Of a stretch of 64,000 nucleotides of DNA, positions 1 through 64,000 are shown in pieces. The notes under the pieces are model-generated. The model worked only from the letters and a program-made list of their open reading frames with translations, did no database searches and was not told the DNA's origin. Source of the stretch: Pseudolactococcus hodotermopsidis (GTDB taxonomy: Bacteria; Bacillota; Bacilli; Lactobacillales; Streptococcaceae); NCBI RefSeq assembly GCF_011170085.1, contig NZ_BLLI01000002.1, positions 1 through 64,000 on the forward strand. Direction: 5' to 3'. The translations under genes and the position numbers were made by a program. Position 1 is the first letter of the stretch. Each line of letters starts with the position of its first letter.

Positions 1-154
1 TAACTTGATAACACGATACTTTTCCAATTCATTCACAGTGAGTAATATCCTTTTCATAAGTATTAGTTTAACATTTGGGACATTTTATGTTTCGACCTAC
101 TTAGGACATTATCACTTTCGAATGATAAAAAATCAACAAATTTTAAAAAAACGA

Positions 155-183
155 TTGACATTTTCAGTTAATTGGTTTATAAT
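155..183 (+). promoter_or_regulatory. Sigma-A promoter of the xylanase gene
   Basis: A TTGACA box (155-160), a 17-nt spacer and a TATAAT box (178-183) make a consensus promoter that should start transcription near 190. The sequence to its left (1-150) shows no convincing gene; the short open frame there has no ribosome site or family resemblance. Confidence 0.85.
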
Positions 184-195
184 ACAAACTATCCG

Positions 196-210
196 TTGCA
201 AACGCTTTCA
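196..210 (+). promoter_or_regulatory. cre site (CcpA operator) downstream of the xylanase promoter
   Basis: TTGCAAACGCTTTCA fits the Gram-positive cre consensus WTGNNARCGNWWWCA at every position. It lies just after the predicted transcription start, so CcpA bound here would be expected to block elongation or open-complex formation: repression in the presence of glucose. Confidence 0.8.
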
Positions 211-251
211 GATAGACATGAAAGCGCCTCAATATCTCAAAGGAGAATTAA

Positions 252-3239
252 ATGAAAAGAAAAATGCTAACCTCTAGCCTCACAGTTTTATTACTGTTGG
301 CGAGTTTGTTGCCACTTGTCTCGGTAATCACGACAAGTTCGGTTTTTGCGAAAGAAAACGAAAGCGTTTTCTTTGATTTGCAGACTGAACTAGCTGATTT
401 GACAGATTTTGGTGACGGTACAGTTCATTTACAAAAAGCAGGCTCGCCGACCTTAACAATCGCTGGCGAAAAAGCTGACAAAGCGCTAACACTTTCTGAT
501 AGAGAAAATGATTGGTATGCTCTTGATTTAAAAGTCAACTCTTTTGACTTTGATTATAGTGCTGAATATCTTGTCACAATTCATGGTACCACGTCAGAAG
601 CTGACAAATTAGTCAAAATTGGCGAGGCTGGCGGCAGCTATTCGGAGTTTGTACGGACAAATTCTGATACCAGCCAAAACTTTACTTTAGAAAAAACATT
701 TACCAACACTGAGCTTAAAAACTTAGTGGACACTAATACTAATCTACGCATTCAAGCAGAAACTAATGTTGATTTCACGATAACTTCATTTATCATAACT
801 GAGAAAAAGGTCGGCGCAACATTGCCACAAGCGCCTGAAACTGGTCTTTCAGCTGGCACGACAGTTCTCTATGACTTAGCAACAGATGCTACTTTACAAA
901 ATGCAACAGCAAACGACACCTACACACTTCCAGCAATTTTAGCAACTTCTAATCCTGTAACAATCAAAGTCGCAAGTTACAATGACAAAAATTCGCTTTT
1001 GGTCACAGATCGTAAACAAGATTGGTCTGGACTTGACATTAACAAAGAGCAATTCAAAGTTGATGGCAAATTTGTTGACGGCAACTATCAAATCAAAGTG
1101 ACTGGTCACGCTGACACAAAGCAAGCCTTTCCAACCGATGCCAAAATCAAATTAGCCATGAATGCTGCACCTTGGACGACTTTTGATTGGGTTAATGTTA
1201 GTCAAGAATCGCCTGAATTTGCGCTTAACTACGACCTTGATTTGTCAGCGCAACAATTGGAAAATCTGGCTTATAGTTTCCGTATTCAAGGAGAAAATAA
1301 TCCTGAAATTGATTTTTATATTGATGAATTGACCGTTTCAGTCACACAAGCAATTACTTACTCGTTCACATTTGACGAAACTGATAAAACAAATTTTGAA
1401 AGTCAATGGACAACTGGTGGTGCTAGTACGCTAAGCTGGGCAGATGATTTTGGTAATGGCGATAGCTATGCTTTGAAGGCCGTTCACAAACAAGCCGATT
1501 ACAATCGTGTTAGCAGCTCTATCCGTTTCGTACCAGAAACACCATTGCCTGCTGGACAATATCGTGTCAAAGCTGATTTCTTCGTTCCCGCACAAGGTGC
1601 GATTGGCAAAGAAAGTGTCTTGAAAGGGGCAGCTGTTCTTGTCAATAATAACTCAAGTGTTTCGCCAGGCAAAATCCCAACTGAGGGTGTCGCTGGTGCT
1701 GAAACTTACCTCATGCCTGTCGGTGAATGGGTAACTTTGGAGGGTGTCACACAAGAAGGGTTTAATTCACCAGTTGAGGCGATTAACTTTGGTTTCTACA
1801 CAAACGGTGCGCCAACTCATCCAGATGAATGGTACATTGACAATGTTGAAATCGAGCAAATTGGTGCAATCGAAATCGAAGAGTGGCCAGAAAAAGAATG
1901 GGATCTATCCCTCAAATCACTCAAAGAGGCTTATCAAAATTACTTCCCGATTGGTAATATCATGGAAGTTCGTGATTTGGAAGATGATTATAACACTGCT
2001 GAGATGTTCAAGCACCATTTCAACGTCATGACACCTGAAAATGCCATGAAACCTGATCAAATTTCCAAAGCCAAGGATCAGTACGACTTTACAGCTGCGG
2101 ACAAATTAGTTGATTGGGCGCTAAATAACGGCATTGCCCTACATGCGCATACCTTGGTTTGGCATTCCCAATCAGCTGCTTGGCTAAACACCGGCGAGGC
2201 TGCCAACCGTGCAACTGCTAGCGAAAACATGAAAAATTATATCGAAACTGTTGCAGGACATTATAAAGGTCGTGCAACAACTTGGGACGTTGTCAATGAG
2301 GCTTTTGCCAATGCAGGCGAGGGCTTTGATGGTAGTGACTGGCGGACTGCCTTGCGTAAAGATTCACCGTGGTATATCGCTTATGCCAACAATAATACCA
2401 AATCTAGCAAGACACTAACAGAAGATCCGTCCGACTATATCTACGATGCCTATGTGCTTGCTCGAAAAACTGACCCTAACGCCATTCTTTATTACAATGA
2501 TTATAATGAAGAAATTCCAGCCAAACGTGATGCGATTGCCCTCATGGTCATGGCGCTCAATCAACGTTGGCTCACTGATGATAATTATGACGGTCGCCTT
2601 TTGATTGAGGGGATTGGCATGCAATCTCATTACTGGGGAGATTCCTTTGATGCGTTTCTAGTTGATGAAGCGCTTGCGACTTTTGTTGCAACAGGTGCTA
2701 AAGTCAGCATTTCCGAAGTTGATATGCCAGTAGGTGCTTGGAATAATCAGCACAATGGCAAAAAACTAACAAAAGAAGAAGAAACACAACAAGCCGTCAA
2801 CTACGCAAAACTCTTTGCCCTTTACAAAAAATACGCCAAATTTATCGGCCGTGTTACCATTTGGGGAAAAGGGGATGACCAGTCATGGCGTGCAAGCGGT
2901 ATGCCACTTCTCTTTGATAATAGTTTTACTGCCAAAGAGGCTTACTACGCTGTCTTAGAACCTGAAAAATATTTAGCTGAACACGCTGATATTGCAGGAG
3001 ATATGCCAAGTTTTTCTCCAGTTGGCACATCTGATACTGAACCAACAGAAGAACCCAAAAAAGACATACCAAATGTGACACCATCAGATAATTCTAAAGA
3101 TAAACCTAAAGAGACTCCCAAAGATAAACCAAATAAAATACTACCAAATACAGGTGAAATCATCAGTCAAATCAGCCTATTATTAGGTATAACAATGACA
3201 TGCGTCATTCTTAGAAAATTAAAAATGACTAAAAAATAG
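252..3239 (+). CDS. Cell-wall-anchored endo-1,4-beta-xylanase (GH10) with N-terminal carbohydrate-binding-like modules
   Basis: Predicted to cut beta-1,4-xylan backbones at the cell surface. The 995-residue product has a signal peptide (about 1-34), three beta-rich modules of CBM4/9/22 flavour (about 38-186, 203-367 and 368-540; the third ends in DEWYIDNVEIEQ, typical of such modules), a GH10 catalytic domain (about 555-910), a Pro/Lys/Asp-rich linker, and a sortase signal LPNTG (about 964-968) followed by a hydrophobic stretch and a KMTKK tail. GH10 acid/base E683 lies in WDVVNEAF and nucleophile E822 in ISEVDMP. AAAGGAG sits before the ATG. It is monocistronic, between a consensus promoter with a cre and a terminator. 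The GH10 and LPXTG calls are firm; the CBM family of each module is less certain. Confidence 0.93.
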   Translation: MKRKMLTSSLTVLLLLASLLPLVSVITTSSVFAKENESVFFDLQTELADLTDFGDGTVHLQKAGSPTLTIAGEKADKALTLSDRENDWYALDLKVNSFDFDYSAEYLVTIHGTTSEADKLVKIGEAGGSYSEFVRTNSDTSQNFTLEKTFTNTELKNLVDTNTNLRIQAETNVDFTITSFIITEKKVGATLPQAPETGLSAGTTVLYDLATDATLQNATANDTYTLPAILATSNPVTIKVASYNDKNSLLVTDRKQDWSGLDINKEQFKVDGKFVDGNYQIKVTGHADTKQAFPTDAKIKLAMNAAPWTTFDWVNVSQESPEFALNYDLDLSAQQLENLAYSFRIQGENNPEIDFYIDELTVSVTQAITYSFTFDETDKTNFESQWTTGGASTLSWADDFGNGDSYALKAVHKQADYNRVSSSIRFVPETPLPAGQYRVKADFFVPAQGAIGKESVLKGAAVLVNNNSSVSPGKIPTEGVAGAETYLMPVGEWVTLEGVTQEGFNSPVEAINFGFYTNGAPTHPDEWYIDNVEIEQIGAIEIEEWPEKEWDLSLKSLKEAYQNYFPIGNIMEVRDLEDDYNTAEMFKHHFNVMTPENAMKPDQISKAKDQYDFTAADKLVDWALNNGIALHAHTLVWHSQSAAWLNTGEAANRATASENMKNYIETVAGHYKGRATTWDVVNEAFANAGEGFDGSDWRTALRKDSPWYIAYANNNTKSSKTLTEDPSDYIYDAYVLARKTDPNAILYYNDYNEEIPAKRDAIALMVMALNQRWLTDDNYDGRLLIEGIGMQSHYWGDSFDAFLVDEALATFVATGAKVSISEVDMPVGAWNNQHNGKKLTKEEETQQAVNYAKLFALYKKYAKFIGRVTIWGKGDDQSWRASGMPLLFDNSFTAKEAYYAVLEPEKYLAEHADIAGDMPSFSPVGTSDTEPTEEPKKDIPNVTPSDNSKDKPKETPKDKPNKILPNTGEIISQISLLLGITMTCVILRKLKMTKK

Positions 3240-3241
3240 TT

Positions 3242-3278
3242 AAAATCTCTATGAAATCAATATTTCATAGAGATTTTT
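3242..3278. terminator. Bidirectional terminator between the xylanase gene and rsmE
   Basis: An inverted repeat (AAATCTCTATGAAAT and its complement) with a 4-6 nt loop is flanked by A and T runs. It can end transcripts from both convergent genes. Confidence 0.8.
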
Positions 3279-4023
3279 AATGCAACAATTCTGTATAAAA
3301 AGAAATAGCTGATAAAACATACAAAGGTGCTGTTTCCGCACGCATGATACGTGGTCCTAAACCGATTTTCGTAGCACCAAGTGCTGTCAACTGCTCAATT
3401 TCTTGGGGAGAAATCCCACCTTCTGGACCGAAAATCACGAGAATTTTCTGTCCTTTTTCTAATTCTGATAATTTTTTAGCAAATGCTGCTGTTTCGCCAC
3501 TTTTAGCTGCTGCTTCATAAGCAACTAGAATTTGGTCATATCTAGCAAATTGGTCAGTTAGTTCTTGTAAATTTGCCAAAATCTTAACAGTTGGTATCAA
3601 GAGACGTTTGGACTGCTCCGCAGCACCTTTGGCAATTTTCTCTAAGCGCGCCGTTTTCTTGATAATTTTCTTAGCATCAAATTTTGTGACCGACCATTTC
3701 GCAGGAAAAGCTAAGATGGCATACACGCCCAATTCTGTGGCTTTTTGTGTGATAAATTCCAACTTATCCGACTTTGGCAGACCGACTGCTATCGTCACGT
3801 CTAGGGGCAATTCTACTGACTTTTCGACAAATTCTAACACTGTTAAAGTGGCAAGGTCTACATTGACAGTAGCCAAAACAAGCGTTTGGTCACTAAAAAC
3901 GATCTGAACTTTTTCGTCAAGTTTAGCACGCATAACCGTGAACAAGTGGTGTGTGTCATCCTTTTCAAGCGTGATAACCATACCGATTTCTGGCGCTACC
4001 TGATTTAAAAAATATTGTTGCAT
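3277..4023 (-). CDS. rsmE: 16S rRNA (uracil-1498-N3)-methyltransferase RsmE
   Basis: SPOUT-class methyltransferase that methylates U1498 of 16S rRNA with S-adenosylmethionine. The C-terminal half has the family's knotted SAM site (ILVIFGPEGGIS, then LGPRIMRAETAPLYVLS), and the N-terminal half is the PUA-like RNA-binding part. I start it at MQQYF (4023) rather than five codons upstream, because GGAGG lies 5 nt before this ATG and the longer frame would read through that ribosome site. It follows prmA by 1 nt, so the two are co-transcribed and probably translationally coupled. About 248 residues, normal for the family. Confidence 0.93.
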   Translation of the reverse strand: MQQYFLNQVAPEIGMVITLEKDDTHHLFTVMRAKLDEKVQIVFSDQTLVLATVNVDLATLTVLEFVEKSVELPLDVTIAVGLPKSDKLEFITQKATELGVYAILAFPAKWSVTKFDAKKIIKKTARLEKIAKGAAEQSKRLLIPTVKILANLQELTDQFARYDQILVAYEAAAKSGETAAFAKKLSELEKGQKILVIFGPEGGISPQEIEQLTALGATKIGLGPRIMRAETAPLYVLSAISFYTELLH

Positions 4024-4024
4024 T

Positions 4025-4981
4025 TTATCCTCCGACAAGGCTTGTGTCAGTCGCCGCTTTTTGCAAAATCACGCAATGCCACTCGCCTTGCTGCATTTGT
4101 GTCGTGAGTGCAAAGCCAGTTCTTGCGCATTTTTCCAAAATCATCGCGCTCTTGCTGTCAATAATACCGCTCATAATGAGAAAACCACCGTCATTTAGCA
4201 AAGTATAAGCATCATCAATCACATTCATAAGAATATCAGCAAGAATATTTGCCACAATAACATCTGACTTTATCGCAACATTTTTTAGCAAATCGCCAGC
4301 TTTTACGGTAATATTTGTCATATTTGGATTGAGCTGAATATTTTCACAAGCAACTTTGACCGCTACATCATCAAGGTCAAAGGCGTGAATCTCGCAAGCG
4401 CCGAGAAGATTGGCAGCAATTGAGAGAACGCCTGAACCTGTCCCGACATCTAGCAAAGTTTCGCCACCACGCAAAGTCTGCGCCAAAGCAAAAAGTGACA
4501 ACTTAGTCGTCGGATGTGTACCAGTTCCAAAAGCCATCCCTGGGTCAAGTCGGATAATCTTCTCGTCACGCGACACAGGCACATAGTCTGTCCAAGACGG
4601 TACAATAGTCAAATCGTGCGAAATTCGAGTCGGTAGAAAATACTGCTTCCAATTATCCGACCAATCATTCTCCGCCAAACTTTGTGTCGACACCGTGAAA
4701 TCGGCAATGTTCAAGCCAAAATCTGCCAAAGTCAAAATCTGTGCCTTAACACTTTCAGCAATCTCAACAATCGCTAGATTTTCAGGATAATAAGCCTTAA
4801 CGACAACTGTGTCAAGCTGCGCAATTTCAGGCAAAATCTCGCCAAATTTGTCAATATTATCCAAATAATCTTGCGTATCCTCAATCGCCACACCTTGCGC
4901 ACCTGCCTCAATCAAGATATTGCTGACCGCTTCTTGTGTTTCACGTGAAACCTTGATCGCTAATTCATTCCAGTTATTCAT
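4025..4981 (-). CDS. prmA: Ribosomal protein L11 methyltransferase PrmA
   Basis: Trimethylates ribosomal protein L11 using S-adenosylmethionine. The 318-residue protein has the PrmA signature [14 protein letters not shown] (146-159) and the class I SAM-binding motif [13 protein letters not shown] (178-190). NxxAD (VANILAD) follows, as expected for an N-methyltransferase of this type. It is the first gene of prmA-rsmE. A TATAAT-like box on the minus strand (about 5014-5019), next to an upstream terminator, probably serves as its promoter. The ribosome site is weak. Confidence 0.95.
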
Positions 4982-5022
4982 CTATTTCTCATTTCTGTTT
5001 GTTCGCTATTAACATTATATCC

Positions 5023-5044
5023 AAAAAAGCGATGGCTCGCTTTT
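5023..5044 (-). terminator. Terminator of the DUF3013-lipoprotein pair
   Basis: On the minus strand AAAAGCGA-GCCA-TCGCTTTT is followed by T residues. It lies downstream of the lipoprotein gene and directly upstream of the prmA promoter. Confidence 0.75.
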
Positions 5045-5080
5045 CAGAAAATTTTTCATCGCAATAAATCGCCTAAACAC

Positions 5081-5503
5081 TTAGTTCAATGGCGGGAAAC
5101 CTTTTTCTGCCATATAAGTTTGGAAATCTTGCCCCGCATTTTGTGCCTCTAAAATATAGTTGTTAATATCGGCATTTGAGAAATTGCCATCGTTAATATT
5201 GATGTCGCGCAAGGCTTGGCGTGCCTCCTCAACAGTCATGATTTCTGCTGCTACGCTTGATTGTTCTAACCATTTACTTTCTTCAGCTGCCCCATGTTCA
5301 TCAGCTGGTTCTGATTCTGAATTTTCTGAGCTACTCGCTGATTCTTTCGACGAAACGACTTGTGATGATGACTTTGAAACTGATTTTGTTACTTTGCTTT
5401 TAGATGATACTGACGGTTTTGTCTCCGATTTTTTGTTGCCACAAGCTGTGATTGCCATAATTGCAACCAAGACAACTGATAAGATGCCGATTACTTTTTT
5501 CAT
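5081..5503 (-). CDS. Small Ser-rich lipoprotein of unknown function
   Basis: 140 residues. A type II signal peptide ends in a lipobox (AITAC, Cys about 21), so the mature protein should be diacylated and held on the outer face of the membrane. A Ser/Lys/Glu-rich low-complexity linker (about 25-75) leads to a short helical C-terminal domain (about 80-140; EARQALRDININDGNF, then QNAGQDFQTYMAEKGFPP) that I cannot assign to a family. The gene lies 18 nt after the DUF3013 gene and shares its terminator, so the two form an operon. Confidence 0.75.
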   Translation of the reverse strand: MKKVIGILSVVLVAIMAITACGNKKSETKPSVSSKSKVTKSVSKSSSQVVSSKESASSSENSESEPADEHGAAEESKWLEQSSVAAEIMTVEEARQALRDININDGNFSNADINNYILEAQNAGQDFQTYMAEKGFPPLN

Positions 5504-5521
5504 TTTTTCCTCTTTTTCATT

Positions 5522-5992
5522 CTAATAACGTGGATATGCGAAAAATTCCGTTTCCTGCACTGTTACCAACCCCTTTTCAAAACTTTCCATATCAAATGTT
5601 CCTGAAAATTCAACATCATCAGAATTTAGAAAATCAATCAAAGCATCCAATTCATTATCAGCCGTTTCCTGTAAAAAGCTGACAAAATAACTGATAAATT
5701 CTTTCGATAAGCCTTTTTTCGGCTCATATGGCAAACTCGCCAAATAATCATCTGCTACGATTTTTGATTTGAGTGGATTATAAAAAACAACCGCATCTTC
5801 AAATGAAATATTGTCGCTTGAGGCTTCAGCATCATTTTCCGTATCAGTCACAGCCACACCTGGGTTTTCGGCATCAAGCAGATAAAAAATCTCAATCGCG
5901 TGATTTTTCTTGTCCCAGTTAATCTCATAGTCATAAGTGAAATTTTCTAACAATTCCTCGTCTAACCTATCTAAAAAGCCATATCTTGACAT
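5522..5992 (-). CDS. DUF3013 family protein
   Basis: 156-residue acidic cytosolic protein. MSRYGFLDRLDEELLENF, NWDKKNHAIE and LPYEPKKGLSKEF resemble the DUF3013 family, known from streptococci and lactococci and often encoded beside prmA-rsmE, as here. Function unknown. There is no signal peptide or membrane segment. It is transcribed from the symmetrical promoter shared with rarA. Confidence 0.8.
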   Translation of the reverse strand: MSRYGFLDRLDEELLENFTYDYEINWDKKNHAIEIFYLLDAENPGVAVTDTENDAEASSDNISFEDAVVFYNPLKSKIVADDYLASLPYEPKKGLSKEFISYFVSFLQETADNELDALIDFLNSDDVEFSGTFDMESFEKGLVTVQETEFFAYPRY

Positions 5993-6014
5993 CTTTTGTC
6001 CTTTCCTAAATAAA

Positions 6015-6037
6015 GTGCTATAATAACATTATAGCAC
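6015..6037. promoter_or_regulatory. Symmetrical back-to-back extended -10 promoters for DUF3013 and rarA
   Basis: A perfect 10-bp inverted repeat GTGCTATAAT-aac-ATTATAGCAC gives both strands an extended -10 (TGCTATAAT). The plus-strand -10 is 6019-6024, with a possible TTGTCC -35 at 5996-6001 (17-nt spacer), and drives rarA. The minus-strand -10 is 6033-6028 and drives DUF3013. The two polymerase footprints overlap, so the promoters should compete. Confidence 0.8.
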
Positions 6038-6058
6038 ACTTTAGGAGCATATCTTAAT

Positions 6059-7318
6059 ATGAGAGCAAATTTGGCGCGGCGTTTGCGACCGCGGACAATT
6101 GATGAGATTATCGGCCAGCGCCATTTGGTCAGCGAGGGCAAGATTATTCGGCGCATGGTTGAGACAAAACTACTCAGCTCAATGATTCTTTATGGTCCAC
6201 CAGGTATCGGGAAAACATCAATTGCTTCTGCGATTGCTGGCACTGCCGATATGGCTTTTCGGACTTTCAATGCAACTGCCGACAAAAAAACGAAGTTGCA
6301 AGAAATTGCCGAAGAAGCCAAGTTTTCTGGTCAGCTTGTCCTGCTTTTAGATGAAATTCATCGTTTGGACAAACCCAAGCAAGATTTTCTTTTACCGTTA
6401 TTAGAAAACGGTGAGATTATTTTAATCGGCGCAACAACTGAAAATCCTTATTTTAGCGTCGTACCTGCCATTAGAAGTCGGGTTCAGATTTTTGAGCTTA
6501 AACCTTTGACACCTGATGATATTGCGATTGCAATCGAACGCGCTATTTCTGATTCGGGACGTGGCTTTGATTTTGAAGTCAAACTTGACGAGGATGCCAA
6601 AGAATTTCTGATTCATTCGACAAATGGTGATGTGCGCTCGGCGCTAAACTCTTTAGAATTAGCTGTTTTATCTAGCTTTGAACACCACGTGACCCTATCT
6701 GATATGGCAAATTCCTTGCAAAAATCGGCAGCGACTTTTGACAAAGATGGCGATGCGCATTATGACTTATTATCGGCGCTCCAAAAATCAATTCGAGGGT
6801 CGGATGTCAATGCTAGTTTACATTATGCGGGTCGCCTAATTGAGGGTGGCGACTTGCAAAGTTTGGCGCGACGACTGACAGTAATTGCTTACGAGGACAT
6901 CGGTCTTGCTAATCCCGATGCAGCAGTTCGGACCGTAACCGCCGTAACAGCAGCCGAACGTCTCGGTTTTCCTGAGGCACGTATTCCTTTGGCAAATGTT
7001 GTTGTCGAGTTGGCACTATCTCCTAAGTCCAATGCCGCACATTCGGCACTTGATATGGCGATAGCTGACTTGCATCAGCATGGCGCTTTGGAAATGCCTG
7101 CTCATTTACAAGACGGACATTATATAGGCGCTAAAGCACTAGGACGCGCAATCAATTATCAATATCCACATGATTTTCCAGATCACTGGGTTAATCAGCA
7201 ATATTTACCAGACAAACTCAAAAATGTTCAATATTTCCACTCCGACGGTTTGGGCAAATATGAGCGCGCACTACAAATGCGTTTGGATGAAATCAACAAA
7301 AAGAAGGGGGGCAAATGA
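6059..7318 (+). CDS. rarA: Replication-associated recombination protein RarA (MgsA), AAA+ ATPase
   Basis: Clamp-loader-like AAA+ ATPase that acts at stalled or gapped replication forks. 419 residues. Walker A GPPGIGKTS (46-54), Walker B LLLDEIH (95-101), the sensor motif GATTENP with the Arg finger region SRVQIFEL, and the C-terminal tetramerisation domain (MgsA/RarA type, AHSALDMAIADL). The N-terminus LARRLRPRTIDEIIGQ is the usual family start. Its stop overlaps the next ATG (ATGA), so it forms an operon with the coiled-coil gene. Confidence 0.95.
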   Translation: MRANLARRLRPRTIDEIIGQRHLVSEGKIIRRMVETKLLSSMILYGPPGIGKTSIASAIAGTADMAFRTFNATADKKTKLQEIAEEAKFSGQLVLLLDEIHRLDKPKQDFLLPLLENGEIILIGATTENPYFSVVPAIRSRVQIFELKPLTPDDIAIAIERAISDSGRGFDFEVKLDEDAKEFLIHSTNGDVRSALNSLELAVLSSFEHHVTLSDMANSLQKSAATFDKDGDAHYDLLSALQKSIRGSDVNASLHYAGRLIEGGDLQSLARRLTVIAYEDIGLANPDAAVRTVTAVTAAERLGFPEARIPLANVVVELALSPKSNAAHSALDMAIADLHQHGALEMPAHLQDGHYIGAKALGRAINYQYPHDFPDHWVNQQYLPDKLKNVQYFHSDGLGKYERALQMRLDEINKKKGGK

Positions 7319-8148
7319 TGAGTAATCTTTTAATTGCTAAAAAACGCTATATCGCCACTGAAACAACGTTTTCTACTGCGACACAAATGCTTGAAAGCGC
7401 CATGAGACGTTTTGATGAATCAAAAAAAAATCAGGAAATCTGCCGTTTATATTTTGAAACGGAAACTTTGCGTTATTCCCAAGCGATTCAAATTTACAAT
7501 CACTTAACAATGCAAAAAAATACACCTACTCATGTTTCAACTGCTGCACAACATGAGCTTGACATGGCAAAACAACATTATCAATCAGCCAAGCAAGCTT
7601 TTGAGACAGCGCAAAAAACAGGACACACGATTTTCAATGAAACGACCAAAGCACAGACTTACTATGACCAAACAAAACGTGAGTATGACTATGCGAAAAA
7701 AGCCTACAATCAACTTTTAGCTGAACGTCATGCCGATAATCAGACTGACGTTTTTGAGACATATGACGAAAACGTCAACTTGGAAAACACTAACGCAAAA
7801 CTTTCTTCCTTGCTATCACTTCTTGGCAAACCGAAAATTTCAGCTGAACAAGCTGTTGAACATGTAGCAGATCAAGCAATAGTTCCAATGCAATTTGCGC
7901 AAGCTGTCGCTGTTGCTGAAATTGAGAGAGAAGTTAAGATTCCTGAGAATGTTCAAATAGCTGAAACACAAGCTATTCCTGAAACAAGCAAGTTGACAGA
8001 ACTTCAAGTCACTTTTGATGATACAGCCGAAAGTCTTGGTAATCTCGAAACTAGCAAGACGGCAACAAAAACAGATAAAAAACCTGAGTTACGCACAACA
8101 CCTAATGTGATTGGTCACATTTCTTGGGGGTTCAGCGCAAGTCACTAA
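7315..8148 (+). CDS. Putative coiled-coil protein of unknown function
   Basis: 277 residues; I do not recognise a family. Residues about 1-145 are Ala/Gln/Tyr/Lys-rich with heptad-like spacing and probably form long helices or a coiled coil. About 150-265 is acidic and low in complexity, and the end is a short hydrophobic GHISWGFSASH. No signal peptide or membrane segment. A very strong ribosome site (GGGGGG) precedes two adjacent ATGs (7315 and 7318). It overlaps the rarA stop by 4 nt, which implies translational coupling. Confidence 0.7.
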   Translation: MMSNLLIAKKRYIATETTFSTATQMLESAMRRFDESKKNQEICRLYFETETLRYSQAIQIYNHLTMQKNTPTHVSTAAQHELDMAKQHYQSAKQAFETAQKTGHTIFNETTKAQTYYDQTKREYDYAKKAYNQLLAERHADNQTDVFETYDENVNLENTNAKLSSLLSLLGKPKISAEQAVEHVADQAIVPMQFAQAVAVAEIEREVKIPENVQIAETQAIPETSKLTELQVTFDDTAESLGNLETSKTATKTDKKPELRTTPNVIGHISWGFSASH

Positions 8149-8167
8149 GAAATAGAAAAGAGTTTTT

Positions 8168-8359
8168 ATGACAAGAGATGAATTAGAAAAACGGATTCGT
8201 CAAGATTTAAATTTGCCACATTTCAAAGCACAGATTGACGAAAATCGTGACTATACAGAAGACGATTACCAAGATTTCAAACGCAATTTGGTCAACTATT
8301 ACAAGGCATATGTGCAAGATATTGACACTGATTTCCAAGGTGGCTTGCCACGTCGTTAA
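8168..8359 (+). CDS. Small conserved-looking acidic/basic protein, unknown function
   Basis: 63 residues, rich in charged residues and Tyr (NLPHFKAQIDENRDYTEDDY), predicted helical and cytosolic. It lies 19 nt after the coiled-coil gene and just before a strong terminator, so it is probably the last gene of the rarA operon. The ribosome site is weak (AAAAGAG). Family unknown to me. Confidence 0.6.
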   Translation: MTRDELEKRIRQDLNLPHFKAQIDENRDYTEDDYQDFKRNLVNYYKAYVQDIDTDFQGGLPRR

Positions 8360-8365
8360 TTACAT

Positions 8366-8390
8366 AAAAAGAGTTTTGACTCTTTTTTTA
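8366..8390 (+). terminator. Terminator of the rarA operon
   Basis: AAAAAGAGT-tttg-ACTCTTTTT followed by more T residues. Confidence 0.8.
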
Positions 8391-8402
8391 TTTTTTGAAA
8401 AA

Positions 8403-8419
8403 ATGCTTGACATGAGCAT
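8403..8419. promoter_or_regulatory. Putative operator 1 (ATGCTY-N5-GAGCAT) overlapping the -35 box
   Basis: ATGCTT-gacat-GAGCAT: 6-bp half-sites 5 bp apart. Similar palindromes occur at 8453-8469 and 9317-9333 in front of the next two genes. The arrangement suggests autoregulation by the Nudix/winged-helix protein encoded here. The assignment of the binding protein is inference. Confidence 0.55.
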
Positions 8420-8435
8420 TTTATTTCGTTATAAT
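8407..8435 (+). promoter_or_regulatory. Promoter of the Nudix regulator gene
   Basis: TTGACA (8407-8412), a 17-nt spacer and TATAAT (8430-8435). The -35 box is embedded in a palindrome (8403-8419), as expected for a repressor-controlled promoter. Confidence 0.85.
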
Positions 8436-8452
8436 TAATTTATCAAAAACAT

Positions 8453-8469
8453 ATGCTCAAAACGAGCTT
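8453..8469. promoter_or_regulatory. Putative operator 2 in the Nudix gene leader
   Basis: ATGCTC-aaaac-GAGCTT lies between the predicted transcription start (about 8442) and the ribosome site AAGGAAA. Confidence 0.55.
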
Positions 8470-8485
8470 TTAAGGAAACCTAAAC

Positions 8486-9274
8486 ATGCCAACATTTTCA
8501 AGCAAAAAAGAAGAGAGACATCACTACGAACACCATGCGACAGAAAAAGAATTTCTTGCTTGGTACGCCAACCAAGAGCTAAAAACCTACGAAACACCGA
8601 GTGTCACGGTTGATAACGTCATCTTTGCCTACAATCCTGACACCAACCGCGTCAATCTGCTCCTGATTCAGCGCAAGGCGCACCCTTATCTGCATCATTG
8701 GGCGCTACCTGGCGGTTTTCTCAATAAAAACGAGGACACAACGCAAGCTGCTATTCGCGAGGTTTTTGAGGAAACACAGGTCAAGGTTGACCACCAGTTT
8801 GTTGATCAGCTTTGCACTGTTGCAACACCCAACCGCGACCCGCGCAGTTGGATTGTTACTGTCGCTCATCTCGTTTACCTGCCGACGCTGCCACAAGCTA
8901 CCGCTGGTGATGATGCGGCAAATGCTAAATGGTTTGATTTCAGCGTTGATTCACAAACGAATCAAATTCATATCTCAGATATACCTGATAGCCAAATCGC
9001 TTTTGATCACCTAGAGATTTTAAATACAGCAGTCAAGCGGATTCAAGGCAGATTTGATTACAAACCTGAATTTCTGAACGTATTACCTGAATTTTTCACA
9101 CTCAAACAAGTTCGCAACCTTTACGAACAATTCAAAGGTAGCACAGAAATTAGTCTCAAACATTACAATCTCAAGCGCAATCATGCTGAATATTTGGAAC
9201 AAACCGATGCAGTTGTCCAAGGGGAACGTGGGAAACCACAGCGATTATTTAAACTAACATCACGACATTTGTAA
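8486..9274 (+). CDS. Nudix-domain protein with C-terminal winged helix (NrtR-like NAD regulator or ADP-ribose pyrophosphatase)
   Basis: 262 residues. An N-terminal Nudix domain (about 35-165) has a nearly complete Nudix box: GX5E (77-83), then REVFEE (91-96), with Gln at 98 where Gly is usual. The C-terminal part (about 185-262; LKHYNLKRNHAEYLEQTDAVV) resembles the winged helix of NrtR regulators, which sense ADP-ribose and control NAD salvage and biosynthesis genes. Location directly upstream of nadV and three palindromes around the two genes support a regulator. Because the catalytic Glu residues are kept, it could also hydrolyse ADP-ribose; which role dominates cannot be told from sequence. 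Confidence 0.8.
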   Translation: MPTFSSKKEERHHYEHHATEKEFLAWYANQELKTYETPSVTVDNVIFAYNPDTNRVNLLLIQRKAHPYLHHWALPGGFLNKNEDTTQAAIREVFEETQVKVDHQFVDQLCTVATPNRDPRSWIVTVAHLVYLPTLPQATAGDDAANAKWFDFSVDSQTNQIHISDIPDSQIAFDHLEILNTAVKRIQGRFDYKPEFLNVLPEFFTLKQVRNLYEQFKGSTEISLKHYNLKRNHAEYLEQTDAVVQGERGKPQRLFKLTSRHL

Positions 9275-9316
9275 CATATAGAACGCCTGAAATGGCGTTA
9301 CTATTATCATTTTAAA

Positions 9317-9333
9317 ATGCTCAAATTGAGCTT
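9317..9333. promoter_or_regulatory. Putative operator 3 upstream of nadV
   Basis: ATGCTC-aaatt-GAGCTT, 5-bp spacer as in the two upstream copies, 22 bp before the nadV start. No strong separate promoter is evident in the short intergenic stretch. Confidence 0.5.
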
Positions 9334-9355
9334 ATATAGAAAAGAAGGACATATC

Positions 9356-10750
9356 ATGACAAAACAAAACCCAATTCTCAACACCGATGCTTACAAAATG
9401 ACCCACCATTTGGCTTATCCCGACGGTTTGAGCAAGCTTTATTCTTATGCTGAACCGCGCAAAGGCGGACGTTTTGAGACTGTCAGTTTTTTTGGCTTGC
9501 AAATGCTCATTCATGACCATTTTCTCATGCCGATTACAACTGAGATGATTGATGAAGCTGAAAAAACAGCTGAATTAACTTTTGGCACGACCGATTATTT
9601 CAATCGTCAAGTTTGGGAGAAAGTGCGTGATTTGGGCTATTGGCCAATTAAAATCAAAGCACTTCCTGAAGGCATGGAAGTTCCCGTTGGCAATGCGTTA
9701 TTCACAATTGAAAGTACCGAACCTTGGTTTGCAACCACACTTAATTCCCTTGAAACGCTTCTCATGCAAGTCTGGTATCCGACAACGATTGCGACAAATA
9801 GTCTGTACATCAAGCGGGATTTGCAACCATTTTATGAGCAAACAGGGCATATTGAGAACCTCCCTTGGGCGGTCAATGATTTCGGCTTACGTGGTGTAAC
9901 AAGTCTACAAGCGGGCGAACGCAGTGGCGCAGCTCATCTGCTACATTTCCGCGGTTCAGATAATATGGCAGCAACACATGCGATTGCTGAAATTTATGGT
10001 TTGGCGGGTCGTGGCATGTCAGTTTGGGCGACGGAACATTCGGTTGCAACAAGTTATGGTGCGGGTCAAGGCGAGTATGATTATCTCAATGCACAGCTTG
10101 AGCGCTCTGATGAAAACACGACGATTTCGATTGTCATTGATTCTTATGACACTTACAATTTCATTGACACCGTTATTGCTTCGCCTGAGATTAAGGCAAA
10201 AATTCAGGCACGAGCTGGACGGATTGTCTTTCGTCCTGATTCTGGCGATGCGATTGAGATGCCGATGGCTGTGATTGAACATCTTGACAACGTTTTCGGG
10301 CATACATTGAACACCAAAGGCTACAAGGTTTTAAACGATAACATCGGCGTGATTCAAGGCGACGGCATGAAACGTGAGACAATTGCAGCACTTTATAGCC
10401 GTGTAACTGAGGCTGGTTGGTCAGCGGATAATATCATCGTTGGTTCTGGCGGCGGGCTACTTCAGGAAAGTTTTAACCGCGATACACAGCGTTTTGCAAT
10501 CAAGGCATCCTACGCTGAAAGAGCTGATGGCACAACTTACAGCATGCAAAAAAATCCTAAAACGGACAGCAGTAAAGCAAGTAAGGCGGGCTTACTGAAA
10601 GTTGTCACGCATAACGGCAAAATTAAAACGATTTGCTCGCAAGCAAGTGATGATGGCGAAAGTGATGATCTTATGCGTCTTGTTTATGACAATGGTGCTT
10701 ATTATCCTGAAAATTTTGAGGTAATTGTCACACGAGCTGAAACATTTTAA
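9356..10750 (+). CDS. nadV: Nicotinamide phosphoribosyltransferase NadV (NAMPT type)
   Basis: Makes nicotinamide mononucleotide from nicotinamide and PRPP for NAD salvage. 464 residues from this start. The N-terminus (LNTDAYKMTHHLAYPDG) is NAMPT-like. DFGLRG (175-180), GERSGAAHLLHFRGSDN (about 187-203) and the His-containing WATEHS (H228) build the active site, and RPDSGD binds PRPP phosphates. I start at MTKQNP because AGAAGG lies 7 nt before it; the open frame extends 13 codons further up through the palindrome. It follows the Nudix gene in the same orientation and is probably controlled with it. Confidence 0.9.
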   Translation: MTKQNPILNTDAYKMTHHLAYPDGLSKLYSYAEPRKGGRFETVSFFGLQMLIHDHFLMPITTEMIDEAEKTAELTFGTTDYFNRQVWEKVRDLGYWPIKIKALPEGMEVPVGNALFTIESTEPWFATTLNSLETLLMQVWYPTTIATNSLYIKRDLQPFYEQTGHIENLPWAVNDFGLRGVTSLQAGERSGAAHLLHFRGSDNMAATHAIAEIYGLAGRGMSVWATEHSVATSYGAGQGEYDYLNAQLERSDENTTISIVIDSYDTYNFIDTVIASPEIKAKIQARAGRIVFRPDSGDAIEMPMAVIEHLDNVFGHTLNTKGYKVLNDNIGVIQGDGMKRETIAALYSRVTEAGWSADNIIVGSGGGLLQESFNRDTQRFAIKASYAERADGTTYSMQKNPKTDSSKASKAGLLKVVTHNGKIKTICSQASDDGESDDLMRLVYDNGAYYPENFEVIVTRAETF

Positions 10751-10762
10751 GTCAAAAAATAG

Positions 10763-10805
10763 AAAACTTGCATGAAATCAATGGCTGACTTCATGCAAGT
10801 TTTTA
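10763..10805. terminator. Bidirectional terminator between nadV and acp
   Basis: A perfect 14-bp stem AAAACTTGCATGAA / TTCATGCAAGTTTT with a 13-nt loop, T-rich on both sides. The acp stop codon lies inside its right edge. Confidence 0.85.
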
Positions 10806-11051
10806 ATGTAACTTTCCAAAAACGTAATCTACCGCCTGACCCAAAGTCAAGATAGTTTCAGCATCTTCATCTGAAATTTCAATGCCAAATTCGTCCTCAA
10901 GTGCCAAGGTAAATTCCATCAAACTGATAGAATCTGCGCCCAAATCGGAAACGATATTGGTAGCAAGTGTTACATTATCAGCCTCAAGTGTCATCGTTTC
11001 GACTAAATTATTTTTGATTTTGATGAAAAGTTCGTCTTTGGTGATAGTCAT
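10803..11051 (-). CDS. acpP: Acyl carrier protein (plsX-linked)
   Basis: 82 residues. Carries acyl chains on a phosphopantetheine attached to S41 in GADSIS (the canonical motif is DSL; here Leu is Ile), followed by [21 protein letters not shown], the usual helix II recognition region. It overlaps the plsX stop by 4 nt (ATGA) and probably supplies acyl-ACP to PlsX, at the entry to phospholipid synthesis. Such plsX-linked ACPs are commonly a second copy besides the one in the fab cluster. Confidence 0.92.
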
Positions 11052-12064
11052 TGATTTTCCTCCCGATAATGTGTCTTCAAACTAGTAACAACCTCAGTTT
11101 CCAGCATTTTACGGGTTTGTTTGATTGTTGCTAAAATCGCATCAGCATTTGACGAACCATGACTTTTGACGACTGGCGCTTTAAGACCAAAAAGAACCGC
11201 ACCGCCAGCTTTTTCATAGTCTAAGGCATCTTTTAAATGATACAAAGATTTTTTCATCAAAACAGCACCGATTTTCGACCTGATACCACCAGTGTTGATT
11301 GACATTTTCAGTTGTTTCATCAAATTTTCGGCAGTGCCTTCGATTGATTTGAGTACGGCATTACCAGTGAAACCGTCAGCCACAACGACATCTGCGACAC
11401 CACTCAGCAAATCACGCGCCTCGACATTACCGATAAAGTTCAAATTTTTGTCCGCAGCGATCAACTCATAAGCCTCTTTTTGTAATGGCGCACCTTTGCC
11501 AACCTCAGAACCATTGTTCAAAAGTCCAACACGTGGCTTTTTGATACCTCTGACCTCTTCAGCATAAAAACTACCTATAACAGCGTAATTATGCAGATGA
11601 CGAGCAGTGTTCTCAGCATTTGCGCCAAGATCCAACATATCAAATCCCTTACCATCCAAAGTCGGTAGCGTTGACATGAGCCCAGGGCGCTCAATTTGCT
11701 TAATCCGACCAACAACAAAAATCCCGCTAGCCAGTAGCGCGCCAGTGTTACCAGCAGAAATCATCGCATCAACCGTACCATCTTTGACAGCATTCGCCGC
11801 CATAACCATGCTTGACGTTTTCTTTTGACGTATCGCTCTGACAGGGTCAGTCTCACCAGAATCAATCTTTTCAGTCGTGTGAACAATAATAAGGTTGTGG
11901 TTTTCTTCTGGAAAATAAGGGCGAATTTTCGTCTCATCACCGAATAAGGTAAATTGAATATCCGGAAACTGTTCTAGCCCCATTTTGACAGCTTCGACAA
12001 CAGACTGTGGCGCAAAATCGCCACCCATAGCATCAATTGCTAATCTCTTTTTCATTCTTTTCAT
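11048..12064 (-). CDS. plsX: Phosphate acyltransferase PlsX
   Basis: Converts acyl-ACP to acyl-phosphate for PlsY in phosphatidic acid synthesis; membrane-associated. Family start [14 protein letters not shown], then [12 protein letters not shown] and [11 protein letters not shown]. The open frame runs up to 12136, but the promoter lies inside it: TTGAAA (12099-12094), 17-nt spacer, TATATT (12076-12071). The predicted first base of the transcript is the A of the ATG at 12064, so the mRNA may be leaderless. The ATG at 12055 (MKKRLAID, the usual family start) is the alternative; neither has a good Shine-Dalgarno sequence. It is coupled to acp downstream. Confidence 0.92.
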
Positions 12065-12070
12065 TCTAAT

Positions 12071-12099
12071 AATATACCATATTTTGCAGTTTTTTTCAA
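12071..12099 (-). promoter_or_regulatory. plsX promoter giving a predicted leaderless transcript
   Basis: TTGAAA, 17 nt, TATATT, then only six bases before ATG 12064. Confidence 0.65.
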
Positions 12100-12166
12100 T
12101 TATATGACAAGTATGACGGTTTGTAATCTTTTTCACAAGAGAATGACACTAAAATAACTAATTATT

Positions 12167-14143
12167 TCAATCATTTTTGATAAAAATTTCCGTCATCTTC
12201 CCTCGAATCAGTAAGTTAAATCTCAGCGATTTGATGGCTTTCGGCAAATGATTGCTTGTTTTGATTTGTCCGTTTTCAAGTTGCAGACCAGCAAAACCAT
12301 AAATCAAGCCAAGCCATGAGCCACCCATATTAGCGGCATGAATACCGTGACTGGCATTGCCTTGCCGATCATCCAAATCCATCGTCGCAGCAGCTTTGAA
12401 AAAGTCATAAGCCTGTTCATTGCGATCAATCTTACTTGCAACGACACCATAAACTGCACGGGAAAGCGAGCTATCATGCGTTGTCAATGGTTCATAGAAA
12501 TCGTAATCACGCGCAATTTGTTCTTTCGATTCTGAAAATAACATGTGAGCTAAAATTGTATCCGCCTGTTTTAAAACTTGATGTTTATAGATTTTCATCG
12601 GATGATAATGCAACAAAAGCGGATAGTTTTCAGTCGGTGTTTTGTCAAATTCCCACGGTTCTTTATCAAGAAAACTATCGTCTTGTTGGGTAAGTTGGCG
12701 TTTTTCATCATAGCCAAAATACATCTTGTTTGCTGCGGTTGACCATTTTAACGCCTCATCCAAATTCTCATCAAATCTGACAGCAAGTTTGGCAGCATAA
12801 TAAAAGGTATTTTGCACCATTTTATTGGTATAAAAATTATTATTGACAAGCGCTGTGTATTCATCTGGCCCTGTCACTTCGTGAATCTCAAAGCCACGCG
12901 CACTCATAAAGCCATAGCTCATCCAAAATCTCGCGATTTCATAGATAACCTTGCGATTTTTAGCAATGAAATCAGCGTCCCCAGTCACATTATCATAAAG
13001 CTCAAAAGCATAGGCAATGTCAGCGTTAATATGCAGTTGCGCCGTGCCAGCGGGATAGTAGGCAGACGTTTCCTCTCCGTTAATCGTGCGCCAAGCAAAG
13101 AGCGCGCCCGCAAACTCAAGTTCAGCCGCCCGTTTCTGCGCTTGGGGCAAAATGTTAGCGCGAAAAGTCAGCAAAGACTTAGCAATCTCAGGCTGCGTGT
13201 AGATAAAAAACGGCAACAGATACATCTCCGTATCCCAAAAATAATGCCCCTCGTAACCCTCGCCAGTCAAACCTTTCGCCGCAAAATTCGTGTGACCATC
13301 ACGCCCAGCCGAGTTAAACAAGTGATAGAGATTGAACCGAATCCCTTTTTGGAGCTTATCATCGCCTACGATTTCAATATCAGAACTCGCCCAAAAGTCT
13401 TTGAAAATGGCGGTTTGTTGCATTTTTAAGGTGTCATATGTCACATCGGAAAAATCATTTAGCCGTGATAAGTGATAAAGTTGCGTGAACGTGAAAGTCT
13501 GACTTTCCGCCAACGATAACGTCTCATCAAAATCATCAAATTTAACAAAAAGGTCAAGCTGACTATTTTTCGTCCGATAACGATTGCCAGAAATCTGCAA
13601 ATCTGCACTAGATTCCTTCAAGCGTGGATCAAATTCACTAATGCCCTCAGGCTTGATATGCCTCGCTTTCTTGCCAATTTTGACAGCACCCGAAAAATTC
13701 AGCGCTGTTACTGAAATTTTCTGCGCATAAACCGCACGATTGGCATGACTTGCCAAACTCTCCAAATCAATCTGAATTTTCTTGCCCGACTTTGTCGCAT
13801 AACGATAAGATTCTGATAAAATACCAGTTGCCATCTCTAAACGCAAGTCTTGCTCAAGCAAGCTAAACTCACTTTCACCGTCAATCGCAATTTCAATCGT
13901 CCGCAAGTCAAACAACTTGACCATGGTCTGATGATTTTTGGCATAACCATAAGCATTTTCGCCATAAACAATCTCGTGACTTTCATAAAAACCATTGATA
14001 AAACTACCAGGACTACTCTCAGTAGACGGTATCGGCAAACTCGCCCGCACACCTAAAATACCATTTGCCTGTGCAAACAAAGTCTCAATATTTTGCGCTG
14101 ACGTATTGCCCAAATCAGCTAAAGTTAATGTAAAATCGGTCAT
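12167..14143 (-). CDS. GH65 family disaccharide phosphorylase or hydrolase (second paralogue)
   Basis: 658 residues. Family members split alpha-linked glucose disaccharides with phosphate to beta-glucose-1-phosphate and glucose. N-terminal beta-sandwich (about 1-250), then an (alpha/alpha)6 barrel. The general acid is E428 in GPDEYT, and the phosphate-binding His-Ser-Ser is at about H556-S559 (TTHDSSLS), so phosphorolysis is likely. GHYFWDTEMYLLPFF matches the substrate-site motif. It is about 115 residues shorter than its neighbour at 17694-20018 and has the GPDEY rather than the maltose-phosphorylase-like context, so it probably prefers another linkage (kojibiose, nigerose or trehalose type); this cannot be settled here. 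AAGGAG precedes the ATG. Its leader holds repeat copy A, and a MITE sits just upstream. Confidence 0.85.
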   Translation of the reverse strand: MTDFTLTLADLGNTSAQNIETLFAQANGILGVRASLPIPSTESSPGSFINGFYESHEIVYGENAYGYAKNHQTMVKLFDLRTIEIAIDGESEFSLLEQDLRLEMATGILSESYRYATKSGKKIQIDLESLASHANRAVYAQKISVTALNFSGAVKIGKKARHIKPEGISEFDPRLKESSADLQISGNRYRTKNSQLDLFVKFDDFDETLSLAESQTFTFTQLYHLSRLNDFSDVTYDTLKMQQTAIFKDFWASSDIEIVGDDKLQKGIRFNLYHLFNSAGRDGHTNFAAKGLTGEGYEGHYFWDTEMYLLPFFIYTQPEIAKSLLTFRANILPQAQKRAAELEFAGALFAWRTINGEETSAYYPAGTAQLHINADIAYAFELYDNVTGDADFIAKNRKVIYEIARFWMSYGFMSARGFEIHEVTGPDEYTALVNNNFYTNKMVQNTFYYAAKLAVRFDENLDEALKWSTAANKMYFGYDEKRQLTQQDDSFLDKEPWEFDKTPTENYPLLLHYHPMKIYKHQVLKQADTILAHMLFSESKEQIARDYDFYEPLTTHDSSLSRAVYGVVASKIDRNEQAYDFFKAAATMDLDDRQGNASHGIHAANMGGSWLGLIYGFAGLQLENGQIKTSNHLPKAIKSLRFNLLIRGKMTEIFIKND

Positions 14144-14158
14144 CTAAAATCTCCTTAT

Positions 14159-14221
14159 CTGAACTTCAAGCTAACTTTCTAGGAAAGTTTGCGACTATGG
14201 CGCACCGCTTTTCAGTATCAT
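14159..14221 (-). repeat. Leader repeat, copy A
   Basis: Read on the minus strand it runs from ATGATACTGAAAAGCGGTGC through GCGCCATAG to a hairpin AACTTTC-cta-GAAAGTT and ends at the ribosome site of the GH65 gene. It is highly similar to 48452-48523 and related to 34004-34094. Confidence 0.75.
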
Positions 14222-14230
14222 AATATATAA

Positions 14231-14365
14231 GGGCATCTCTAAAAACTCAGATTTCCCAAATTTTGCGTCAATCCTCCTAGCCTTGCACCAGCAAGCCGTC
14301 GTCGAATTTTCTTGCGGTTAAAAAATCTATCTAAAATTTGGAAAAAGCAGTTTTTAGAGATGCCC
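14231..14365. mobile_element. 135-bp MITE (MITE-1), 17-bp perfect terminal inverted repeats
   Basis: The ends GGGCATCTCTAAAAACT and its exact complement (14231-14247 / 14349-14365) are flanked by ATAA on both sides (14227-14230, 14366-14369), a likely 4-bp target duplication. The similarity between the ends continues imperfectly for about 35 bp. No coding capacity. Size, ends and duplication are those of a non-autonomous element moved by a DDE (IS5-like) transposase, not encoded in this window. It sits 10 bp upstream of leader repeat A and so in the promoter region of the GH65 gene. Confidence 0.75.
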
Positions 14366-14380
14366 ATAACCAGAAAAAAA

Positions 14381-14507
14381 GGCTGGAACAAAAGTCGAAA
14401 ATTAGCAGAATTTAGCTAACTATAAAATAGATAAACCGCATAAAATCAACGTTTTCAAAAAACGAATTTTATGCAGTTCTTCTATTTTTGAAACTTTTGT
14501 CCCAACC
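14381..14507. repeat. Large imperfect palindrome / terminator-like structure after the importer operon
   Basis: The outer arms GGCTGGAACAAAAGT (14381-14395) and ACTTTTGTCCCAACC (14493-14507) pair with two G-U type exceptions. An inner stem (GCATAAAATcaACGTTTT around 14438-14455 with AAACGaATTTTATGC up to 14474) pairs around a short loop. It lies directly after the permease stop and probably ends or stabilises that transcript. Apart from this, the MITE and repeat A, the 372-bp gap between the permease and GH65 genes holds nothing I can identify. Confidence 0.65.
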
Positions 14508-14515
14508 TCATTTCC

Positions 14516-15352
14516 TTACTTTTCACCATCCATCCGAACACCTTGTAAGAAATATTTATTAAACAAGATATACAAGATGATAATCGGTACAATCGAAATA
14601 ATACTCGCTGGCATAATCTGATCCCAACGTTGCCCCGCATTTTGCGACTTAAAGGTCTGCAAACCAAGGGTCAGCGTATATTTTGACGGCGTTGTCATGT
14701 AAAGCATCGGTTTCAAGAACTCATTCCAAAAGCCCATAAAGACAAAGACAGCTTGCGTGGAAATGCTCGGCTTAGCCAATGGCATAACAATCCTGAAAAA
14801 AGTCGCTGTCTTAGACAAACCATCAATCGTCGCCGCCTCCTCAACATCTTTAGGAAAACTAAGGAAAAACTGGCGCATCATAAAGATATTGCCAAGGTTA
14901 ATGGCAGCAGGCAAGATAAGTGCGGTAAAAGTATCTTTCATGCCAAGGCTTGAAATAATCAGGTAATTAGGAATCAGCAGAACTTGTCCAGGCACCATCA
15001 TCAACGCCAACATCGCCCAGTAAATCCGATTGCGCCCAGGATAATTAATCCGAGCCAGTGAATAACCCGCCATAGTATTCAAAAACAGATTAATCGCTGT
15101 ACCAACAATTGACACAATCACCGAATTGACAAACCAATGTGTGAAATTGTCACTGCGCCCTAAAATATAGGCATAATTTGCTAGCGTAAATTTCCCGCCA
15201 AAGATATTCATGCCACCCGACACGATTTCTTTCAAAGGCTTAAAACTCGCCGCCACCGCCCAAATGAAAGGATAAAATGTAATCATCGCATAGCCAATCA
15301 AAATCACATAAAGCAACACTTTGAGCGCAAGTTGTGTTTTCGTTTTTTTCAT
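14516..15352 (-). CDS. ABC sugar importer permease, MalG family
   Basis: About 278 residues with six predicted membrane helices. The EAA loop EEAATIDGLSKTATFFRIVMP contacts the ATPase. Start chosen at MKKTKT (15352): GGAGG of the upstream gene end lies 8 nt before it, and the upstream stop TAG ends 1 nt before it. The longer frame from 15367 would absorb that ribosome site. It pairs with the MalF-type permease and the binding protein upstream. No ATPase gene is present, so a shared MsmK/MalK-type ATPase elsewhere in the genome is implied. Confidence 0.9.
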   Translation of the reverse strand: MKKTKTQLALKVLLYVILIGYAMITFYPFIWAVAASFKPLKEIVSGGMNIFGGKFTLANYAYILGRSDNFTHWFVNSVIVSIVGTAINLFLNTMAGYSLARINYPGRNRIYWAMLALMMVPGQVLLIPNYLIISSLGMKDTFTALILPAAINLGNIFMMRQFFLSFPKDVEEAATIDGLSKTATFFRIVMPLAKPSISTQAVFVFMGFWNEFLKPMLYMTTPSKYTLTLGLQTFKSQNAGQRWDQIMPASIISIVPIIILYILFNKYFLQGVRMDGEK

Positions 15353-15353
15353 C

Positions 15354-16256
15354 CTATTTTCCTCCATTTAATTTTTCAGCAATTCGACTGACAATGAAGA
15401 TGATAATCGCAAGGACAACCGCAAGCGCTGCAGCAAAGCCCATTGTCGGCATTTGTCCAAAAGCGTTTTGATAAATCAGCAAGCTCAAAGTCAAGGTTGA
15501 ATTGTTCGGCCCACCGCTACCATTACTGAAAATGTAGGCTTGGTCAAACATCTGAAAAGTCCCGATAATTCCCGTCAAAATCACATAAGTCGTAATCGGT
15601 CGCAGATAAGGAATCGTAATAAAACGCAATTTCTCAAAAGCGTTAGCGCCGTCGATCTCCGCTGCCTCATAAAGCGAATGCGGCAAATCAACTAATGACG
15701 CCAGATAAATTGTCATAAAATAAGGCACAGTTGACCAGATATTCATCGCCATGATGACTTTCAGAGCATATTGTGGTTCTTGCAGAAAGTTAATCGGCGA
15801 CTGATACAGCCCCAAACCAATCAGAAAATCGTTAATCGGGCCATTGATATTGAACAAAAACATGAAAATAATCGTCAAGGCGCTTGAGCTAGTCAAGGTC
15901 GGCAAGAAATAAATCAGACGAAAAGCCTTTTTCCCCTTGACATCACGGCTAGCAAGGACGTATGCCATAACAAGCGAGATAATCGTCTGAAGTGGCACAA
16001 CAAACAAGGCAAACAAAGCCGTATTTTTCAGCGCAATCAAACTGCGTGGATCCTTGAAAATATTAAGATAATTGCTAAAATTATTCCAAGTATATTTGCC
16101 TGTGAATAAATCAACTTTATTAAATGACAGATAAATGGCAAATAAAACTGAAATAACTGAGAATACGAGTAAAACCAATATTGCTGGCGCAATAAAAGCG
16201 TAACCTTGCAACATCTCATTTAACTCGCGTTTTGATTTTTTGACTTTTGTAGCCAT
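15354..16256 (-). CDS. ABC sugar importer permease, MalF family
   Basis: 300 residues, six predicted membrane helices, EAA loop YEAAEIDGANAFEKLRFITI. Partner of the MalG-type permease, which starts right after its stop. AAGGAGG precedes the ATG. It is separated from the binding-protein gene by a 163-bp gap holding a strong hairpin and two palindromes, an arrangement that usually lets the binding protein be made in excess over the permeases. Confidence 0.9.
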   Translation of the reverse strand: MATKVKKSKRELNEMLQGYAFIAPAILVLLVFSVISVLFAIYLSFNKVDLFTGKYTWNNFSNYLNIFKDPRSLIALKNTALFALFVVPLQTIISLVMAYVLASRDVKGKKAFRLIYFLPTLTSSSALTIIFMFLFNINGPINDFLIGLGLYQSPINFLQEPQYALKVIMAMNIWSTVPYFMTIYLASLVDLPHSLYEAAEIDGANAFEKLRFITIPYLRPITTYVILTGIIGTFQMFDQAYIFSNGSGGPNNSTLTLSLLIYQNAFGQMPTMGFAAALAVVLAIIIFIVSRIAEKLNGGK

Positions 16257-16304
16257 ATACTCCTCCTTGAGAATGGATTGGGACCGCCCAAATTTTTGTT
16301 AGAA

Positions 16305-16331
16305 CAGATAAGGGAGTCGAACCCTTATCTG
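16305..16331 (-). repeat. Stem-loop between binding-protein and permease genes
   Basis: A perfect 10-bp stem CAGATAAGGG / CCCTTATCTG with a 7-nt loop that reads TTCGACT on the transcribed strand, like a tRNA T-arm. There is no T run after it, so it looks like an mRNA-stabilising or partial-attenuation hairpin rather than a full terminator. Confidence 0.7.
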
Positions 16332-16343
16332 CTTGTCAGACAA

Positions 16344-16392
16344 ATGCTCATAGCGAGCATTACATCAAGTCGTTAAAGCTCAACGCGAGCAT
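16344..16392. repeat. Two ATGCTC-N5-GAGCAT palindromes in the importer operon
   Basis: 16344-16360 is a perfect ATGCTC-atagc-GAGCAT, and 16376-16392 is AAGCTC-aacgc-GAGCAT. Same half-sites and spacing as the three copies around the Nudix-nadV genes. Inside a transcribed gap they could also act as small RNA hairpins. Confidence 0.6.
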
Positions 16393-16419
16393 TTAAACTC
16401 ATTAAAGCCAATTTTACCT

Positions 16420-17697
16420 TTATTCCGCCTTATCAATATCATCTTGCGCTTGTTTATCAGCTTTCTTCATTGCATCTTCAAGTGATGATTTCCCGTCCAC
16501 AACTTCTGGCCAGTAGTTCATATAAGCGTTGTTAATCGTTGTCAAGCTCACGCCTTTTTGCCAAACAGTTGAGTAATCAACAGCTGCTAAGTGAATCTTA
16601 AGGTCTTCGTTTTTGTTAATGTCAGCCGTACTTGCCACATCTTCACGCGTTGGCAGTGTGCCAGTTCCATTGACCCACTGAGTCATGCCCGCAACGCCTG
16701 TCGCATACTTAATCCAAGCATCAGCGAGCGCCGAATTTTTCGTGCCAGCGTACTTGCCCCAACCAACTGAGAACATCATGCCGCCCTCTTCGCCCTTGTA
16801 AGTCTCCATTGGCGAAACAGAAAAGTTGATGTCTGAAAATTCAGTTTTCAGCGTTTGATAAACCCAGTTCCCCTCGTCCATCATGGCAATTTTGCCAGTA
16901 CCAAAAGCCTCACCATTCCAGCCAGCACCGATTTCTTGTGGCGTAACAACGGCTTTAGTGTCGACCAATTTTTTAAGAATTGACAAATTGTCAACAACTT
17001 TTTTATTGGCAAGATTTGGTGTCCCATCGTCCTTGATTGGCTCAGCACCATCACGCGCTGCCAAGTGATAAGAACGAGAAAGTTCGGCCGTGTAGCTCAT
17101 CGCCTTAACCTTATCTTTGCCATATTTGGCATCCAATTTAGCTTGGAAATCTGGCAACCAAGCCACTAATTCTTCATAAGAAGTTGGCACAGATTCGGGG
17201 TCAACACCGACCTCTTCAAAAATACCAGTGTTTTTATACAAAGCCAAAGTTGAAAAATCTTTTGGAATCGCATACAATTTATCGCCGTCTGAAAATGCTT
17301 TCGTCAGATTGTCATAATAAGCACTGGCATCAAACTCCCCCTTGTCAAGCTCCGCAAGCGCACCTTTGCTTGCCAAAAACGGATAGTAAGACGAATCCAC
17401 ATAAAAGGCATCTGGCGCCGTTTTACCAATCAAATCCGTCTGAATCTGCGTATTGTAATCCGTGTACGTTTTAAGGTCAACTTTCGCCCCTGTTTCCTTT
17501 TCAAAGCCAGCAATAACTTCTTTGAGCGATTTTTCCTCAGACTCATTGCCGCCCCAAACGCCAAGTTTCAGCGTTTTACCCTTGAAATCTGTGTCATCTG
17601 AACCAGCTGCATCATCTTTCTTACCACCACATGCGACAAGCGAAAGACCCGCCACCGCAACAGCACCAAAAGTTAAAACTTTTTTCCAATTTTTCAT
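16420..17697 (-). CDS. Sugar ABC transporter substrate-binding lipoprotein
   Basis: 425 residues. A lipoprotein signal peptide ends in SLVACGGKK (Cys about 23), then a family 1 solute-binding fold (LKLGVWGGNESEEKSLKEVI, FYVDSSYYPFLASKGAL, SFSVSP-type hinge regions). Captures the disaccharide outside the cell for the two permeases downstream. It overlaps the maltose-phosphorylase gene stop by 4 nt and has GGAGG before its ATG. Genome context (maltose phosphorylase, pgmB) suggests maltose or a related alpha-glucobiose as ligand. Confidence 0.9.
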   Translation of the reverse strand: MKNWKKVLTFGAVAVAGLSLVACGGKKDDAAGSDDTDFKGKTLKLGVWGGNESEEKSLKEVIAGFEKETGAKVDLKTYTDYNTQIQTDLIGKTAPDAFYVDSSYYPFLASKGALAELDKGEFDASAYYDNLTKAFSDGDKLYAIPKDFSTLALYKNTGIFEEVGVDPESVPTSYEELVAWLPDFQAKLDAKYGKDKVKAMSYTAELSRSYHLAARDGAEPIKDDGTPNLANKKVVDNLSILKKLVDTKAVVTPQEIGAGWNGEAFGTGKIAMMDEGNWVYQTLKTEFSDINFSVSPMETYKGEEGGMMFSVGWGKYAGTKNSALADAWIKYATGVAGMTQWVNGTGTLPTREDVASTADINKNEDLKIHLAAVDYSTVWQKGVSLTTINNAYMNYWPEVVDGKSSLEDAMKKADKQAQDDIDKAE

Positions 17698-20018
17698 GAT
17701 TTTCCTCCTAGAGAAAGTGTCAATTTATTTTGTAAAACATAGTTACCATTATTTGATATAAACGAAACATCACACCCATTATCAGCCTTCGACAAGACAA
17801 AACTGTCGTGCGTGACCGTGACCGTAATCGCCTGACCTTGATAATCAAACCCATAAGTCAAACGCGTCCAAGCCTCTGGCAAATGTGGCTCAATCCGCAG
17901 TTTACCGTCAATCATCCGCACACCGCCATAACCAAAGACCGTCATCTGCCAAATGCCACCAAGGCTCGCCGCATGAATCCCGTCATCAGACGACTTCATA
18001 AAACCGCCCATGTCGATATGACGCGCTTTTTTGAAAAATTCGTAAGATTCCGCAACCTTGCCCAAATCAGCCGACAAAATCGCATGCGTTGACAGGCTCA
18101 GCGAGCTATCATGGGTCGTTTTCGGCTCATAATACTCAAAATTTTTGAGTTTCAACTCGCGGTCAAACAACCCCTCAAACAAGAACATCAGCAATAAAAC
18201 ATCAGCCTGTTTGGTAATCTGCATCTCATTAACTTGTTCCAGATTATAATCATGGAACAAGCCGTCAACGCCGTCTTTCGCCTTGTATTTGGTCAAATCT
18301 ATGATTTTTTTGCTCAGATAAGTGTCGTCTTGCGGGATAATACCGTCTGCAGTTGGCTGCGGCAAGAAAATCTTGTCTAATTTGTCAGCCAAATCTGGCA
18401 AAACTGTTGTCAAATCTAATTTGTCATCTAATCGTGCAAAAATTTCTGGTTCATTTTCACGTAATTCCGCCGCCAATTCAAGCGCGTATTTGACATTCCA
18501 ATGCGCCGTGTAGTTGGTATAAGCGTTGTTGTTGACATGTTCCTTGTACTCATCAGCACCGATAACATCATTGATTTCATAGCAGTCCTTGTCAGCGTTA
18601 TATTCCAAGCGACTGCCCCAGAATTTCGCAGTATCAAACAAAATCTCGTAAGCCTTTTCCTGCGTAAACTCAAGGTCGCCCGTCACATCAATGTACTGCT
18701 TGACCCCAAAAACAACGTCACTTGTGATATGCTGCTCAATAAAGCCCGACCAGATTTTCGTTGATTGCCCGGTCACAATGTCGGCAGCACCCCAAACAGG
18801 TGTGACTTCGCCATCGGTAGGATTGGCAGCCTCCCACGGATATTGCGCGCCAAGATAACCATTTTCAGCTGCCTTTTTATGCGCACCGTCAAGCCCAAGA
18901 TAACGATAAGTAACTAAACTTTTGGCAATTTCGGGATGCGTAAAATTGAAATATGGCAACATGAACACTTCCGTATCCCAAAAAGTATGCCCCTTGTAAC
19001 CCTCGCCACTCATACCTTTCGCACCGATATTCATATGCGGGTCATGCGCAGGTGTCATCACATGCAGATGATACTTGGCAAATCGAATCGCCAACTGGTC
19101 ATGAAAATCTTGTGATTCAATCACAATCGGATGTTTCGCCCAAATTTCCGCCCATTTCTCAGCTGATTCTGCTAACAATTCGTCAAATGACAGCGCGTCG
19201 ATGCCTTTCATTTCAGCAATCGAAAGCTCACGCAAACTCGCCACATCATGATTATCAGTATCATTATCAATGGAAGTGCGAACGCTCATGCGTTTTTCGA
19301 TAACAGCGCTTTCATTTGGCGCAATCTCGAAGAAATAATTCATGAAAATCTGACGACGCCCCATTTCGATCCGAGCGGTAAGATTTTCAGCTGTCACCTT
19401 ATGTGCCAAAGTAAAGACAAAATCAATCTTACTTTCAATCGTTTGTGGCATCATTTGTAAGAATTTGCCATCAACCAAGCCTTTTTCGCCCTCATTGAAA
19501 TGCTGACTACCCGAATTGGTCACTTGCCCATTGACACCTGAACGAACTTGCACACTGACTTTTTCAGCTGACAAATTCTCAATCTCTACCAGATTTGACA
19601 GGTAATGCCGACGTGCCATGGAAATGAATCGACGGAATTTAAATTTTAGCTTAATCGTCTTAAATTCCCAGACAAAATCACGAGTCAGCTCACCATTTTT
19701 CAGATTCAAACGCTTACTAAACCCTGTAACAGCTCCCTTTTCAAGCGTAAAATGCTCGCCATTGACAATAACATCCAACCACCAAATATCTGGAATATTT
19801 GGCAACTCAGACACTTCATTTTCATCAAATTTGTTGAACGTCCCAGCAACAAACGTGTCACGGCGCTCGCCAACATAAGCCTCCTCAGTCGCGCTCCGAG
19901 AGCCAATATAGCCATTCCCAAGCGCCATAATACTCTCAGTTTTCCCCAGATAACGACTGTCAAACCCTACTTCTTCAATCTGCCAAAGATTTTCCTTGGC
20001 GTAGTTCATTTTTGTCAC
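17694..20018 (-). CDS. malP: Maltose phosphorylase-like GH65 enzyme
   Basis: 774 residues. Phosphorolyses an alpha-glucobiose, probably maltose, to beta-glucose-1-phosphate and glucose. N-terminal super-sandwich (about 1-290), (alpha/alpha)6 barrel (about 320-700) and C-terminal sheet. The general acid is E490 in [18 protein letters not shown], close to the maltose-phosphorylase form of this motif. The phosphate site is TTHDSSLS (H635-S638). The start is GTG at 20018, with AGGAG 6 nt before it; the next ATG (20009) is too far from the ribosome site. It overlaps the pgmB stop by 4 nt. The exact disaccharide is inferred. Confidence 0.88.
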
Positions 20019-20698
20019 AATAATCTCCTATTTTTCTTATAATCTTCCCAAACTTCTTGCAAATAAGCAAACGTCAACTGGCTCGTCTCATTGACCAAGG
20101 CAATATCGTCGCCCAGAACCTCGTGACTGCCGACACCGATTGGCACGGCGTACGCTGATTTAATCGCTGCAATCCCCGAATAAGCATCTTCGATTCCGAT
20201 AGTTTGTGTCACATCAACACCGACACCCTCGGCAGCAGCGATGAAAATATCTGGTGCTGGTTTATTTTCGGCAACTTTTGCGGGGTCGGCAATCGCATCA
20301 AAATAATCGGTCAAGTTCATCTGTTTCAGTAAAAATGGACCATTTTTTGAGGCTGAGGCAAGCGCAATTTTCACGTCATTTTCACGCAAATCTTGCAAAA
20401 GTTGCAAAATGCCAGGATAAACGTCACTCGGCGACACTTGCTGAATCATGTCAACATAATTGTCATTTTTACGTTTCGCCATATCAGCAAATTCTGTTGC
20501 TGAAAAATCAGTTTCACGACCGCCATGCGCCAAAATTCTGCGTAAAGATTCCTCACGTGAAACACCTTTGAGATTTTCGTTAAATTCGCGGTCAATGGTA
20601 ATGCCGATTGACTTTGCTAACTTTTCCCAAGCTAAAAAATGATACTCAGCCGTGTCCGTAATCACACCGTCGAGGTCAAATAGTACTGCTTTAAACAT
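20015..20698 (-). CDS. pgmB: Beta-phosphoglucomutase
   Basis: Turns beta-glucose-1-phosphate, the GH65 product, into glucose-6-phosphate for glycolysis. 227 residues, HAD superfamily. Nucleophile D8 and acid/base D10 are in [14 protein letters not shown], followed by a helical cap (about 15-90), a Ser/Ala loop (ALASASKNG), K in [11 protein letters not shown] and the acidic motif [14 protein letters not shown] precedes the ATG. It lies between the small membrane proteins and malP and has its own LacI-type operator upstream. Confidence 0.95.
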
Positions 20699-20723
20699 TT
20701 TTATGTTCTCTCCTATTATTTTT

Positions 20724-20737
20724 CTAAAACGTTTTAG
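20724..20737. promoter_or_regulatory. LacI-family operator upstream of pgmB
   Basis: The perfect palindrome CTAAAACGTTTTAG, identical to 21395-21408. It overlaps the spacer and -10 of a weak minus-strand promoter (TTTACA, 17 nt, TAGAAA), so pgmB may also be started internally under the same repressor. Confidence 0.75.
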
Positions 20738-20754
20738 AATTTTTGTAAAAAATT

Positions 20755-21003
20755 TTATTCATTAAAATACTTACTGTTACGAAAAACCAATACTACCGCC
20801 CCAAACACGTATAAGCCAATAATCAAAATCAGTTTTAATTTGAACAAAAACGCAACAAGCGCAAATGGCGCAAGATAGATCAAATAAGCGATTATCATCT
20901 TTTTCGGATCATAATCTTGCCGATAATGGTAGGCAATAGCATAACTCACAATAATTGTCAGAACAAACATGGCTAGAAGTGGACCTGTTGGAATTTCAGC
21001 CAT
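20755..21003 (-). CDS. Small hydrophobic membrane protein
   Basis: About 82 residues from MAEIPTGP (21003), with two to three predicted membrane helices and a positively charged loop ([12 protein letters not shown]). The start is chosen inside the end of the RDD gene (8-nt overlap), with GGTGGTGG before it. Family unknown to me. It is in the sugar-phosphorylase operon, but nothing in it shows a sugar-related role. Confidence 0.65.
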
Positions 21004-21385
21004 GCACCACCACCTCACTGCACCCAATCACGTCATGCAAAAATTGCCCTTTTCGCACATAAATGAAACAGCTGACGAGTATAAAAACACCACCAACAAA
21101 AGGCAAAAAGTAGAGAATTTTTACCGCCTCACGAACGCTCTCCGTCATTAAATTCAGCGATGATTTCTTAACCGTGAGCTTAGCAAAATGCTTACCCAGA
21201 GTTTGACCGCCAAAGGAATTGACTGCGACACTGTTATAAACCACAAAAATCACAGCTGGTAAGAGGTTGGTCAAAGCTGATGAATCGGCAAACATGACGT
21301 TGACCAAGATAAGAAATGGCACATAAACGCTAATCAAGTCAATCAAAGCAGCTAAAATTCTTTGAATGAATAGTAACTTTTTCAT
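20996..21385 (-). CDS. RDD family membrane protein
   Basis: About 129 residues with three to four membrane segments. The RDD signature occurs as RILAALIDLISVYVPFLI, with GQTLGKHFAKLTVKK in the loop. First gene of the GH65 operon. I start at ATG 21385, with GGAGG 5 nt before it; the frame extends two codons further to a GTG that would sit on the ribosome site. RDD proteins are poorly understood, and some act as ion exchangers. Its role in this operon is unknown. Confidence 0.75.
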   Translation of the reverse strand: MKKLLFIQRILAALIDLISVYVPFLILVNVMFADSSALTNLLPAVIFVVYNSVAVNSFGGQTLGKHFAKLTVKKSSLNLMTESVREAVKILYFLPFVGGVFILVSCFIYVRKGQFLHDVIGCSEVVVHG

Positions 21386-21394
21386 CTCCACCTC

Positions 21395-21408
21395 CTAAAA
21401 CGTTTTAG
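21395..21408. promoter_or_regulatory. LacI-family operator just downstream of the operon promoter
   Basis: CTAAAACGTTTTAG, about +6 to +19 relative to the predicted start (about 21414). The position allows the nearby LacI-family protein to block transcription of the whole phosphorylase/importer operon. Confidence 0.8.
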
Positions 21409-21420
21409 CTCTATAAACAC

Positions 21421-21449
21421 ATTCTACTGTAATCGTTTTCATTTGTCAA
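21421..21449 (-). promoter_or_regulatory. Promoter of the GH65/importer operon
   Basis: On the minus strand TTGACA (21449-21444), a 17-nt spacer, TAGAAT (21426-21421). Confidence 0.85.
21428..21442 (-). promoter_or_regulatory. cre site in the spacer of the operon promoter
   Basis: Minus-strand ATGAAAACGATTACA matches WTGNNARCGNWWWCA completely and fills the -10/-35 spacer. With the operator downstream, the operon should need both induction by its sugar and absence of glucose repression. Confidence 0.78.
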
Positions 21450-21510
21450 GAGGAAATTGATATTTTTTTGTCAAAAAAAGCAGAAATAATTTCTGCTCCA
21501 AATCTGACAG

Positions 21511-22140
21511 TCAAATCTGTAAAATTTTCGTAAAATAGCCGTCATAACGTTCGGAATGTGTCACGATAACAATCGTCTTACCTTGTTGATTGAGTTCCGC
21601 AAGCAAATTCATAATCAGATCGCCATTTTCTTCATCAAGCGAACCAGTTGGCTCATCAGCTAAAATAACAGGATTATCGGCTAAAATTGCACGCGCAATA
21701 GCGACACGCTGCTGTTCTCCTCCAGAAAGTGAGTGAGGAGAATGCTTAATATTTAAATAACCCAAATTAACTTTTTCCAAAACGCTAGAAATCATGGATG
21801 TCATCTTATTCTTTGAAATTTTGCGCAATTTTAAAATCAAAGCTAAATTTTCAAAAATCGTTTCATTTTCCAGTAAACCGTAGTTTTGAAAAATAAAGGA
21901 AATCGCATCTCGATACAACTTTTTTTGCTTTTCCGCTGTAATCTTTGAATAGTCTAGTTTATCAAACATGACACGCCCTGTGTCAATCGTCTCAATCGCA
22001 CCAATGATATTTAGCAAGGTTGTTTTGCCACGTCCACTTTCTCCTTTAATTCCTAAAAATTCCCCCTCAGGAATCACTAAATTAAAATTCTGGAAAATAG
22101 GTCTATCATAAATTTTTGTTACATTTTCTAGTTTAATCAT
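21511..22140 (-). CDS. ABC transporter ATPase of the bacteriocin cassette
   Basis: 209 residues. Walker [14 protein letters not shown]-loop FIFQNYGLL, signature [14 protein letters not shown], Walker [14 protein letters not shown]-loop THSE. Belongs to the LolD/MacB-like ATPases. I start at MIKLENV (22140), with AAGGAG 9 nt before it, 16 codons inside the open frame. The 8-nt overlap with the upstream membrane-protein gene implies coupling. In lactococcin-972-type cassettes this ATPase and the large membrane protein are thought to give export or immunity. Confidence 0.88.
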
Positions 22141-24103
22141 CTTGTAAATCTCCTTGATTTCTGCCATTTCTCCAAAGTAATAAAACATTTATCAGAAATA
22201 ACATGACAAAAAAGTCTTGCATATAAACGTTTGCAATCACAATACTTGCAACGAATCCCATCACAGAAAAAATGAAATGCCAACCAAAATATGGCAAATA
22301 TAACATTTTCCTATCAAAACCAACCAAGGCTTTAGTGCGAATACTATCATGATTAAGACTTCTAAATTGCGATAAACCGAGTAAATAAGCGTAGAAATAG
22401 ATTAAAATCATCATCATGAACACGCATATTGTCGAAATATCCATTTTAACATTACCAATAATACGGTTATCATATGCCAACTTGGCATCAATTCCTTTTG
22501 ATAAGGTATTTACTAAGTTGTTTGGGTCATTGTTCCAAACACCATTTTTTTCGTTAATTGGATTCTTCTTAAAAAAAGCAGTAGCTACACCCAAAAATTT
22601 ACCACCATAACCAGAATATGACGTAATATTATGTGAAGTAAAAACACGATAAATAACTTGTTTTTTGTTACCAACATTTATATCAAATGTTGGCGTTTGT
22701 GGCTTGATATAGATGACCTTAACTTGATTTTTAATATTTACCTTTGTTTCCGCAAAGTCTTCATACAATTCATAATTTTGAAAATCATGATCAGCCTGTA
22801 CTTCATCTAATATTTCACTTGTTTTATTTTTTAGATTAACTGGTATTAGCTCAATCATATCAGTCTCGGTATCATCAATTTTAATTGGTTTACCATTTTC
22901 ATCAGCTATCTTAAAAATATCAAGATAAGTTGAGGAAATAAACACTTCATGTGACATATACTTAGATTGATCTGTTGAAGTGTGTTTATCAGCTAATAAC
23001 GCACCATTTGACAGGCTCTCTTGAAACCACTTAGCATCATTTTCAAGCTCTGTCACGTAGTCTTCAGATGATTTTTCTGATTTACTCATATCTATGTGAA
23101 TACGATCTGATACTGTATAATCTTCAATAATTCGATTGATTGAAGGTAAAGAAGAAATTTGTCGTATATCTTCAGTAACTAAGTTCCCAAACGCCAAAAC
23201 CACAACTAATAAAAACGTTGCTGAAATCATACTTAAAATTGTCGTCATTTGACTTGCTTTTTCTAATGGTGTCTTGCCGTTTAATACTTCTTTAGAAATT
23301 TTATATTTTCTCAAGAAAAAAGTAGAAATGACAAAACTAATAACAAAAGCAACGATAACTGCTATAAAAGTCTCAATGAGTACCGGCGCTAGATGATTGG
23401 CGGATAAAAAAATTAGAGTAAACCCACCTGCTAAAGTAAATAAAGAGATGAAATAGTTTGTTTTAAAAAGTCGCCAAATCAGCTGCTTTTTATCATAGCC
23501 GATTAAAAGTAAGATATTCGTATCTTGATAACTGCGATAATACTCAATGAGCAACAAACAGATTAATAAAAGTAATAACACAAAAACCATGGCAATTCGT
23601 AACAATTTAACAATTTCATTAGATGAAACAGGTCTAATATCTTCTATTTTATCAGGATAAAAATCGGCTAACGCATCTTGTAATCGCTGAATAGATTGGT
23701 CTGAACCTTGAACTTCCAACATCGTGATATAACCGACATCCGTAAGCACTCTATCTATGGGTTTAATTTCATAATGATTTGCTTCGTCAACAAAACTCCG
23801 ATTGAATTCGCTTAATATCCTATCTTTCCTATCATTCAACTCTAAGTATACTACTTCTTTATCAAAACTTATTGTCATTCTACGATAAATATTAATTTTT
23901 TCTTTTTTGGCGACTGATTTTACTAATTCAAAAACTTCTTTCTGGTCATTTTCAGAAATTTTGTCAAAATAAATAAGATGAGTATCTGTACGAAGTATTT
24001 TTTCTAATTGATGAGCCTCTTCATCTGATTTTTGATTAAAAATTAATAAAAATAGCAATAGTACAAGTACTACTATTGCTAAAAAATTACGTAATTTTTT
24101 CAT
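22133..24103 (-). CDS. Bacteriocin-associated integral membrane protein (DUF1430-like), putative immunity/transport
   Basis: 656 residues. An N-terminal membrane anchor (about 5-23), an extracellular region, a cluster of helices (about 165-275), another helix (about 290-312), a large extracellular domain and four C-terminal helices: an FtsX/MacB-like permease layout. Its position right after a lactococcin-972-type precursor and before an ABC ATPase matches the bacteriocin-associated integral membrane protein family. It starts 3 nt after the bacteriocin stop without a clear ribosome site, so translation is probably coupled. Confidence 0.82.
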   Translation of the reverse strand: MKKLRNFLAIVVLVLLLFLLIFNQKSDEEAHQLEKILRTDTHLIYFDKISENDQKEVFELVKSVAKKEKINIYRRMTISFDKEVVYLELNDRKDRILSEFNRSFVDEANHYEIKPIDRVLTDVGYITMLEVQGSDQSIQRLQDALADFYPDKIEDIRPVSSNEIVKLLRIAMVFVLLLLLICLLLIEYYRSYQDTNILLLIGYDKKQLIWRLFKTNYFISLFTLAGGFTLIFLSANHLAPVLIETFIAVIVAFVISFVISTFFLRKYKISKEVLNGKTPLEKASQMTTILSMISATFLLVVVLAFGNLVTEDIRQISSLPSINRIIEDYTVSDRIHIDMSKSEKSSEDYVTELENDAKWFQESLSNGALLADKHTSTDQSKYMSHEVFISSTYLDIFKIADENGKPIKIDDTETDMIELIPVNLKNKTSEILDEVQADHDFQNYELYEDFAETKVNIKNQVKVIYIKPQTPTFDINVGNKKQVIYRVFTSHNITSYSGYGGKFLGVATAFFKKNPINEKNGVWNNDPNNLVNTLSKGIDAKLAYDNRIIGNVKMDISTICVFMMMILIYFYAYLLGLSQFRSLNHDSIRTKALVGFDRKMLYLPYFGWHFIFSVMGFVASIVIANVYMQDFFVMLFLINVLLLWRNGRNQGDLQDD

Positions 24104-24106
24104 ATT

Positions 24107-24427
24107 TTATTCGTGATCGTAGTAAGAGTTACGTGCCCTAACACTTTCTGGTTTGTAATAACCAGTCGTTGCTGAAGCTGTTGATTTTGCAGAAACCCAG
24201 TTTTTTGTAGTGTATTTATCGTTAATCATTGAAGTGGTAGCATGCTTTACTGAGTCATTTGAATACGTTGAATGTTGACGTACCTCAGTATAGCACCAAT
24301 TATACTGTGGACCATAAGTAAAAGTGCCACCACCAACGTTAATACTTAGCGCGCTAGCAGTCACAAGACCACCACCCGAAAGCAAGATAGTAGCAAGTAC
24401 TGCGACTGTTTTTTTCTTCATTTTCAT
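24107..24427 (-). CDS. Lactococcin 972 family bacteriocin precursor
   Basis: 106 residues. Sec-type signal peptide (about 1-26, likely cut near ASA), then a mature part of about 80 residues starting with the Gly-rich INVGGGTFTYGP and rich in Ser/Thr/Tyr/His (YSNDSVKHATTSM, KNWVSAKSTASATTGYY), the pattern of lactococcin 972 relatives. Lactococcin 972 blocks septum formation through lipid II. This version is longer than the classical 66-residue peptide and has one Cys (about 45). AGGAG lies 8 nt before the ATG. First gene of the bacteriocin-permease-ATPase operon. Confidence 0.85.
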   Translation of the reverse strand: MKMKKKTVAVLATILLSGGGLVTASALSINVGGGTFTYGPQYNWCYTEVRQHSTYSNDSVKHATTSMINDKYTTKNWVSAKSTASATTGYYKPESVRARNSYYDHE

Positions 24428-24521
24428 GAAAATTTCTCCTCGTGTTTTAGGTAATTTTTAGCAATGTTTAGCTATATTACCAAAAGAATTTAAGAAAAGA
24501 ATCAAACAAAAACTAGCTAGT

Positions 24522-24547
24522 TGTGAGAATAAATAGAACATCTCACA
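24522..24547. repeat. Dyad in the bacteriocin upstream region
   Basis: TGTGAGA / TCTCACA arms (24522-24528, 24541-24547) lie next to a perfect ACTAGCTAGT palindrome (24512-24521). A T run follows only on the plus strand, where no gene precedes it, so an operator for the bacteriocin gene is as likely as a terminator. No confident -35/-10 pair is visible in 24430-24500. Confidence 0.45.
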
Positions 24548-24624
24548 TTTTTTGTTTTTCTTTTCCAGCGACAGATTCTTTACAGCACCTATCAATCATT
24601 CGCGATTTGATTGAATTTAGCGTA

Positions 24625-24714
24625 TAAAAAATAGAAGCAAGAGCAGTCAACCGTCTACTCAAAACAAGGCACTAAGTAGAACGTCTCTCCGCTCTTGCTT
24701 CTTGCCTTAATGAT
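24625..24714 (-). ncRNA. Candidate CcpA-controlled small RNA (about 90 nt)
   Basis: Downstream of a promoter (24721-24749), the minus strand forms a hairpin with perfect 12-bp arms AGAAGCAAGAGC / GCTCTTGCTTCT (24702-24691 and 24644-24633), an inner TCTACT/AGTAGA pairing, and a T run right after the right arm. There is no open frame of note. The alternatives are a terminator for the LacI gene (its stop is about 100 nt upstream) or a long leader for the bacteriocin operon. Confidence 0.5.
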
Positions 24715-24720
24715 ACCACT

Positions 24721-24749
24721 ACGATACCACTACTTGAAAACGTTGTCAA
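24721..24749 (-). promoter_or_regulatory. Promoter with overlapping cre for the candidate small RNA
   Basis: Minus strand TTGACA (24749-24744), 17-nt spacer, TATCGT (24726-24721). The cre TTGACAACGTTTTCA (24749-24735) is a full consensus match sharing the -35. An 11-bp tandem repeat GATACCACTAC x2 (24712-24733, plus-strand reading) covers the -10 and start site. Confidence 0.6.
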
Positions 24750-24805
24750 CACTTTTTTGGAATTTTTATACAATTTTTCTATAACTGTTTAACTATAACA
24801 ACTTT

Positions 24806-25792
24806 TTAGATTGCTGCACTCTCTCGCACGACAATCTCATAACCAACAATCGTGTGTTTGATAATGCCTTTTTCGATATGCTCAATCACGTCCTTGGCTG
24901 CTGATTCGGCTATCGTTTTAACATCTTGATGAACCGTTGTAATCGTTGGGGTAAAATAACTTGTCAGCGTAATATCATCAAAGCCAACCACGGCAATTTG
25001 GGAGGCTAAGTCTAATTTTTTCAAGGCTTTCAAACAGCCTATTGCCATTAAATCACTTGCTGCAAAAATAGCGTCGTATATCGGCTTTTTCTCAGCTGAA
25101 AACAAGGCAAAAATTAGGTCAAATGCGACTTGCTCCCGAAAATCAGCAAAAATAACTGATGGTTTGGTCACAGACTTGCGGTAACCCGATTCACGTTCGT
25201 GTGACACTGCTGCCTTTCTGCCACCATTGACAAAAAGAATCTGATGATAGCCACTCGCCTGCAAGCGCTCCGTGACCTCGAAAGCAGCCGTTTCGTTGTC
25301 AATGCTAACCGTGCCAATCCGCTTGTTGCGAATGTTCATGTCAATCGCAACCGTCGGCAAAGTGAAATGCTCAAGCTCATGATAATAGGGGTCGGTCACG
25401 CGCAAACCTTGAATAATCACACCGGAAATGTTATGCTCGTCACAAAATTGGCGCAAGGTTTTATGCGCCTGTTTCTCGGTATTTGTCGCATAAAATACGA
25501 ACTCATAATCGGTCTTATCCAGATAATCAATCACGCCAGAAATGATTTCAAGGGGCATGGCAACCCCACGCGCAACATTGATTTCATTCAAAATCAGCGC
25601 AATCGTCTTTGACTTTTTGCTCGACAACTGGCGCGCCGCCGAGTTCGCCACATAACCCAAATCTTTCGCCGCCGTTTGCACCTTTTCGACCGTCGTCGCA
25701 CTCATATCGCTGTAACCGTTCAACACATGCGACACCGCGCTCACCGACACGCCAGCACGCGCCGCTACATCCTTTATCGTAATCTTTTTCAT
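24806..25792 (-). CDS. LacI/GalR family transcriptional regulator
   Basis: About 328 residues. N-terminal helix-turn-helix (TIKDVAARAGVSVSAVSHVLNG, about 4-25), hinge with NSAARQLSSKKSKTIALIL, then a periplasmic-binding-like effector domain (VVGFDDITLTSYFTPTITTV near the end). I start at MKKITI (25792), 18 codons inside the open frame. The palindrome CTAAAACGTTTTAG in front of the GH65 operon, in front of pgmB and, with one change, upstream of this gene makes it the likely repressor of that operon and of itself. The inducer is unknown. Confidence 0.88.
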   Translation of the reverse strand: MKKITIKDVAARAGVSVSAVSHVLNGYSDMSATTVEKVQTAAKDLGYVANSAARQLSSKKSKTIALILNEINVARGVAMPLEIISGVIDYLDKTDYEFVFYATNTEKQAHKTLRQFCDEHNISGVIIQGLRVTDPYYHELEHFTLPTVAIDMNIRNKRIGTVSIDNETAAFEVTERLQASGYHQILFVNGGRKAAVSHERESGYRKSVTKPSVIFADFREQVAFDLIFALFSAEKKPIYDAIFAASDLMAIGCLKALKKLDLASQIAVVGFDDITLTSYFTPTITTVHQDVKTIAESAAKDVIEHIEKGIIKHTIVGYEIVVRESAAI

Positions 25793-25809
25793 GCTCGAAA
25801 ACCTTTCTA

Positions 25810-25865
25810 ATTCTATCATATCACAGATTTTGTCAAATGGTAGCAAGAAAACTAAAACGTTTTAA
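25810..25865 (-). promoter_or_regulatory. LacI-gene promoter and upstream operator
   Basis: Minus strand TTGACA (25836-25831), a short 15-nt spacer, TAGAAT preceded by TG (25815-25810). The operator CTAAAACGTTTTAA is at 25852-25865, about 15 bp upstream of the -35, a position compatible with autoregulation through looping or with control of the divergent Abi gene. Confidence 0.6.
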
Positions 25866-25946
25866 GGATTTTGTGATGAATGTTTGGGTTTCACGTGAAA
25901 CGTAGTATCAAGCGCCTAAAATTCACAGCTAACATGTAATTTCTGT

Positions 25947-25952
25947 CCTTTT
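25947..25952 (+). promoter_or_regulatory. Probable extended -10 of the abi gene
   Basis: TGTTAGAAT (TG at 25944-25945, -10 at 25947-25952) with no clear -35, about 40 nt before the ATG; AAGGA serves as ribosome site. Confidence 0.5.
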
Positions 25953-25991
25953 ATGTTAGAATAGTTCTAAATAGATTAAGGATAATAATCA

Positions 25992-27008
25992 ATGGCTAAA
26001 AAAGGAAAGTCCACCGAAGGAAAGTCCACCAATAGTTTAATGAAACATATTCGGGACAAACATCGTACAAATATAAAGGGTTCAAGTGATAAACAATCCT
26101 TGCTAGATATGGGGTATTACCATGGTTATAAAGCTAGTAAGTTCATCAAAAAAGTTGATAATCAATTGGAAATAGCAAATTTTTCTGAAATTAGAGCGAT
26201 ATATGAGTTTGACTTAGAATTAAAAAGTATTTTTTATGAGTTATTAATTCAAGTAGAAACTCACTTAAAAAATCAAGCTATCAATTACTTAGTTGCGGAT
26301 AGCAATCCTTCACTAGACTTTATTTATGAAAATATGTTAATTGATTACAAAAGTCACGCACCTGATACAGCCAAATATAGACAGTATTTAAACAAAAGAT
26401 TAGCACTCAGAGAAAGTTTGGATAAAACAACAGCTTACAACTTTTCTAAAAGCAAAAGTAATATTATTCGACATTTCTTTCACAATAACAAACCAATACC
26501 ACTCTGGGCAATTTTTGAATTTATCACTCTAGGAACATTTGGACATTTCATTTCTTGTCTAAAAAAAGATTGTCGGATAAAATTATCGCAAAACCTGAAA
26601 ATACATCATACTGGCTTCAACGGTAATGGTCGAATTTTAGAAAAAATCATCTTCTCTTTCACACCACTCAGAAATGCTGTTATGCACAATTCAATGATTT
26701 ATGATTGTCGTTTTACAAATTCTGATGATTCAAATCAAATAAAAGAATACTTAAAATCGGTAACAGGTATTAAAGAGATTGATTTTAACTATATCGTTGA
26801 TTATCTAATCTTATTAGTCTATCTAATTTCTAAACAAAATAAAAATAAATCTGACTTAAAAAAATATGTCAAATTGTATGAAAAAGCAACAGATAAACTG
26901 CATAGTCATGTTTCTTTTAGTAACTTTCGCCTGATTTTAGGCAATGATTCTGAAATAAAAATAAGTACTTTAAATGATTATATAAACAAATGCAAAAAAG
27001 TACCTTGA
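25992..27008 (+). CDS. Abi family (AbiD/AbiF, Abi_2) HEPN protein, putative abortive-infection RNase toxin
   Basis: 338 residues. After a basic N-terminus with a short repeat (KGKSTEGKST), the Abi_2 pattern is clear: LLDMGYYHGYKASKFI, then FSEIRAIYEFDLELKSIFYELLIQVETHLKNQ. An Rx4H HEPN motif is present as R227-NAVM-H232, the expected catalytic pair of a HEPN ribonuclease. Family members give lactococci phage resistance by abortive infection, and some AbiF proteins are reported to be held in check by an adjacent small RNA. Here a structured RNA follows within 62 nt. AT-rich, in an accessory block. The start is supported by AAGGA and the lack of alternatives. Confidence 0.85.
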   Translation: MAKKGKSTEGKSTNSLMKHIRDKHRTNIKGSSDKQSLLDMGYYHGYKASKFIKKVDNQLEIANFSEIRAIYEFDLELKSIFYELLIQVETHLKNQAINYLVADSNPSLDFIYENMLIDYKSHAPDTAKYRQYLNKRLALRESLDKTTAYNFSKSKSNIIRHFFHNNKPIPLWAIFEFITLGTFGHFISCLKKDCRIKLSQNLKIHHTGFNGNGRILEKIIFSFTPLRNAVMHNSMIYDCRFTNSDDSNQIKEYLKSVTGIKEIDFNYIVDYLILLVYLISKQNKNKSDLKKYVKLYEKATDKLHSHVSFSNFRLILGNDSEIKISTLNDYINKCKKVP

Positions 27009-27034
27009 CTTTTTTAAAATTTTTTAGAAAATTG

Positions 27035-27063
27035 TTGACATACATTGTAAAACATGCTAAAAT
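27035..27063 (+). promoter_or_regulatory. Strong promoter of the small RNA downstream of abi
   Basis: TTGACA (27035-27040), a 17-nt spacer and TAAAAT (27058-27063) with an extended TG (TGCTAAAAT). It starts 26 nt after the abi stop. Confidence 0.8.
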
Positions 27064-27069
27064 TAGATA

Positions 27070-27132
27070 ATAAATTAGGGCATATTACTTCGGTCTTATG
27101 CTCAAAAGATTGGATGCGTCCAATCTTTTTTT
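27070..27132 (+). ncRNA. Candidate structured small RNA (about 63 nt), possible AbiF antitoxin RNA
   Basis: Hairpin 1: GGGCATA (27078-27084) with TATGCTC (27097-27103), its loop containing AC-TTCG-GT, a UUCG tetraloop. Hairpin 2: AAAAGATTGGA-tgcg-TCCAATCTTTT (27104-27129) followed by T residues, an intrinsic terminator. No open frame, no ribosome site. Own extended -10 promoter. It is next to a HEPN toxin-like gene on the same strand. Alternative: only a terminator-proximal tail of the abi transcript. Confidence 0.65.
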
Positions 27133-27160
27133 ATGCCAAAACTATCCAATTCAATACTAG

Positions 27161-27208
27161 AAAAATCGCATGAAAGTTGTTTTCAAAAACAACTTTCATG
27201 CGATTTTT
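27161..27208. terminator. Perfect 23-bp palindrome, bidirectional terminator
   Basis: The arms AAAAATCGCATGAAAGTTGT... (27161-27183) and their exact complement (27186-27208) are separated by 2 nt and edged by A and T runs. It lies between the abi/small-RNA unit and the convergent ABC-F gene. The remainder of this gap (27209-27330) shows nothing else. Confidence 0.75.
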
Positions 27209-27330
27209 CGACACTCAAATAATGCCACGATAGGTGCTTCTGCCATAGAAGGAAATAATGCGCTTAAAAAGAGTAATTATTATTTTTATTCATAGAATTT
27301 ACCAAGATAAAACACCGATTTCTATTTTTA

Positions 27331-28953
27331 TCAATCAGCCCAAAGTGCTTTAACTTTCGCTTGCACTTCAGCATTTTCAAGAAATTCATCATAAGTTTCG
27401 CCAATTCGATCAATCACGCCATTTTTTGACAAAACGACGATATGATTGGCGACGGTTTGGATGAACTCGTGGTCATGACTGGCAAATAGGATACTGCCTT
27501 TGTACTTGGTCAAGCCGTCATTGAGCGAAGAAATCGACTCCAAATCCAAATGGTTGGTCGGGTCGTCCAAAACGAGAACATTTGACTTCAAAAGCATGAG
27601 CTTGCTGAGCATAACGCGAACTTTTTCGCCACCAGACAAGACATTGACAGACTTGTTGACCTCCTCGCCACTGAAAAGCATGCGCCCAAGGAAACCGCGC
27701 AAGAAAGTGTTGTCGTCCTCCTCTTTGCTGGCAAATTGGCGCAACCAGTCAAGAATCGTCTCGCCACTTTCAAAATCACGTGAGTTATCTTTTGGCAAAT
27801 AAGCCTGACTTGTCGTCACACCCCATTTGACCTCGCCTGTATAGTCAATATCGCCCATGAGCGCACGAATCAACGCTGTTGTTTGAATGTCATTTTGCCC
27901 GATAAATGCTGTTTTATCATCAGGATTGAGGATAAAACTAATGTTATCTATAATCGTCTCACCATCAATTTTGACCGAAAGATTTTCAACTCTCAAGAGG
28001 TCATTGCCAATCTCGCGGTCTGGTTTGAAATTAATAAATGGATATTTGCGAGATGACGGTACAATTTCGTCCAACTCAATTTTATCCAGCATTTTCTTAC
28101 GTGATGTTGCTTGCTTAGATTTAGACGCATTTGCTGAGAAACGTGCAATGAAATCTTGCAATTCTTTGATTTTTTCTTCGGCTTTACGATTGGAATCGCC
28201 TTGTAATTTGAGAGCAAGCTCAGAAGATTCTTTCCAAAAATCATAGTTACCGACAAAAAGTTTAATCTTGCCAAAATCTAAATCTGCCATATGAGTACAG
28301 ACTTTATTTAAAAAATGACGGTCATGGGACACGACAATGACGGTGTTTTCAAAGTTAATCAAAAACTCCTCAAGCCAGTTAATCGACTGAATATCAAGAC
28401 CATTTGTCGGCTCGTCAAGGAGCAAAACGTCAGGCTTACCAAAAAGCGCCTGAGCTAAGAGAACCTTGACTTTCTCGCCATTTGTCAGCTCCGACATATT
28501 TTGATTATGCAACTCGTCGGAAATACCGAGATTTTGCAACAACTGCGCCGCATCAGACTCAGCCTCCCAACCGCCAAGCTCAGCAAATTCGCCCTCAAGC
28601 TCAGCCGAACGCATACCGTCTTCATCTGTAAAATCTTCCTTGAGATAAATGGCATCTTTTTCAACTTTGACATCGTAAAGTTTTTTATGCCCCATAAGCA
28701 CAACGTCCAAAACAGGCACTTCTTCATAGTCAAAGTGATTTTGGCGCAAAATACTCATCCGCTCATCTGGTCCCATAGACGTATGACCAGTAGTCGCCTC
28801 AATATCCCCCGCCAAAATTTTCAGAAAAGTCGATTTCCCAGCACCATTGGCACCAATCAAGCCATAGCAGTTACCTGGCAAAAACTTAATATTCACATCA
28901 TCAAACAGCTTACGATCCGAAAACTGCAAACTAATATCGCTTACTTGTAGCAT
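27331..28953 (-). CDS. ABC-F family ATPase (YbiT-like)
   Basis: About 540 residues, two ATPase domains without membrane segments, joined by the basic ABC-F linker (about 240-285; FIARFSANASKSKQATSRKK). Domain 1 is complete: GANGAGKST, TNGEKVKVLLAQ, VLLLDEPTNGLD. Domain 2 has a degenerate Walker A (GQNDIQTT) and Asp in place of the catalytic Glu (VLVLDDPTNHLD), with an intact LSGGEKVRVML. ABC-F proteins bind the ribosome E site; the YbiT-like subgroup has no settled role. I start at MLQVSD (28953), preceded by GGAG. Not an antibiotic-resistance ABC-F by any visible sign. Confidence 0.88.
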   Translation of the reverse strand: MLQVSDISLQFSDRKLFDDVNIKFLPGNCYGLIGANGAGKSTFLKILAGDIEATTGHTSMGPDERMSILRQNHFDYEEVPVLDVVLMGHKKLYDVKVEKDAIYLKEDFTDEDGMRSAELEGEFAELGGWEAESDAAQLLQNLGISDELHNQNMSELTNGEKVKVLLAQALFGKPDVLLLDEPTNGLDIQSINWLEEFLINFENTVIVVSHDRHFLNKVCTHMADLDFGKIKLFVGNYDFWKESSELALKLQGDSNRKAEEKIKELQDFIARFSANASKSKQATSRKKMLDKIELDEIVPSSRKYPFINFKPDREIGNDLLRVENLSVKIDGETIIDNISFILNPDDKTAFIGQNDIQTTALIRALMGDIDYTGEVKWGVTTSQAYLPKDNSRDFESGETILDWLRQFASKEEDDNTFLRGFLGRMLFSGEEVNKSVNVLSGGEKVRVMLSKLMLLKSNVLVLDDPTNHLDLESISSLNDGLTKYKGSILFASHDHEFIQTVANHIVVLSKNGVIDRIGETYDEFLENAEVQAKVKALWAD

Positions 28954-29034
28954 GTTTCTCCATTTCAAAATTTACGTAGTACCTCTATTTTAGCACGTTT
29001 GGCGGGAAATTGATAGAGATTCTCAATAATTTTC

Positions 29035-29276
29035 CACGGGCGTTTCATAAGTTTAATTTTTCTGGAATATACATGTAAGTTATCGATTTAATTTTTAGTT
29101 AATCTATTTTAAAAGTTATTTTCGTAGAAATATTTTGAAATACCAAAGTTATTGATTATATTTTGAAATATTTTTGAAAAAGCAAGTGACTTTTTCATGG
29201 ATTTTCCGTTAAAAAACAACTCTTCGTAAAAGATTCAGAAAATTATGTTTTAGATTAAACTTATGAAACGCCCGTG
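29035..29276. mobile_element. 242-bp MITE (MITE-2) with 23-bp perfect terminal repeats and 9-bp target duplication
   Basis: The ends CACGGGCGTTTCATAAGTTT... (29035-29057) and their exact complement (29254-29276) are 23 bp without mismatch. The flanks ATAATTTTC (29026-29034) and ATAATTTTC (29277-29285) form a 9-bp direct repeat. The interior is AT-rich with no gene. A non-autonomous transposon, inserted between the ABC-F gene and the efflux operon. Of the 420-bp gap, the rest shows nothing identifiable. Confidence 0.88.
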
Positions 29277-29373
29277 ATAATTTTCTAAACGTGATAACTC
29301 TGAGAAATTGAATAAAGTCATTCAAAAAAAATACACCTCAAGTCATCTGACAAAAAGTATATTTTTTATTTTC

Positions 29374-30570
29374 CTACCTCAAAATTTCAACCAAATCTTT
29401 ACGAGCTGCCATATTAGCTGGCGTAATCGAAAAGACAAGTCCAATCACAATTGTAATGACCAAGGTCAAGGAAATCGTAAACAAATCAGGCGCTACTTTA
29501 AACGGCAAGGTGGTTGAAATCACAAGCGCAATTAGATAACCTATGATATAGCCAATCACCCCCGACGAAATCGTCAACATCAGTCCTTCAGCCAAAAATT
29601 GATTCCGAATATCACTGCGCTTAGCGCCAACACTGCGCCGAACGCCAATCTCTTGCGTGCGCTCAGAAACAGATGTGTACATCATATTCATGACCCCAAC
29701 ACCTGCGATAAACAGTGAAATACCCGCAACTCCTGAAATAAAGTACGTCAACGTCTTCAAAACTTTCCCGATACCGTCGGTCAATTCACTCATGTCAAAA
29801 GTCATATACTCACCAAAATTACGGCTAGAACCAACTTTCGTCAACTTTTTAATGACTTTATTTGCCACAGCACTTGGCTTAAAATCACCCGCTACGGATA
29901 AACGTATCTGCATCGGATTGTCACCGTCGTTCGTATAATAACGATAGCTTTTCTTAGGGATCTTAATATCGGGTACCATGCTAAACAAATTCGCCGAATC
30001 ATTCTCAAAAATGCCAACAATCTGATAAAATTCGCCCTCAATCTCAATTCCCGTGCCCAAAACTTTCTCAACAGTCGGATTCAAATCTTCCGCCGTATCA
30101 CGGCTAATCAGCGCCACTTTTTGATGTGAATCATTTTCCTCACGGCTAATCTTGCGCCCTAAGCTAACTTTTTCATCATCAAATGAAACAAACCCCAAAC
30201 TTTTGTTGTATTTTGTATCTCTGACTTGAAAAGTAATACTCTCATAATTGTCATCTTCATTAACATATTTAACAGCCTCAACACCTGCAACTTGTGCCGC
30301 AAAAGTCAAATCTTCATCAGAAAAATAACGCATTTTCCCAGAATCAAACTGCTCATAGTCAGTCGGGTAAAAACTAACATCAACTGTTACATTATTTTCA
30401 TCAGAAACAGTTAAATTTTTCACTGTATAGCTTTCAAAACCACGCCCCAATGACAAGATTGTAATCACACTAGAAATACCGATAATAATGCCAATCATCG
30501 TCAAAATACTACGCCGAGTGTTCTGACGAAGTGCTTGATAAGCATTCTGAATAATCGCCACAAAATTCAT
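29374..30570 (-). CDS. MacB-like ABC transporter permease (FtsX family)
   Basis: 398 residues. An N-terminal helix (about 20-42; ILTMIGIIIGISSVITILSLG), a large extracellular domain (about 45-265) and three C-terminal helices, the standard MacB/FtsX layout. GVRRSVGAKRSDIRNQFLAEGLML is the conserved coupling loop. With the ATPase and adaptor encoded upstream it forms a tripartite-like exporter for peptides or drugs; substrate unknown. It overlaps the ATPase stop by 4 nt. Confidence 0.88.
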   Translation of the reverse strand: MNFVAIIQNAYQALRQNTRRSILTMIGIIIGISSVITILSLGRGFESYTVKNLTVSDENNVTVDVSFYPTDYEQFDSGKMRYFSDEDLTFAAQVAGVEAVKYVNEDDNYESITFQVRDTKYNKSLGFVSFDDEKVSLGRKISREENDSHQKVALISRDTAEDLNPTVEKVLGTGIEIEGEFYQIVGIFENDSANLFSMVPDIKIPKKSYRYYTNDGDNPMQIRLSVAGDFKPSAVANKVIKKLTKVGSSRNFGEYMTFDMSELTDGIGKVLKTLTYFISGVAGISLFIAGVGVMNMMYTSVSERTQEIGVRRSVGAKRSDIRNQFLAEGLMLTISSGVIGYIIGYLIALVISTTLPFKVAPDLFTISLTLVITIVIGLVFSITPANMAARKDLVEILR

Positions 30571-31235
30571 AGCATCACCTCGCCGTCTGAAACTCTGATT
30601 TCCCGATTACAAAAACGCATCAAACCCGCATCATGCGTAACCAAAATAATCGTCACACCGCTTTTTTGATTCAAATCTGAGAACAATTGCATAATTTCAT
30701 CTGATGTTTTGCTATCAAGTGCGCCAGTCGGCTCATCAGCAATGATAAATTTTGGTGTATTAACAATCGCACGCGCAATAGCGACACGTTGTCTTTGACC
30801 ACCAGACAAGAGTTTAACAGATTGGTTCACAAAATCTGCCAAGCCAACTTTTTCCAAACTTTCCAAAATAAGTTCTTTACGTTTTTTAGGGGACAAACCC
30901 GCATAAACCAAAGGCAATTCAATATTTTGCCCAACCGTCATCTTTTCAATCAAGCCGAAATTTTGAAAAACAAAGCCAACATTTTCATTTCTGATTTTGG
31001 ATAGCTCGTCATCTGTATATTGCTCAACTAATTTGTCTTCAAAGTAGTAATTCCCTTTGAATTTCTTATCCAAAAAGCCAATCAAATTGACCAAAGTTGA
31101 TTTACCTGAGCCACTGCGCCCCATGATACCAACAAAATCACCCGTTTCAATTTCTAAAGAAACATCTTTTAAAACGGTAAATTCTTGGCTAGCGAGTTCA
31201 TAACTTTTGGTAATATTTTCAAGGTTTATCAGCAT
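30567..31235 (-). CDS. ABC exporter ATPase (MacB/LolD type)
   Basis: About 222 residues: Walker A GRSGSGKSTLVN, Q-loop VFQNFGLI, signature [14 protein letters not shown], Walker B FIIADEPTGALD, H-loop VTHD. I start at MLINLEN (31235), with AAGGAGG 9 nt before it. The open frame runs 11 codons further into the adaptor gene, whose stop it overlaps by 17 nt. Energises the permease next to it. Confidence 0.9.
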   Translation of the reverse strand: MLINLENITKSYELASQEFTVLKDVSLEIETGDFVGIMGRSGSGKSTLVNLIGFLDKKFKGNYYFEDKLVEQYTDDELSKIRNENVGFVFQNFGLIEKMTVGQNIELPLVYAGLSPKKRKELILESLEKVGLADFVNQSVKLLSGGQRQRVAIARAIVNTPKFIIADEPTGALDSKTSDEIMQLFSDLNQKSGVTIILVTHDAGLMRFCNREIRVSDGEVML

Positions 31236-32301
31236 AATCTGCCGCCTCCTTGACAATTTTATCGCCAACTTTTAAGCCAGACAGCACTTGCAGACGCCCG
31301 CCAGCTTTTTGCGTTTCGACTGCAACTTTATCAAAGTTTTTACCGTTTTTAACGTAAACCTGACCATTTTTAACAGCCGATTTAGGAATATAAATCGCCG
31401 AATCTGGCAGATGAATCTGCACCGTATAGCCGTTTTGCAAAGGTTCATCTAGCGCAACCCTGAAAGAATAGTTACTAGAAGATGACTCTGTCGCACTTTT
31501 TTCAGGAACAGGCGAGATATAGGTAATCTTTCCCGTCACTTTTTTAGATAAATCAACCGTTTCGACACTAACAACCGCATCATTTTGGAGCTTATCATAG
31601 TCATATTCCGTCACCTTGCCATTAACAAGCGTCTCACGACTGACCACGCTTAGTTTTGGCGATGTTTCAGATTTTGTTCCCATGATGACAATACCGTCAG
31701 TTTTTGACTTAACCGTCGTCGTTTGGTTATTTTTTTGGCTTTCAAAACTGGTACGCGCTTCCTCACAAGCAAGGTTTGCGCTAGCTACGGCACGCTGTGC
31801 TGCTTTCCACGCCTCATTATTTGCCTCGATTTGCGCATTGATTTCTTGGCGCTCCAACTCTTCTTTTGCCTTATCAAACTTGGCACTCAAGGTCGCACCT
31901 TTTCTTTCAGCCTCCGCCATATCAGCTTGCGCATTGGCGAGACTATTTTCAGCATTTTTGACCGCAAATTCTTGCGCTGACAAATCGTTTAATTGCTTGG
32001 TGTAAGTCAATAAAACATCGCCTGTTTTGACCTCTTGACCATCCGTCACATTGACTTGCGACACCTCGCCAAGCGTTGGATCCTCAAAGTAATCTGTCGA
32101 AGATTTAGCACTAACATTTCCCCTGAAAATGCTGTCAGCCTGTTTTTTTACGGTATATAAGTCAGGGGTCGTTGACTTTTTAGCAGTTCCTTTTGAAGGG
32201 AGCAAAAAGAGAGATAAAGCTATAATACCAACGACAATAGCAGCACCAATACTACTTAATAAAACGATTAAGGGATGTTTTTTATAGAATTTTTTCATCA
32301 T
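31219..32301 (-). CDS. Membrane-fusion/adaptor subunit (HlyD/MacA-like) of the efflux system
   Basis: 360 residues. One N-terminal membrane helix (about 13-33), a lipoyl half-motif (VTDGQEVKTGDVLLTYT), a helical hairpin (about 110-195; Ala/Glu/Lys-rich coiled coil), the second lipoyl half and a beta-barrel (SGLKVGDKIV at the end). In Gram-positives such adaptors assist MacB-type exporters on the outer face. Two adjacent ATGs (32301 and 32298) are possible starts. It begins 1 nt after the small membrane protein stop. Confidence 0.87.
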   Translation of the reverse strand: MMKKFYKKHPLIVLLSSIGAAIVVGIIALSLFLLPSKGTAKKSTTPDLYTVKKQADSIFRGNVSAKSSTDYFEDPTLGEVSQVNVTDGQEVKTGDVLLTYTKQLNDLSAQEFAVKNAENSLANAQADMAEAERKGATLSAKFDKAKEELERQEINAQIEANNEAWKAAQRAVASANLACEEARTSFESQKNNQTTTVKSKTDGIVIMGTKSETSPKLSVVSRETLVNGKVTEYDYDKLQNDAVVSVETVDLSKKVTGKITYISPVPEKSATESSSSNYSFRVALDEPLQNGYTVQIHLPDSAIYIPKSAVKNGQVYVKNGKNFDKVAVETQKAGGRLQVLSGLKVGDKIVKEAADYADKP

Positions 32302-32302
32302 A

Positions 32303-32620
32303 TCACACAGTCTCTTCCTTGTTAAGTCTTAATAATTGACGAATACCAATGACAATTGACCCAACATACAAAAGAATAAGCCAAAAAAGGTTTGTCTTTT
32401 TAAGTTTTGCCGCAAAAACAAGATAGATAATCAAAACGATCTGAATAATATCTATTCCCCACATCACTGCTTTTGGAATAAGTGGCTTAATCACCTCTCC
32501 CGCTAAAACGGCGGGCATATTGTCAAAAGTCACTTGTGCATTGACGACAGTAAAAATGATGCCAACAACACCAAGCACAATGAGTAAGAGTGATAGCACT
32601 TTTTTAAGTTCTCTAGTCAT
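32303..32620 (-). CDS. Small membrane protein heading the efflux operon
   Basis: 105 residues, three predicted helices (about 8-28, 53-70, 76-95) and a charged tail. Family not recognised. TAGGAG precedes its ATG. As the first gene of the four-gene operon it may be a regulator or accessory subunit; that is inference. Confidence 0.7.
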   Translation of the reverse strand: MTRELKKVLSLLLIVLGVVGIIFTVVNAQVTFDNMPAVLAGEVIKPLIPKAVMWGIDIIQIVLIIYLVFAAKLKKTNLFWLILLYVGSIVIGIRQLLRLNKEETV

Positions 32621-32650
32621 GTTGTTTCTCTCCTAAATTGAAATTTTTTC

Positions 32651-32674
32651 GTAAACGTTTACTTTTTAATTATA
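32651..32674 (-). promoter_or_regulatory. Promoter -10 and start-site operator of the efflux operon
   Basis: Minus strand extended -10 TGTTATAAT (-10 at 32674-32669). The perfect 12-bp palindrome GTAAACGTTTAC (32651-32662) covers about +1 to +12. It resembles a LacI-family/CcpA operator but misses the final position of the cre consensus, so CcpA or another LacI-type repressor may act here. Confidence 0.6.
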
Positions 32675-32838
32675 ACAGAATTTTCTAACTTTGTATTGTT
32701 AAAATTAAAATTGTTCGAAAATATGCTAAATATGAGCTAATTTAAATATTGTCATATTTTAAAGAAATCGTAGAACAAATGATAGCGATATATAAATAGC
32801 CACCAAAATTCAAGCTAAATTTTACTAAGGCAAATTGG

Positions 32839-33567
32839 CTAACAAGACCACAAAACCTGTTCTCTTTCAAAATTGATAATGCCACAAATTAATTCAGCCC
32901 GATAATCAAAGCGCCTTCTCCTCTTCATTCAACTCATGATTTTTAGAACGCTTTGCAGGAATAAAAGTATTTTCATGAAAATTAAGAATGCCTAGATAAC
33001 CTAAATCAACAACAAGAAGAAGGTCTTCTGGCAGAGTGCCACCTATGCTTTCCTTGAAAAGCTTAAAATCATGACAATGCCCCTCAGCGAAGGCAAGACT
33101 CACGACACGATGAGTGGTCAAATCAAGCAAAACTTGTGTTTTCACGGTATGTCGGTGTTTTTTTCCTGAATAGTGGTCACGTTGGTTTTTTTTGGACGTT
33201 GAATTGGACTTTCTGTCACATCAATCGCAAACCAATGATCCTTGTCTTTGACTCCCTCAATATCAAAGCTCCCCTCTTCATGAAGAATATTTTCTACCCA
33301 AGTGATGGTTCTTGAGACGCAAGAAAGCGGCACATCAAAATCAAAAGCAATGAGACGTTGAGTGGGATAATGCCGCCAATACCGTAAAGTGAGCAAAAGC
33401 TGATTTTCTAAACTTAGGCAACGTGGTCGTCCACCAGTCAGATGTTCTACTTGATAAGCTTTGTTCAAAATTTCAAGCATGTGAGTAAATGTCGAGCGCT
33501 TCACACCAATAAGTTGTTTGAATAAACTGTCATTAAGTGAGCTAGTTTTTGCGTAAATATCTACCAT
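32839..33567 (-). pseudogene. Decayed IS5-family-like transposase (frameshifted and internally deleted)
   Basis: Reading left on the minus strand, an N-terminal frame (33567-33142) holds a helix-turn-helix region (LENQLLLTLRYWRHYPTQRLIAF is its core) and the first DDE Asp in HWFAIDVTE. The chain continues in the -1 frame (to 32906) through VKTQVLLDLTTHRV to the second Asp in VVDLGYLG. The shift lies at an A8 run (33186-33193, T on the plus strand), which could be a programmed -1 site as in some IS5-family members. After NEEEKAL the frame stops, and a tail fragment (RAELICGIINFE) resumes to 32839, so the part with the third acidic residue is missing. No matching terminal repeats seen; inactive. 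The bases from here to the efflux promoter (32680-32838) hold nothing else. Confidence 0.75.
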
Positions 33568-33689
33568 AACATTAGTTTAACATTTTTTGTACGGTTTAGG
33601 AACAAGTCTACTTATTTAAGCGTGTGTGGACAACCCGTAAATAAAAACGTTTTTAACAAAAATAGTACACTGTCAGACTCATTTTTACC

Positions 33690-33718
33690 TTGACAACCCC
33701 TCAAAATAATCGTAAAAT
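33690..33718 (+). promoter_or_regulatory. Promoter of the trpS T-box transcript
   Basis: TTGACA (33690-33695), 17-nt spacer, TAAAAT (33713-33718). Confidence 0.85.
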
Positions 33719-33724
33719 GAAATT

Positions 33725-33974
33725 ATCAGCAGAGAAAGTAACTTGATTTGAGAATTTTTAAGAAACTTGTCGGTCGTTGCAAGACAAGAATTCTCCCAAG
33801 TGAATGGGCTGCAATTTAACCTTGATTTGAAAAAATAAAAATCACGTGAGTGCCCGATACCGCACGCACCCTTTTATGAGGGATTAAGAGACGGAAAATT
33901 TTTCCGTAATTGAGGTGGCACCGCGTGTTAAACGTCCTCGACAAAACAGTGAAATTTTGTCGAGGATTTTTTTT
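33725..33974 (+). ncRNA. Tryptophan T-box leader of trpS
   Basis: Binds uncharged tRNA-Trp to prevent termination. Visible parts: a Stem I region from about 33725 with a Trp specifier TGG (33805-33807) in GTGAATGGGCTGC, the T-box sequence GAGGTGGCACCGCG (33912-33925) that pairs with the tRNA end, and a terminator TCCTCGACAAAA / TTTTGTCGAGGA (33935-33966) with a run of T to 33974. Confidence 0.9.
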
Positions 33975-34003
33975 ATTTTATCAAACTAAGTTTTATAAAA
34001 AAC

Positions 34004-34094
34004 ATGATACTAAAAGCGATGCGTCATAGGCGCAAAGCATTACCATGCGCCGAGTAACCACAGACACAAACTTTCGTAGAAAATTAATAAGGAG
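34004..34094 (+). repeat. Leader repeat, copy C (diverged, longer)
   Basis: ATGATACTAAAAGCGATGCG and GCGCAAA match copies A and B, then about 30 extra bases, then ACAAACTTTCGTAGAAAATT and the trpS ribosome site. It lies between the T-box terminator and trpS. Confidence 0.6.
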
Positions 34095-34102
34095 AAATCT
34101 AT

Positions 34103-35125
34103 ATGAAACCAACCATTCTAACGGGCGATCGCCCAACTGGTAAACTGCATATCGGGCATTATGTTGGCTCGCTAAAAAATCGTGTTTTGCTACAAAATGA
34201 GGATAAATACAACCTTTTCATCTTCCTCGCTGACCAGCAAGCCTTGACCGATCATGCCAAAGAACCCGAAAAAATCATCCAATCTGTCGGCGAAGTGGCG
34301 CTTGATTATCTGGCAGTCGGTCTTGACCCGATGAAGTCAACGATTTTCATCCAGTCGCAAATTCCCGAACTTGCTGAGCTTACCATGTACTACATGAACC
34401 TCGTGTCGATCGCGCGTTTGGAGCGCAATCCGACAGTCAAATCTGAGATTGCTCAAAAGGGTTTTGATGAGTCGATTCCCGCTGGTTTCCTCGTTTATCC
34501 TGTGTCTCAAGCCGCCGACATCACGGCTTTCAAGGCAAATCTCGTACCTGTTGGCAATGACCAAAAACCGATGATTGAGCAAACACGCGAAATTGTCCGC
34601 AGTTTCAACAATGCCTACAAGACTGACGTTTTGATTGAACCCGAGGGACTTTATCCCGAAAATGAAGGTGCTGGTCGCCTTTCTGGACTTGATGGTAATG
34701 CTAAAATGTCCAAATCACTCAACAACGGTATTTTTATCAGCGACGATGCCGACACCGTGCGCAAAAAAGTTATGAGCATGTACACTGATCCCGAGCATAT
34801 TCGGGTCGAGGATCCCGGCAAAATCGAGGGCAACATGGTTTTCCACTACCTTGATGTGTTCGGCACAACTGAGGACAGCGCTACTATTGCTGAGATGAAA
34901 GCGCAGTATCAAGCGGGCGGTCTCGGCGATGTCAAGACAAAACGTTATTTATTGGAAGTTTTGGATCGCGAGTTTGCGCCAATCCGTGCACGCCGTTTAG
35001 AGTTTGCCAAAGACATGGGCCAGGTCTATGATATGCTAAAAGTCGGTTCTGAAAAAGCGCAAGCAGTCGCAGCTCAAACTTTGGATGAGGTCAAGTCTGC
35101 TATGGGTATCAATTATTTCAAATGA
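34103..35125 (+). CDS. trpS: Tryptophan-tRNA ligase
   Basis: Charges tRNA-Trp. 340 residues, class I synthetase. HIGH motif at about 16-19 (KLHIGHYVG), KMSKS in [12 protein letters not shown], and [10 protein letters not shown] as the adenylate-binding start. AAGGAG is 8 nt before the ATG. Transcribed from the T-box promoter. Its stop overlaps the ugpQ start by 4 nt. Codon use is more GC-rich than the accessory genes to its left. Confidence 0.96.
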
Positions 35126-35970
35126 TAACAGGTATTAGAAAATGGTACCGCAGAACTTGGGAGGCACGCAAATGGCAGCGAGATGAATTTCAAGCACAAA
35201 TGCATCATTTTTTACATCATGATGCCGTTACAACCCAGATTTTTGCCCACCGAGGTAGCAAGTGTAATCGCCCAGAAAATACCTTGTCGGCTTTTACTGA
35301 GGCGATTCGAGTGGGAAGTGATGGCATTGAGTTAGACGTGCACTTGACACGCGACCAACAGCTCATTGTCATTCATGACGAGAGTTTAGAGCGCACGACA
35401 AATGGTGCTGGACTTGTAAGAGAGCTGAATTTTGAGCAAATTCGTCACTATTCGGCGGGTGCTTGGTTTGATGCCAAATACACCCATGAAAAAGTGCCTT
35501 TATTGTCAGAAGTCTTAGCGTTACTGGTCAAGTTGAAATTCAAAGGTGTTCTCAATATCGAAATCAAAACAGATAAATTTCAATATCCCAATATCGAAAA
35601 AATAACATCAAGCTTACTTTTATCGCAACATTTCCCCTTTTCACATGTTTACTCCTCTTTTAATCTCAAGTCGCTCAAATTGCTTTCAAAACTCGAACCG
35701 CACGCTGATTTGTGCTTACTCATGTCAACTTCTGAGCCCAAAATTCAGCAAGGTTTAAACACAAAATATATCACACATTTACATCCACGACTTGACTGGC
35801 TTCAAAAAAACACAGACAAATTAAAACATCTTGGAAAGCCTTTGCGCCCTTGGACGCTCAATAACGATGCTGATATACATCTCGCTTTTGATTATCATTT
35901 GTCGGGATTTATGACGGATTATCCAGAACAAGCTGTTCACATCAAGTCGCTTTATAATCAAAAAAAATAA
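35122..35970 (+). CDS. ugpQ: Glycerophosphodiester phosphodiesterase
   Basis: Hydrolyses glycerophosphodiesters to glycerol-3-phosphate and an alcohol. 282 residues. GDPD motifs: [18 protein letters not shown] (catalytic His), [20 protein letters not shown] (metal-binding Glu/Asp and the second His), NIEIKTD, and RPWTLNN near the end. No signal peptide, so cytosolic. ATGA overlap with trpS and no clear ribosome site suggest coupled translation, although the functions are unrelated. Confidence 0.88.
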
Positions 35971-35990
35971 GCTGAACAAGCTTATTTTTT
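35965..35990 (+). terminator. Terminator after ugpQ
   Basis: AAATAAGCT-gaaca-AGCTTATTT with further T residues; it may also serve the convergent lipoprotein gene. Confidence 0.65.
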
Positions 35991-35993
35991 CGA

Positions 35994-36644
35994 TTATTTA
36001 TTGACCAACATAGCAGCTATCAATTTTTCCATATCAGAATTTGATAGATTATATTGTTTATCTTTTTTAATAACTTCAACCGTCATCTCTTTTGCATTAC
36101 CATATTCAGGATTAGCAATAGATTCTTTTATGAGATCTACTATTATACCAGTTACCCAATCAAGCATTGCCGCATTATCTTCAACATTCACACCAGATTC
36201 CGCAATCGCCTCTGGTGTAAGTTTTTTCATCATCTCATCTTCAAGTGTCTCAAGACCAGTAAAAGGTTTAATCTTTACTTTTACCGAAAAACCTTTATCT
36301 GTTTTTTCAGCTGACATAACGTCATATTTTGAAAGTTTAACAACATCAATGATAATACTACGAAATTCCTCTTTACGCGAATCAGATAGACCACCCGTAG
36401 TATCAAATGTCGTTAAAATGCTATTAATACCCTCGTCATATTCAGTTTGAGCTGCTTTTTCAGTTTGATTGGTAATTTTGGCATATTCTTTCAAATCGCC
36501 TTTTGTAAAAGCATCCAAGCTTGACTTAACATAATCTGTCGCATCCGATTCGCTAAAACCACAAGCAACAAGTGTCAGCGCAGCAAATAAAGCAATAAAC
36601 ACCAAACCTAATTTCTTTGAAAAATCCCTTGTTCTAGTTTTCAT
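35994..36644 (-). CDS. Putative lipoprotein (DUF5105-like)
   Basis: About 216 residues from MKTRTRD. Signal peptide with lipobox TLVACGFSESD, then an alpha/beta domain typical of small streptococcal lipoproteins (YVKSSLDAFTKGDLKEYAKI, NPEYGNAKEMTVEVIKKD). I start at 36644, with AGGAGA before it; the open frame runs 16 codons higher into promoter sequence. An extended -10 (TGTTATAAT) lies upstream. Monocistronic, function unknown. Confidence 0.75.
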   Translation of the reverse strand: MKTRTRDFSKKLGLVFIALFAALTLVACGFSESDATDYVKSSLDAFTKGDLKEYAKITNQTEKAAQTEYDEGINSILTTFDTTGGLSDSRKEEFRSIIIDVVKLSKYDVMSAEKTDKGFSVKVKIKPFTGLETLEDEMMKKLTPEAIAESGVNVEDNAAMLDWVTGIIVDLIKESIANPEYGNAKEMTVEVIKKDKQYNLSNSDMEKLIAAMLVNK

Positions 36645-36699
36645 TTCTTCTCCTAAAAAAATTTTTGTTGAAAATTTCCACAACCATTTCATTATAACA

Positions 36700-36722
36700 T
36701 AAAAATAAGCTAAATAGCTTAA
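36700..36722 (-). terminator. Terminator after the ECF S-component gene
   Basis: Minus strand AAGCTA-ttT-AGCTT followed by ATTTTT. Confidence 0.6.
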
Positions 36723-37291
36723 TTTTCTTCATAAAGTACAATAATTTTCTCAGGTAAGCATTTATAAATCAAGAAAGCAATCACAGCAACAAGTACCTTA
36801 TCAGGGAAACCAATGACTAGCTCATCCAAAAATGATGCCAACCAGAGCGGTTGATTGCTCGAAAGCAAGGCATCAAAAACTTTATCGCCCCAAACATTGC
36901 CAGTCTCTCCACCCCAAAAAATAATGTCTAAGGGTGTTGAAATCAGCACGCTAACAAGACCAATTGCCATGCCGCTAAAAATCGTCGTTGATAGTTTCTT
37001 AAAATAGCCGAGCCGAGCAAAAATGCCAGCCGTTATCCCAACACCAATCTGTGTCAGCGCATAAACAAAAGAAATCGGGTTCTGTGTCAGCCCATAAATC
37101 ATGTTATTGAGCATACCGACAAAAGCACCAACAATCGGTCCCGCCAAAAGCGCACTCAAAACCGTACCGATAGACTCCAACCATAGTGGAATCTTGAGCA
37201 TACCACCCAAATAATTAATCACAACACCTAAAGGAATCAAGATAAATAAAGCAGGTGATATTTTAAATGTAAACAAATTTTTTTTAGTCAT
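36719..37291 (-). CDS. ECF transporter S component (substrate-specific subunit)
   Basis: 190 residues, six predicted helices. The pattern PLGVVINYLGGMLKIPLWLESIGTVLSALLAGP with GAFVGMLNNMIYGL is that of S-components, which capture a vitamin or trace nutrient and dock on a shared EcfAAT module encoded elsewhere. Substrate not evident; no riboswitch fits in the 22 bp to recO. It follows recO in the same transcription unit, an unusual neighbourhood. Confidence 0.78.
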   Translation of the reverse strand: MTKKNLFTFKISPALFILIPLGVVINYLGGMLKIPLWLESIGTVLSALLAGPIVGAFVGMLNNMIYGLTQNPISFVYALTQIGVGITAGIFARLGYFKKLSTTIFSGMAIGLVSVLISTPLDIIFWGGETGNVWGDKVFDALLSSNQPLWLASFLDELVIGFPDKVLVAVIAFLIYKCLPEKIIVLYEEN

Positions 37292-37313
37292 AAAGTTTTT
37301 CCTTTTATTTAAT

Positions 37314-38069
37314 TTATTTCATAATGTCCGCCCAATCGCTAAGTCCGTCAATAAATTTTTTCGCCTTAAGATGAACGCCAATATAATGGTCGTAAAGTAG
37401 GTCAATAAAACAACGAATCTTAGCTTTCAGCTCATCAGAAATGTTAATTGTTGGTAAAGTTTCCAAATTCATCGCCATAAAAGAATGGCACAGAAAAATA
37501 ACATTTGGATCAATATGCTCGCGTTTCATATCCTCATCAAAATGATTGCGACACAGACAACCATTGTATTTTTTTGAAAAATCCATAGGCAAATCTTGTC
37601 TGTGACAACACACACATTGATCAAAATCTAACTGCGCACCAAATCGCGACATGATTTGTAATTCAAAAATATTAGTCACAATTTCCATATCAATCTTGTT
37701 ATCAATCAGCTCCAACGACTTCATCAAGAAACCGTAAAGCGCTGCATCATAATGGTTATCAGGAATCGCCACGTCCGCCAAACTAATAATATAACTAGCG
37801 TAAGATTGCGCGAAAATATCTGAGTTGATGAATTGATAACTCGTCGCATCAGAAATATCTGAGATAAAACTCAACCCCTCATCATTAATTGCAGCCACTA
37901 ATTCAAGTTGCGTAAAATTCTGCAAACTGCTCGAAAACTTCGATTTATTAGCATTTTTGACAAAAAACATCCGCTTGCCAAAACTCTCTGTAAAAATCTT
38001 AACCAACTTATCTTGCTCGCGATAATTTCGGCTAAACAGCACTAAACCACCTGTCTCAACGTTCTGCAT
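37314..38069 (-). CDS. recO: DNA repair protein RecO
   Basis: Mediator that loads RecA on SSB-coated DNA and anneals strands. 251 residues: N-terminal OB fold (VLFSRNYREQDKLVKIFTESFGKR), helical part, and a Cys cluster (QCVCCHRQ, then GCLCRNH) for zinc. araT upstream is the usual streptococcal neighbour, but plsX-acp, often next, has moved to 11 kb here. Confidence 0.93.
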   Translation of the reverse strand: MQNVETGGLVLFSRNYREQDKLVKIFTESFGKRMFFVKNANKSKFSSSLQNFTQLELVAAINDEGLSFISDISDATSYQFINSDIFAQSYASYIISLADVAIPDNHYDAALYGFLMKSLELIDNKIDMEIVTNIFELQIMSRFGAQLDFDQCVCCHRQDLPMDFSKKYNGCLCRNHFDEDMKREHIDPNVIFLCHSFMAMNLETLPTINISDELKAKIRCFIDLLYDHYIGVHLKAKKFIDGLSDWADIMK

Positions 38070-38194
38070 ACGCCCACTTTCCTATTATAACATATTATTC
38101 TTCATTATGATAATGTCGTTTTTATTAGAAAAAATTGATTCATAATTTCTCGCTATCAAAACCCTCTTGACAAAAAAATTCCCATCAAGGGAAA

Positions 38195-39364
38195 TCAGCG
38201 TTTTTCATTCACATACTCAGTCAAACGTTTCATAGCTTCTATAATCACATCCATACTTGCCGCATAACTTAAACGGACATATCCCTCGCCATATTTGCCA
38301 AATGCCGATCCAGGGATAAATGCTACCTGTTTTTCTTTCGCAAAATCAATCAAAAAGTCGAAAGAATTTTGCACCAAATCTTCAGGAATTTTGGCGAAAA
38401 TGTAGAAAGCACCATCTGGTTTGATGATTTTAAAGCCCAAAGGTGTCATCTGCGATATGATATAATCTCGCCTAACGATATACTCTTTTTTCATGACAGC
38501 CGCATCATCACGACCATTTGTCAAAGCCTCAATCGCCGCAAACTGCGAAACGGTCGTCGCCGCCGTCACAAAATACTGGTGCGTTTTAATAAGTTGACCT
38601 GTCAAAGATTCATCCGCCAAGATAAAGCCAATGCGATAACCAGTCATAGCATGCGATTTCGACAAACCATTCAAGACAATCGTCTGCTCACGCGCAAATT
38701 CGGCAATAGAAACGTGTTTTTCATCTGTATAATTCAGCTCAGAATAAATTTCGTCCGAAATAACAAAAACTGAATATTTTTTGATAACATCCGCAATCGC
38801 CTTGACCTGCGCACGATTATAAGTCACGCCAGTCGGATTAGACGGATAATTGAGAATCACTGCTTTCGTCTCGGGATTGGCAATTAACGCTGCCTCAAGC
38901 ATTTCTGCTGTCAAGACAAAATCATTCGTCGTCGTGTCAATTTCCACCATTTCCGCGCCCGCAAGCTGAATCAAAGGCTCATAACCTGGGTACAATGGTG
39001 CAGGGGTCAGAACTTTGTCGCCCGCAACAAGAATCGACATAAGACTAGCTGAAATCGCCTCAGTCGCGCCAACCGTGACCAAAATTTCAGACTCCGCATC
39101 AAAGTGAATACCATATTTATCCGCAAAAAATGAACTCGCTGCTTGCCGTAATTCAAGCAGACCAGCCATGCCCGTATAGTGACTCTCATGCGCTTGAACA
39201 GCAGCGACAGCAGCATTTTCGACATGTTCAGGCGTATTAAAATCAGGCTCGCCAAGCGTCAATTTAAGCATACCAGAAATCTGCGAGACTTCTTGGTCAA
39301 ACCGCCGAATCGCCGAAATTTGAATTTTATCCAGATTAGGATTGAAAAGCGTTGAAACATCCAT
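38195..39364 (-). CDS. araT: Class I PLP aminotransferase, aromatic aminotransferase type
   Basis: 389 residues from MDVSTLF. PLP lysine K236 in NGLSKSHAMTGYRIGF, YPSNPTGVTY for substrate and PLP ring, SDEIYSEL. Transaminates aromatic and probably other amino acids with 2-oxoglutarate. The AraT name rests on similarity and on the recO neighbourhood. Start at 39364, preceded by AAAAGGA; the open frame runs 18 codons higher without a ribosome site. Confidence 0.82.
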   Translation of the reverse strand: MDVSTLFNPNLDKIQISAIRRFDQEVSQISGMLKLTLGEPDFNTPEHVENAAVAAVQAHESHYTGMAGLLELRQAASSFFADKYGIHFDAESEILVTVGATEAISASLMSILVAGDKVLTPAPLYPGYEPLIQLAGAEMVEIDTTTNDFVLTAEMLEAALIANPETKAVILNYPSNPTGVTYNRAQVKAIADVIKKYSVFVISDEIYSELNYTDEKHVSIAEFAREQTIVLNGLSKSHAMTGYRIGFILADESLTGQLIKTHQYFVTAATTVSQFAAIEALTNGRDDAAVMKKEYIVRRDYIISQMTPLGFKIIKPDGAFYIFAKIPEDLVQNSFDFLIDFAKEKQVAFIPGSAFGKYGEGYVRLSYAASMDVIIEAMKRLTEYVNEKR

Positions 39365-39437
39365 TTGTATTTTTCCTTTTTTATTATATTCTATCACTTT
39401 TTGTCTAAAAGCGCTCAATTTATTTTGATTAAATACC

Positions 39438-40640
39438 TCACTCCAAAATAAAGGTCATTACCAAATGTACCTCATCAAGACTTGTGATGACTTTCTTTCC
39501 TGACAATTTTGGAAATTCATCTGCCAAATCGGCAAAAATCGTCATCATTCCTTGCGCATCAAACAAGGCTTTTTTCGCCTTATGATAAGCCTTGAGCGTT
39601 GAAAATTGGAAACAGATATTTGATTGATTATCTCTTAAAAAATGCTGCGTTACTTTTGAAATTTCCTCCGAATCATAACTATCAAAACGCAAGTTATTAT
39701 GCACAAAATAATTTGCCGCAGTTGCCTTATAAATCGGCAAATTTATAAAATCATTTGCTATTTTATGATCCATTTCAAGCTCAGCAGTCGTCATTCCAAA
39801 ATATGTATAGTCAATATTCGCACGCTTATCCTCCTTAGTGAAAGAGGCATCACCCCAAGTCGCATCCAAATAGTAGTTCTCACCATCAATCTTAACCAAA
39901 TTCCACGCATGATTCTGGTCATTTGCCACCCCAACCACGACATGCGCCGTCATAGCCAACCTTGCAAGTAAATACTGCAGCGCATCAGCATATCCCTCGC
40001 AAACCGCCGTCCCGTCAAGCAACGCCCCCAACATTGAGTAACTGCGATCGTCCGTCGCATCAGCCTTGCCAGCCGTTGCCGCCGCATGATTGTAATCATT
40101 TTGCTCAATGACGTACTGATACGCAGCCAAAGCCTTGTCATATTCCGTTTTACCAGCATTTTTCGCCACAAAATCACTGATTTTAAGCTCAATCTGCTGA
40201 TTCAGATCAGCAACTTCCGCTGCTGTAAAATCAAAACTAATCTCATACTGCGCAATCGCCGCCGAATCCGCACTCTGCACCCAAGTCTCAATCTTCCCCG
40301 AATACCAAAAATACTCTGGATGATCCAAAAGCACCGCCTCAGCCACTTTAGAAAATTTCTCTTGCGTTAAATGCTGTGCCTGTGTGTCAATTTGCGCTTG
40401 AAAATTTTGAATCGCATTTTGAAGTTCCCGATAAACCTGCTTATCATCATCAGTCAACCCTTGATAATAAAGCGCCTCAGTTTCAATCAAAGCTTGCGCT
40501 TGACTAGGAGAATCAACTTTCTTTTGAACTTGGACTGACGATTTAGAAATTTGCTTATCATTTCCCCTTGCCGAACACCCCGCAAGCACCCCCAGAAAAA
40601 TCAGCCACATACAAGTTAATTTAAAGCGATTTTTAGTCAT
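39438..40640 (-). CDS. Transglutaminase-like-domain lipoprotein
   Basis: 400 residues. Lipobox VLAGCSAR (Cys about 22), a helical region (about 50-185), then a transglutaminase/protease-like core with the triad in place: C214 in AVCEGYADALQYLL, H244 in QNHAWNLV and D259 in YYLDATWGD. Such secreted proteins are thought to act on the cell wall or on peptides; substrate unknown. The C-terminal domain (about 300-400) is unassigned. Monocistronic. Confidence 0.82.
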   Translation of the reverse strand: MTKNRFKLTCMWLIFLGVLAGCSARGNDKQISKSSVQVQKKVDSPSQAQALIETEALYYQGLTDDDKQVYRELQNAIQNFQAQIDTQAQHLTQEKFSKVAEAVLLDHPEYFWYSGKIETWVQSADSAAIAQYEISFDFTAAEVADLNQQIELKISDFVAKNAGKTEYDKALAAYQYVIEQNDYNHAAATAGKADATDDRSYSMLGALLDGTAVCEGYADALQYLLARLAMTAHVVVGVANDQNHAWNLVKIDGENYYLDATWGDASFTKEDKRANIDYTYFGMTTAELEMDHKIANDFINLPIYKATAANYFVHNNLRFDSYDSEEISKVTQHFLRDNQSNICFQFSTLKAYHKAKKALFDAQGMMTIFADLADEFPKLSGKKVITSLDEVHLVMTFILE

Positions 40641-40710
40641 CCAATTCTCATTTCCTTATCTAAAATATGTAAAAAGAACCAAGCCGAAACTTGATTCCTA
40701 GATATTTTTA

Positions 40711-40783
40711 TGCCCCCTGTAGGACTTGAACCTACGACCCATGGATTAAGAGTCCACTGCTCTACCAACTGAGCTAAGAAGGC
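40711..40783 (-). tRNA. tRNA-Lys (CTT anticodon)
   Basis: On the minus strand the cloverleaf is complete: acceptor GCCTTCT/AGGGGGC with two G-U pairs and discriminator A, D-arm TAGCTCAGTTGGTAGAGC, anticodon loop CTCTTAA (CTT = plus-strand 40748-40750), T-arm GTAGGTTCAAGTCCTAC. No CCA is encoded. Confidence 0.95.
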
Positions 40784-40927
40784 AAAACGTTTTCAAGTTG
40801 AAAGCGATTTACTACCTTTATAATTATATCAAATATTCGTGAAAATGCAAGGAAAAAGTAATAAACAAGAAAATCTTTTTTAGGTACAAGTTCAAACTAA
40901 GCGGAACATCAACTCACACAAAGAAAT

Positions 40928-41032
40928 TTTTTTACGATTTTTTTGCGTGAGTTCGAGACAGCTGAGACGATGCAACCTTTGGGTTGTGAGTCGAAAACTA
41001 ACGAAGAAATCACGCAAAAAAATCGTAAAAAA
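40928..41032. repeat. Long inverted repeat, 23-bp perfect arms, 59-bp loop
   Basis: The arms 40928-40950 and 41010-41032 are exact complements (T6-ACGA-T7-GCGTGA). The loop contains a nested pairing (TTCGA...TCGAA around ACC-ttt-GGT). It lies immediately downstream of the structured RNA and upstream of tRNA-Lys. It may be a back-up terminator or a relic of a mobile element. Confidence 0.65.
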
Positions 41033-41225
41033 CAAAAAACACTGATTGAATGCCGGATACTCACTCCTGTATTGAACCCGCTGTTAATATAAACAGGTGG
41101 GCGTCGCGCTCCTACTAAGCTGCTTCCACCTAAAGTGGCTTGCATACCGTAGGATGTCTCAAAGACTCCCGAGGTAATACGATTTAGTCGGTCAAAAATG
41201 TGAGCAAGTTCGCACATTCCAGTGC
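41028..41225 (-). ncRNA. Structured RNA of about 200 nt, possibly 6S RNA (family uncertain)
   Basis: Reading left, the 5' end CACTG-GAATG pairs with the 3' end CATTC-aat-CAGTG, then GCTCAC with GTGAGT and TTGACC with GGTTCAA. Internal hairpins include GTCT-ttg-AGAC, CCAC-tttag-GTGG and CTGTT-tatatt-AACAG. The closing stem is followed by a T-rich run (41027-41039 on the plus strand), and a TATTAT -10 (41238-41233) lies 7 nt before the 5' end. No RNase P, tmRNA or SRP signatures. Size and the long closing stem fit 6S RNA, but the branched middle does not fit well. The overlapping open frame is not a gene. Confidence 0.5.
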
Positions 41226-41276
41226 TTTCTTTATAATACTATCTTATCATGAATTTTATTTTTTTGCAAATATTTT

Positions 41277-41291
41277 TTGTAAACGTTTTCT
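41277..41291. promoter_or_regulatory. Near-consensus cre upstream of the structured RNA
   Basis: TTGTAAACGTTTTCT matches 14 of 15 cre positions. It lies about 15-30 bp upstream of the predicted -35 region of the RNA gene. Confidence 0.4.
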
Positions 41292-41356
41292 ATATTTAAA
41301 TCAATATCTCACACAAATAAAAAGCAGAAATCCAAAGATTCCCACTTTTATAAAAT

Positions 41357-43268
<1,912 letters not shown>

Positions 43269-43279
43269 GTAGTAATTTT

Positions 43280-43314
43280 ATTATACCAAAAAAAGCGCTG
43301 ATTTTCAGCACTTT
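43280..43314 (-). promoter_or_regulatory. proS promoter -10 next to the terminator of the upstream unit
   Basis: Minus strand hairpin AAAGTGCTG-aaaat-CAGCGCTTT (43314-43292) runs into T residues and ends the upstream transcript. It is followed by TGGTATAAT (-10 at 43285-43280) for proS. Confidence 0.65.
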
Positions 43315-43330
43315 AAATGTCAAGATAATT

Positions 43331-43716
43331 TTAGCTTTCTTTACTCTTCAAAGCAAAAGTCAGGATAAAACAAATACTACCGACTAATTGAAATAAAGAT
43401 TGAATTAAAACAAGAGGTTTTAAAGTTATTACTAGAAAAGCAGATAGACTCAAGAGAGAACCAAGTAGCCAAATAATGCCGATAACAAGTAAGAAAATTT
43501 GCCAACCTTTTTCAGATTTTTTACTAATATTAAAATATGCAAGCCAAGTTAGAACCAGCAGAACAAGACGTAAAACCACACCAAATATCATCCCGATAGC
43601 CAAAGCATTAGTTACGCTATCTGAAATTATATCTTGTTGTACAAGGTTAAAAGTATCAATTAAAATTGATAACGTTACAAAACAATCCCAAATAAAGCTA
43701 ATTTTTTATTTCTCAT
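43331..43716 (-). pseudogene. Frameshifted small membrane protein
   Basis: An ATG at 43716 opens MRNKKLALFGIVL and then stops. One base out of frame, the reading continues without a break: VTLSILIDTFNLVQQDII, then ALAIGMIFGVVLRLVLLVL and on to KSKES at 43331. A single missing base near 43676 therefore splits what would be a four-helix protein of about 129 residues. Only the second part is open, and its first ATG (43591) has no ribosome site. Family unknown. Confidence 0.65.
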
Positions 43717-43767
43717 TTTTCTCTTTTCTATATTTTTAAAAACATGGCATCAATAACAAGTAACAAC

Positions 43768-45009
43768 TCATCTAAACAACCGCATAATATCATTCCAAGT
43801 CACAGCAATCATCAATACCAACATAATCCCAACGCCAATCAATGTAATCAGACTTTCGCTTTCTTGTTTCATCGGTTTACGGCGAATTGCCTCAATAATA
43901 TTCATGAAAATCTTACCGCCGTCAAGCGCAGGAATTGGAATCAGATTAAAAATGCCCAGATTGATTGACAACATTGCCAAAAATTGAATAATCGGTGCCA
44001 ATCCCTCACGCGTCACCTGTTCAGACATCTGATACATAGCAACAGGACCACCCAATTTATTCAAACTCGGACGTAAAACCAAATCTTTCAAAGCATTGAC
44101 TATCGTAAAAGCAGAGTCGACCGCCATTTTCAAGCCACCTGTCAACTTATCAGAAACACTCGTTTTTAACAATGGCGACACACCGATAAGATAAGTACCT
44201 TCTGTTTTTTTAGGTGTAATCGTGAAAGTCTTATCACTCGTCTTAAGCTCAAGCGCCTTACCGTTAGTCTTACTAATCGCCTCAGACAAATCATACCAAT
44301 CCGTAATCTTTGCACCATTTACCGCCTCAACCGCGTCACCCGTGCGCAAGCCAGCTTGATAAGCTGGCAAATTTTTATTAGAAATCGTGACTTGATTACT
44401 ATTAAAATCTTGCACACCACCTTGCATAAAGGCAATCAAAACAAAGGCAATTGCACCCAAAATAAAGTTGTTCATCGGTCCAGCAAAGTTAGTCATCATA
44501 CGCCCAAGTAAGCTCGCGCTTTGATACTGCACGTCAAGCGGGGCAATTCGTACCTCCGTTGCGTCCTCCTCAACAATCGTTGCATCGTGGTCAACCGCAT
44601 AAGTCTTGATTTCGCCATTTACTTCGCCAGTAATGGTCAAAGCATTTTCAAAGTCGTACTTAGTTACCAACATCGGAAGTGCTTGTGCAAACTGCGCCTT
44701 ATCACTCAGATTAACACGTGTCACAACGTTGTTTTCAAGATTAAGGGTCAAACTTGCAGGCTGACCTGTCTTGATTTCCGTTGTATCCTCGCCCCAACCC
44801 GCCATACGGACATAACCACCTAAAGGAAGTATCCTAATCGTATAAAGCGTCCCATCCTTAGCCTTGTGAGCGAAAATTTTCGGTCCCATCCCAATAGCAA
44901 ATTCACGCACCAAAATACCCGCTTTTTTAGCAAAAAACAGATGACCATATTCATGCACGCAAACAATCACACCAAAAACAATGATGAATGTTACTAAACT
45001 TTGAATCAT
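43768..45009 (-). CDS. rseP: Site-2 metalloprotease RseP (Eep family)
   Basis: Membrane zinc protease cutting signal peptides and anti-sigma or pheromone precursors within the membrane. 413 residues. HEYGH zinc motif (about 18-22) in the first helix, a PDZ domain (about 195-285; [19 protein letters not shown]), and the second metal motif [14 protein letters not shown] (Asp ligand) near the C-terminus. Its start overlaps the dxr stop by 4 nt. In streptococci the same gene (eep) follows cdsA directly. Confidence 0.93.
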
Positions 45010-46193
45010 AAGTTATTTTCCTCTTCTTTATCACTCGTTAAATCTGCTATCCATTGCCTAACTTTTTGACGCGTTTCTTTGTCAGTTGCCAAAATTTGAT
45101 TGAGTGTTTGACCATCAAATTCCATATGCTCAAAAACAGCACGTGTAATCAATTGTTCAATTTCTAAAAAGCTGATTTTACCATCAAGAAAGGCTTGATT
45201 AGCAACTTCATTTGCTGCATTGTAAACTGCGGGATAACCACCACCAAGTTTACCAACACGGTAAGCTAAATCTAACATCGGAAAACGCACCAAGTCTATT
45301 TTTTCAAAATGCAAAGCACCAATTTCTGTCAAATCAAAAGGTTTTTCATTGTGCATTTTAAGATGTTTCGGATAAGACAGCGCATACTGAATCGGCTCAC
45401 GCATATCCGAAGCGCCAAGTTGCGCCAAAACCACACCGTCATTGAGTGTAATCATCGAATGAACGATTGATTCACGATGTAAAACAACATGAATATTTTC
45501 ATAAGGCACACCAAACAAATGATGTGCTTCAATAACTTCCAATCCTTTATTGACCATAGTTGCTGAGTCCAAGGTAATTTTTGCACCCATTGACCAGTTC
45601 GGATGTGCCAGTGCCTCTGCCAAAGTCACATCGACCAATTCTTCACGTTTCTTATCTCGAAATGACCCACCAGATGCAGTAATTGTTAGACTTCGCACAT
45701 CATCTTGGCATGCCACACCTTGAAGTACCTGAAAAATTGCCGAATGCTCGCTATCAACTGGCAATATTTTACTACCAGTCCGCGCGGCATCAGTCATGAT
45801 ATTATAGCCCGCGACAACCATTGCTTCCTTATTAGCAAGCGCCACGTCATGCCCAAGATTAATCGCTTCAACCGTTGGCAACAAGCCGACTGATCCGACA
45901 ATCGCATTGAATAAAATGTCATAATCCTCAGTTCTGACAAGTTCAATCAAGCCATCCTCGCCAAATAAATTCGTCATGTCTGGAAATTCTGCTGCTAACT
46001 GTTGCTGATCTGATTCTTGAGCTGAGACAACAATTTTCGGTGAAAATGCTTTGATAATCTCACGCGCCTTGTCAATATTTTGACCATAGGAAAAGCCGAC
46101 CAACTCAAATAAATTTGCATGTGCTGCAATTACTTCTAAAGTCTGAGTGCCGATACTACCCGTTGCACCCATTAACATAATTTTTTTTGTCAT
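45006..46193 (-). CDS. dxr: 1-deoxy-D-xylulose 5-phosphate reductoisomerase
   Basis: Second step of the MEP isoprenoid pathway: DXP to 2-C-methyl-erythritol-4-phosphate with NADPH. 395 residues. NADPH motif [14 protein letters not shown] (about 9-22), [10 protein letters not shown], active-site SEHSAIFQ and [34 protein letters not shown]. It sits between cdsA and rseP as in Bacillus, and appears intact. Streptococci and L. lactis are known for the mevalonate route, so its presence here is notable. Confidence 0.95.
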
Positions 46194-46216
46194 AGCTTTC
46201 TCCTTTTTTTAATTTT

Positions 46217-47011
46217 TTAAAACAATCCTAAAAGATGCATAATTGGAAAAACAAAAATCATACTGTCAAAACGATCAAGAATGCCACCATGTCCAGGCAA
46301 AATTTTACCAGAATCCTTGACACCAAAATACCGTTTGAGACTAGATTCAACTAAATCGCCAAGTTGACCAACGATAGAAAAAATGGCAACCAAGATAATC
46401 AATCTGAAAATACCAATTTCAGGCGCCTGATTAGGATAAAGAAAAACCATAATCGCCGCCACAACAATCGCACTTATCACGCCACCAAGTGAGCCTTCAA
46501 CCGTTTTATTCGGCGAAACGCTTGGAATCAACTTCGTTTTACCAATTTTGCGCCCAACAAAATAAGCGCCTGAATCTGTCGCCCAAACAATAAACAAGGC
46601 CAAGAAAAAGATAAATAAACTGTTTTCACGCGCCGCAAGCAAATTTTGAAAACCAATCCCGATATAAAAAGCAGATAAAAAAGGGAAACCGAGATCCTCA
46701 AAAGAATATTTGCCATTGGTAAAGACCATTATGCCCATCATAATGAATAAAAACAAGGTAAATAACGTCAAATTACTATCTGTACCAAGTTTTGGCAGAT
46801 AAAGTGTCGTTGGCATTGAGAGTGAAAGTGCTGCAATTGTTGCCAAAATACCTTCAAATGACAAAATTTCGAGTTTGCGCATCTTGAATAATTCGGTCAT
46901 GGCAATCATGACCAAAAGCGCCACTAAAACGTGAAAAGCCGTTCCACCAAGGATAGCTAATCCCAAAAATACTGCGCCCGCAACAACGCCCGTGATGATT
47001 CTTTGTTTCAT
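46217..47011 (-). CDS. cdsA: Phosphatidate cytidylyltransferase
   Basis: Makes CDP-diacylglycerol from phosphatidate and CTP in the membrane. 264 residues, about seven helices. The family signature is at the end: SSLKRYFGVKDSGKILPGHGGILDRFDSM. The start overlaps the uppS stop by 4 nt. Confidence 0.94.
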   Translation of the reverse strand: MKQRIITGVVAGAVFLGLAILGGTAFHVLVALLVMIAMTELFKMRKLEILSFEGILATIAALSLSMPTTLYLPKLGTDSNLTLFTLFLFIMMGIMVFTNGKYSFEDLGFPFLSAFYIGIGFQNLLAARENSLFIFFLALFIVWATDSGAYFVGRKIGKTKLIPSVSPNKTVEGSLGGVISAIVVAAIMVFLYPNQAPEIGIFRLIILVAIFSIVGQLGDLVESSLKRYFGVKDSGKILPGHGGILDRFDSMIFVFPIMHLLGLF

Positions 47012-47745
47012 TTCTTGATTCCTCCATATCTGCGTTCTCGTTGCGCAAATGCGTCAAGCGCCAAATCTAGCGCTGTTTCATTAAAATCAGGCCACAATGT
47101 CTCTGTAAAATAAAGTTCACTATAAGCTGTTTGCCAAAGTAGAAAATTACTCAAACGATGCTCGCCAGAAGTTCTAATCACAAAATCAGGATTGCGATAA
47201 TCTTTGGGAAAGATAGCTGTCGCAAGCTTACTTTCAAACACTTCAGGCGTAATTTCATCAGCGCCAATTAGACCACTAATAATATCTTTTCCAATTAATC
47301 TTGTTGCTTCCAAAATCTCGGCTTGCCCACCATAATTCAGAGCAATATTCAAAATCAAACCCGTATTTTCAATTGTCTCAGACATGGCTTTATCAATTGC
47401 TTTTAGCGTTGCTTTGGGTACACCATCACGTTTACCAATCATCCGAATCTGAATATTTTCTTTTTTCAAAGTCGGCACAAATTTTTCATAAAAATCAATC
47501 GGTAAACTCATGATAAATTTGACTTCAGCAGCAGGTCTCTGCCAATTTTCCGTCGAAAAAGCATAAACCGTCAAGATTTTAACACCACGACGTTGCGCGT
47601 GAATCGCAACTGTTTTCAGATTATCCATGCCTGCCTTGTGACCAAACAGCCGCTTTTTACCTTGATTTTGCGCCCAACGCCCATTACCATCCATGATAAC
47701 GGCAATATGTTTAGGGACTTGATTTTCTTCATTACTATCTGTCAT
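47008..47745 (-). CDS. uppS: Isoprenyl transferase, undecaprenyl diphosphate synthase
   Basis: Condenses isopentenyl diphosphate with farnesyl diphosphate to C55, the lipid carrier of cell-wall synthesis. 245 residues. Motifs HIAVIMDGNGRWA (Asp for Mg), TVYAFSTENWQRP, NIALNYGGQAEI, DFVIRTSGEHRLSNFLLWQ. Start of the uppS-cdsA-dxr-rseP operon, which links isoprenoid, lipid and wall supply. An extended -10 (TGGTAAAAT) lies upstream. Confidence 0.96.
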   Translation of the reverse strand: MTDSNEENQVPKHIAVIMDGNGRWAQNQGKKRLFGHKAGMDNLKTVAIHAQRRGVKILTVYAFSTENWQRPAAEVKFIMSLPIDFYEKFVPTLKKENIQIRMIGKRDGVPKATLKAIDKAMSETIENTGLILNIALNYGGQAEILEATRLIGKDIISGLIGADEITPEVFESKLATAIFPKDYRNPDFVIRTSGEHRLSNFLLWQTAYSELYFTETLWPDFNETALDLALDAFAQRERRYGGIKK

Positions 47746-47826
47746 TTTGCAGATTACCTCTAAAATTTTTAGTCATTATTTACAATATATGCTATTCCTT
47801 TAATTTTACCATATTTTCTAAAAAAA

Positions 47827-47853
47827 ATAAGCCGTCAAGTCGGCTTTATTTTA
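47827..47853 (-). terminator. Terminator after yajC
   Basis: Minus strand AAAGCCG-acttga-CGGCTT followed by ATTTTTTTT. Confidence 0.75.
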
Positions 47854-47862
47854 GTCAAATAC

Positions 47863-48225
47863 TTATTCAAATGGTGAATCATGCGTTTCTGTCACTGCAA
47901 CTGTTTCATCAGAAGTGACTGTCTCTGTTTTCGCCTCTGCAATTACTGCATCAAGCCCGTCTGCATGATCGACTGGTTTGATTGTTTTGATAGCTGCACG
48001 ATCAAAAGTCAAAATCACGCCTTCAGCATCAAGCTCAATCGTTCCTTTTTCCTTATCAACACTTGACAAAATCCCATGCAAACCACCGATTGTGATAATT
48101 TCAGAGCCTATTTTCATGTTATCAAGTTGTTCTTGACGTTGTGCCGCAGCTTTTTTCTGACCACGTTGCATATACCACATCGTTCCGCCCAAAAGAACAA
48201 TTATAATGACAAAGTTTAATCCCAT
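47863..48225 (-). CDS. yajC: Sec translocase accessory subunit YajC
   Basis: 120 residues. One N-terminal membrane helix (about 3-20), basic cytosolic region (QRGQKKAAAQRQEQLDNMKIGSEIITIGGLHG), small beta domain and an acidic tail. Associates with SecDF-YidC. An extended -10 (TGCTATAAT on the minus strand) lies about 30 bp upstream of the ATG. Monocistronic. Confidence 0.92.
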   Translation of the reverse strand: MGLNFVIIIVLLGGTMWYMQRGQKKAAAQRQEQLDNMKIGSEIITIGGLHGILSSVDKEKGTIELDAEGVILTFDRAAIKTIKPVDHADGLDAVIAEAKTETVTSDETVAVTETHDSPFE

Positions 48226-48397
48226 TTCTCTACCTCTTTTATTTTCGTATAATTCATTATAGCAGATTTACCAAAATAAAAAAAGCACCACCCCTAGCAC
48301 TTTTTAGTTTTAAAGCATTAAGCCAATTTTCTCGCCAAATTTACTTTCCCACTGCTTATTTTAGTCTTTATTCAAGCGTAGTGCAAGAAAAACGACT

Positions 48398-48426
48398 TTG
48401 ATTATTTGTGAGAAAAATGCTATTAT
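48398..48426 (+). promoter_or_regulatory. Promoter of the DUF975 gene
   Basis: TTGATT (48398-48403), 17-nt spacer, TATTAT (48421-48426). It gives a leader of about 100 nt that contains repeat copy B. The stretch 48270-48390 shows nothing else I can assign. Confidence 0.65.
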
Positions 48427-48451
48427 AGTCTTTTAAACTTAACTAAAAGAC

Positions 48452-48523
48452 ATGATACTGAAAGCGATGCGCCAAAGGCACAAACTTTCTAGGAAAGTTA
48501 GCTTAAAGTTCAAATAAAAGGAG
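48452..48523 (+). repeat. Leader repeat, copy B
   Basis: ATGATACTGAAAGCGATGCG, then GCCAAAGGCACAAA, the hairpin AACTTTC-tag-GAAAGTT, AGCTTAAAGTTCAAATAAAA and the ribosome site. About 85 percent alike to copy A by eye. Confidence 0.75.
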
Positions 48524-48533
48524 AACTAACTTT

Positions 48534-49271
48534 ATGACCAGTGCTGAACTCAAAACTGTCGCACGCCGTGCACTCAAAGAGAATTTTTTTCAAAAAATGC
48601 TATTATTTATTGTGCCGATTGTCCTAACGATTATAACAACTTTTACAACGAAGGCTTTTTCCGACTTCATTGATATTGATAATGAAAGAATCTGGAAAGA
48701 ATTTTATGAAACTGACATTTTATCAGACATGCTCAAAGAGATCACAGCTGTTTGGCAATCAATTGTGATCAATGAAATGCTTAATTTTGTTATCTCTACT
48801 CTCATTGCAATTCTCACTGCCACGGCAATTTTTAACTATATTGACATTTTCCGCGGTCAAAAAAAAGAAATCACGCTTCTTTCAGATACTTTGCGCTGTT
48901 TCAATGACGGTTATTTCGGTAAAATTGCGCTTTTAACAATCACCACTCAAGTTATTTTATATCTTTTAAACTGGATGATTGTCATCGGATGGATTCCGAG
49001 CATTCTTTTATCATTTGGTTGGTCACAAGCCATTATGGTTTTGCACGACAAACTTGAAGATGATGACTATAAAGGAATTTGGGATGTGCTGACAACTTCT
49101 TATCAACTCATGAAAGGTTACAAATTTAAATATTTTCTTTTCCAACTTACCTTTATCGGTTGGTACTTCCTTGATTATTTATCTCATGGTTTTGTCAATT
49201 TTTGGCTCATTCCTTTTTCCAATATGGCGATGGTTGCTTTTTATGAGGCACGTAAACAAAAGCGTTTGTAA
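48534..49271 (+). CDS. DUF975 family membrane protein
   Basis: 245 residues with about six helices. N-terminal ELKTVARRALKENFFQKML is the DUF975 pattern, then helices near 22-40, 85-105, 135-165 and 205-240. Function unknown; the family is common in Firmicutes. AAAGGAG lies before the ATG. The long leader with repeat B may regulate it. Confidence 0.8.
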   Translation: MTSAELKTVARRALKENFFQKMLLFIVPIVLTIITTFTTKAFSDFIDIDNERIWKEFYETDILSDMLKEITAVWQSIVINEMLNFVISTLIAILTATAIFNYIDIFRGQKKEITLLSDTLRCFNDGYFGKIALLTITTQVILYLLNWMIVIGWIPSILLSFGWSQAIMVLHDKLEDDDYKGIWDVLTTSYQLMKGYKFKYFLFQLTFIGWYFLDYLSHGFVNFWLIPFSNMAMVAFYEARKQKRL

Positions 49272-49293
49272 AACAGTTTCGGCTGTTTTTTTA
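49269..49293 (+). terminator. Terminator after the DUF975 gene
   Basis: AAACAG-tttcgg-CTGTTT followed by T residues. Confidence 0.7.
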
Positions 49294-49358
49294 TCTCCAT
49301 CAAAATTAACTAAGATTCTTGTCTTGATTTTATAATGAGTTGCGTATAAAATAGCAAT

Positions 49359-50117
49359 ATGGAAACTATTCAACTGATAAAACTTTCGGACATCGTTAAA
49401 AATCCTTATCAACCGCGCGTGACATTTGATGAAAAAAAATTGCAAGAACTCAGCGATTCTATCAAAGAAAATGGTGTTTTACAGCCAATTATTGTCAGAA
49501 AATCAAGTATTATTGGTTATGAAATTTTAGCTGGCGAACGCCGTTTTCGCGCTTCACAATTAGCTGATTTGAGTGAAATTCCTGCGATTATCCGTATTTT
49601 GACAGACGATGAAATGATGACTTTGTCAATCTTGGAAAATTTGCAACGCGATGATTTAACTGTTTTGGATGAGGCACGAAGTTTGCAAAATCTTGCGACA
49701 AAACAAGCCTTGACACATGCCCAAATTGCTAAAAAACTTGGTAAATCACGACCTTACGTAACTAATCTGATAAGACTTTTGAATTTGCCAGAAACCATTT
49801 TACAGATGATTGACGATAAAAAACTCTCGCAAGCACATGCAAGATTGCTTGTCAGTGTCGAAAATTCAAACTATCAATTACTGCTTGCCAAACGAATTAT
49901 TGACGAACAACTTTCTGTCCGAACGCTTGAAAAAATCTTATCTAATCTGCCTGCTAAAACTGTTAGTAAGCCCAAAAATATCTTTATTAAAGAAAGTGAG
50001 GAAAATTTAGCAAAAATTTTCGGAAATCCTGTCACGATTAAAGCCAAAAAAATCGAAATTTCTTATGACAATCTTGACGAACTTAATAGACTTATCCTCA
50101 TATTAACTCACAAGTAA
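49359..50117 (+). CDS. parB: Chromosome-partitioning protein ParB (Spo0J)
   Basis: 252 residues. CTP-dependent DNA clamp that loads at parS sites and helps origin segregation. N-terminal ParB domain with ISKIV-type start (LSDIVKNPYQPRVTFD) and the CTP/Arg patch AGERRFRASQLA (about 58-69), helix-turn-helix LTHAQIAKKLGKSRPYVTNLI (about 118-138), C-terminal dimerisation part. No parA beside it, as in lactococci and streptococci. The ATG lacks a Shine-Dalgarno; TATAAA (49345-49350) is 8 nt before it, so the mRNA may be leaderless. Confidence 0.92.
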   Translation: METIQLIKLSDIVKNPYQPRVTFDEKKLQELSDSIKENGVLQPIIVRKSSIIGYEILAGERRFRASQLADLSEIPAIIRILTDDEMMTLSILENLQRDDLTVLDEARSLQNLATKQALTHAQIAKKLGKSRPYVTNLIRLLNLPETILQMIDDKKLSQAHARLLVSVENSNYQLLLAKRIIDEQLSVRTLEKILSNLPAKTVSKPKNIFIKESEENLAKIFGNPVTIKAKKIEISYDNLDELNRLILILTHK

Positions 50118-50372
50118 TCCACAATGCGTTTGTGGATTTTTATATTTCAACAGGAGTTATTCACAGATTGACTGATTTACACAAGATGTGTATAAGTTTT
50201 CCACATCTGTGATTAACTTTTTACTTTTCCTTTATCTTTAACTATTTTTTAACAAAAAAATTTGTGATTAACTTCAAAATCAAACATTTTTATCCACATT
50301 TTCCACAAACCTGTGTATAATTCTTATGCGCAATGTGACTTATTTTTTTCTTTTACCAAAAAATGTGGAAAA
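50116..50372. other. oriC: oriC part 1: DnaA-box cluster upstream of dnaA
   Basis: DnaA-box-like 9-mers: TAATCCACA (50116-50124), TGTGGATTT (50132-50140), TTATTCACA (50158-50166), TGTGTATAA (50188-50196), TTTTCCACA (50198-50206), TTATCCACA (50290-50298, perfect), TTTTCCACA (50299-50307), TGTGTATAA (50312-50320), TGTGGAAAA (50364-50372). Together with the cluster after dnaA this makes a bipartite origin. Confidence 0.9.
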
Positions 50373-50385
50373 CTTTCCGCCAACA

Positions 50386-50394
50386 TGATATAAT
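50386..50394 (+). promoter_or_regulatory. dnaA promoter (extended -10)
   Basis: TGATATAAT (-10 at 50389-50394), about 20 bp after the last DnaA box of this cluster, so DnaA can repress its own gene. The same ACATGATATAAT recurs at 53115-53126 before rexB. Confidence 0.7.
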
Positions 50395-50444
50395 TTCTTT
50401 AGCCACAATTTATTAACAAGAGAAAAATTTGAGAAAGGAGCAAA

Positions 50445-51803
50445 ATGATTTTAAGTGACAGAGATAAAAAATTCTGGACGCGTGTCAAAGAATTGGCATT
50501 AGATAACTTAGGGCAAGCAACTTATGATTTTTTTATCGAACCTGCAAGGTTGCTACAAATCAAAGATAATACTGCTGAAATTTGTATTCAAAATAACATG
50601 CACCGACAATTTTGGGAAAAGCAAGGTGATTTAATCGAAACTGCTGGTTTTGAAATTCTAAGGGTTGCCATTCGCTTTTCTCTTTACACAGCTGATGACA
50701 TCAATCTCAATGATTATGAAACAGCTACTTCTTCAAAAATTCAAGAAACCGCAACCTTTATCACTTCAAAACTCGAAAGTCATCTTAATCCTAAATATAC
50801 CTTTGAAAATTTTGTTCAAGGTGAGGGCAATCGCATGACTTTAGGTGCTGCGATTGCCGTTGCTAATGACCCTGGTGGTATGTATAATCCACTTTTTATC
50901 TACGGTGGTCCAGGACTTGGCAAAACCCATTTGATGAATGCGATTGGTAATGAAATTCTAAAAACGACACCACAAGCTCGGGTCAAATATGTCTCATCAG
51001 AAAATTTTGTAAGTGATTATGTTCAAAGTAGTCGTAAAGGTAAAATGCAAGAATTTACAGATGAATATCGCACTTTAGATTTATTACTCCTTGATGATGT
51101 GCAATTTTTCGCTGACAAAGAGGGAACGATTAACGAATTTTTCCAAACTTTCAATACTTTGTATGACAAAGGTGCGCAAATCGTCATTTCAAGCGATCGG
51201 CCACCAAGCGAGCTCAATGAATTTGAAGAGCGTTTAAAATCTCGTTTTTCTTGGGGCTTAACAACTGATATCACAGCGCCAAACTACGAAGATCGGATGG
51301 CGATTTTGCTCAATAAAGTAGACGAAATGTCACTCAAAGTCCCTTCAGAAACCTTGGCTTATATTGCTGGACGCATTGATTCAAATGTCAGAGATTTAGA
51401 GGGAGCGCTGAAAAATTTAAAATTTTATGCCGATACAAATCGTATTGACAGCATTGATATAGACACTGCTGCTAAAGCGCTCAGTACGTTAGAATCAACC
51501 CTACTCACGCAAGATAAGGATATTTCATCCGAGAAAATCCAAGAAGAAGTCGCAAATTTCTACAAAATTTCAGTCGCTGATATGATTAGTAAAAAGCGAC
51601 CAAAAGAAATTGCTTATCCGCGACAAATTGCGATGTATCTAATACGTGAACTGACAAATAAGAGCTTACCCGCTATTGGTAAGGAGTTTGGTGGGCGTGA
51701 TCATACGACAGTCATGTATGCACAGTCGCAAATTTCCAAAAAAATGAAAACTGACACTCAGCTCCAAAAAGATATGGATACAATTAAGTCAAATTTGAGA
51801 TAA
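50445..51803 (+). CDS. dnaA: Replication initiator DnaA
   Basis: 452 residues. Opens the origin and recruits the helicase loader. Domain I (about 1-85), linker, AAA+ domain with Walker [11 protein letters not shown], Walker [11 protein letters not shown] and arginine finger region EDRMAILL, and domain IV for DnaA boxes with [18 protein letters not shown] precedes the ATG. Flanked by DnaA-box clusters; followed by dnaN. Confidence 0.98.
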
Positions 51804-51811
51804 ATGACTTT

Positions 51812-51950
51812 TGTGGAAAATCTCAACACTTCTTCACAGCTTATTAAATCTTATCCACAAGCATTTTTTTAAAGCTAATAAGGTTTTAAAGACTTTTCCA
51901 CATGCCTAACAGCCCCTATTACTATTACTAACTATATTTATCTAAATAAT
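51812..51950. other. oriC: oriC part 2: DnaA boxes and DnaA-trio-like unwinding element before dnaN
   Basis: TGTGGAAAA (51812-51820), TTATCCACA (51851-51859) and TTTTCCACA (51894-51902), then a GC-rich patch and CTATTACTATTACTAA (51916-51931). The complementary strand of the last reads GAT-AAT-GAT-AAT-GAT from 3' to 5', a DnaA-trio pattern, and is followed by AT-only DNA. This is the likely site of strand opening. Confidence 0.75.
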
Positions 51951-51969
51951 AAAAGAAAGAGTTCTCTCA

Positions 51970-53112
51970 ATGATTAATTTTTCAATCAATAAAACCGCTT
52001 TTCTCAATAATTTGAGAATTACGAAACAAGCTATTTCCAGTAAAGTAGCTATTCCCACACTTTCTAAAATCAAAATTGACGTTTCAAACGAAGGCATTAC
52101 TTTAACAGGTTCAAATGGTCAAATTTCTATCGAAAATTTTCTCTCTAAAAACGATGAAAATGCTGGGATGTTAATCACTGAATCTGGTAGCATTTTACTT
52201 GAAGCAAGCTTTTTTGAAAGTATCGTGACAAATTTGCCAGAAGTTTCCTTTGATTTCAAGGAAATTGAACAAAATCAAGTTGTTTTGACATCTGGTCAGT
52301 CAGAAATTACACTTAAAGGCTTAGATGTAGAAATGTACCCTCGTCTCCAAGAAATGCCGACTGAAAATCCTTTGAAAATCAAAGCTGGCGTGCTTAAAGA
52401 TATTTTTTCAGAAACTGCCTTTGCGGTATCTACACAAGAATCTCGTCCCATTTTAACAGGTTTGCATTTGACCTTAACAGATAATAAAATACTTAAATCT
52501 GTTGCCACTGATTCACATCGCATGAGTCAACGCGTGATGACACTGGATAAACTTAGCGAAGATTTTGATTTGGTGTTGCCAAACAAGTCTGTTAGTAGCT
52601 TTAAATCAGTTTTCACAGATGATGACAACGAACTTGATATTTTCTTTTCAAGCAATCAGATTCTTTTCCGTAATGAGACGATTTCTTTCTATACACGTCT
52701 TGTTGAAGGAAATTATCCTGATACTAATCGTCTGATTCCCTCAGAAGCTGATTACACGCTTAATTTGACTTTTGACGTATCAAACCTCCGTCACACGATG
52801 GATCGCGCTAAATTGCTTTCTAATGCAACGACAAACGGTACAGTGAAATTAACCGTGACAGCTGATAAAGTTATTGCAACTGTTAATTCACCAGAAGTTG
52901 GGTCTGTTCATGAAGAAATTACACCGCTTGCCCAAAATGGCGAGGACTTGATGATTTCCTTTAATCCCCAGTACTTGATTGATGCGCTCAAAGTTATCAA
53001 AGAACCAGAGGTTCGGATTCGCTTTATCTCAAGTGTTCGACCATTTACCTTGGTACCAACAAGCGATACGCTTGATTTTGTGCAACTCATCACTCCAGTC
53101 CGTACCAACTAA
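51970..53112 (+). CDS. dnaN: DNA polymerase III beta subunit (sliding clamp)
   Basis: 380 residues, three clamp domains. N-terminal [22 protein letters not shown], middle [11 protein letters not shown] and SHRMSQRV, C-terminal VRPFTLVP and the family end [10 protein letters not shown]. Encircles DNA and holds the polymerase. Separated from dnaA by the second half of oriC. Confidence 0.97.
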
Positions 53113-53117
53113 AAACA

Positions 53118-53146
53118 TGATATAATAGACCGAGAGGTCTATTTTT
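53118..53146 (+). promoter_or_regulatory. rexB promoter interlocked with a hairpin holding the ribosome site
   Basis: Extended -10 TGATATAAT (TG at 53118-53119, -10 at 53121-53126). A hairpin ATAGACC-gaga-GGTCTAT (53125-53142) with a T run overlaps it. The rexB ribosome site (GAGAGG) is in its loop and right arm. A transcript started at this promoter (about 53133) lacks the left arm, whereas a read-through dnaN transcript contains the full hairpin. Confidence 0.65.
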
Positions 53147-53149
53147 GAT

Positions 53150-56100
53150 ATGAAAATTATCCACACTGATATTTATGGCGATTTAACTGCTTTTTTGGTC
53201 AATGAGGCGCGTGATTTAATGGCTAGCGCTAAAAAAATATTCTATATTGTGCCGTCATCCTTGTCTTTTGAGAAAGAAAAGGAGATTTTGACGCGTTTTA
53301 ATGCTGGAAATGACGGCGCTTTGTTCGATTTAACGGTTACGCGACTCAAACAATTGCCTTGGTATTTTGATAAGGGACAAGAAAGTCAACTGATAAATTT
53401 ATCGCCTGTTGGTCTTGCTATGTTGATGCGCTATACTTTGAAAAATCTGTCAGATGAGGCGATACCAACCTATCGTTTTATGCGTGATAAACAAGGTTTT
53501 ATTGACCAATTGGTCACACTTTACACAGAATTAACGACTTCAAATCTGACGACAGATGATTTACTTTTGGCAAATGCGAGCCAGAAAAATCAAGAATTGA
53601 AAGTCATTTTTGATGCGTTTAATTATCAACTCGGTCATTTTTCAAATGACAATAAATTGCAACAGTTCATTGACAAAGTTATAAGCGATAAGTTGACACC
53701 TGCTTTACAAAACAATGTTTTGATTATTGATGGCTATTCACGTTTTTCGGCTGAAGAAATGACTTTGATTGATGCTTTATCAAGTCGCGTTTCAGATATT
53801 ATTATTGGTGTTTATGCCTCTAAAAAGGCACTTTCAGCTACTTTTATTGAGGGAAATGTTTATCAGCAATCGGTTGAATTGATTTGGGAATTATCCCAAA
53901 AATATACTGTCAATCTAGTTGACAAGAGTGTCAACGAGGTTGACAATACCTTTACACAAGTGTCAACGTTAATGGAAAAGGAATCTGATTTTACGATTTC
54001 GGATACAGATAACTTATTAAATCATTCAGGATTAGAAATTTGGCAAGTTATTAATCACAAGGAAGAAATTGAACATGTTGCTAAGCAAATTCGACAACTT
54101 CTTTATCAAGGTGTTCAGTATAAAGAAATATTAGTTTTGCTTGGTGATGTGACTGCTGACGCGATTCTCTTACCAGAAATTTTCAAAACTTATGAGATTC
54201 CTTTTTTCTATGCCCAAGAAAAAGCGATGAAAAATCATCCGCTGATTGTTTTAATAGAAACGTTACTTGCAATCAAAAGTAATCGTTATCAGCTCAATGA
54301 TGTGCTAAATTTACTTAAAACACAGCTTTACACTTCTAGCAACGTAAGTTTACAGGACGTTTACAACTTTGAGTATTATTGTTTACAGCAAAATATCAGA
54401 GGACGTCATCAATTCAATCAACCATTTGATAAAAAAACGGCTGAAAAAGTAAGAGAAAATTTAGTTGGAAAAAGGTCTCCTTTACAAGTCTTTTTGGAAT
54501 CTAAGAAACAAAAAGGGTCAGTTTGGTTAAAAAAATGCCAAACTTTTTTGGCAACTGGTGGTGTTAAAGAGGCGATTGAACGGCTTTATCGTAAAGCAGA
54601 AGAAACAGGTAATTTTGAGAAATCAGCTGAACATTTGGAAGTTTGGCAACTTTTGATGACTGTTTTAGAGGAATTTACGGCTGTTTTTGGTTTAGAAACA
54701 TTATCTGTAACAGAATTTCTTGATATTATTGCGTCTGGTATTAAAAATGCGACTTACCGTTTAGTGCCGTCAAATGTTGATGTTGTGCAAGTGAAAGCTT
54801 ATGATTTGGTTGAACCACGTGCGGCAAAATACGTTTTTGCGATTGGTTTAACGCAGTCAAATTTTCCTAAGAAAGCTCACAATCTCAGTCTATTATCTGA
54901 CCAAGAACGTGCAACGATTAATGAAAAGTTACGCGAATCAGAAAACTTCAAATTTATTGATGAGCCAGCTTTTATTAACAATAAGAAAAATAGTTTCACA
55001 GCTTTACAGCTTTTCAATGCAGCAACTGAACAATTAATTTTGTCAACACCGCAGCTTTACAGTAACGAGCAAAGTGATTTATCACAATATCTACAATTTC
55101 TGATTGATTGTGGTGTTAAACCACTTGTCAAGCAAGGTGTCAACTTAGTTGACACACTTTCACAGATTGGTAATTACGCTGGTTTGTTGTCAAATTTTGG
55201 TGAAATTGAGCGTCAGTTATTGTCAGTATCTGATGACAAAAATAGCCCATTTTGGTCAAGTTTGTTTAGAATAATGCTGACAAATTCCGATTATCATCGT
55301 ATTTTGTCAGCAGTTGAAACGGATAAATTACAAGAAAGATATTTGGATAAATCAATTATTTCAGCGCTTTATCCGTCAGATTTGAATGCCTCGGTGTCAA
55401 GTTTTGAAAACTTTTATAATTGTGAATATCAATATTTTTTAACGCATACCCTTCATGTTAGAGAGCTTGAAAAAATTGATTTAGATTCTCGAATTTCTGG
55501 TTCTTATTTTCATGAAGTTTTTGAAAAAGTGATGCGTGATCATGAGACAACTCTTGATAATTTTGATTTCAAGTTGACACAAAGTTTACAGGAAGTTGAC
55601 AGTAAATACGAGCCTTTTTTCAAACGTGATGCGACAAGTCGTTATACGCATTCGAGATTACAGGAGATTGTTAAGCAGACAGCGACTGTTTTAAAACAAA
55701 CGTTAGGTAATTCGGGAATCAATTCTTTGGCATTTGAGCAAGGTTTTGGATTTGATAAGTCGGGACTTGAAACCTATCAAGTTGCCTTAAAAGACAATAA
55801 AATGCTCAAACTTCGTGGGCTAATTGATCGTGTTGATCAGATTTTTGGGACACTTGGTGCTGTTGATTACAAATCTGGCGACAAGAAATTTGATTTGCAA
55901 TCGGCATATGATGGGACGAGTTTGCAATTTTTGACTTATCTTGATATTTTACAGAAAAATACAGGAAAATTTGACCAATCACAAACGATTTGGGGGGCTT
56001 TGTATTTACATCTTCAAAATCCAACGATTGCCCTCAAATCGCTTAAAACAGTTGCTGATATTTCTGAAGAATTGAAAAAATCAATGAAATACACAGGTTT

Positions 56101-56464
56101 TTTCAATGCTGATTTGGCAACTGAAATGAAAGATAACTTTGATGATATTTTCAATCTTGGTCAATTCAAAAAAGACGGTTTGCCTTATCAAAACAATCAA
56201 AATTTTTATAGTGAAACAGAAATTTCAGCTATGATTGCTAGAAATGAGGCCTTGTATCAAAAAGCAGGTAAAAAATTATTAGACGGAAAAATTGAGATTA
56301 ATCCAATCATTGTCAAACATCATGTCAAAGGCTGTCAGTTCTGCCATTTCAAGTCTATTTGTGGGTTTGAATCAGACTTACATATGAGCTTTGGACGGAA
56401 AATTAAACAGAAATCAAGGGATGAAATCAAAGCGATTATTGTGGGAGGTAAGGAAAATGCGTGA
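53150..56464 (+). CDS. rexB: ATP-dependent nuclease subunit B, RexB (AddB family)
   Basis: 1104 residues. Partner of RexA in double-strand-break resection and Chi recognition. The N-terminal helicase-like part lacks a Walker A motif, as is typical of lactococcal RexB. The C-terminal nuclease has GAVDYKSGDK (Asp and Lys of the active site) and four Cys for an iron-sulfur cluster: C758, C1062, C1065, C1071 (CQFCHFKSIC). Overlaps the rexA start by 8 nt. Confidence 0.93.
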   Translation: MKIIHTDIYGDLTAFLVNEARDLMASAKKIFYIVPSSLSFEKEKEILTRFNAGNDGALFDLTVTRLKQLPWYFDKGQESQLINLSPVGLAMLMRYTLKNLSDEAIPTYRFMRDKQGFIDQLVTLYTELTTSNLTTDDLLLANASQKNQELKVIFDAFNYQLGHFSNDNKLQQFIDKVISDKLTPALQNNVLIIDGYSRFSAEEMTLIDALSSRVSDIIIGVYASKKALSATFIEGNVYQQSVELIWELSQKYTVNLVDKSVNEVDNTFTQVSTLMEKESDFTISDTDNLLNHSGLEIWQVINHKEEIEHVAKQIRQLLYQGVQYKEILVLLGDVTADAILLPEIFKTYEIPFFYAQEKAMKNHPLIVLIETLLAIKSNRYQLNDVLNLLKTQLYTSSNVSLQDVYNFEYYCLQQNIRGRHQFNQPFDKKTAEKVRENLVGKRSPLQVFLESKKQKGSVWLKKCQTFLATGGVKEAIERLYRKAEETGNFEKSAEHLEVWQLLMTVLEEFTAVFGLETLSVTEFLDIIASGIKNATYRLVPSNVDVVQVKAYDLVEPRAAKYVFAIGLTQSNFPKKAHNLSLLSDQERATINEKLRESENFKFIDEPAFINNKKNSFTALQLFNAATEQLILSTPQLYSNEQSDLSQYLQFLIDCGVKPLVKQGVNLVDTLSQIGNYAGLLSNFGEIERQLLSVSDDKNSPFWSSLFRIMLTNSDYHRILSAVETDKLQERYLDKSIISALYPSDLNASVSSFENFYNCEYQYFLTHTLHVRELEKIDLDSRISGSYFHEVFEKVMRDHETTLDNFDFKLTQSLQEVDSKYEPFFKRDATSRYTHSRLQEIVKQTATVLKQTLGNSGINSLAFEQGFGFDKSGLETYQVALKDNKMLKLRGLIDRVDQIFGTLGAVDYKSGDKKFDLQSAYDGTSLQFLTYLDILQKNTGKFDQSQTIWGALYLHLQNPTIALKSLKTVADISEELKKSMKYTGFFNADLATEMKDNFDDIFNLGQFKKDGLPYQNNQNFYSETEISAMIARNEALYQKAGKKLLDGKIEINPIIVKHHVKGCQFCHFKSICGFESDLHMSFGRKIKQKSRDEIKAIIVGGKENA

Positions 56465-59400
56465 TTTAAGCAATCAAGAAATTCTAGCTTTACAAAACGC
56501 AGAGATTGGCAAAGCTCAGCCAAAAACACCAGAACAGATTGAGGCGATTTATCGGACAGGAATCAATCTTCTCGTTTCTGCCTCTGCTGGTTCGGGCAAA
56601 ACATTTGTGATGACTGAACGCATTATCTATCTGATTTTGAATGGCGTGTCAGTCAAAAATCTCTTTATCTCAACTTTTACCACTAAAGCGGCGGCTGAGT
56701 TGAAAATGCGTTTGGATAAGAAAATTCGTGAAACACGTCTGACAACAAATGATTTTGAACAAAAAAAGAGGTTGACAACTGCTTTACAAGACTTGTCAAC
56801 TGCTGATATTGGCACTATGGATAGCTTTACACTGAAATTTCTCAAAGAAAATTTTTATCTTAAAAATTTAGATCCGACTTTTCGACTTTTGGTGGATAAG
56901 ACTGAGCAGGATGTGATTAAGCGAGAAATTTTCGAGCAGTTGGTTGACGATTATCTGTCTGAAAAAGGAAGTATTAGCCAAGAACGCTTTATTAAGGTGA
57001 TGAATAATTTTTCAACAGACCGTAAAATTGACAATTTTTATCGTGTTCTTGATAAAATTAACACTTTTGCTGTTAGTTTGGAAAATCCTCTTGACTGGTT
57101 AGAAAATGACTTTCTCAAAGGCTTTTCAAATTATCAAACCTATGCTGATTTACCAGATAGGTTTACAGCTGGTTTACAGGAAAGTTTACACATAGTTTAC
57201 AGAGCACTTCAAGAAAATCTTGCGTCTGGTTTGATTACAGGTAAAGCAAAGATAGAAAATACCGAGAATTTTTTAGGTAATTATGAGTTTTTGATTGATT
57301 GTTTGACAGCTAAAAATTTTCAAAAATTTATCAAACTTTACAAAGAGATGAAATTTCAGTTTGTGCCAAATGCCAATAATAAAGAAAATCGTGACGAGGT
57401 ACTCGAATCACAAAAAGAAACGCTAAAAGAGCTTATCTCTGTCAATAAAAACAGGTTGGATGAATTTGTTGATAGCATTAAGCATCAAGAAATCATTGAA
57501 AAATATCATACAGCAGCAAAAGCGTTGACAGCAGATTTACAGCTTGTTGCCAAAGAGTTTTATCGGCGTTATCATGCGTATAAACTTAAAAATGCGAGTT
57601 TGGAATATGCTGATGTCACGCATCTAACAATCGAAATTTTACAGGAAAATGAGGTTTTACGCAAGGTTTATCAAACCCAGTATTTTGAGGTCATGGTTGA
57701 CGAATATCAAGATACCAACCAGTTGCAAGAGGCTATGCTTAAACTTTTGTCAAATGGTCACAATCGTTTCATGGTGGGTGATGTCAAGCAGTCAATTTAT
57801 GGTTTTCGTTTGGCAGATCCGTCGCTTTTCATGGCAAAATATAAGGCTTATCAATGCGAAAATGCTGATGGCAAACTCATCAGATTAAAGGAGAATTTTC
57901 GTTCCAAACCTGAGGTCATCAACTTTACCAATAACGTTTTCAAATATCTTATGGATGAAAATATCGGTGAAATGACCTATGGTAAACCAGAAGAACTCGT
58001 TGTAGGCAATCAAAAACTTGCTGAAGAAAAGGAGGCAAATGACTTAACTGCAGAACTTTTGATTTACAAAGATGAGAAAACTCCTACATCAGAAGATGAG
58101 GAGATGCTCTCTTTAGATGAATTGGTCATGACAGCGCAAGCTATCCAGCAACTTGTTGCCCGAGGTGTCAATTATGAAGAGATTGTCATTCTTGTTAGAA
58201 GTAAGACAAATAACGCTGAAATTGAGCGCGTTTTGCAGTCTTTTGACATCCCAATCGTTCTTGACGAAGGCAAGATGAACTATCTAAAAGCTATGGAAGT
58301 CCTTGTCATGCTTGATGTTTTGCGCGCCATTGATAACCCGCTTTTCGATATTTCTTTTGTCGCTTTGCTCAACTCCCCTTTATTTGATTTTACGGAAAAT
58401 GATTTAGCGATTCTTGCTTTGCAAGGGTCGACAGATCAAACTTTTTATGACAAATATCGTCGTGCTTTACAGGGAAAAGGTCTAAAATCTGATTTGGTTG
58501 ACAGTTCTCTAACCGCTAAATTAAAGGGTTTTGATGCCTATTTTCAAAAATGGTGTCAACTTGCGTGTCAAGATAGTTTACACAGTCTCATTTGGCAGAT
58601 TTACCGTGACACGCATTATTATGACTATGTTGGTGGCATGAAAAATGGTCAGCTCCGTCAAGCTAATTTGCAAGCCTTGGCAGAACGTGCGGCGTCTTAC
58701 GAATCGTCAGGTTATAAAGGACTTTTTCAATTTATCAAGATGATTGACAGTTTTTTGTCTACTAAAAATGATTTGGTAGCTGTTAATATTGCGCTGCCAT
58801 CAAATGCGGTGCGGGTAATGACGATTCACAAGTCCAAAGGTCTCGAATTTCCTTACGTGTTCATGTTAAATTTTAGCAAAAAATTTAACACCAAAGATTT
58901 GACCAATGAGTTGATTTTATCTCGGAAAAATGGTGCAGGGATTCAATTTACAACAGATTTCAAACAAGAAATCGAGACTGAATTTCCCTACGCGCTTGTC
59001 AAAATGACAACTTTGCCACATCTTGCAAACGCTCTGGAAAAGGAATATCAAGGACTTGCTGAAGAAATGCGCATGCTTTATGTTGCTCTAACACGTGCTG
59101 TCAAGAAGATTTATATGGTTGGTAAAGTCAATGCGACCCAAATAGACGATGACGGGCAATTTAAGACGTATCAAAATGCCACTTTTAATGAAAACGACAG
59201 ACTTGATGAGACAATCAGAAAGTCAAGTCAAGGCTATCAGAATTGGCTTTTAGGCATTTATCATGCCATGACGGATAAAACTGAGATGAAAATGACCCTT
59301 AAGCTCATTTCTAATGAAGAATTGGCTGATATGACCCCGTCAAATCTGAAAACAGACAAAATATTTGAAGAATTGTTAGCAGACTCACAAAAAATTGACG

Positions 59401-60113
59401 GCGCTATGGAGACGATTGAAGAAGTCAAATTAGCTAAAAAGATGTTGGATGAAGTAGAAATTCTCAATGAAAAATATGCTGCGGGTATCCAGTTACCAAC
59501 GATTCAAACGCCAAGTCAAATCAAAAAACGCTATGAACATTTGATGTCAGAAAATGATGTCGTGGTCAGTAGTCATCAAAAATATAGCCAGTTTGAATTT
59601 CTGAAAACAGACAAAAAAGTTTCGCCAACAGAACTTGGTTCGGCGGTGCATGAGCTAATGCAGAATTTAGATTTTTCAAATGTTTCACGTGAAACATTAC
59701 GGCAAACCGTTTCAAAACTTTCGCTCAGAGAGGAAGTTAAGTCAAAGATTGATTTGGCTAAAGTTTTAACTTTATTTGAGACAGATTTTGGTCAATTGAT
59801 GATTAAAAATGCGGCTCATATTAAACGTGAGGCACCATTTTCAATGCTGAAAACAGATGAAAAATCAAAAGAACAGTACGTGATTCGCGGGATTATCGAC
59901 GGTTTTATCAAACTTGATGATAAAATTCTCTTGTTTGATTACAAAACAGATCATTTCATGAGTCCAGACGCTATTTCACAGATAAAAACGCGCTATCAGA
60001 TGCAGATGAATTTGTACGCCGAGAGCTTAAGCATGGCATTTAAGCTGACTAATATCGAAAAATATCTGATTTTACTGGGCGGTCCGGACAAAGTTTATAT
60101 TGAGCGTATTTAA
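56457..60113 (+). CDS. rexA: ATP-dependent helicase/nuclease subunit A, RexA (AddA family)
   Basis: 1218 residues from MRDLSNQ. UvrD-like 3'-5' helicase with a C-terminal nuclease. Walker A VSASAGSGKTFVMTERI (about 50-66), motif II VMVDEYQDTNQLQE, motif III GDVKQSIYGFR, motif V MTIHKSKGLEFPYVF, motif VI MLYVALTRAVKK, and nuclease core with FDYKTDH near the C-terminus. Start at 56457, preceded by GGGAGG; the open frame continues 22 codons into rexB. Confidence 0.95.
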   Translation: MRDLSNQEILALQNAEIGKAQPKTPEQIEAIYRTGINLLVSASAGSGKTFVMTERIIYLILNGVSVKNLFISTFTTKAAAELKMRLDKKIRETRLTTNDFEQKKRLTTALQDLSTADIGTMDSFTLKFLKENFYLKNLDPTFRLLVDKTEQDVIKREIFEQLVDDYLSEKGSISQERFIKVMNNFSTDRKIDNFYRVLDKINTFAVSLENPLDWLENDFLKGFSNYQTYADLPDRFTAGLQESLHIVYRALQENLASGLITGKAKIENTENFLGNYEFLIDCLTAKNFQKFIKLYKEMKFQFVPNANNKENRDEVLESQKETLKELISVNKNRLDEFVDSIKHQEIIEKYHTAAKALTADLQLVAKEFYRRYHAYKLKNASLEYADVTHLTIEILQENEVLRKVYQTQYFEVMVDEYQDTNQLQEAMLKLLSNGHNRFMVGDVKQSIYGFRLADPSLFMAKYKAYQCENADGKLIRLKENFRSKPEVINFTNNVFKYLMDENIGEMTYGKPEELVVGNQKLAEEKEANDLTAELLIYKDEKTPTSEDEEMLSLDELVMTAQAIQQLVARGVNYEEIVILVRSKTNNAEIERVLQSFDIPIVLDEGKMNYLKAMEVLVMLDVLRAIDNPLFDISFVALLNSPLFDFTENDLAILALQGSTDQTFYDKYRRALQGKGLKSDLVDSSLTAKLKGFDAYFQKWCQLACQDSLHSLIWQIYRDTHYYDYVGGMKNGQLRQANLQALAERAASYESSGYKGLFQFIKMIDSFLSTKNDLVAVNIALPSNAVRVMTIHKSKGLEFPYVFMLNFSKKFNTKDLTNELILSRKNGAGIQFTTDFKQEIETEFPYALVKMTTLPHLANALEKEYQGLAEEMRMLYVALTRAVKKIYMVGKVNATQIDDDGQFKTYQNATFNENDRLDETIRKSSQGYQNWLLGIYHAMTDKTEMKMTLKLISNEELADMTPSNLKTDKIFEELLADSQKIDGAMETIEEVKLAKKMLDEVEILNEKYAAGIQLPTIQTPSQIKKRYEHLMSENDVVVSSHQKYSQFEFLKTDKKVSPTELGSAVHELMQNLDFSNVSRETLRQTVSKLSLREEVKSKIDLAKVLTLFETDFGQLMIKNAAHIKREAPFSMLKTDEKSKEQYVIRGIIDGFIKLDDKILLFDYKTDHFMSPDAISQIKTRYQMQMNLYAESLSMAFKLTNIEKYLILLGGPDKVYIERI

Positions 60114-60137
60114 AAAAAGAGCTACGGCTCTTTTTTA
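60110..60137. terminator. Bidirectional terminator between rexA and the flippase gene
   Basis: AAAAAGAGC-tacg-GCTCTTTTT, with A and T runs on both sides. Confidence 0.8.
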
Positions 60138-61586
60138 CTATCCGAGAATTTCCTTTATCTTCATCTTAAAGATACTGAAAAATGTGGTACAGCCTGCCAA
60201 AGTCAAAAGAAAAATCTTAAAGAGTTGTGTGATGCGACCGCTAAAAATCAAAAAATGATTGCCGATTAAAACGACAACAGCCATTGTCAAAATTGCCAAC
60301 CAAAACCTTAAATTTAGCAACTGTTTAGGAAATTTTTTACGATAAATCAGATAACAACTCAAGATTAAAATCAAGCTAATTAAATTAGAAATTGAGGCAC
60401 CAATAAGTCTGAAATTTAAAGATAAAGGATAGACAAGTACTAATTTAGCAAGTAAACCAAATAATAAAATAACGAAAGAAGTTTTATTTTTACCAGCTAA
60501 AAATAAATCATGATGTTCAAGTTGAATCATCGAAATCACAGGAATTTGTAAAACGAAAATCTGCAAACTAAGAGATTCGGCATGACTTTTAAAAAGCACA
60601 TCATTCATCTCAGGCAGTAAAATCACAAGTCCAACCGTCAAAGCAATCGACAAGTAAGTGACGAAATCAGTAATTTTGTCAGAAATTTGCCCCTCTTTTG
60701 TCACTTTCGGCAAGCTATCTGTCAAAATAGACGTTGTGACAACTAAACCAAGTTGTAAAAATGGTTGTCCGCGGTCATAAATTCCTTTGAGAATTTCCGC
60801 TTGAGTAGAGATAATCCCCGAGTGTGTCAAAGCATTTTTAACGACAAAAACATCAATCATCTGTAAAATAAGCATGTAAACCATAAAAAAGGTAAACACG
60901 ACTGAAGAAAAGCCAAATTTTTGAATGATACTAACTTTGCCTCGCCAATCTGTCAAGCCTGTAAATAAACCCTTGAAACGAAAGTGACTAGAAAAAATCA
61001 ATTCAATCAACGCTACTATGCCACCGATAAAAGAACCTAACATGGCTAAAAATGAAATTGTGTAAACGTTAGTTGACAACTTTGTAAACGTCAAAGCAGC
61101 ACAGATGATTAACAGAACACGCGTAAATTGTTCTATGATCTGTGAAATAGCTGTCCTTGTCATATCGCTTTTTGCTTGAGCAATCCCGCGATATAGGGAT
61201 AAAAATGGCACTAATAGTAAAGGTAAACTTGCCGCAAGTAAAGGAAGAGCTAATCTTTCTTCGCCCATTAATTTCGCCAATGGTTGACACAAGATTGACA
61301 GGATAAGAAAACTCAGAATACTTAAAATGAGAGAAGTCTGAAAAAAAAGTCGAATGTCTTCCTGCGGTTTATCAGACGAATGAATCAAACTTGATAAGAA
61401 ATTAGGCAAAGCGACAAGTGACAAAGTTGTGATAATTGAGTAAAAAGGGTAAACTTGCTGAAAAGCATAGAAACCTTGGTCACCCACTAGATTTTGATAA
61501 GGAAAGCGATAAAGTGCTGCTAGAATTTTTGACAAAAACCCTGCCAATGTCAAAATTCCCGCCCCTTTAATCAGATTTATTTTCAT
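60138..61586 (-). CDS. Polysaccharide/lipid flippase of the MOP superfamily (SpoVB/YabM-like)
   Basis: About 482 residues with some 14 predicted helices. N-terminal LIKGAGILTLAGFLSKILAALYRFPYQNLVGDQG is characteristic of the SpoVB/MurJ-like proteins encoded after mfd in many Firmicutes. Probably moves lipid-linked wall precursors; the substrate is not determined by sequence. Start at MKINLIKG (61586), overlapping the mfd stop by 20 nt; it is the gene after mfd in one unit. Confidence 0.85.
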   Translation of the reverse strand: MKINLIKGAGILTLAGFLSKILAALYRFPYQNLVGDQGFYAFQQVYPFYSIITTLSLVALPNFLSSLIHSSDKPQEDIRLFFQTSLILSILSFLILSILCQPLAKLMGEERLALPLLAASLPLLLVPFLSLYRGIAQAKSDMTRTAISQIIEQFTRVLLIICAALTFTKLSTNVYTISFLAMLGSFIGGIVALIELIFSSHFRFKGLFTGLTDWRGKVSIIQKFGFSSVVFTFFMVYMLILQMIDVFVVKNALTHSGIISTQAEILKGIYDRGQPFLQLGLVVTTSILTDSLPKVTKEGQISDKITDFVTYLSIALTVGLVILLPEMNDVLFKSHAESLSLQIFVLQIPVISMIQLEHHDLFLAGKNKTSFVILLFGLLAKLVLVYPLSLNFRLIGASISNLISLILILSCYLIYRKKFPKQLLNLRFWLAILTMAVVVLIGNHFLIFSGRITQLFKIFLLTLAGCTTFFSIFKMKIKEILG

Positions 61587-64000
61587 CTTTTTTCTCAATC
61601 TTTTCATCTCGAATTTGACTCAACCGTTCAGTAAAAGCCATTATTTCAGAAAAACAAGTTGCCTCTGAGACACGTCGACAATCAAAGCGAATCATCATCA
61701 CGCCACGTTCCTCGCCTATTTTTGCCTTCAAACTTGTTTTTGACAAAGCATCAAAATAATCCTGTGGCATAAAGGCGTTGACAGCAGCTTTACTCATCGT
61801 GTAAACGATGTTTACAGGCGTTTTGTCAATCTTGTCAACCAAACTATTATCAGCAAAATGTTTCAGCAAGCCAATTTCTAGCAAATAAGCAACCGTGTCA
61901 GGATATTCACCAAAGCGATCAATCAATTCATCTTGTAAATCTTGATAGTAAACACGACTTTCAATTTCACGAATGCGTTTGTAAATTTCGATTTTCTGGC
62001 GTTGGTCAGAAATGTAGTCAGATGGCAGAAAAGCATCAATTCCCAAATTAATCTCTGTATTTGATTGCTTGATTTTCTTAGTTTTGCCAAGCCGTTGATT
62101 CACTGCCTCTTCCAATAACTGTGAATATAAATCAAAACCAATCGAGTCAATAAAACCAGACTGTTCAGCACCCAAGAGATTGCCAGCGCCACGAATTGAC
62201 AAATCTCGCATGGCGATCTTAAAGCCTGACCCTAATTCTGTAAAGCCTTTAATCGCCTCCAACCGCTTTTCTGATATATCAGATAGCGCTTTTTCAGGCT
62301 GATACATAAAATAAGCATAAGCGACACGATTAGAGCGCCCAACACGACCACGAAGTTGATAGAGCTGAGATAAACCCATGCGATCGGCATTCTCGACAAA
62401 CAAAGTATTGGCGTTTGGAATATCAACACCAGTTTCAATAATTGTTGTCGAGACTAGGACATCATACTCTCCATTAATAAAATCGAGCAAGGTATTTTCA
62501 AGGTAAATTTCACTCATTTGCCCGTGAATCGCAGCAACTCGTGCCTCGGGAATCATCTCGGCAATTTGCGACACTTTTTGTTCAATCGTGTCAACACGAT
62601 TGTAAACGTAAAAAACTTGACCGCCACGTGACATTTCACGCAAAACAGCATCGCGGAGGACACCGTAATTAGTTTCCATGACATAAGTTTGCACAGGATA
62701 ACGATCAGTTGGCGGTGTTTCAATAACGGATAAATCACGAATCCCCATCATTGACATGTGTAAAGTCCGCGGAATCGGTGTCGCAGTCAAAGTCAAGACA
62801 TCCACTTGCGTTTTCAACTCTTTCAAACGTTCTTTGTGTTTGACACCAAATCGCTGTTCTTCATCAATAATCATCAACCCAAGGTCGAAAAAGGCGACAT
62901 CTTTTGATAGCAACCGATGTGTGCCAATGATCAAATCAATGCGGTCTTTTTTGAGTTTATCTAAAATATCAGTCTGCTCTTTTTTGGTCTGAAAACGTGA
63001 CATAACGGCAATATTAACGCCAAAATCGTTGAAACGTTCAAGAAAATTGTTATAATGTTGCTCAGCTAAAACAGTCGTTGGTACCAAAATAGCGACTTGT
63101 TTATGGTCGTTAATCGCCTTGAAAGCCGCACGCATAGCCACTTCCGTTTTCCCGAAACCAACATCACCGACAAGCAGCCGATCCATTGGGCGCTCACGTT
63201 CCATATCTTTCTTGATTTCTTTGACAGAACGCAGTTGATCGGCTGTTTCCATATAGGCAAAAGCCTCATCAAATTCATGTTGATTGTCATCATCATGTGA
63301 AAAAGCATAACCTTTTTGACTTTCCCTTTTGGCATAAAGTTTGATTAAATCTTCGGAAATATCTTCGATTTGTTTGCTAACATTGGCAACAGTTCGTCGC
63401 CAGCGCCCGTCGTTAAGTTTATTGACTTTTGGCGGCTTACCTTCCCCAGCGGTGTATTTGGTTAGGCGATTAACTTGATCAACAGGAATTGAAATTGTAT
63501 CATTATTTTGATATTGAATTGTCAGATAATCTCGGTGCATACCAGCGATTTCAATCGTTTCAAGTCCGAGATATTTCCCGATGCCATGTGTTTGATGCAC
63601 AACATAGTCGCCCACTTCTAGCTCATTATAGTCTTTTAAACGCTCCGCATTGGTAATATTTAGCCGTTTTGTTCGCCGTTTTTTCGTTTTACCAAAAATT
63701 TCATTTTCGGTGATAATTGCAATCTTTTCATCAAGCAAATTAAAGCCATTGTTCAGATTAAGCGTAACGATGTTTAGGGTATTAGCCTGTATGTTGTCTA
63801 ATGTTGAGTGTGTAAACGTCGTGTCAATGTCTTGTAAAGCAGTTGTCAACTTAGTTTGTTTATTTTTGGAAACAGCAAGGACAATGGTGTACTCTATTTT
63901 GAGCAGATGAACCAATTCTGTTTCAAGTAAAGGCATCTGACCAAAGAATCCTTGCATTGAATGCTGATTAAAATGATGTAAAGTATCAAATTTGAGATTA
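61567..64000 (-). CDS. mfd: Transcription-repair coupling factor Mfd (N-terminus cut by window edge)
   Basis: Removes stalled RNA polymerase and recruits UvrA. The frame stays open through the right edge; the first Met in the window (63957) is internal because family-like sequence (HHFNQHSMQGFFGQM) precedes it without a stop. About 810 of the usual 1150 or so residues are visible: RNA-polymerase-interaction domain (DYVVHQTHGIGKYLGLE), RecG-like translocase with Walker A GDVGFGKTEVAMRA and DEEQ box IIDEEQRFGVKH, QLRGRVGRS, TRG region and a C-terminal domain. Confidence 0.95.
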   Translation of the reverse strand, partial: NLKFDTLHHFNQHSMQGFFGQMPLLETELVHLLKIEYTIVLAVSKNKQTKLTTALQDIDTTFTHSTLDNIQANTLNIVTLNLNNGFNLLDEKIAIITENEIFGKTKKRRTKRLNITNAERLKDYNELEVGDYVVHQTHGIGKYLGLETIEIAGMHRDYLTIQYQNNDTISIPVDQVNRLTKYTAGEGKPPKVNKLNDGRWRRTVANVSKQIEDISEDLIKLYAKRESQKGYAFSHDDDNQHEFDEAFAYMETADQLRSVKEIKKDMERERPMDRLLVGDVGFGKTEVAMRAAFKAINDHKQVAILVPTTVLAEQHYNNFLERFNDFGVNIAVMSRFQTKKEQTDILDKLKKDRIDLIIGTHRLLSKDVAFFDLGLMIIDEEQRFGVKHKERLKELKTQVDVLTLTATPIPRTLHMSMMGIRDLSVIETPPTDRYPVQTYVMETNYGVLRDAVLREMSRGGQVFYVYNRVDTIEQKVSQIAEMIPEARVAAIHGQMSEIYLENTLLDFINGEYDVLVSTTIIETGVDIPNANTLFVENADRMGLSQLYQLRGRVGRSNRVAYAYFMYQPEKALSDISEKRLEAIKGFTELGSGFKIAMRDLSIRGAGNLLGAEQSGFIDSIGFDLYSQLLEEAVNQRLGKTKKIKQSNTEINLGIDAFLPSDYISDQRQKIEIYKRIREIESRVYYQDLQDELIDRFGEYPDTVAYLLEIGLLKHFADNSLVDKIDKTPVNIVYTMSKAAVNAFMPQDYFDALSKTSLKAKIGEERGVMMIRFDCRRVSEATCFSEIMAFTERLSQIRDEKIEKKDENKSD

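Follow-up and report, generated by a model that had tools for sequence, protein, structure and literature searches.

Predicted NrtR operators with an altered half-site at an nrtR-nadV unit of Pseudolactococcus hodotermopsidis, and two matching palindromes in a malE-malF gap

The NrtR repressor of Streptococcus binds DNA at genes of NAD salvage and is released by ADP-ribose, and the targets of the S. sobrinus protein are pnuC-nadR and pncB (PMC12735969). NrtR operators vary widely from group to group (PMC4666351). In Escherichia coli, an intercistronic structure in the malE-malF region keeps the malE RNA longer than that of malFG (PMC5927463). Here we analyzed a window of 64,000 nucleotides from P. 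hodotermopsidis (positions 1 to 64,000 of contig NZ_BLLI01000002.1), in which copies of a single palindrome occur both at an nrtR-nadV unit and in a malE-malF gap.

Our analyses confirmed that the window contains five ATGCTC-N5-GAGCAT palindromes, at 8403-8419, 8453-8469, 9317-9333, 16344-16360 and 16376-16392 (sites 1 to 5, respectively); the coordinates, the common half-sites and the 5-bp spacer given in a preliminary description of this DNA all proved exact. Site 4 is an exact copy, and sites 1, 2, 3 and 5 each carry one mismatch. In all five sites the spacer begins with a purine and ends with a pyrimidine, and thus the real half-site reads ATGCTCR-N3-YGAGCAT. Site 4 is the sole perfect match to this extended motif in the genome. 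Measured from center to center, sites 1 and 2 are separated by 50 bp and sites 4 and 5 by 32 bp, which corresponds to about three helical turns.

As a null model, we shuffled the window 60 times with a first-order Markov model and counted the members of any one family of 6-5-6 palindromes (at least 3 G/C in the half-site) that fell within 8 kb. Families never exceeded two members per 8 kb in 57 of the 60 shuffles and exceeded three in none, compared with the five members observed, which rules out a chance origin of the five-member family. The genome scan proposed in the preliminary description (2.3 Mb, at most one mismatch) returned 10 matches, not the hundreds that would point to a generic repeat, and five of these are the sites described here. 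By our own arithmetic, the expectation for random sequence at this threshold is 37/4^12 x 2.3 Mb, or about 5 per genome; the five further matches equal this number, and the remainder of the genome is therefore at chance. Specifically, four of the matches outside the window lie inside coding sequence and the fifth, on C20, is a poly-T terminator; among intergenic positions the best motif matches genome-wide fall in the window. An Rfam search gave no match at the palindrome sites. A generic or small mobile hairpin repeat would be in keeping with the location of four of the five sites in transcribed leaders or gaps, and similar hairpins (C20 and C57) do resemble terminators. However, we regard such a repeat as highly improbable, given that there are just these 10 genomic copies, that those outside the window occur at chance frequency and mostly in coding sequence, and that the likeness among the five copies stops a few A/T bases beyond the palindrome.

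The first three sites lie at the nrtR-nadV unit, which has the following features:

8403-8419, no strand: site 1, ATGCTTGACATGAGCAT, over the -35 box of the nrtR promoter
8407-8435, plus strand: nrtR promoter, TTGACA-N17-TATAAT, identical to the consensus at 12 of 12 positions
8453-8469, no strand: site 2, ATGCTCAAAACGAGCTT, in the leader, directly 5' of the nrtR ribosome-binding site
8486-9274, plus strand: nrtR, encoding 262 residues with a Nudix domain (46-152) and an NrtR winged-helix domain (197-257)
9282-9299, no strand: small hairpin, AACGCCTGAAATGGCGTT, in the nrtR-nadV gap
9317-9333, no strand: site 3, ATGCTCAAATTGAGCTT, in the nrtR-nadV gap, 5' of the nadV ribosome-binding site
9356-10750, plus strand: nadV, nicotinamide phosphoribosyltransferase, matching the NAMPT_N and NAPRTase families

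The product of 8486-9274 is an NrtR-family regulator, in which a Nudix domain and an NrtR_WHD domain are combined in the fold of Shewanella NrtR. Both Pfam models scored above their cut-offs, the Nudix domain (PF00293) with 60.2 bits against 21.1 and NrtR_WHD (PF21906) with 34.4 bits against 27. The narrow NCBIfam equivalog NF050029, which describes an ADPR-responsive repressor, scored 112.6 bits, below its 400-bit cut-off, and the protein is thus not placed in that equivalog. The AlphaFold model of the protein has a mean pLDDT of 89.6 and is weakest before and into the recognition helix, where the pLDDT falls to about 57 at residues 221 to 230. Structure comparison matched it to Shewanella NrtR in its free and DNA-bound forms (3gz5 and 3gz6; Z of about 21 over 203 to 205 residues) and to an Enterococcus homologue (2fml; Z of 27). 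The Nudix box, GFLNKNEDTTQAAIREVFEETQV, is near-intact, with a change of the final G to Q as the sole substitution, and thus the nrtR product may have an enzymatic role.

The preliminary description had placed site 1 over a -35 box, and this holds for a promoter that agrees fully with the consensus. Site 1 can alternatively be read as AAAATGCT-N7-AGCATTTT, with perfect arms of 8 bp. No promoter was found at site 3 in the nrtR-nadV gap. nadV lies directly 3' of nrtR, so that the regulator gene adjoins a gene of NAD metabolism, and sites 1 to 3 are arranged as for an autorepressor with control over nadV as well. Sites 1 to 3 are probably NrtR operators with a shifted specificity; the earlier reading of these sites as NrtR-type operators is well supported by the gene identity, the context, the promoter overlap, the 5-bp spacing and the absence of the motif elsewhere. 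Another, unlinked transcription factor might instead bind all five sites, since binding by NrtR is itself a prediction and sibling nrtR promoters lack the motif. We consider this quite unlikely, because the motif clusters at nrtR-nadV, palindromes with this spacing are found ahead of several nrtR genes and nrtR is the only regulator gene that adjoins the sites.

All close relatives found belong to Lactococcus, the nearest at the nrtR locus being L. reticulitermitis, L. raffinolactis, L. laudensis and L. chungangensis. Boxes like TAAAAGTA-N5-TACTTTTA precede nrtR in Listeria, Lactococcus plantarum, L. nasutitermitis, Vagococcus and Enterococcus. Their 5-bp spacing is common to the sites in the window, but the letters differ, AAGTA-N5-TACTT in these boxes versus TGCTC-N5-GAGCA in the window. 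The canonical AAGTA-N5-TACTT is absent at the nrtR gene of the window, and some related nrtR promoters are also devoid of an AAGTA box. In L. raffinolactis, L. chungangensis, L. laudensis and L. reticulitermitis the syntenic orthologue lies in a locus of the form rarA ... nrtR-plsX. The window protein is 68 to 70% identical to these orthologues over the Nudix domain and just 25 to 30% over the winged helix; NrtR_WHD is undetectable in them, nadV is missing, and the GCTC motif was not found at their nrtR genes. There is no phylogenetic footprint: in none of the genomes examined does orthologous non-coding DNA carry the motif. Taken from the sequences, these comparisons suggest that the specificity of the protein shifted in parallel with the letters of the operator.

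Four sibling Nudix proteins encoded at the nrtR locus kept the Nudix domain and have a shortened C-terminal tail with no recognizable winged helix. Loss of DNA binding is possible for these siblings, although a missing NrtR_WHD match is not proof of it: a sibling nrtR-pnuC protein also misses the model and keeps a winged-helix-like tail.

The pairing of nrtR with nadV was found at none of 80 loci in other genomes. Genes for NadV with 69 to 70% identity are present in four other Streptococcaceae, where they have other surroundings and no nrtR match at E <= 1e-30. The genome analyzed here also contains nadR, the product of which is 53% identical to the L. plantarum protein, and a pncB-like gene. 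With nadV and nadR, the route from nicotinamide to NMN to NAD is complete in this genome. Additional members of the regulon were considered and rejected: the 20 two-mismatch sites that were read with their surroundings are nearly all coding, the few intergenic ones include terminator C57, and neither nadR nor pncB carries a copy of the motif.

We consider it likely that an NrtR-family repressor acts on its own operators to repress nrtR and nadV, and that half-site and winged helix changed together. The gene identities, the fold, the promoter, the positions of the sites, the statistics and the spacing common to other nrtR promoters were observed directly; the binding of NrtR to these sites, the repression and the ligand were inferred. 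Points against this reading are the lack of a phylogenetic footprint, the score below the NF050029 cut-off, the absence of the motif from nadR and pncB, which are related to the usual streptococcal NrtR targets, the near-intact Nudix box, the low model confidence around the recognition helix, the failure to find a promoter at site 3 and the related nrtR promoters devoid of the AAGTA box. In the proposed mechanism, the product of 8486-9274 would bind the palindrome wATGCTCR-N3-YGAGCATw as a dimer. With NrtR on site 1, the -35 box of a single strong promoter would be blocked, and with NrtR on site 2 its early transcribed stretch; NrtR would repress itself and the co-transcribed nadV, and site 3 may provide a further block ahead of nadV. 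On breakdown of NAD, the Nudix domain would bind ADP-ribose or a related ligand and NrtR would be released, after which NadV would make NMN and NadR would make NAD. The half-site would have changed from AAGTA to TGCTC together with the winged helix, with the 5-bp spacing kept.

The other two sites lie within a set of sugar genes, pgmB-GH65-malE-malF-malG-GH65, on the minus strand:

14516-15367, minus strand: malG-like permease gene
15354-16256, minus strand: malF-like permease gene
16305-16331, minus strand: hairpin CAGATAAGGG-N7-CCCTTATCTG in the malE-malF gap, with a perfect 10-bp stem and a 7-nt loop
16344-16360, no strand: site 4, ATGCTCATAGCGAGCAT, the perfect copy, in the malE-malF gap
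16376-16392, no strand: site 5, AAGCTCAACGCGAGCAT, in the malE-malF gap, malE-proximal
16420-17697, minus strand: gene for a malE-like sugar-binding protein

The last two palindromes thus lie between the binding-protein and permease genes, as originally described. They are located downstream of malE inside a probable polycistronic unit, the promoter of which is near 20.7 kb, more than 4 kb upstream of them. At the probable start of the operon, upstream of pgmB, there is a perfect palindrome, TTCTAAAACGTTTTAGAA (20722-20739), which is likely the LacI-type operator that serves the GH65/malEFG operon. A gene of the LacI family is present at 24806-25846. A plasmid origin of the sugar operon was considered and rejected; the match to the pgmB-GH65 region of a raffinolactis plasmid was just 4%. 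The preliminary description had proposed that the palindromes link NAD salvage genes to a sugar importer. We could not establish this link: the motif occurs in none of the malE-malF gaps of 19 relatives (the orthologous operon, with MalE 79 to 80% identical, and 18 more distant ones), and no promoter was found on the malF strand at sites 4 and 5. Of that interpretation as a whole, the reading of sites 1 to 3 as NrtR-type operators stands, and the link to the sugar importer is not established.

Sites 4 and 5 may belong to an RNA structure that lets the binding protein exceed the permeases, in which case their likeness to the nrtR sites would be a coincidence or a local sequence copy. Consistent with this, a stable hairpin is present in the malE-malF gap of 19 of 19 Streptococcaceae relatives, with unrelated sequences, and the gap folds well, with z of -3.4 in the window and -2.6 in the closest orthologue. 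A precedent is the protective malE-malF structure of E. coli (PMC5927463), and the malF strand is without a promoter in the gap. However, the separate 10-bp hairpin at 16305-16331 could already serve this purpose, site 5 has no hairpin of its own in the predicted fold, and a perfect and a one-mismatch copy 32 bp apart are very unlikely by chance. Weighing these points, we find a role in RNA structure plausible, if somewhat short of an even chance. Indeed, the likeness of sites 4 and 5 to sites 1 to 3 exceeds what chance explains and is too good to dismiss; a structural RNA role for the gap is ordinary, yet it leaves the nrtR-site letters of the two copies unexplained.

Sites 4 and 5 could instead be NrtR operators, at which the bound repressor, as a roadblock or at an internal promoter, would reduce malFG relative to malE under NAD-rich conditions. 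This is suggested by the perfect match to the extended motif at site 4, by the separation of the pair by about three helical turns and by BtAraR, an NrtR-family protein of Bacteroides that controls sugar genes with tandem sites (PMC4666351). The orthologous gap and the 18 further gaps without the motif, the failure to find a promoter at the sites and the promoter region of the operon, near 20.7 kb, which has its own LacI-type palindrome and no close copy of the motif, argue against it, and we view this assignment as tentative and rather doubtful. For sites 4 and 5 we therefore slightly prefer RNA structure over operator function. That an operator-switched NrtR also holds the malE-malF pair, such that the NAD state tunes synthesis of permeases and phosphorylase independently of the binding protein, seems to us unlikely; if the pair were bound, NAD turnover would be tied to sugar import from within the operon.

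Several other features were noted in and around this region. On the minus strand, the hairpin at 16305-16331 contains GGGTTCGACTCCC, which has the look of a tRNA T-arm, probably by coincidence. In three Streptococcaceae the malE-malF gap is enlarged by long palindrome-rich stretches, and the gap seems to tolerate insertions. A large imperfect inverted repeat with 36-nt arms (81%), starting with GGGCATCTCTAAAAACT, spans 14228-14368; a similar end, AGTTTTTAGAAATGCCC, is found on another contig, which suggests a small mobile repeat. A second long inverted repeat, at 14372-14516, separates malG from the GH65 gene downstream of it. Elsewhere in the window, Rfam identified 6S RNA at 41035-41228 and a tRNA at 40711-40783.

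The window thus holds an NrtR-nadV unit of Lactococcus in which the half-site is one unseen in the nrtR promoters of its relatives, and presents a compact case for a joint change of operator and winged helix, in which siblings kept the Nudix domain and lost a recognizable DNA-binding domain. The NrtR proteins of S. suis and S. sobrinus have the Nudix and winged-helix architecture of the window protein and regulate NAD salvage, with DNA binding that ADP-ribose reverses (PMC12735969). For Streptococcus, the box in the literature is ATA-N-TTTA-N3-TAAAA-N2-ATA (PMC6800001), compared with TGCTC-N5-GAGCA in the window, and the partners of S. sobrinus NrtR are pnuC-nadR and pncB (PMC12735969), compared with nadV here. 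Closer in kind are the nrtR-(nadR)-pnuC loci of Lactococcus plantarum, L. piscium and L. nasutitermitis, which share the genus, the NAD neighbors and a promoter palindrome with a 5-bp spacer; they differ in the half-site (AAAAGTA versus ATGCTC), in the protein, which is about 37 to 41% identical, and in the locus. Shewanella oneidensis NrtR (3GZ5/3GZ6/3GZ8) is alike in the fold of both domains and, at about 30% identity, is a distant family member. BtAraR has the same architecture as the window protein, to which it is 24 to 26% identical, and senses L-arabinose. The structure between malE and malF of E. coli is likewise palindromic and lies between binding-protein and permease genes (PMC5927463), with an unrelated sequence; unlike those of E. 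coli, two of the malE-malF palindromes of the window match the motif found at nrtR-nadV.
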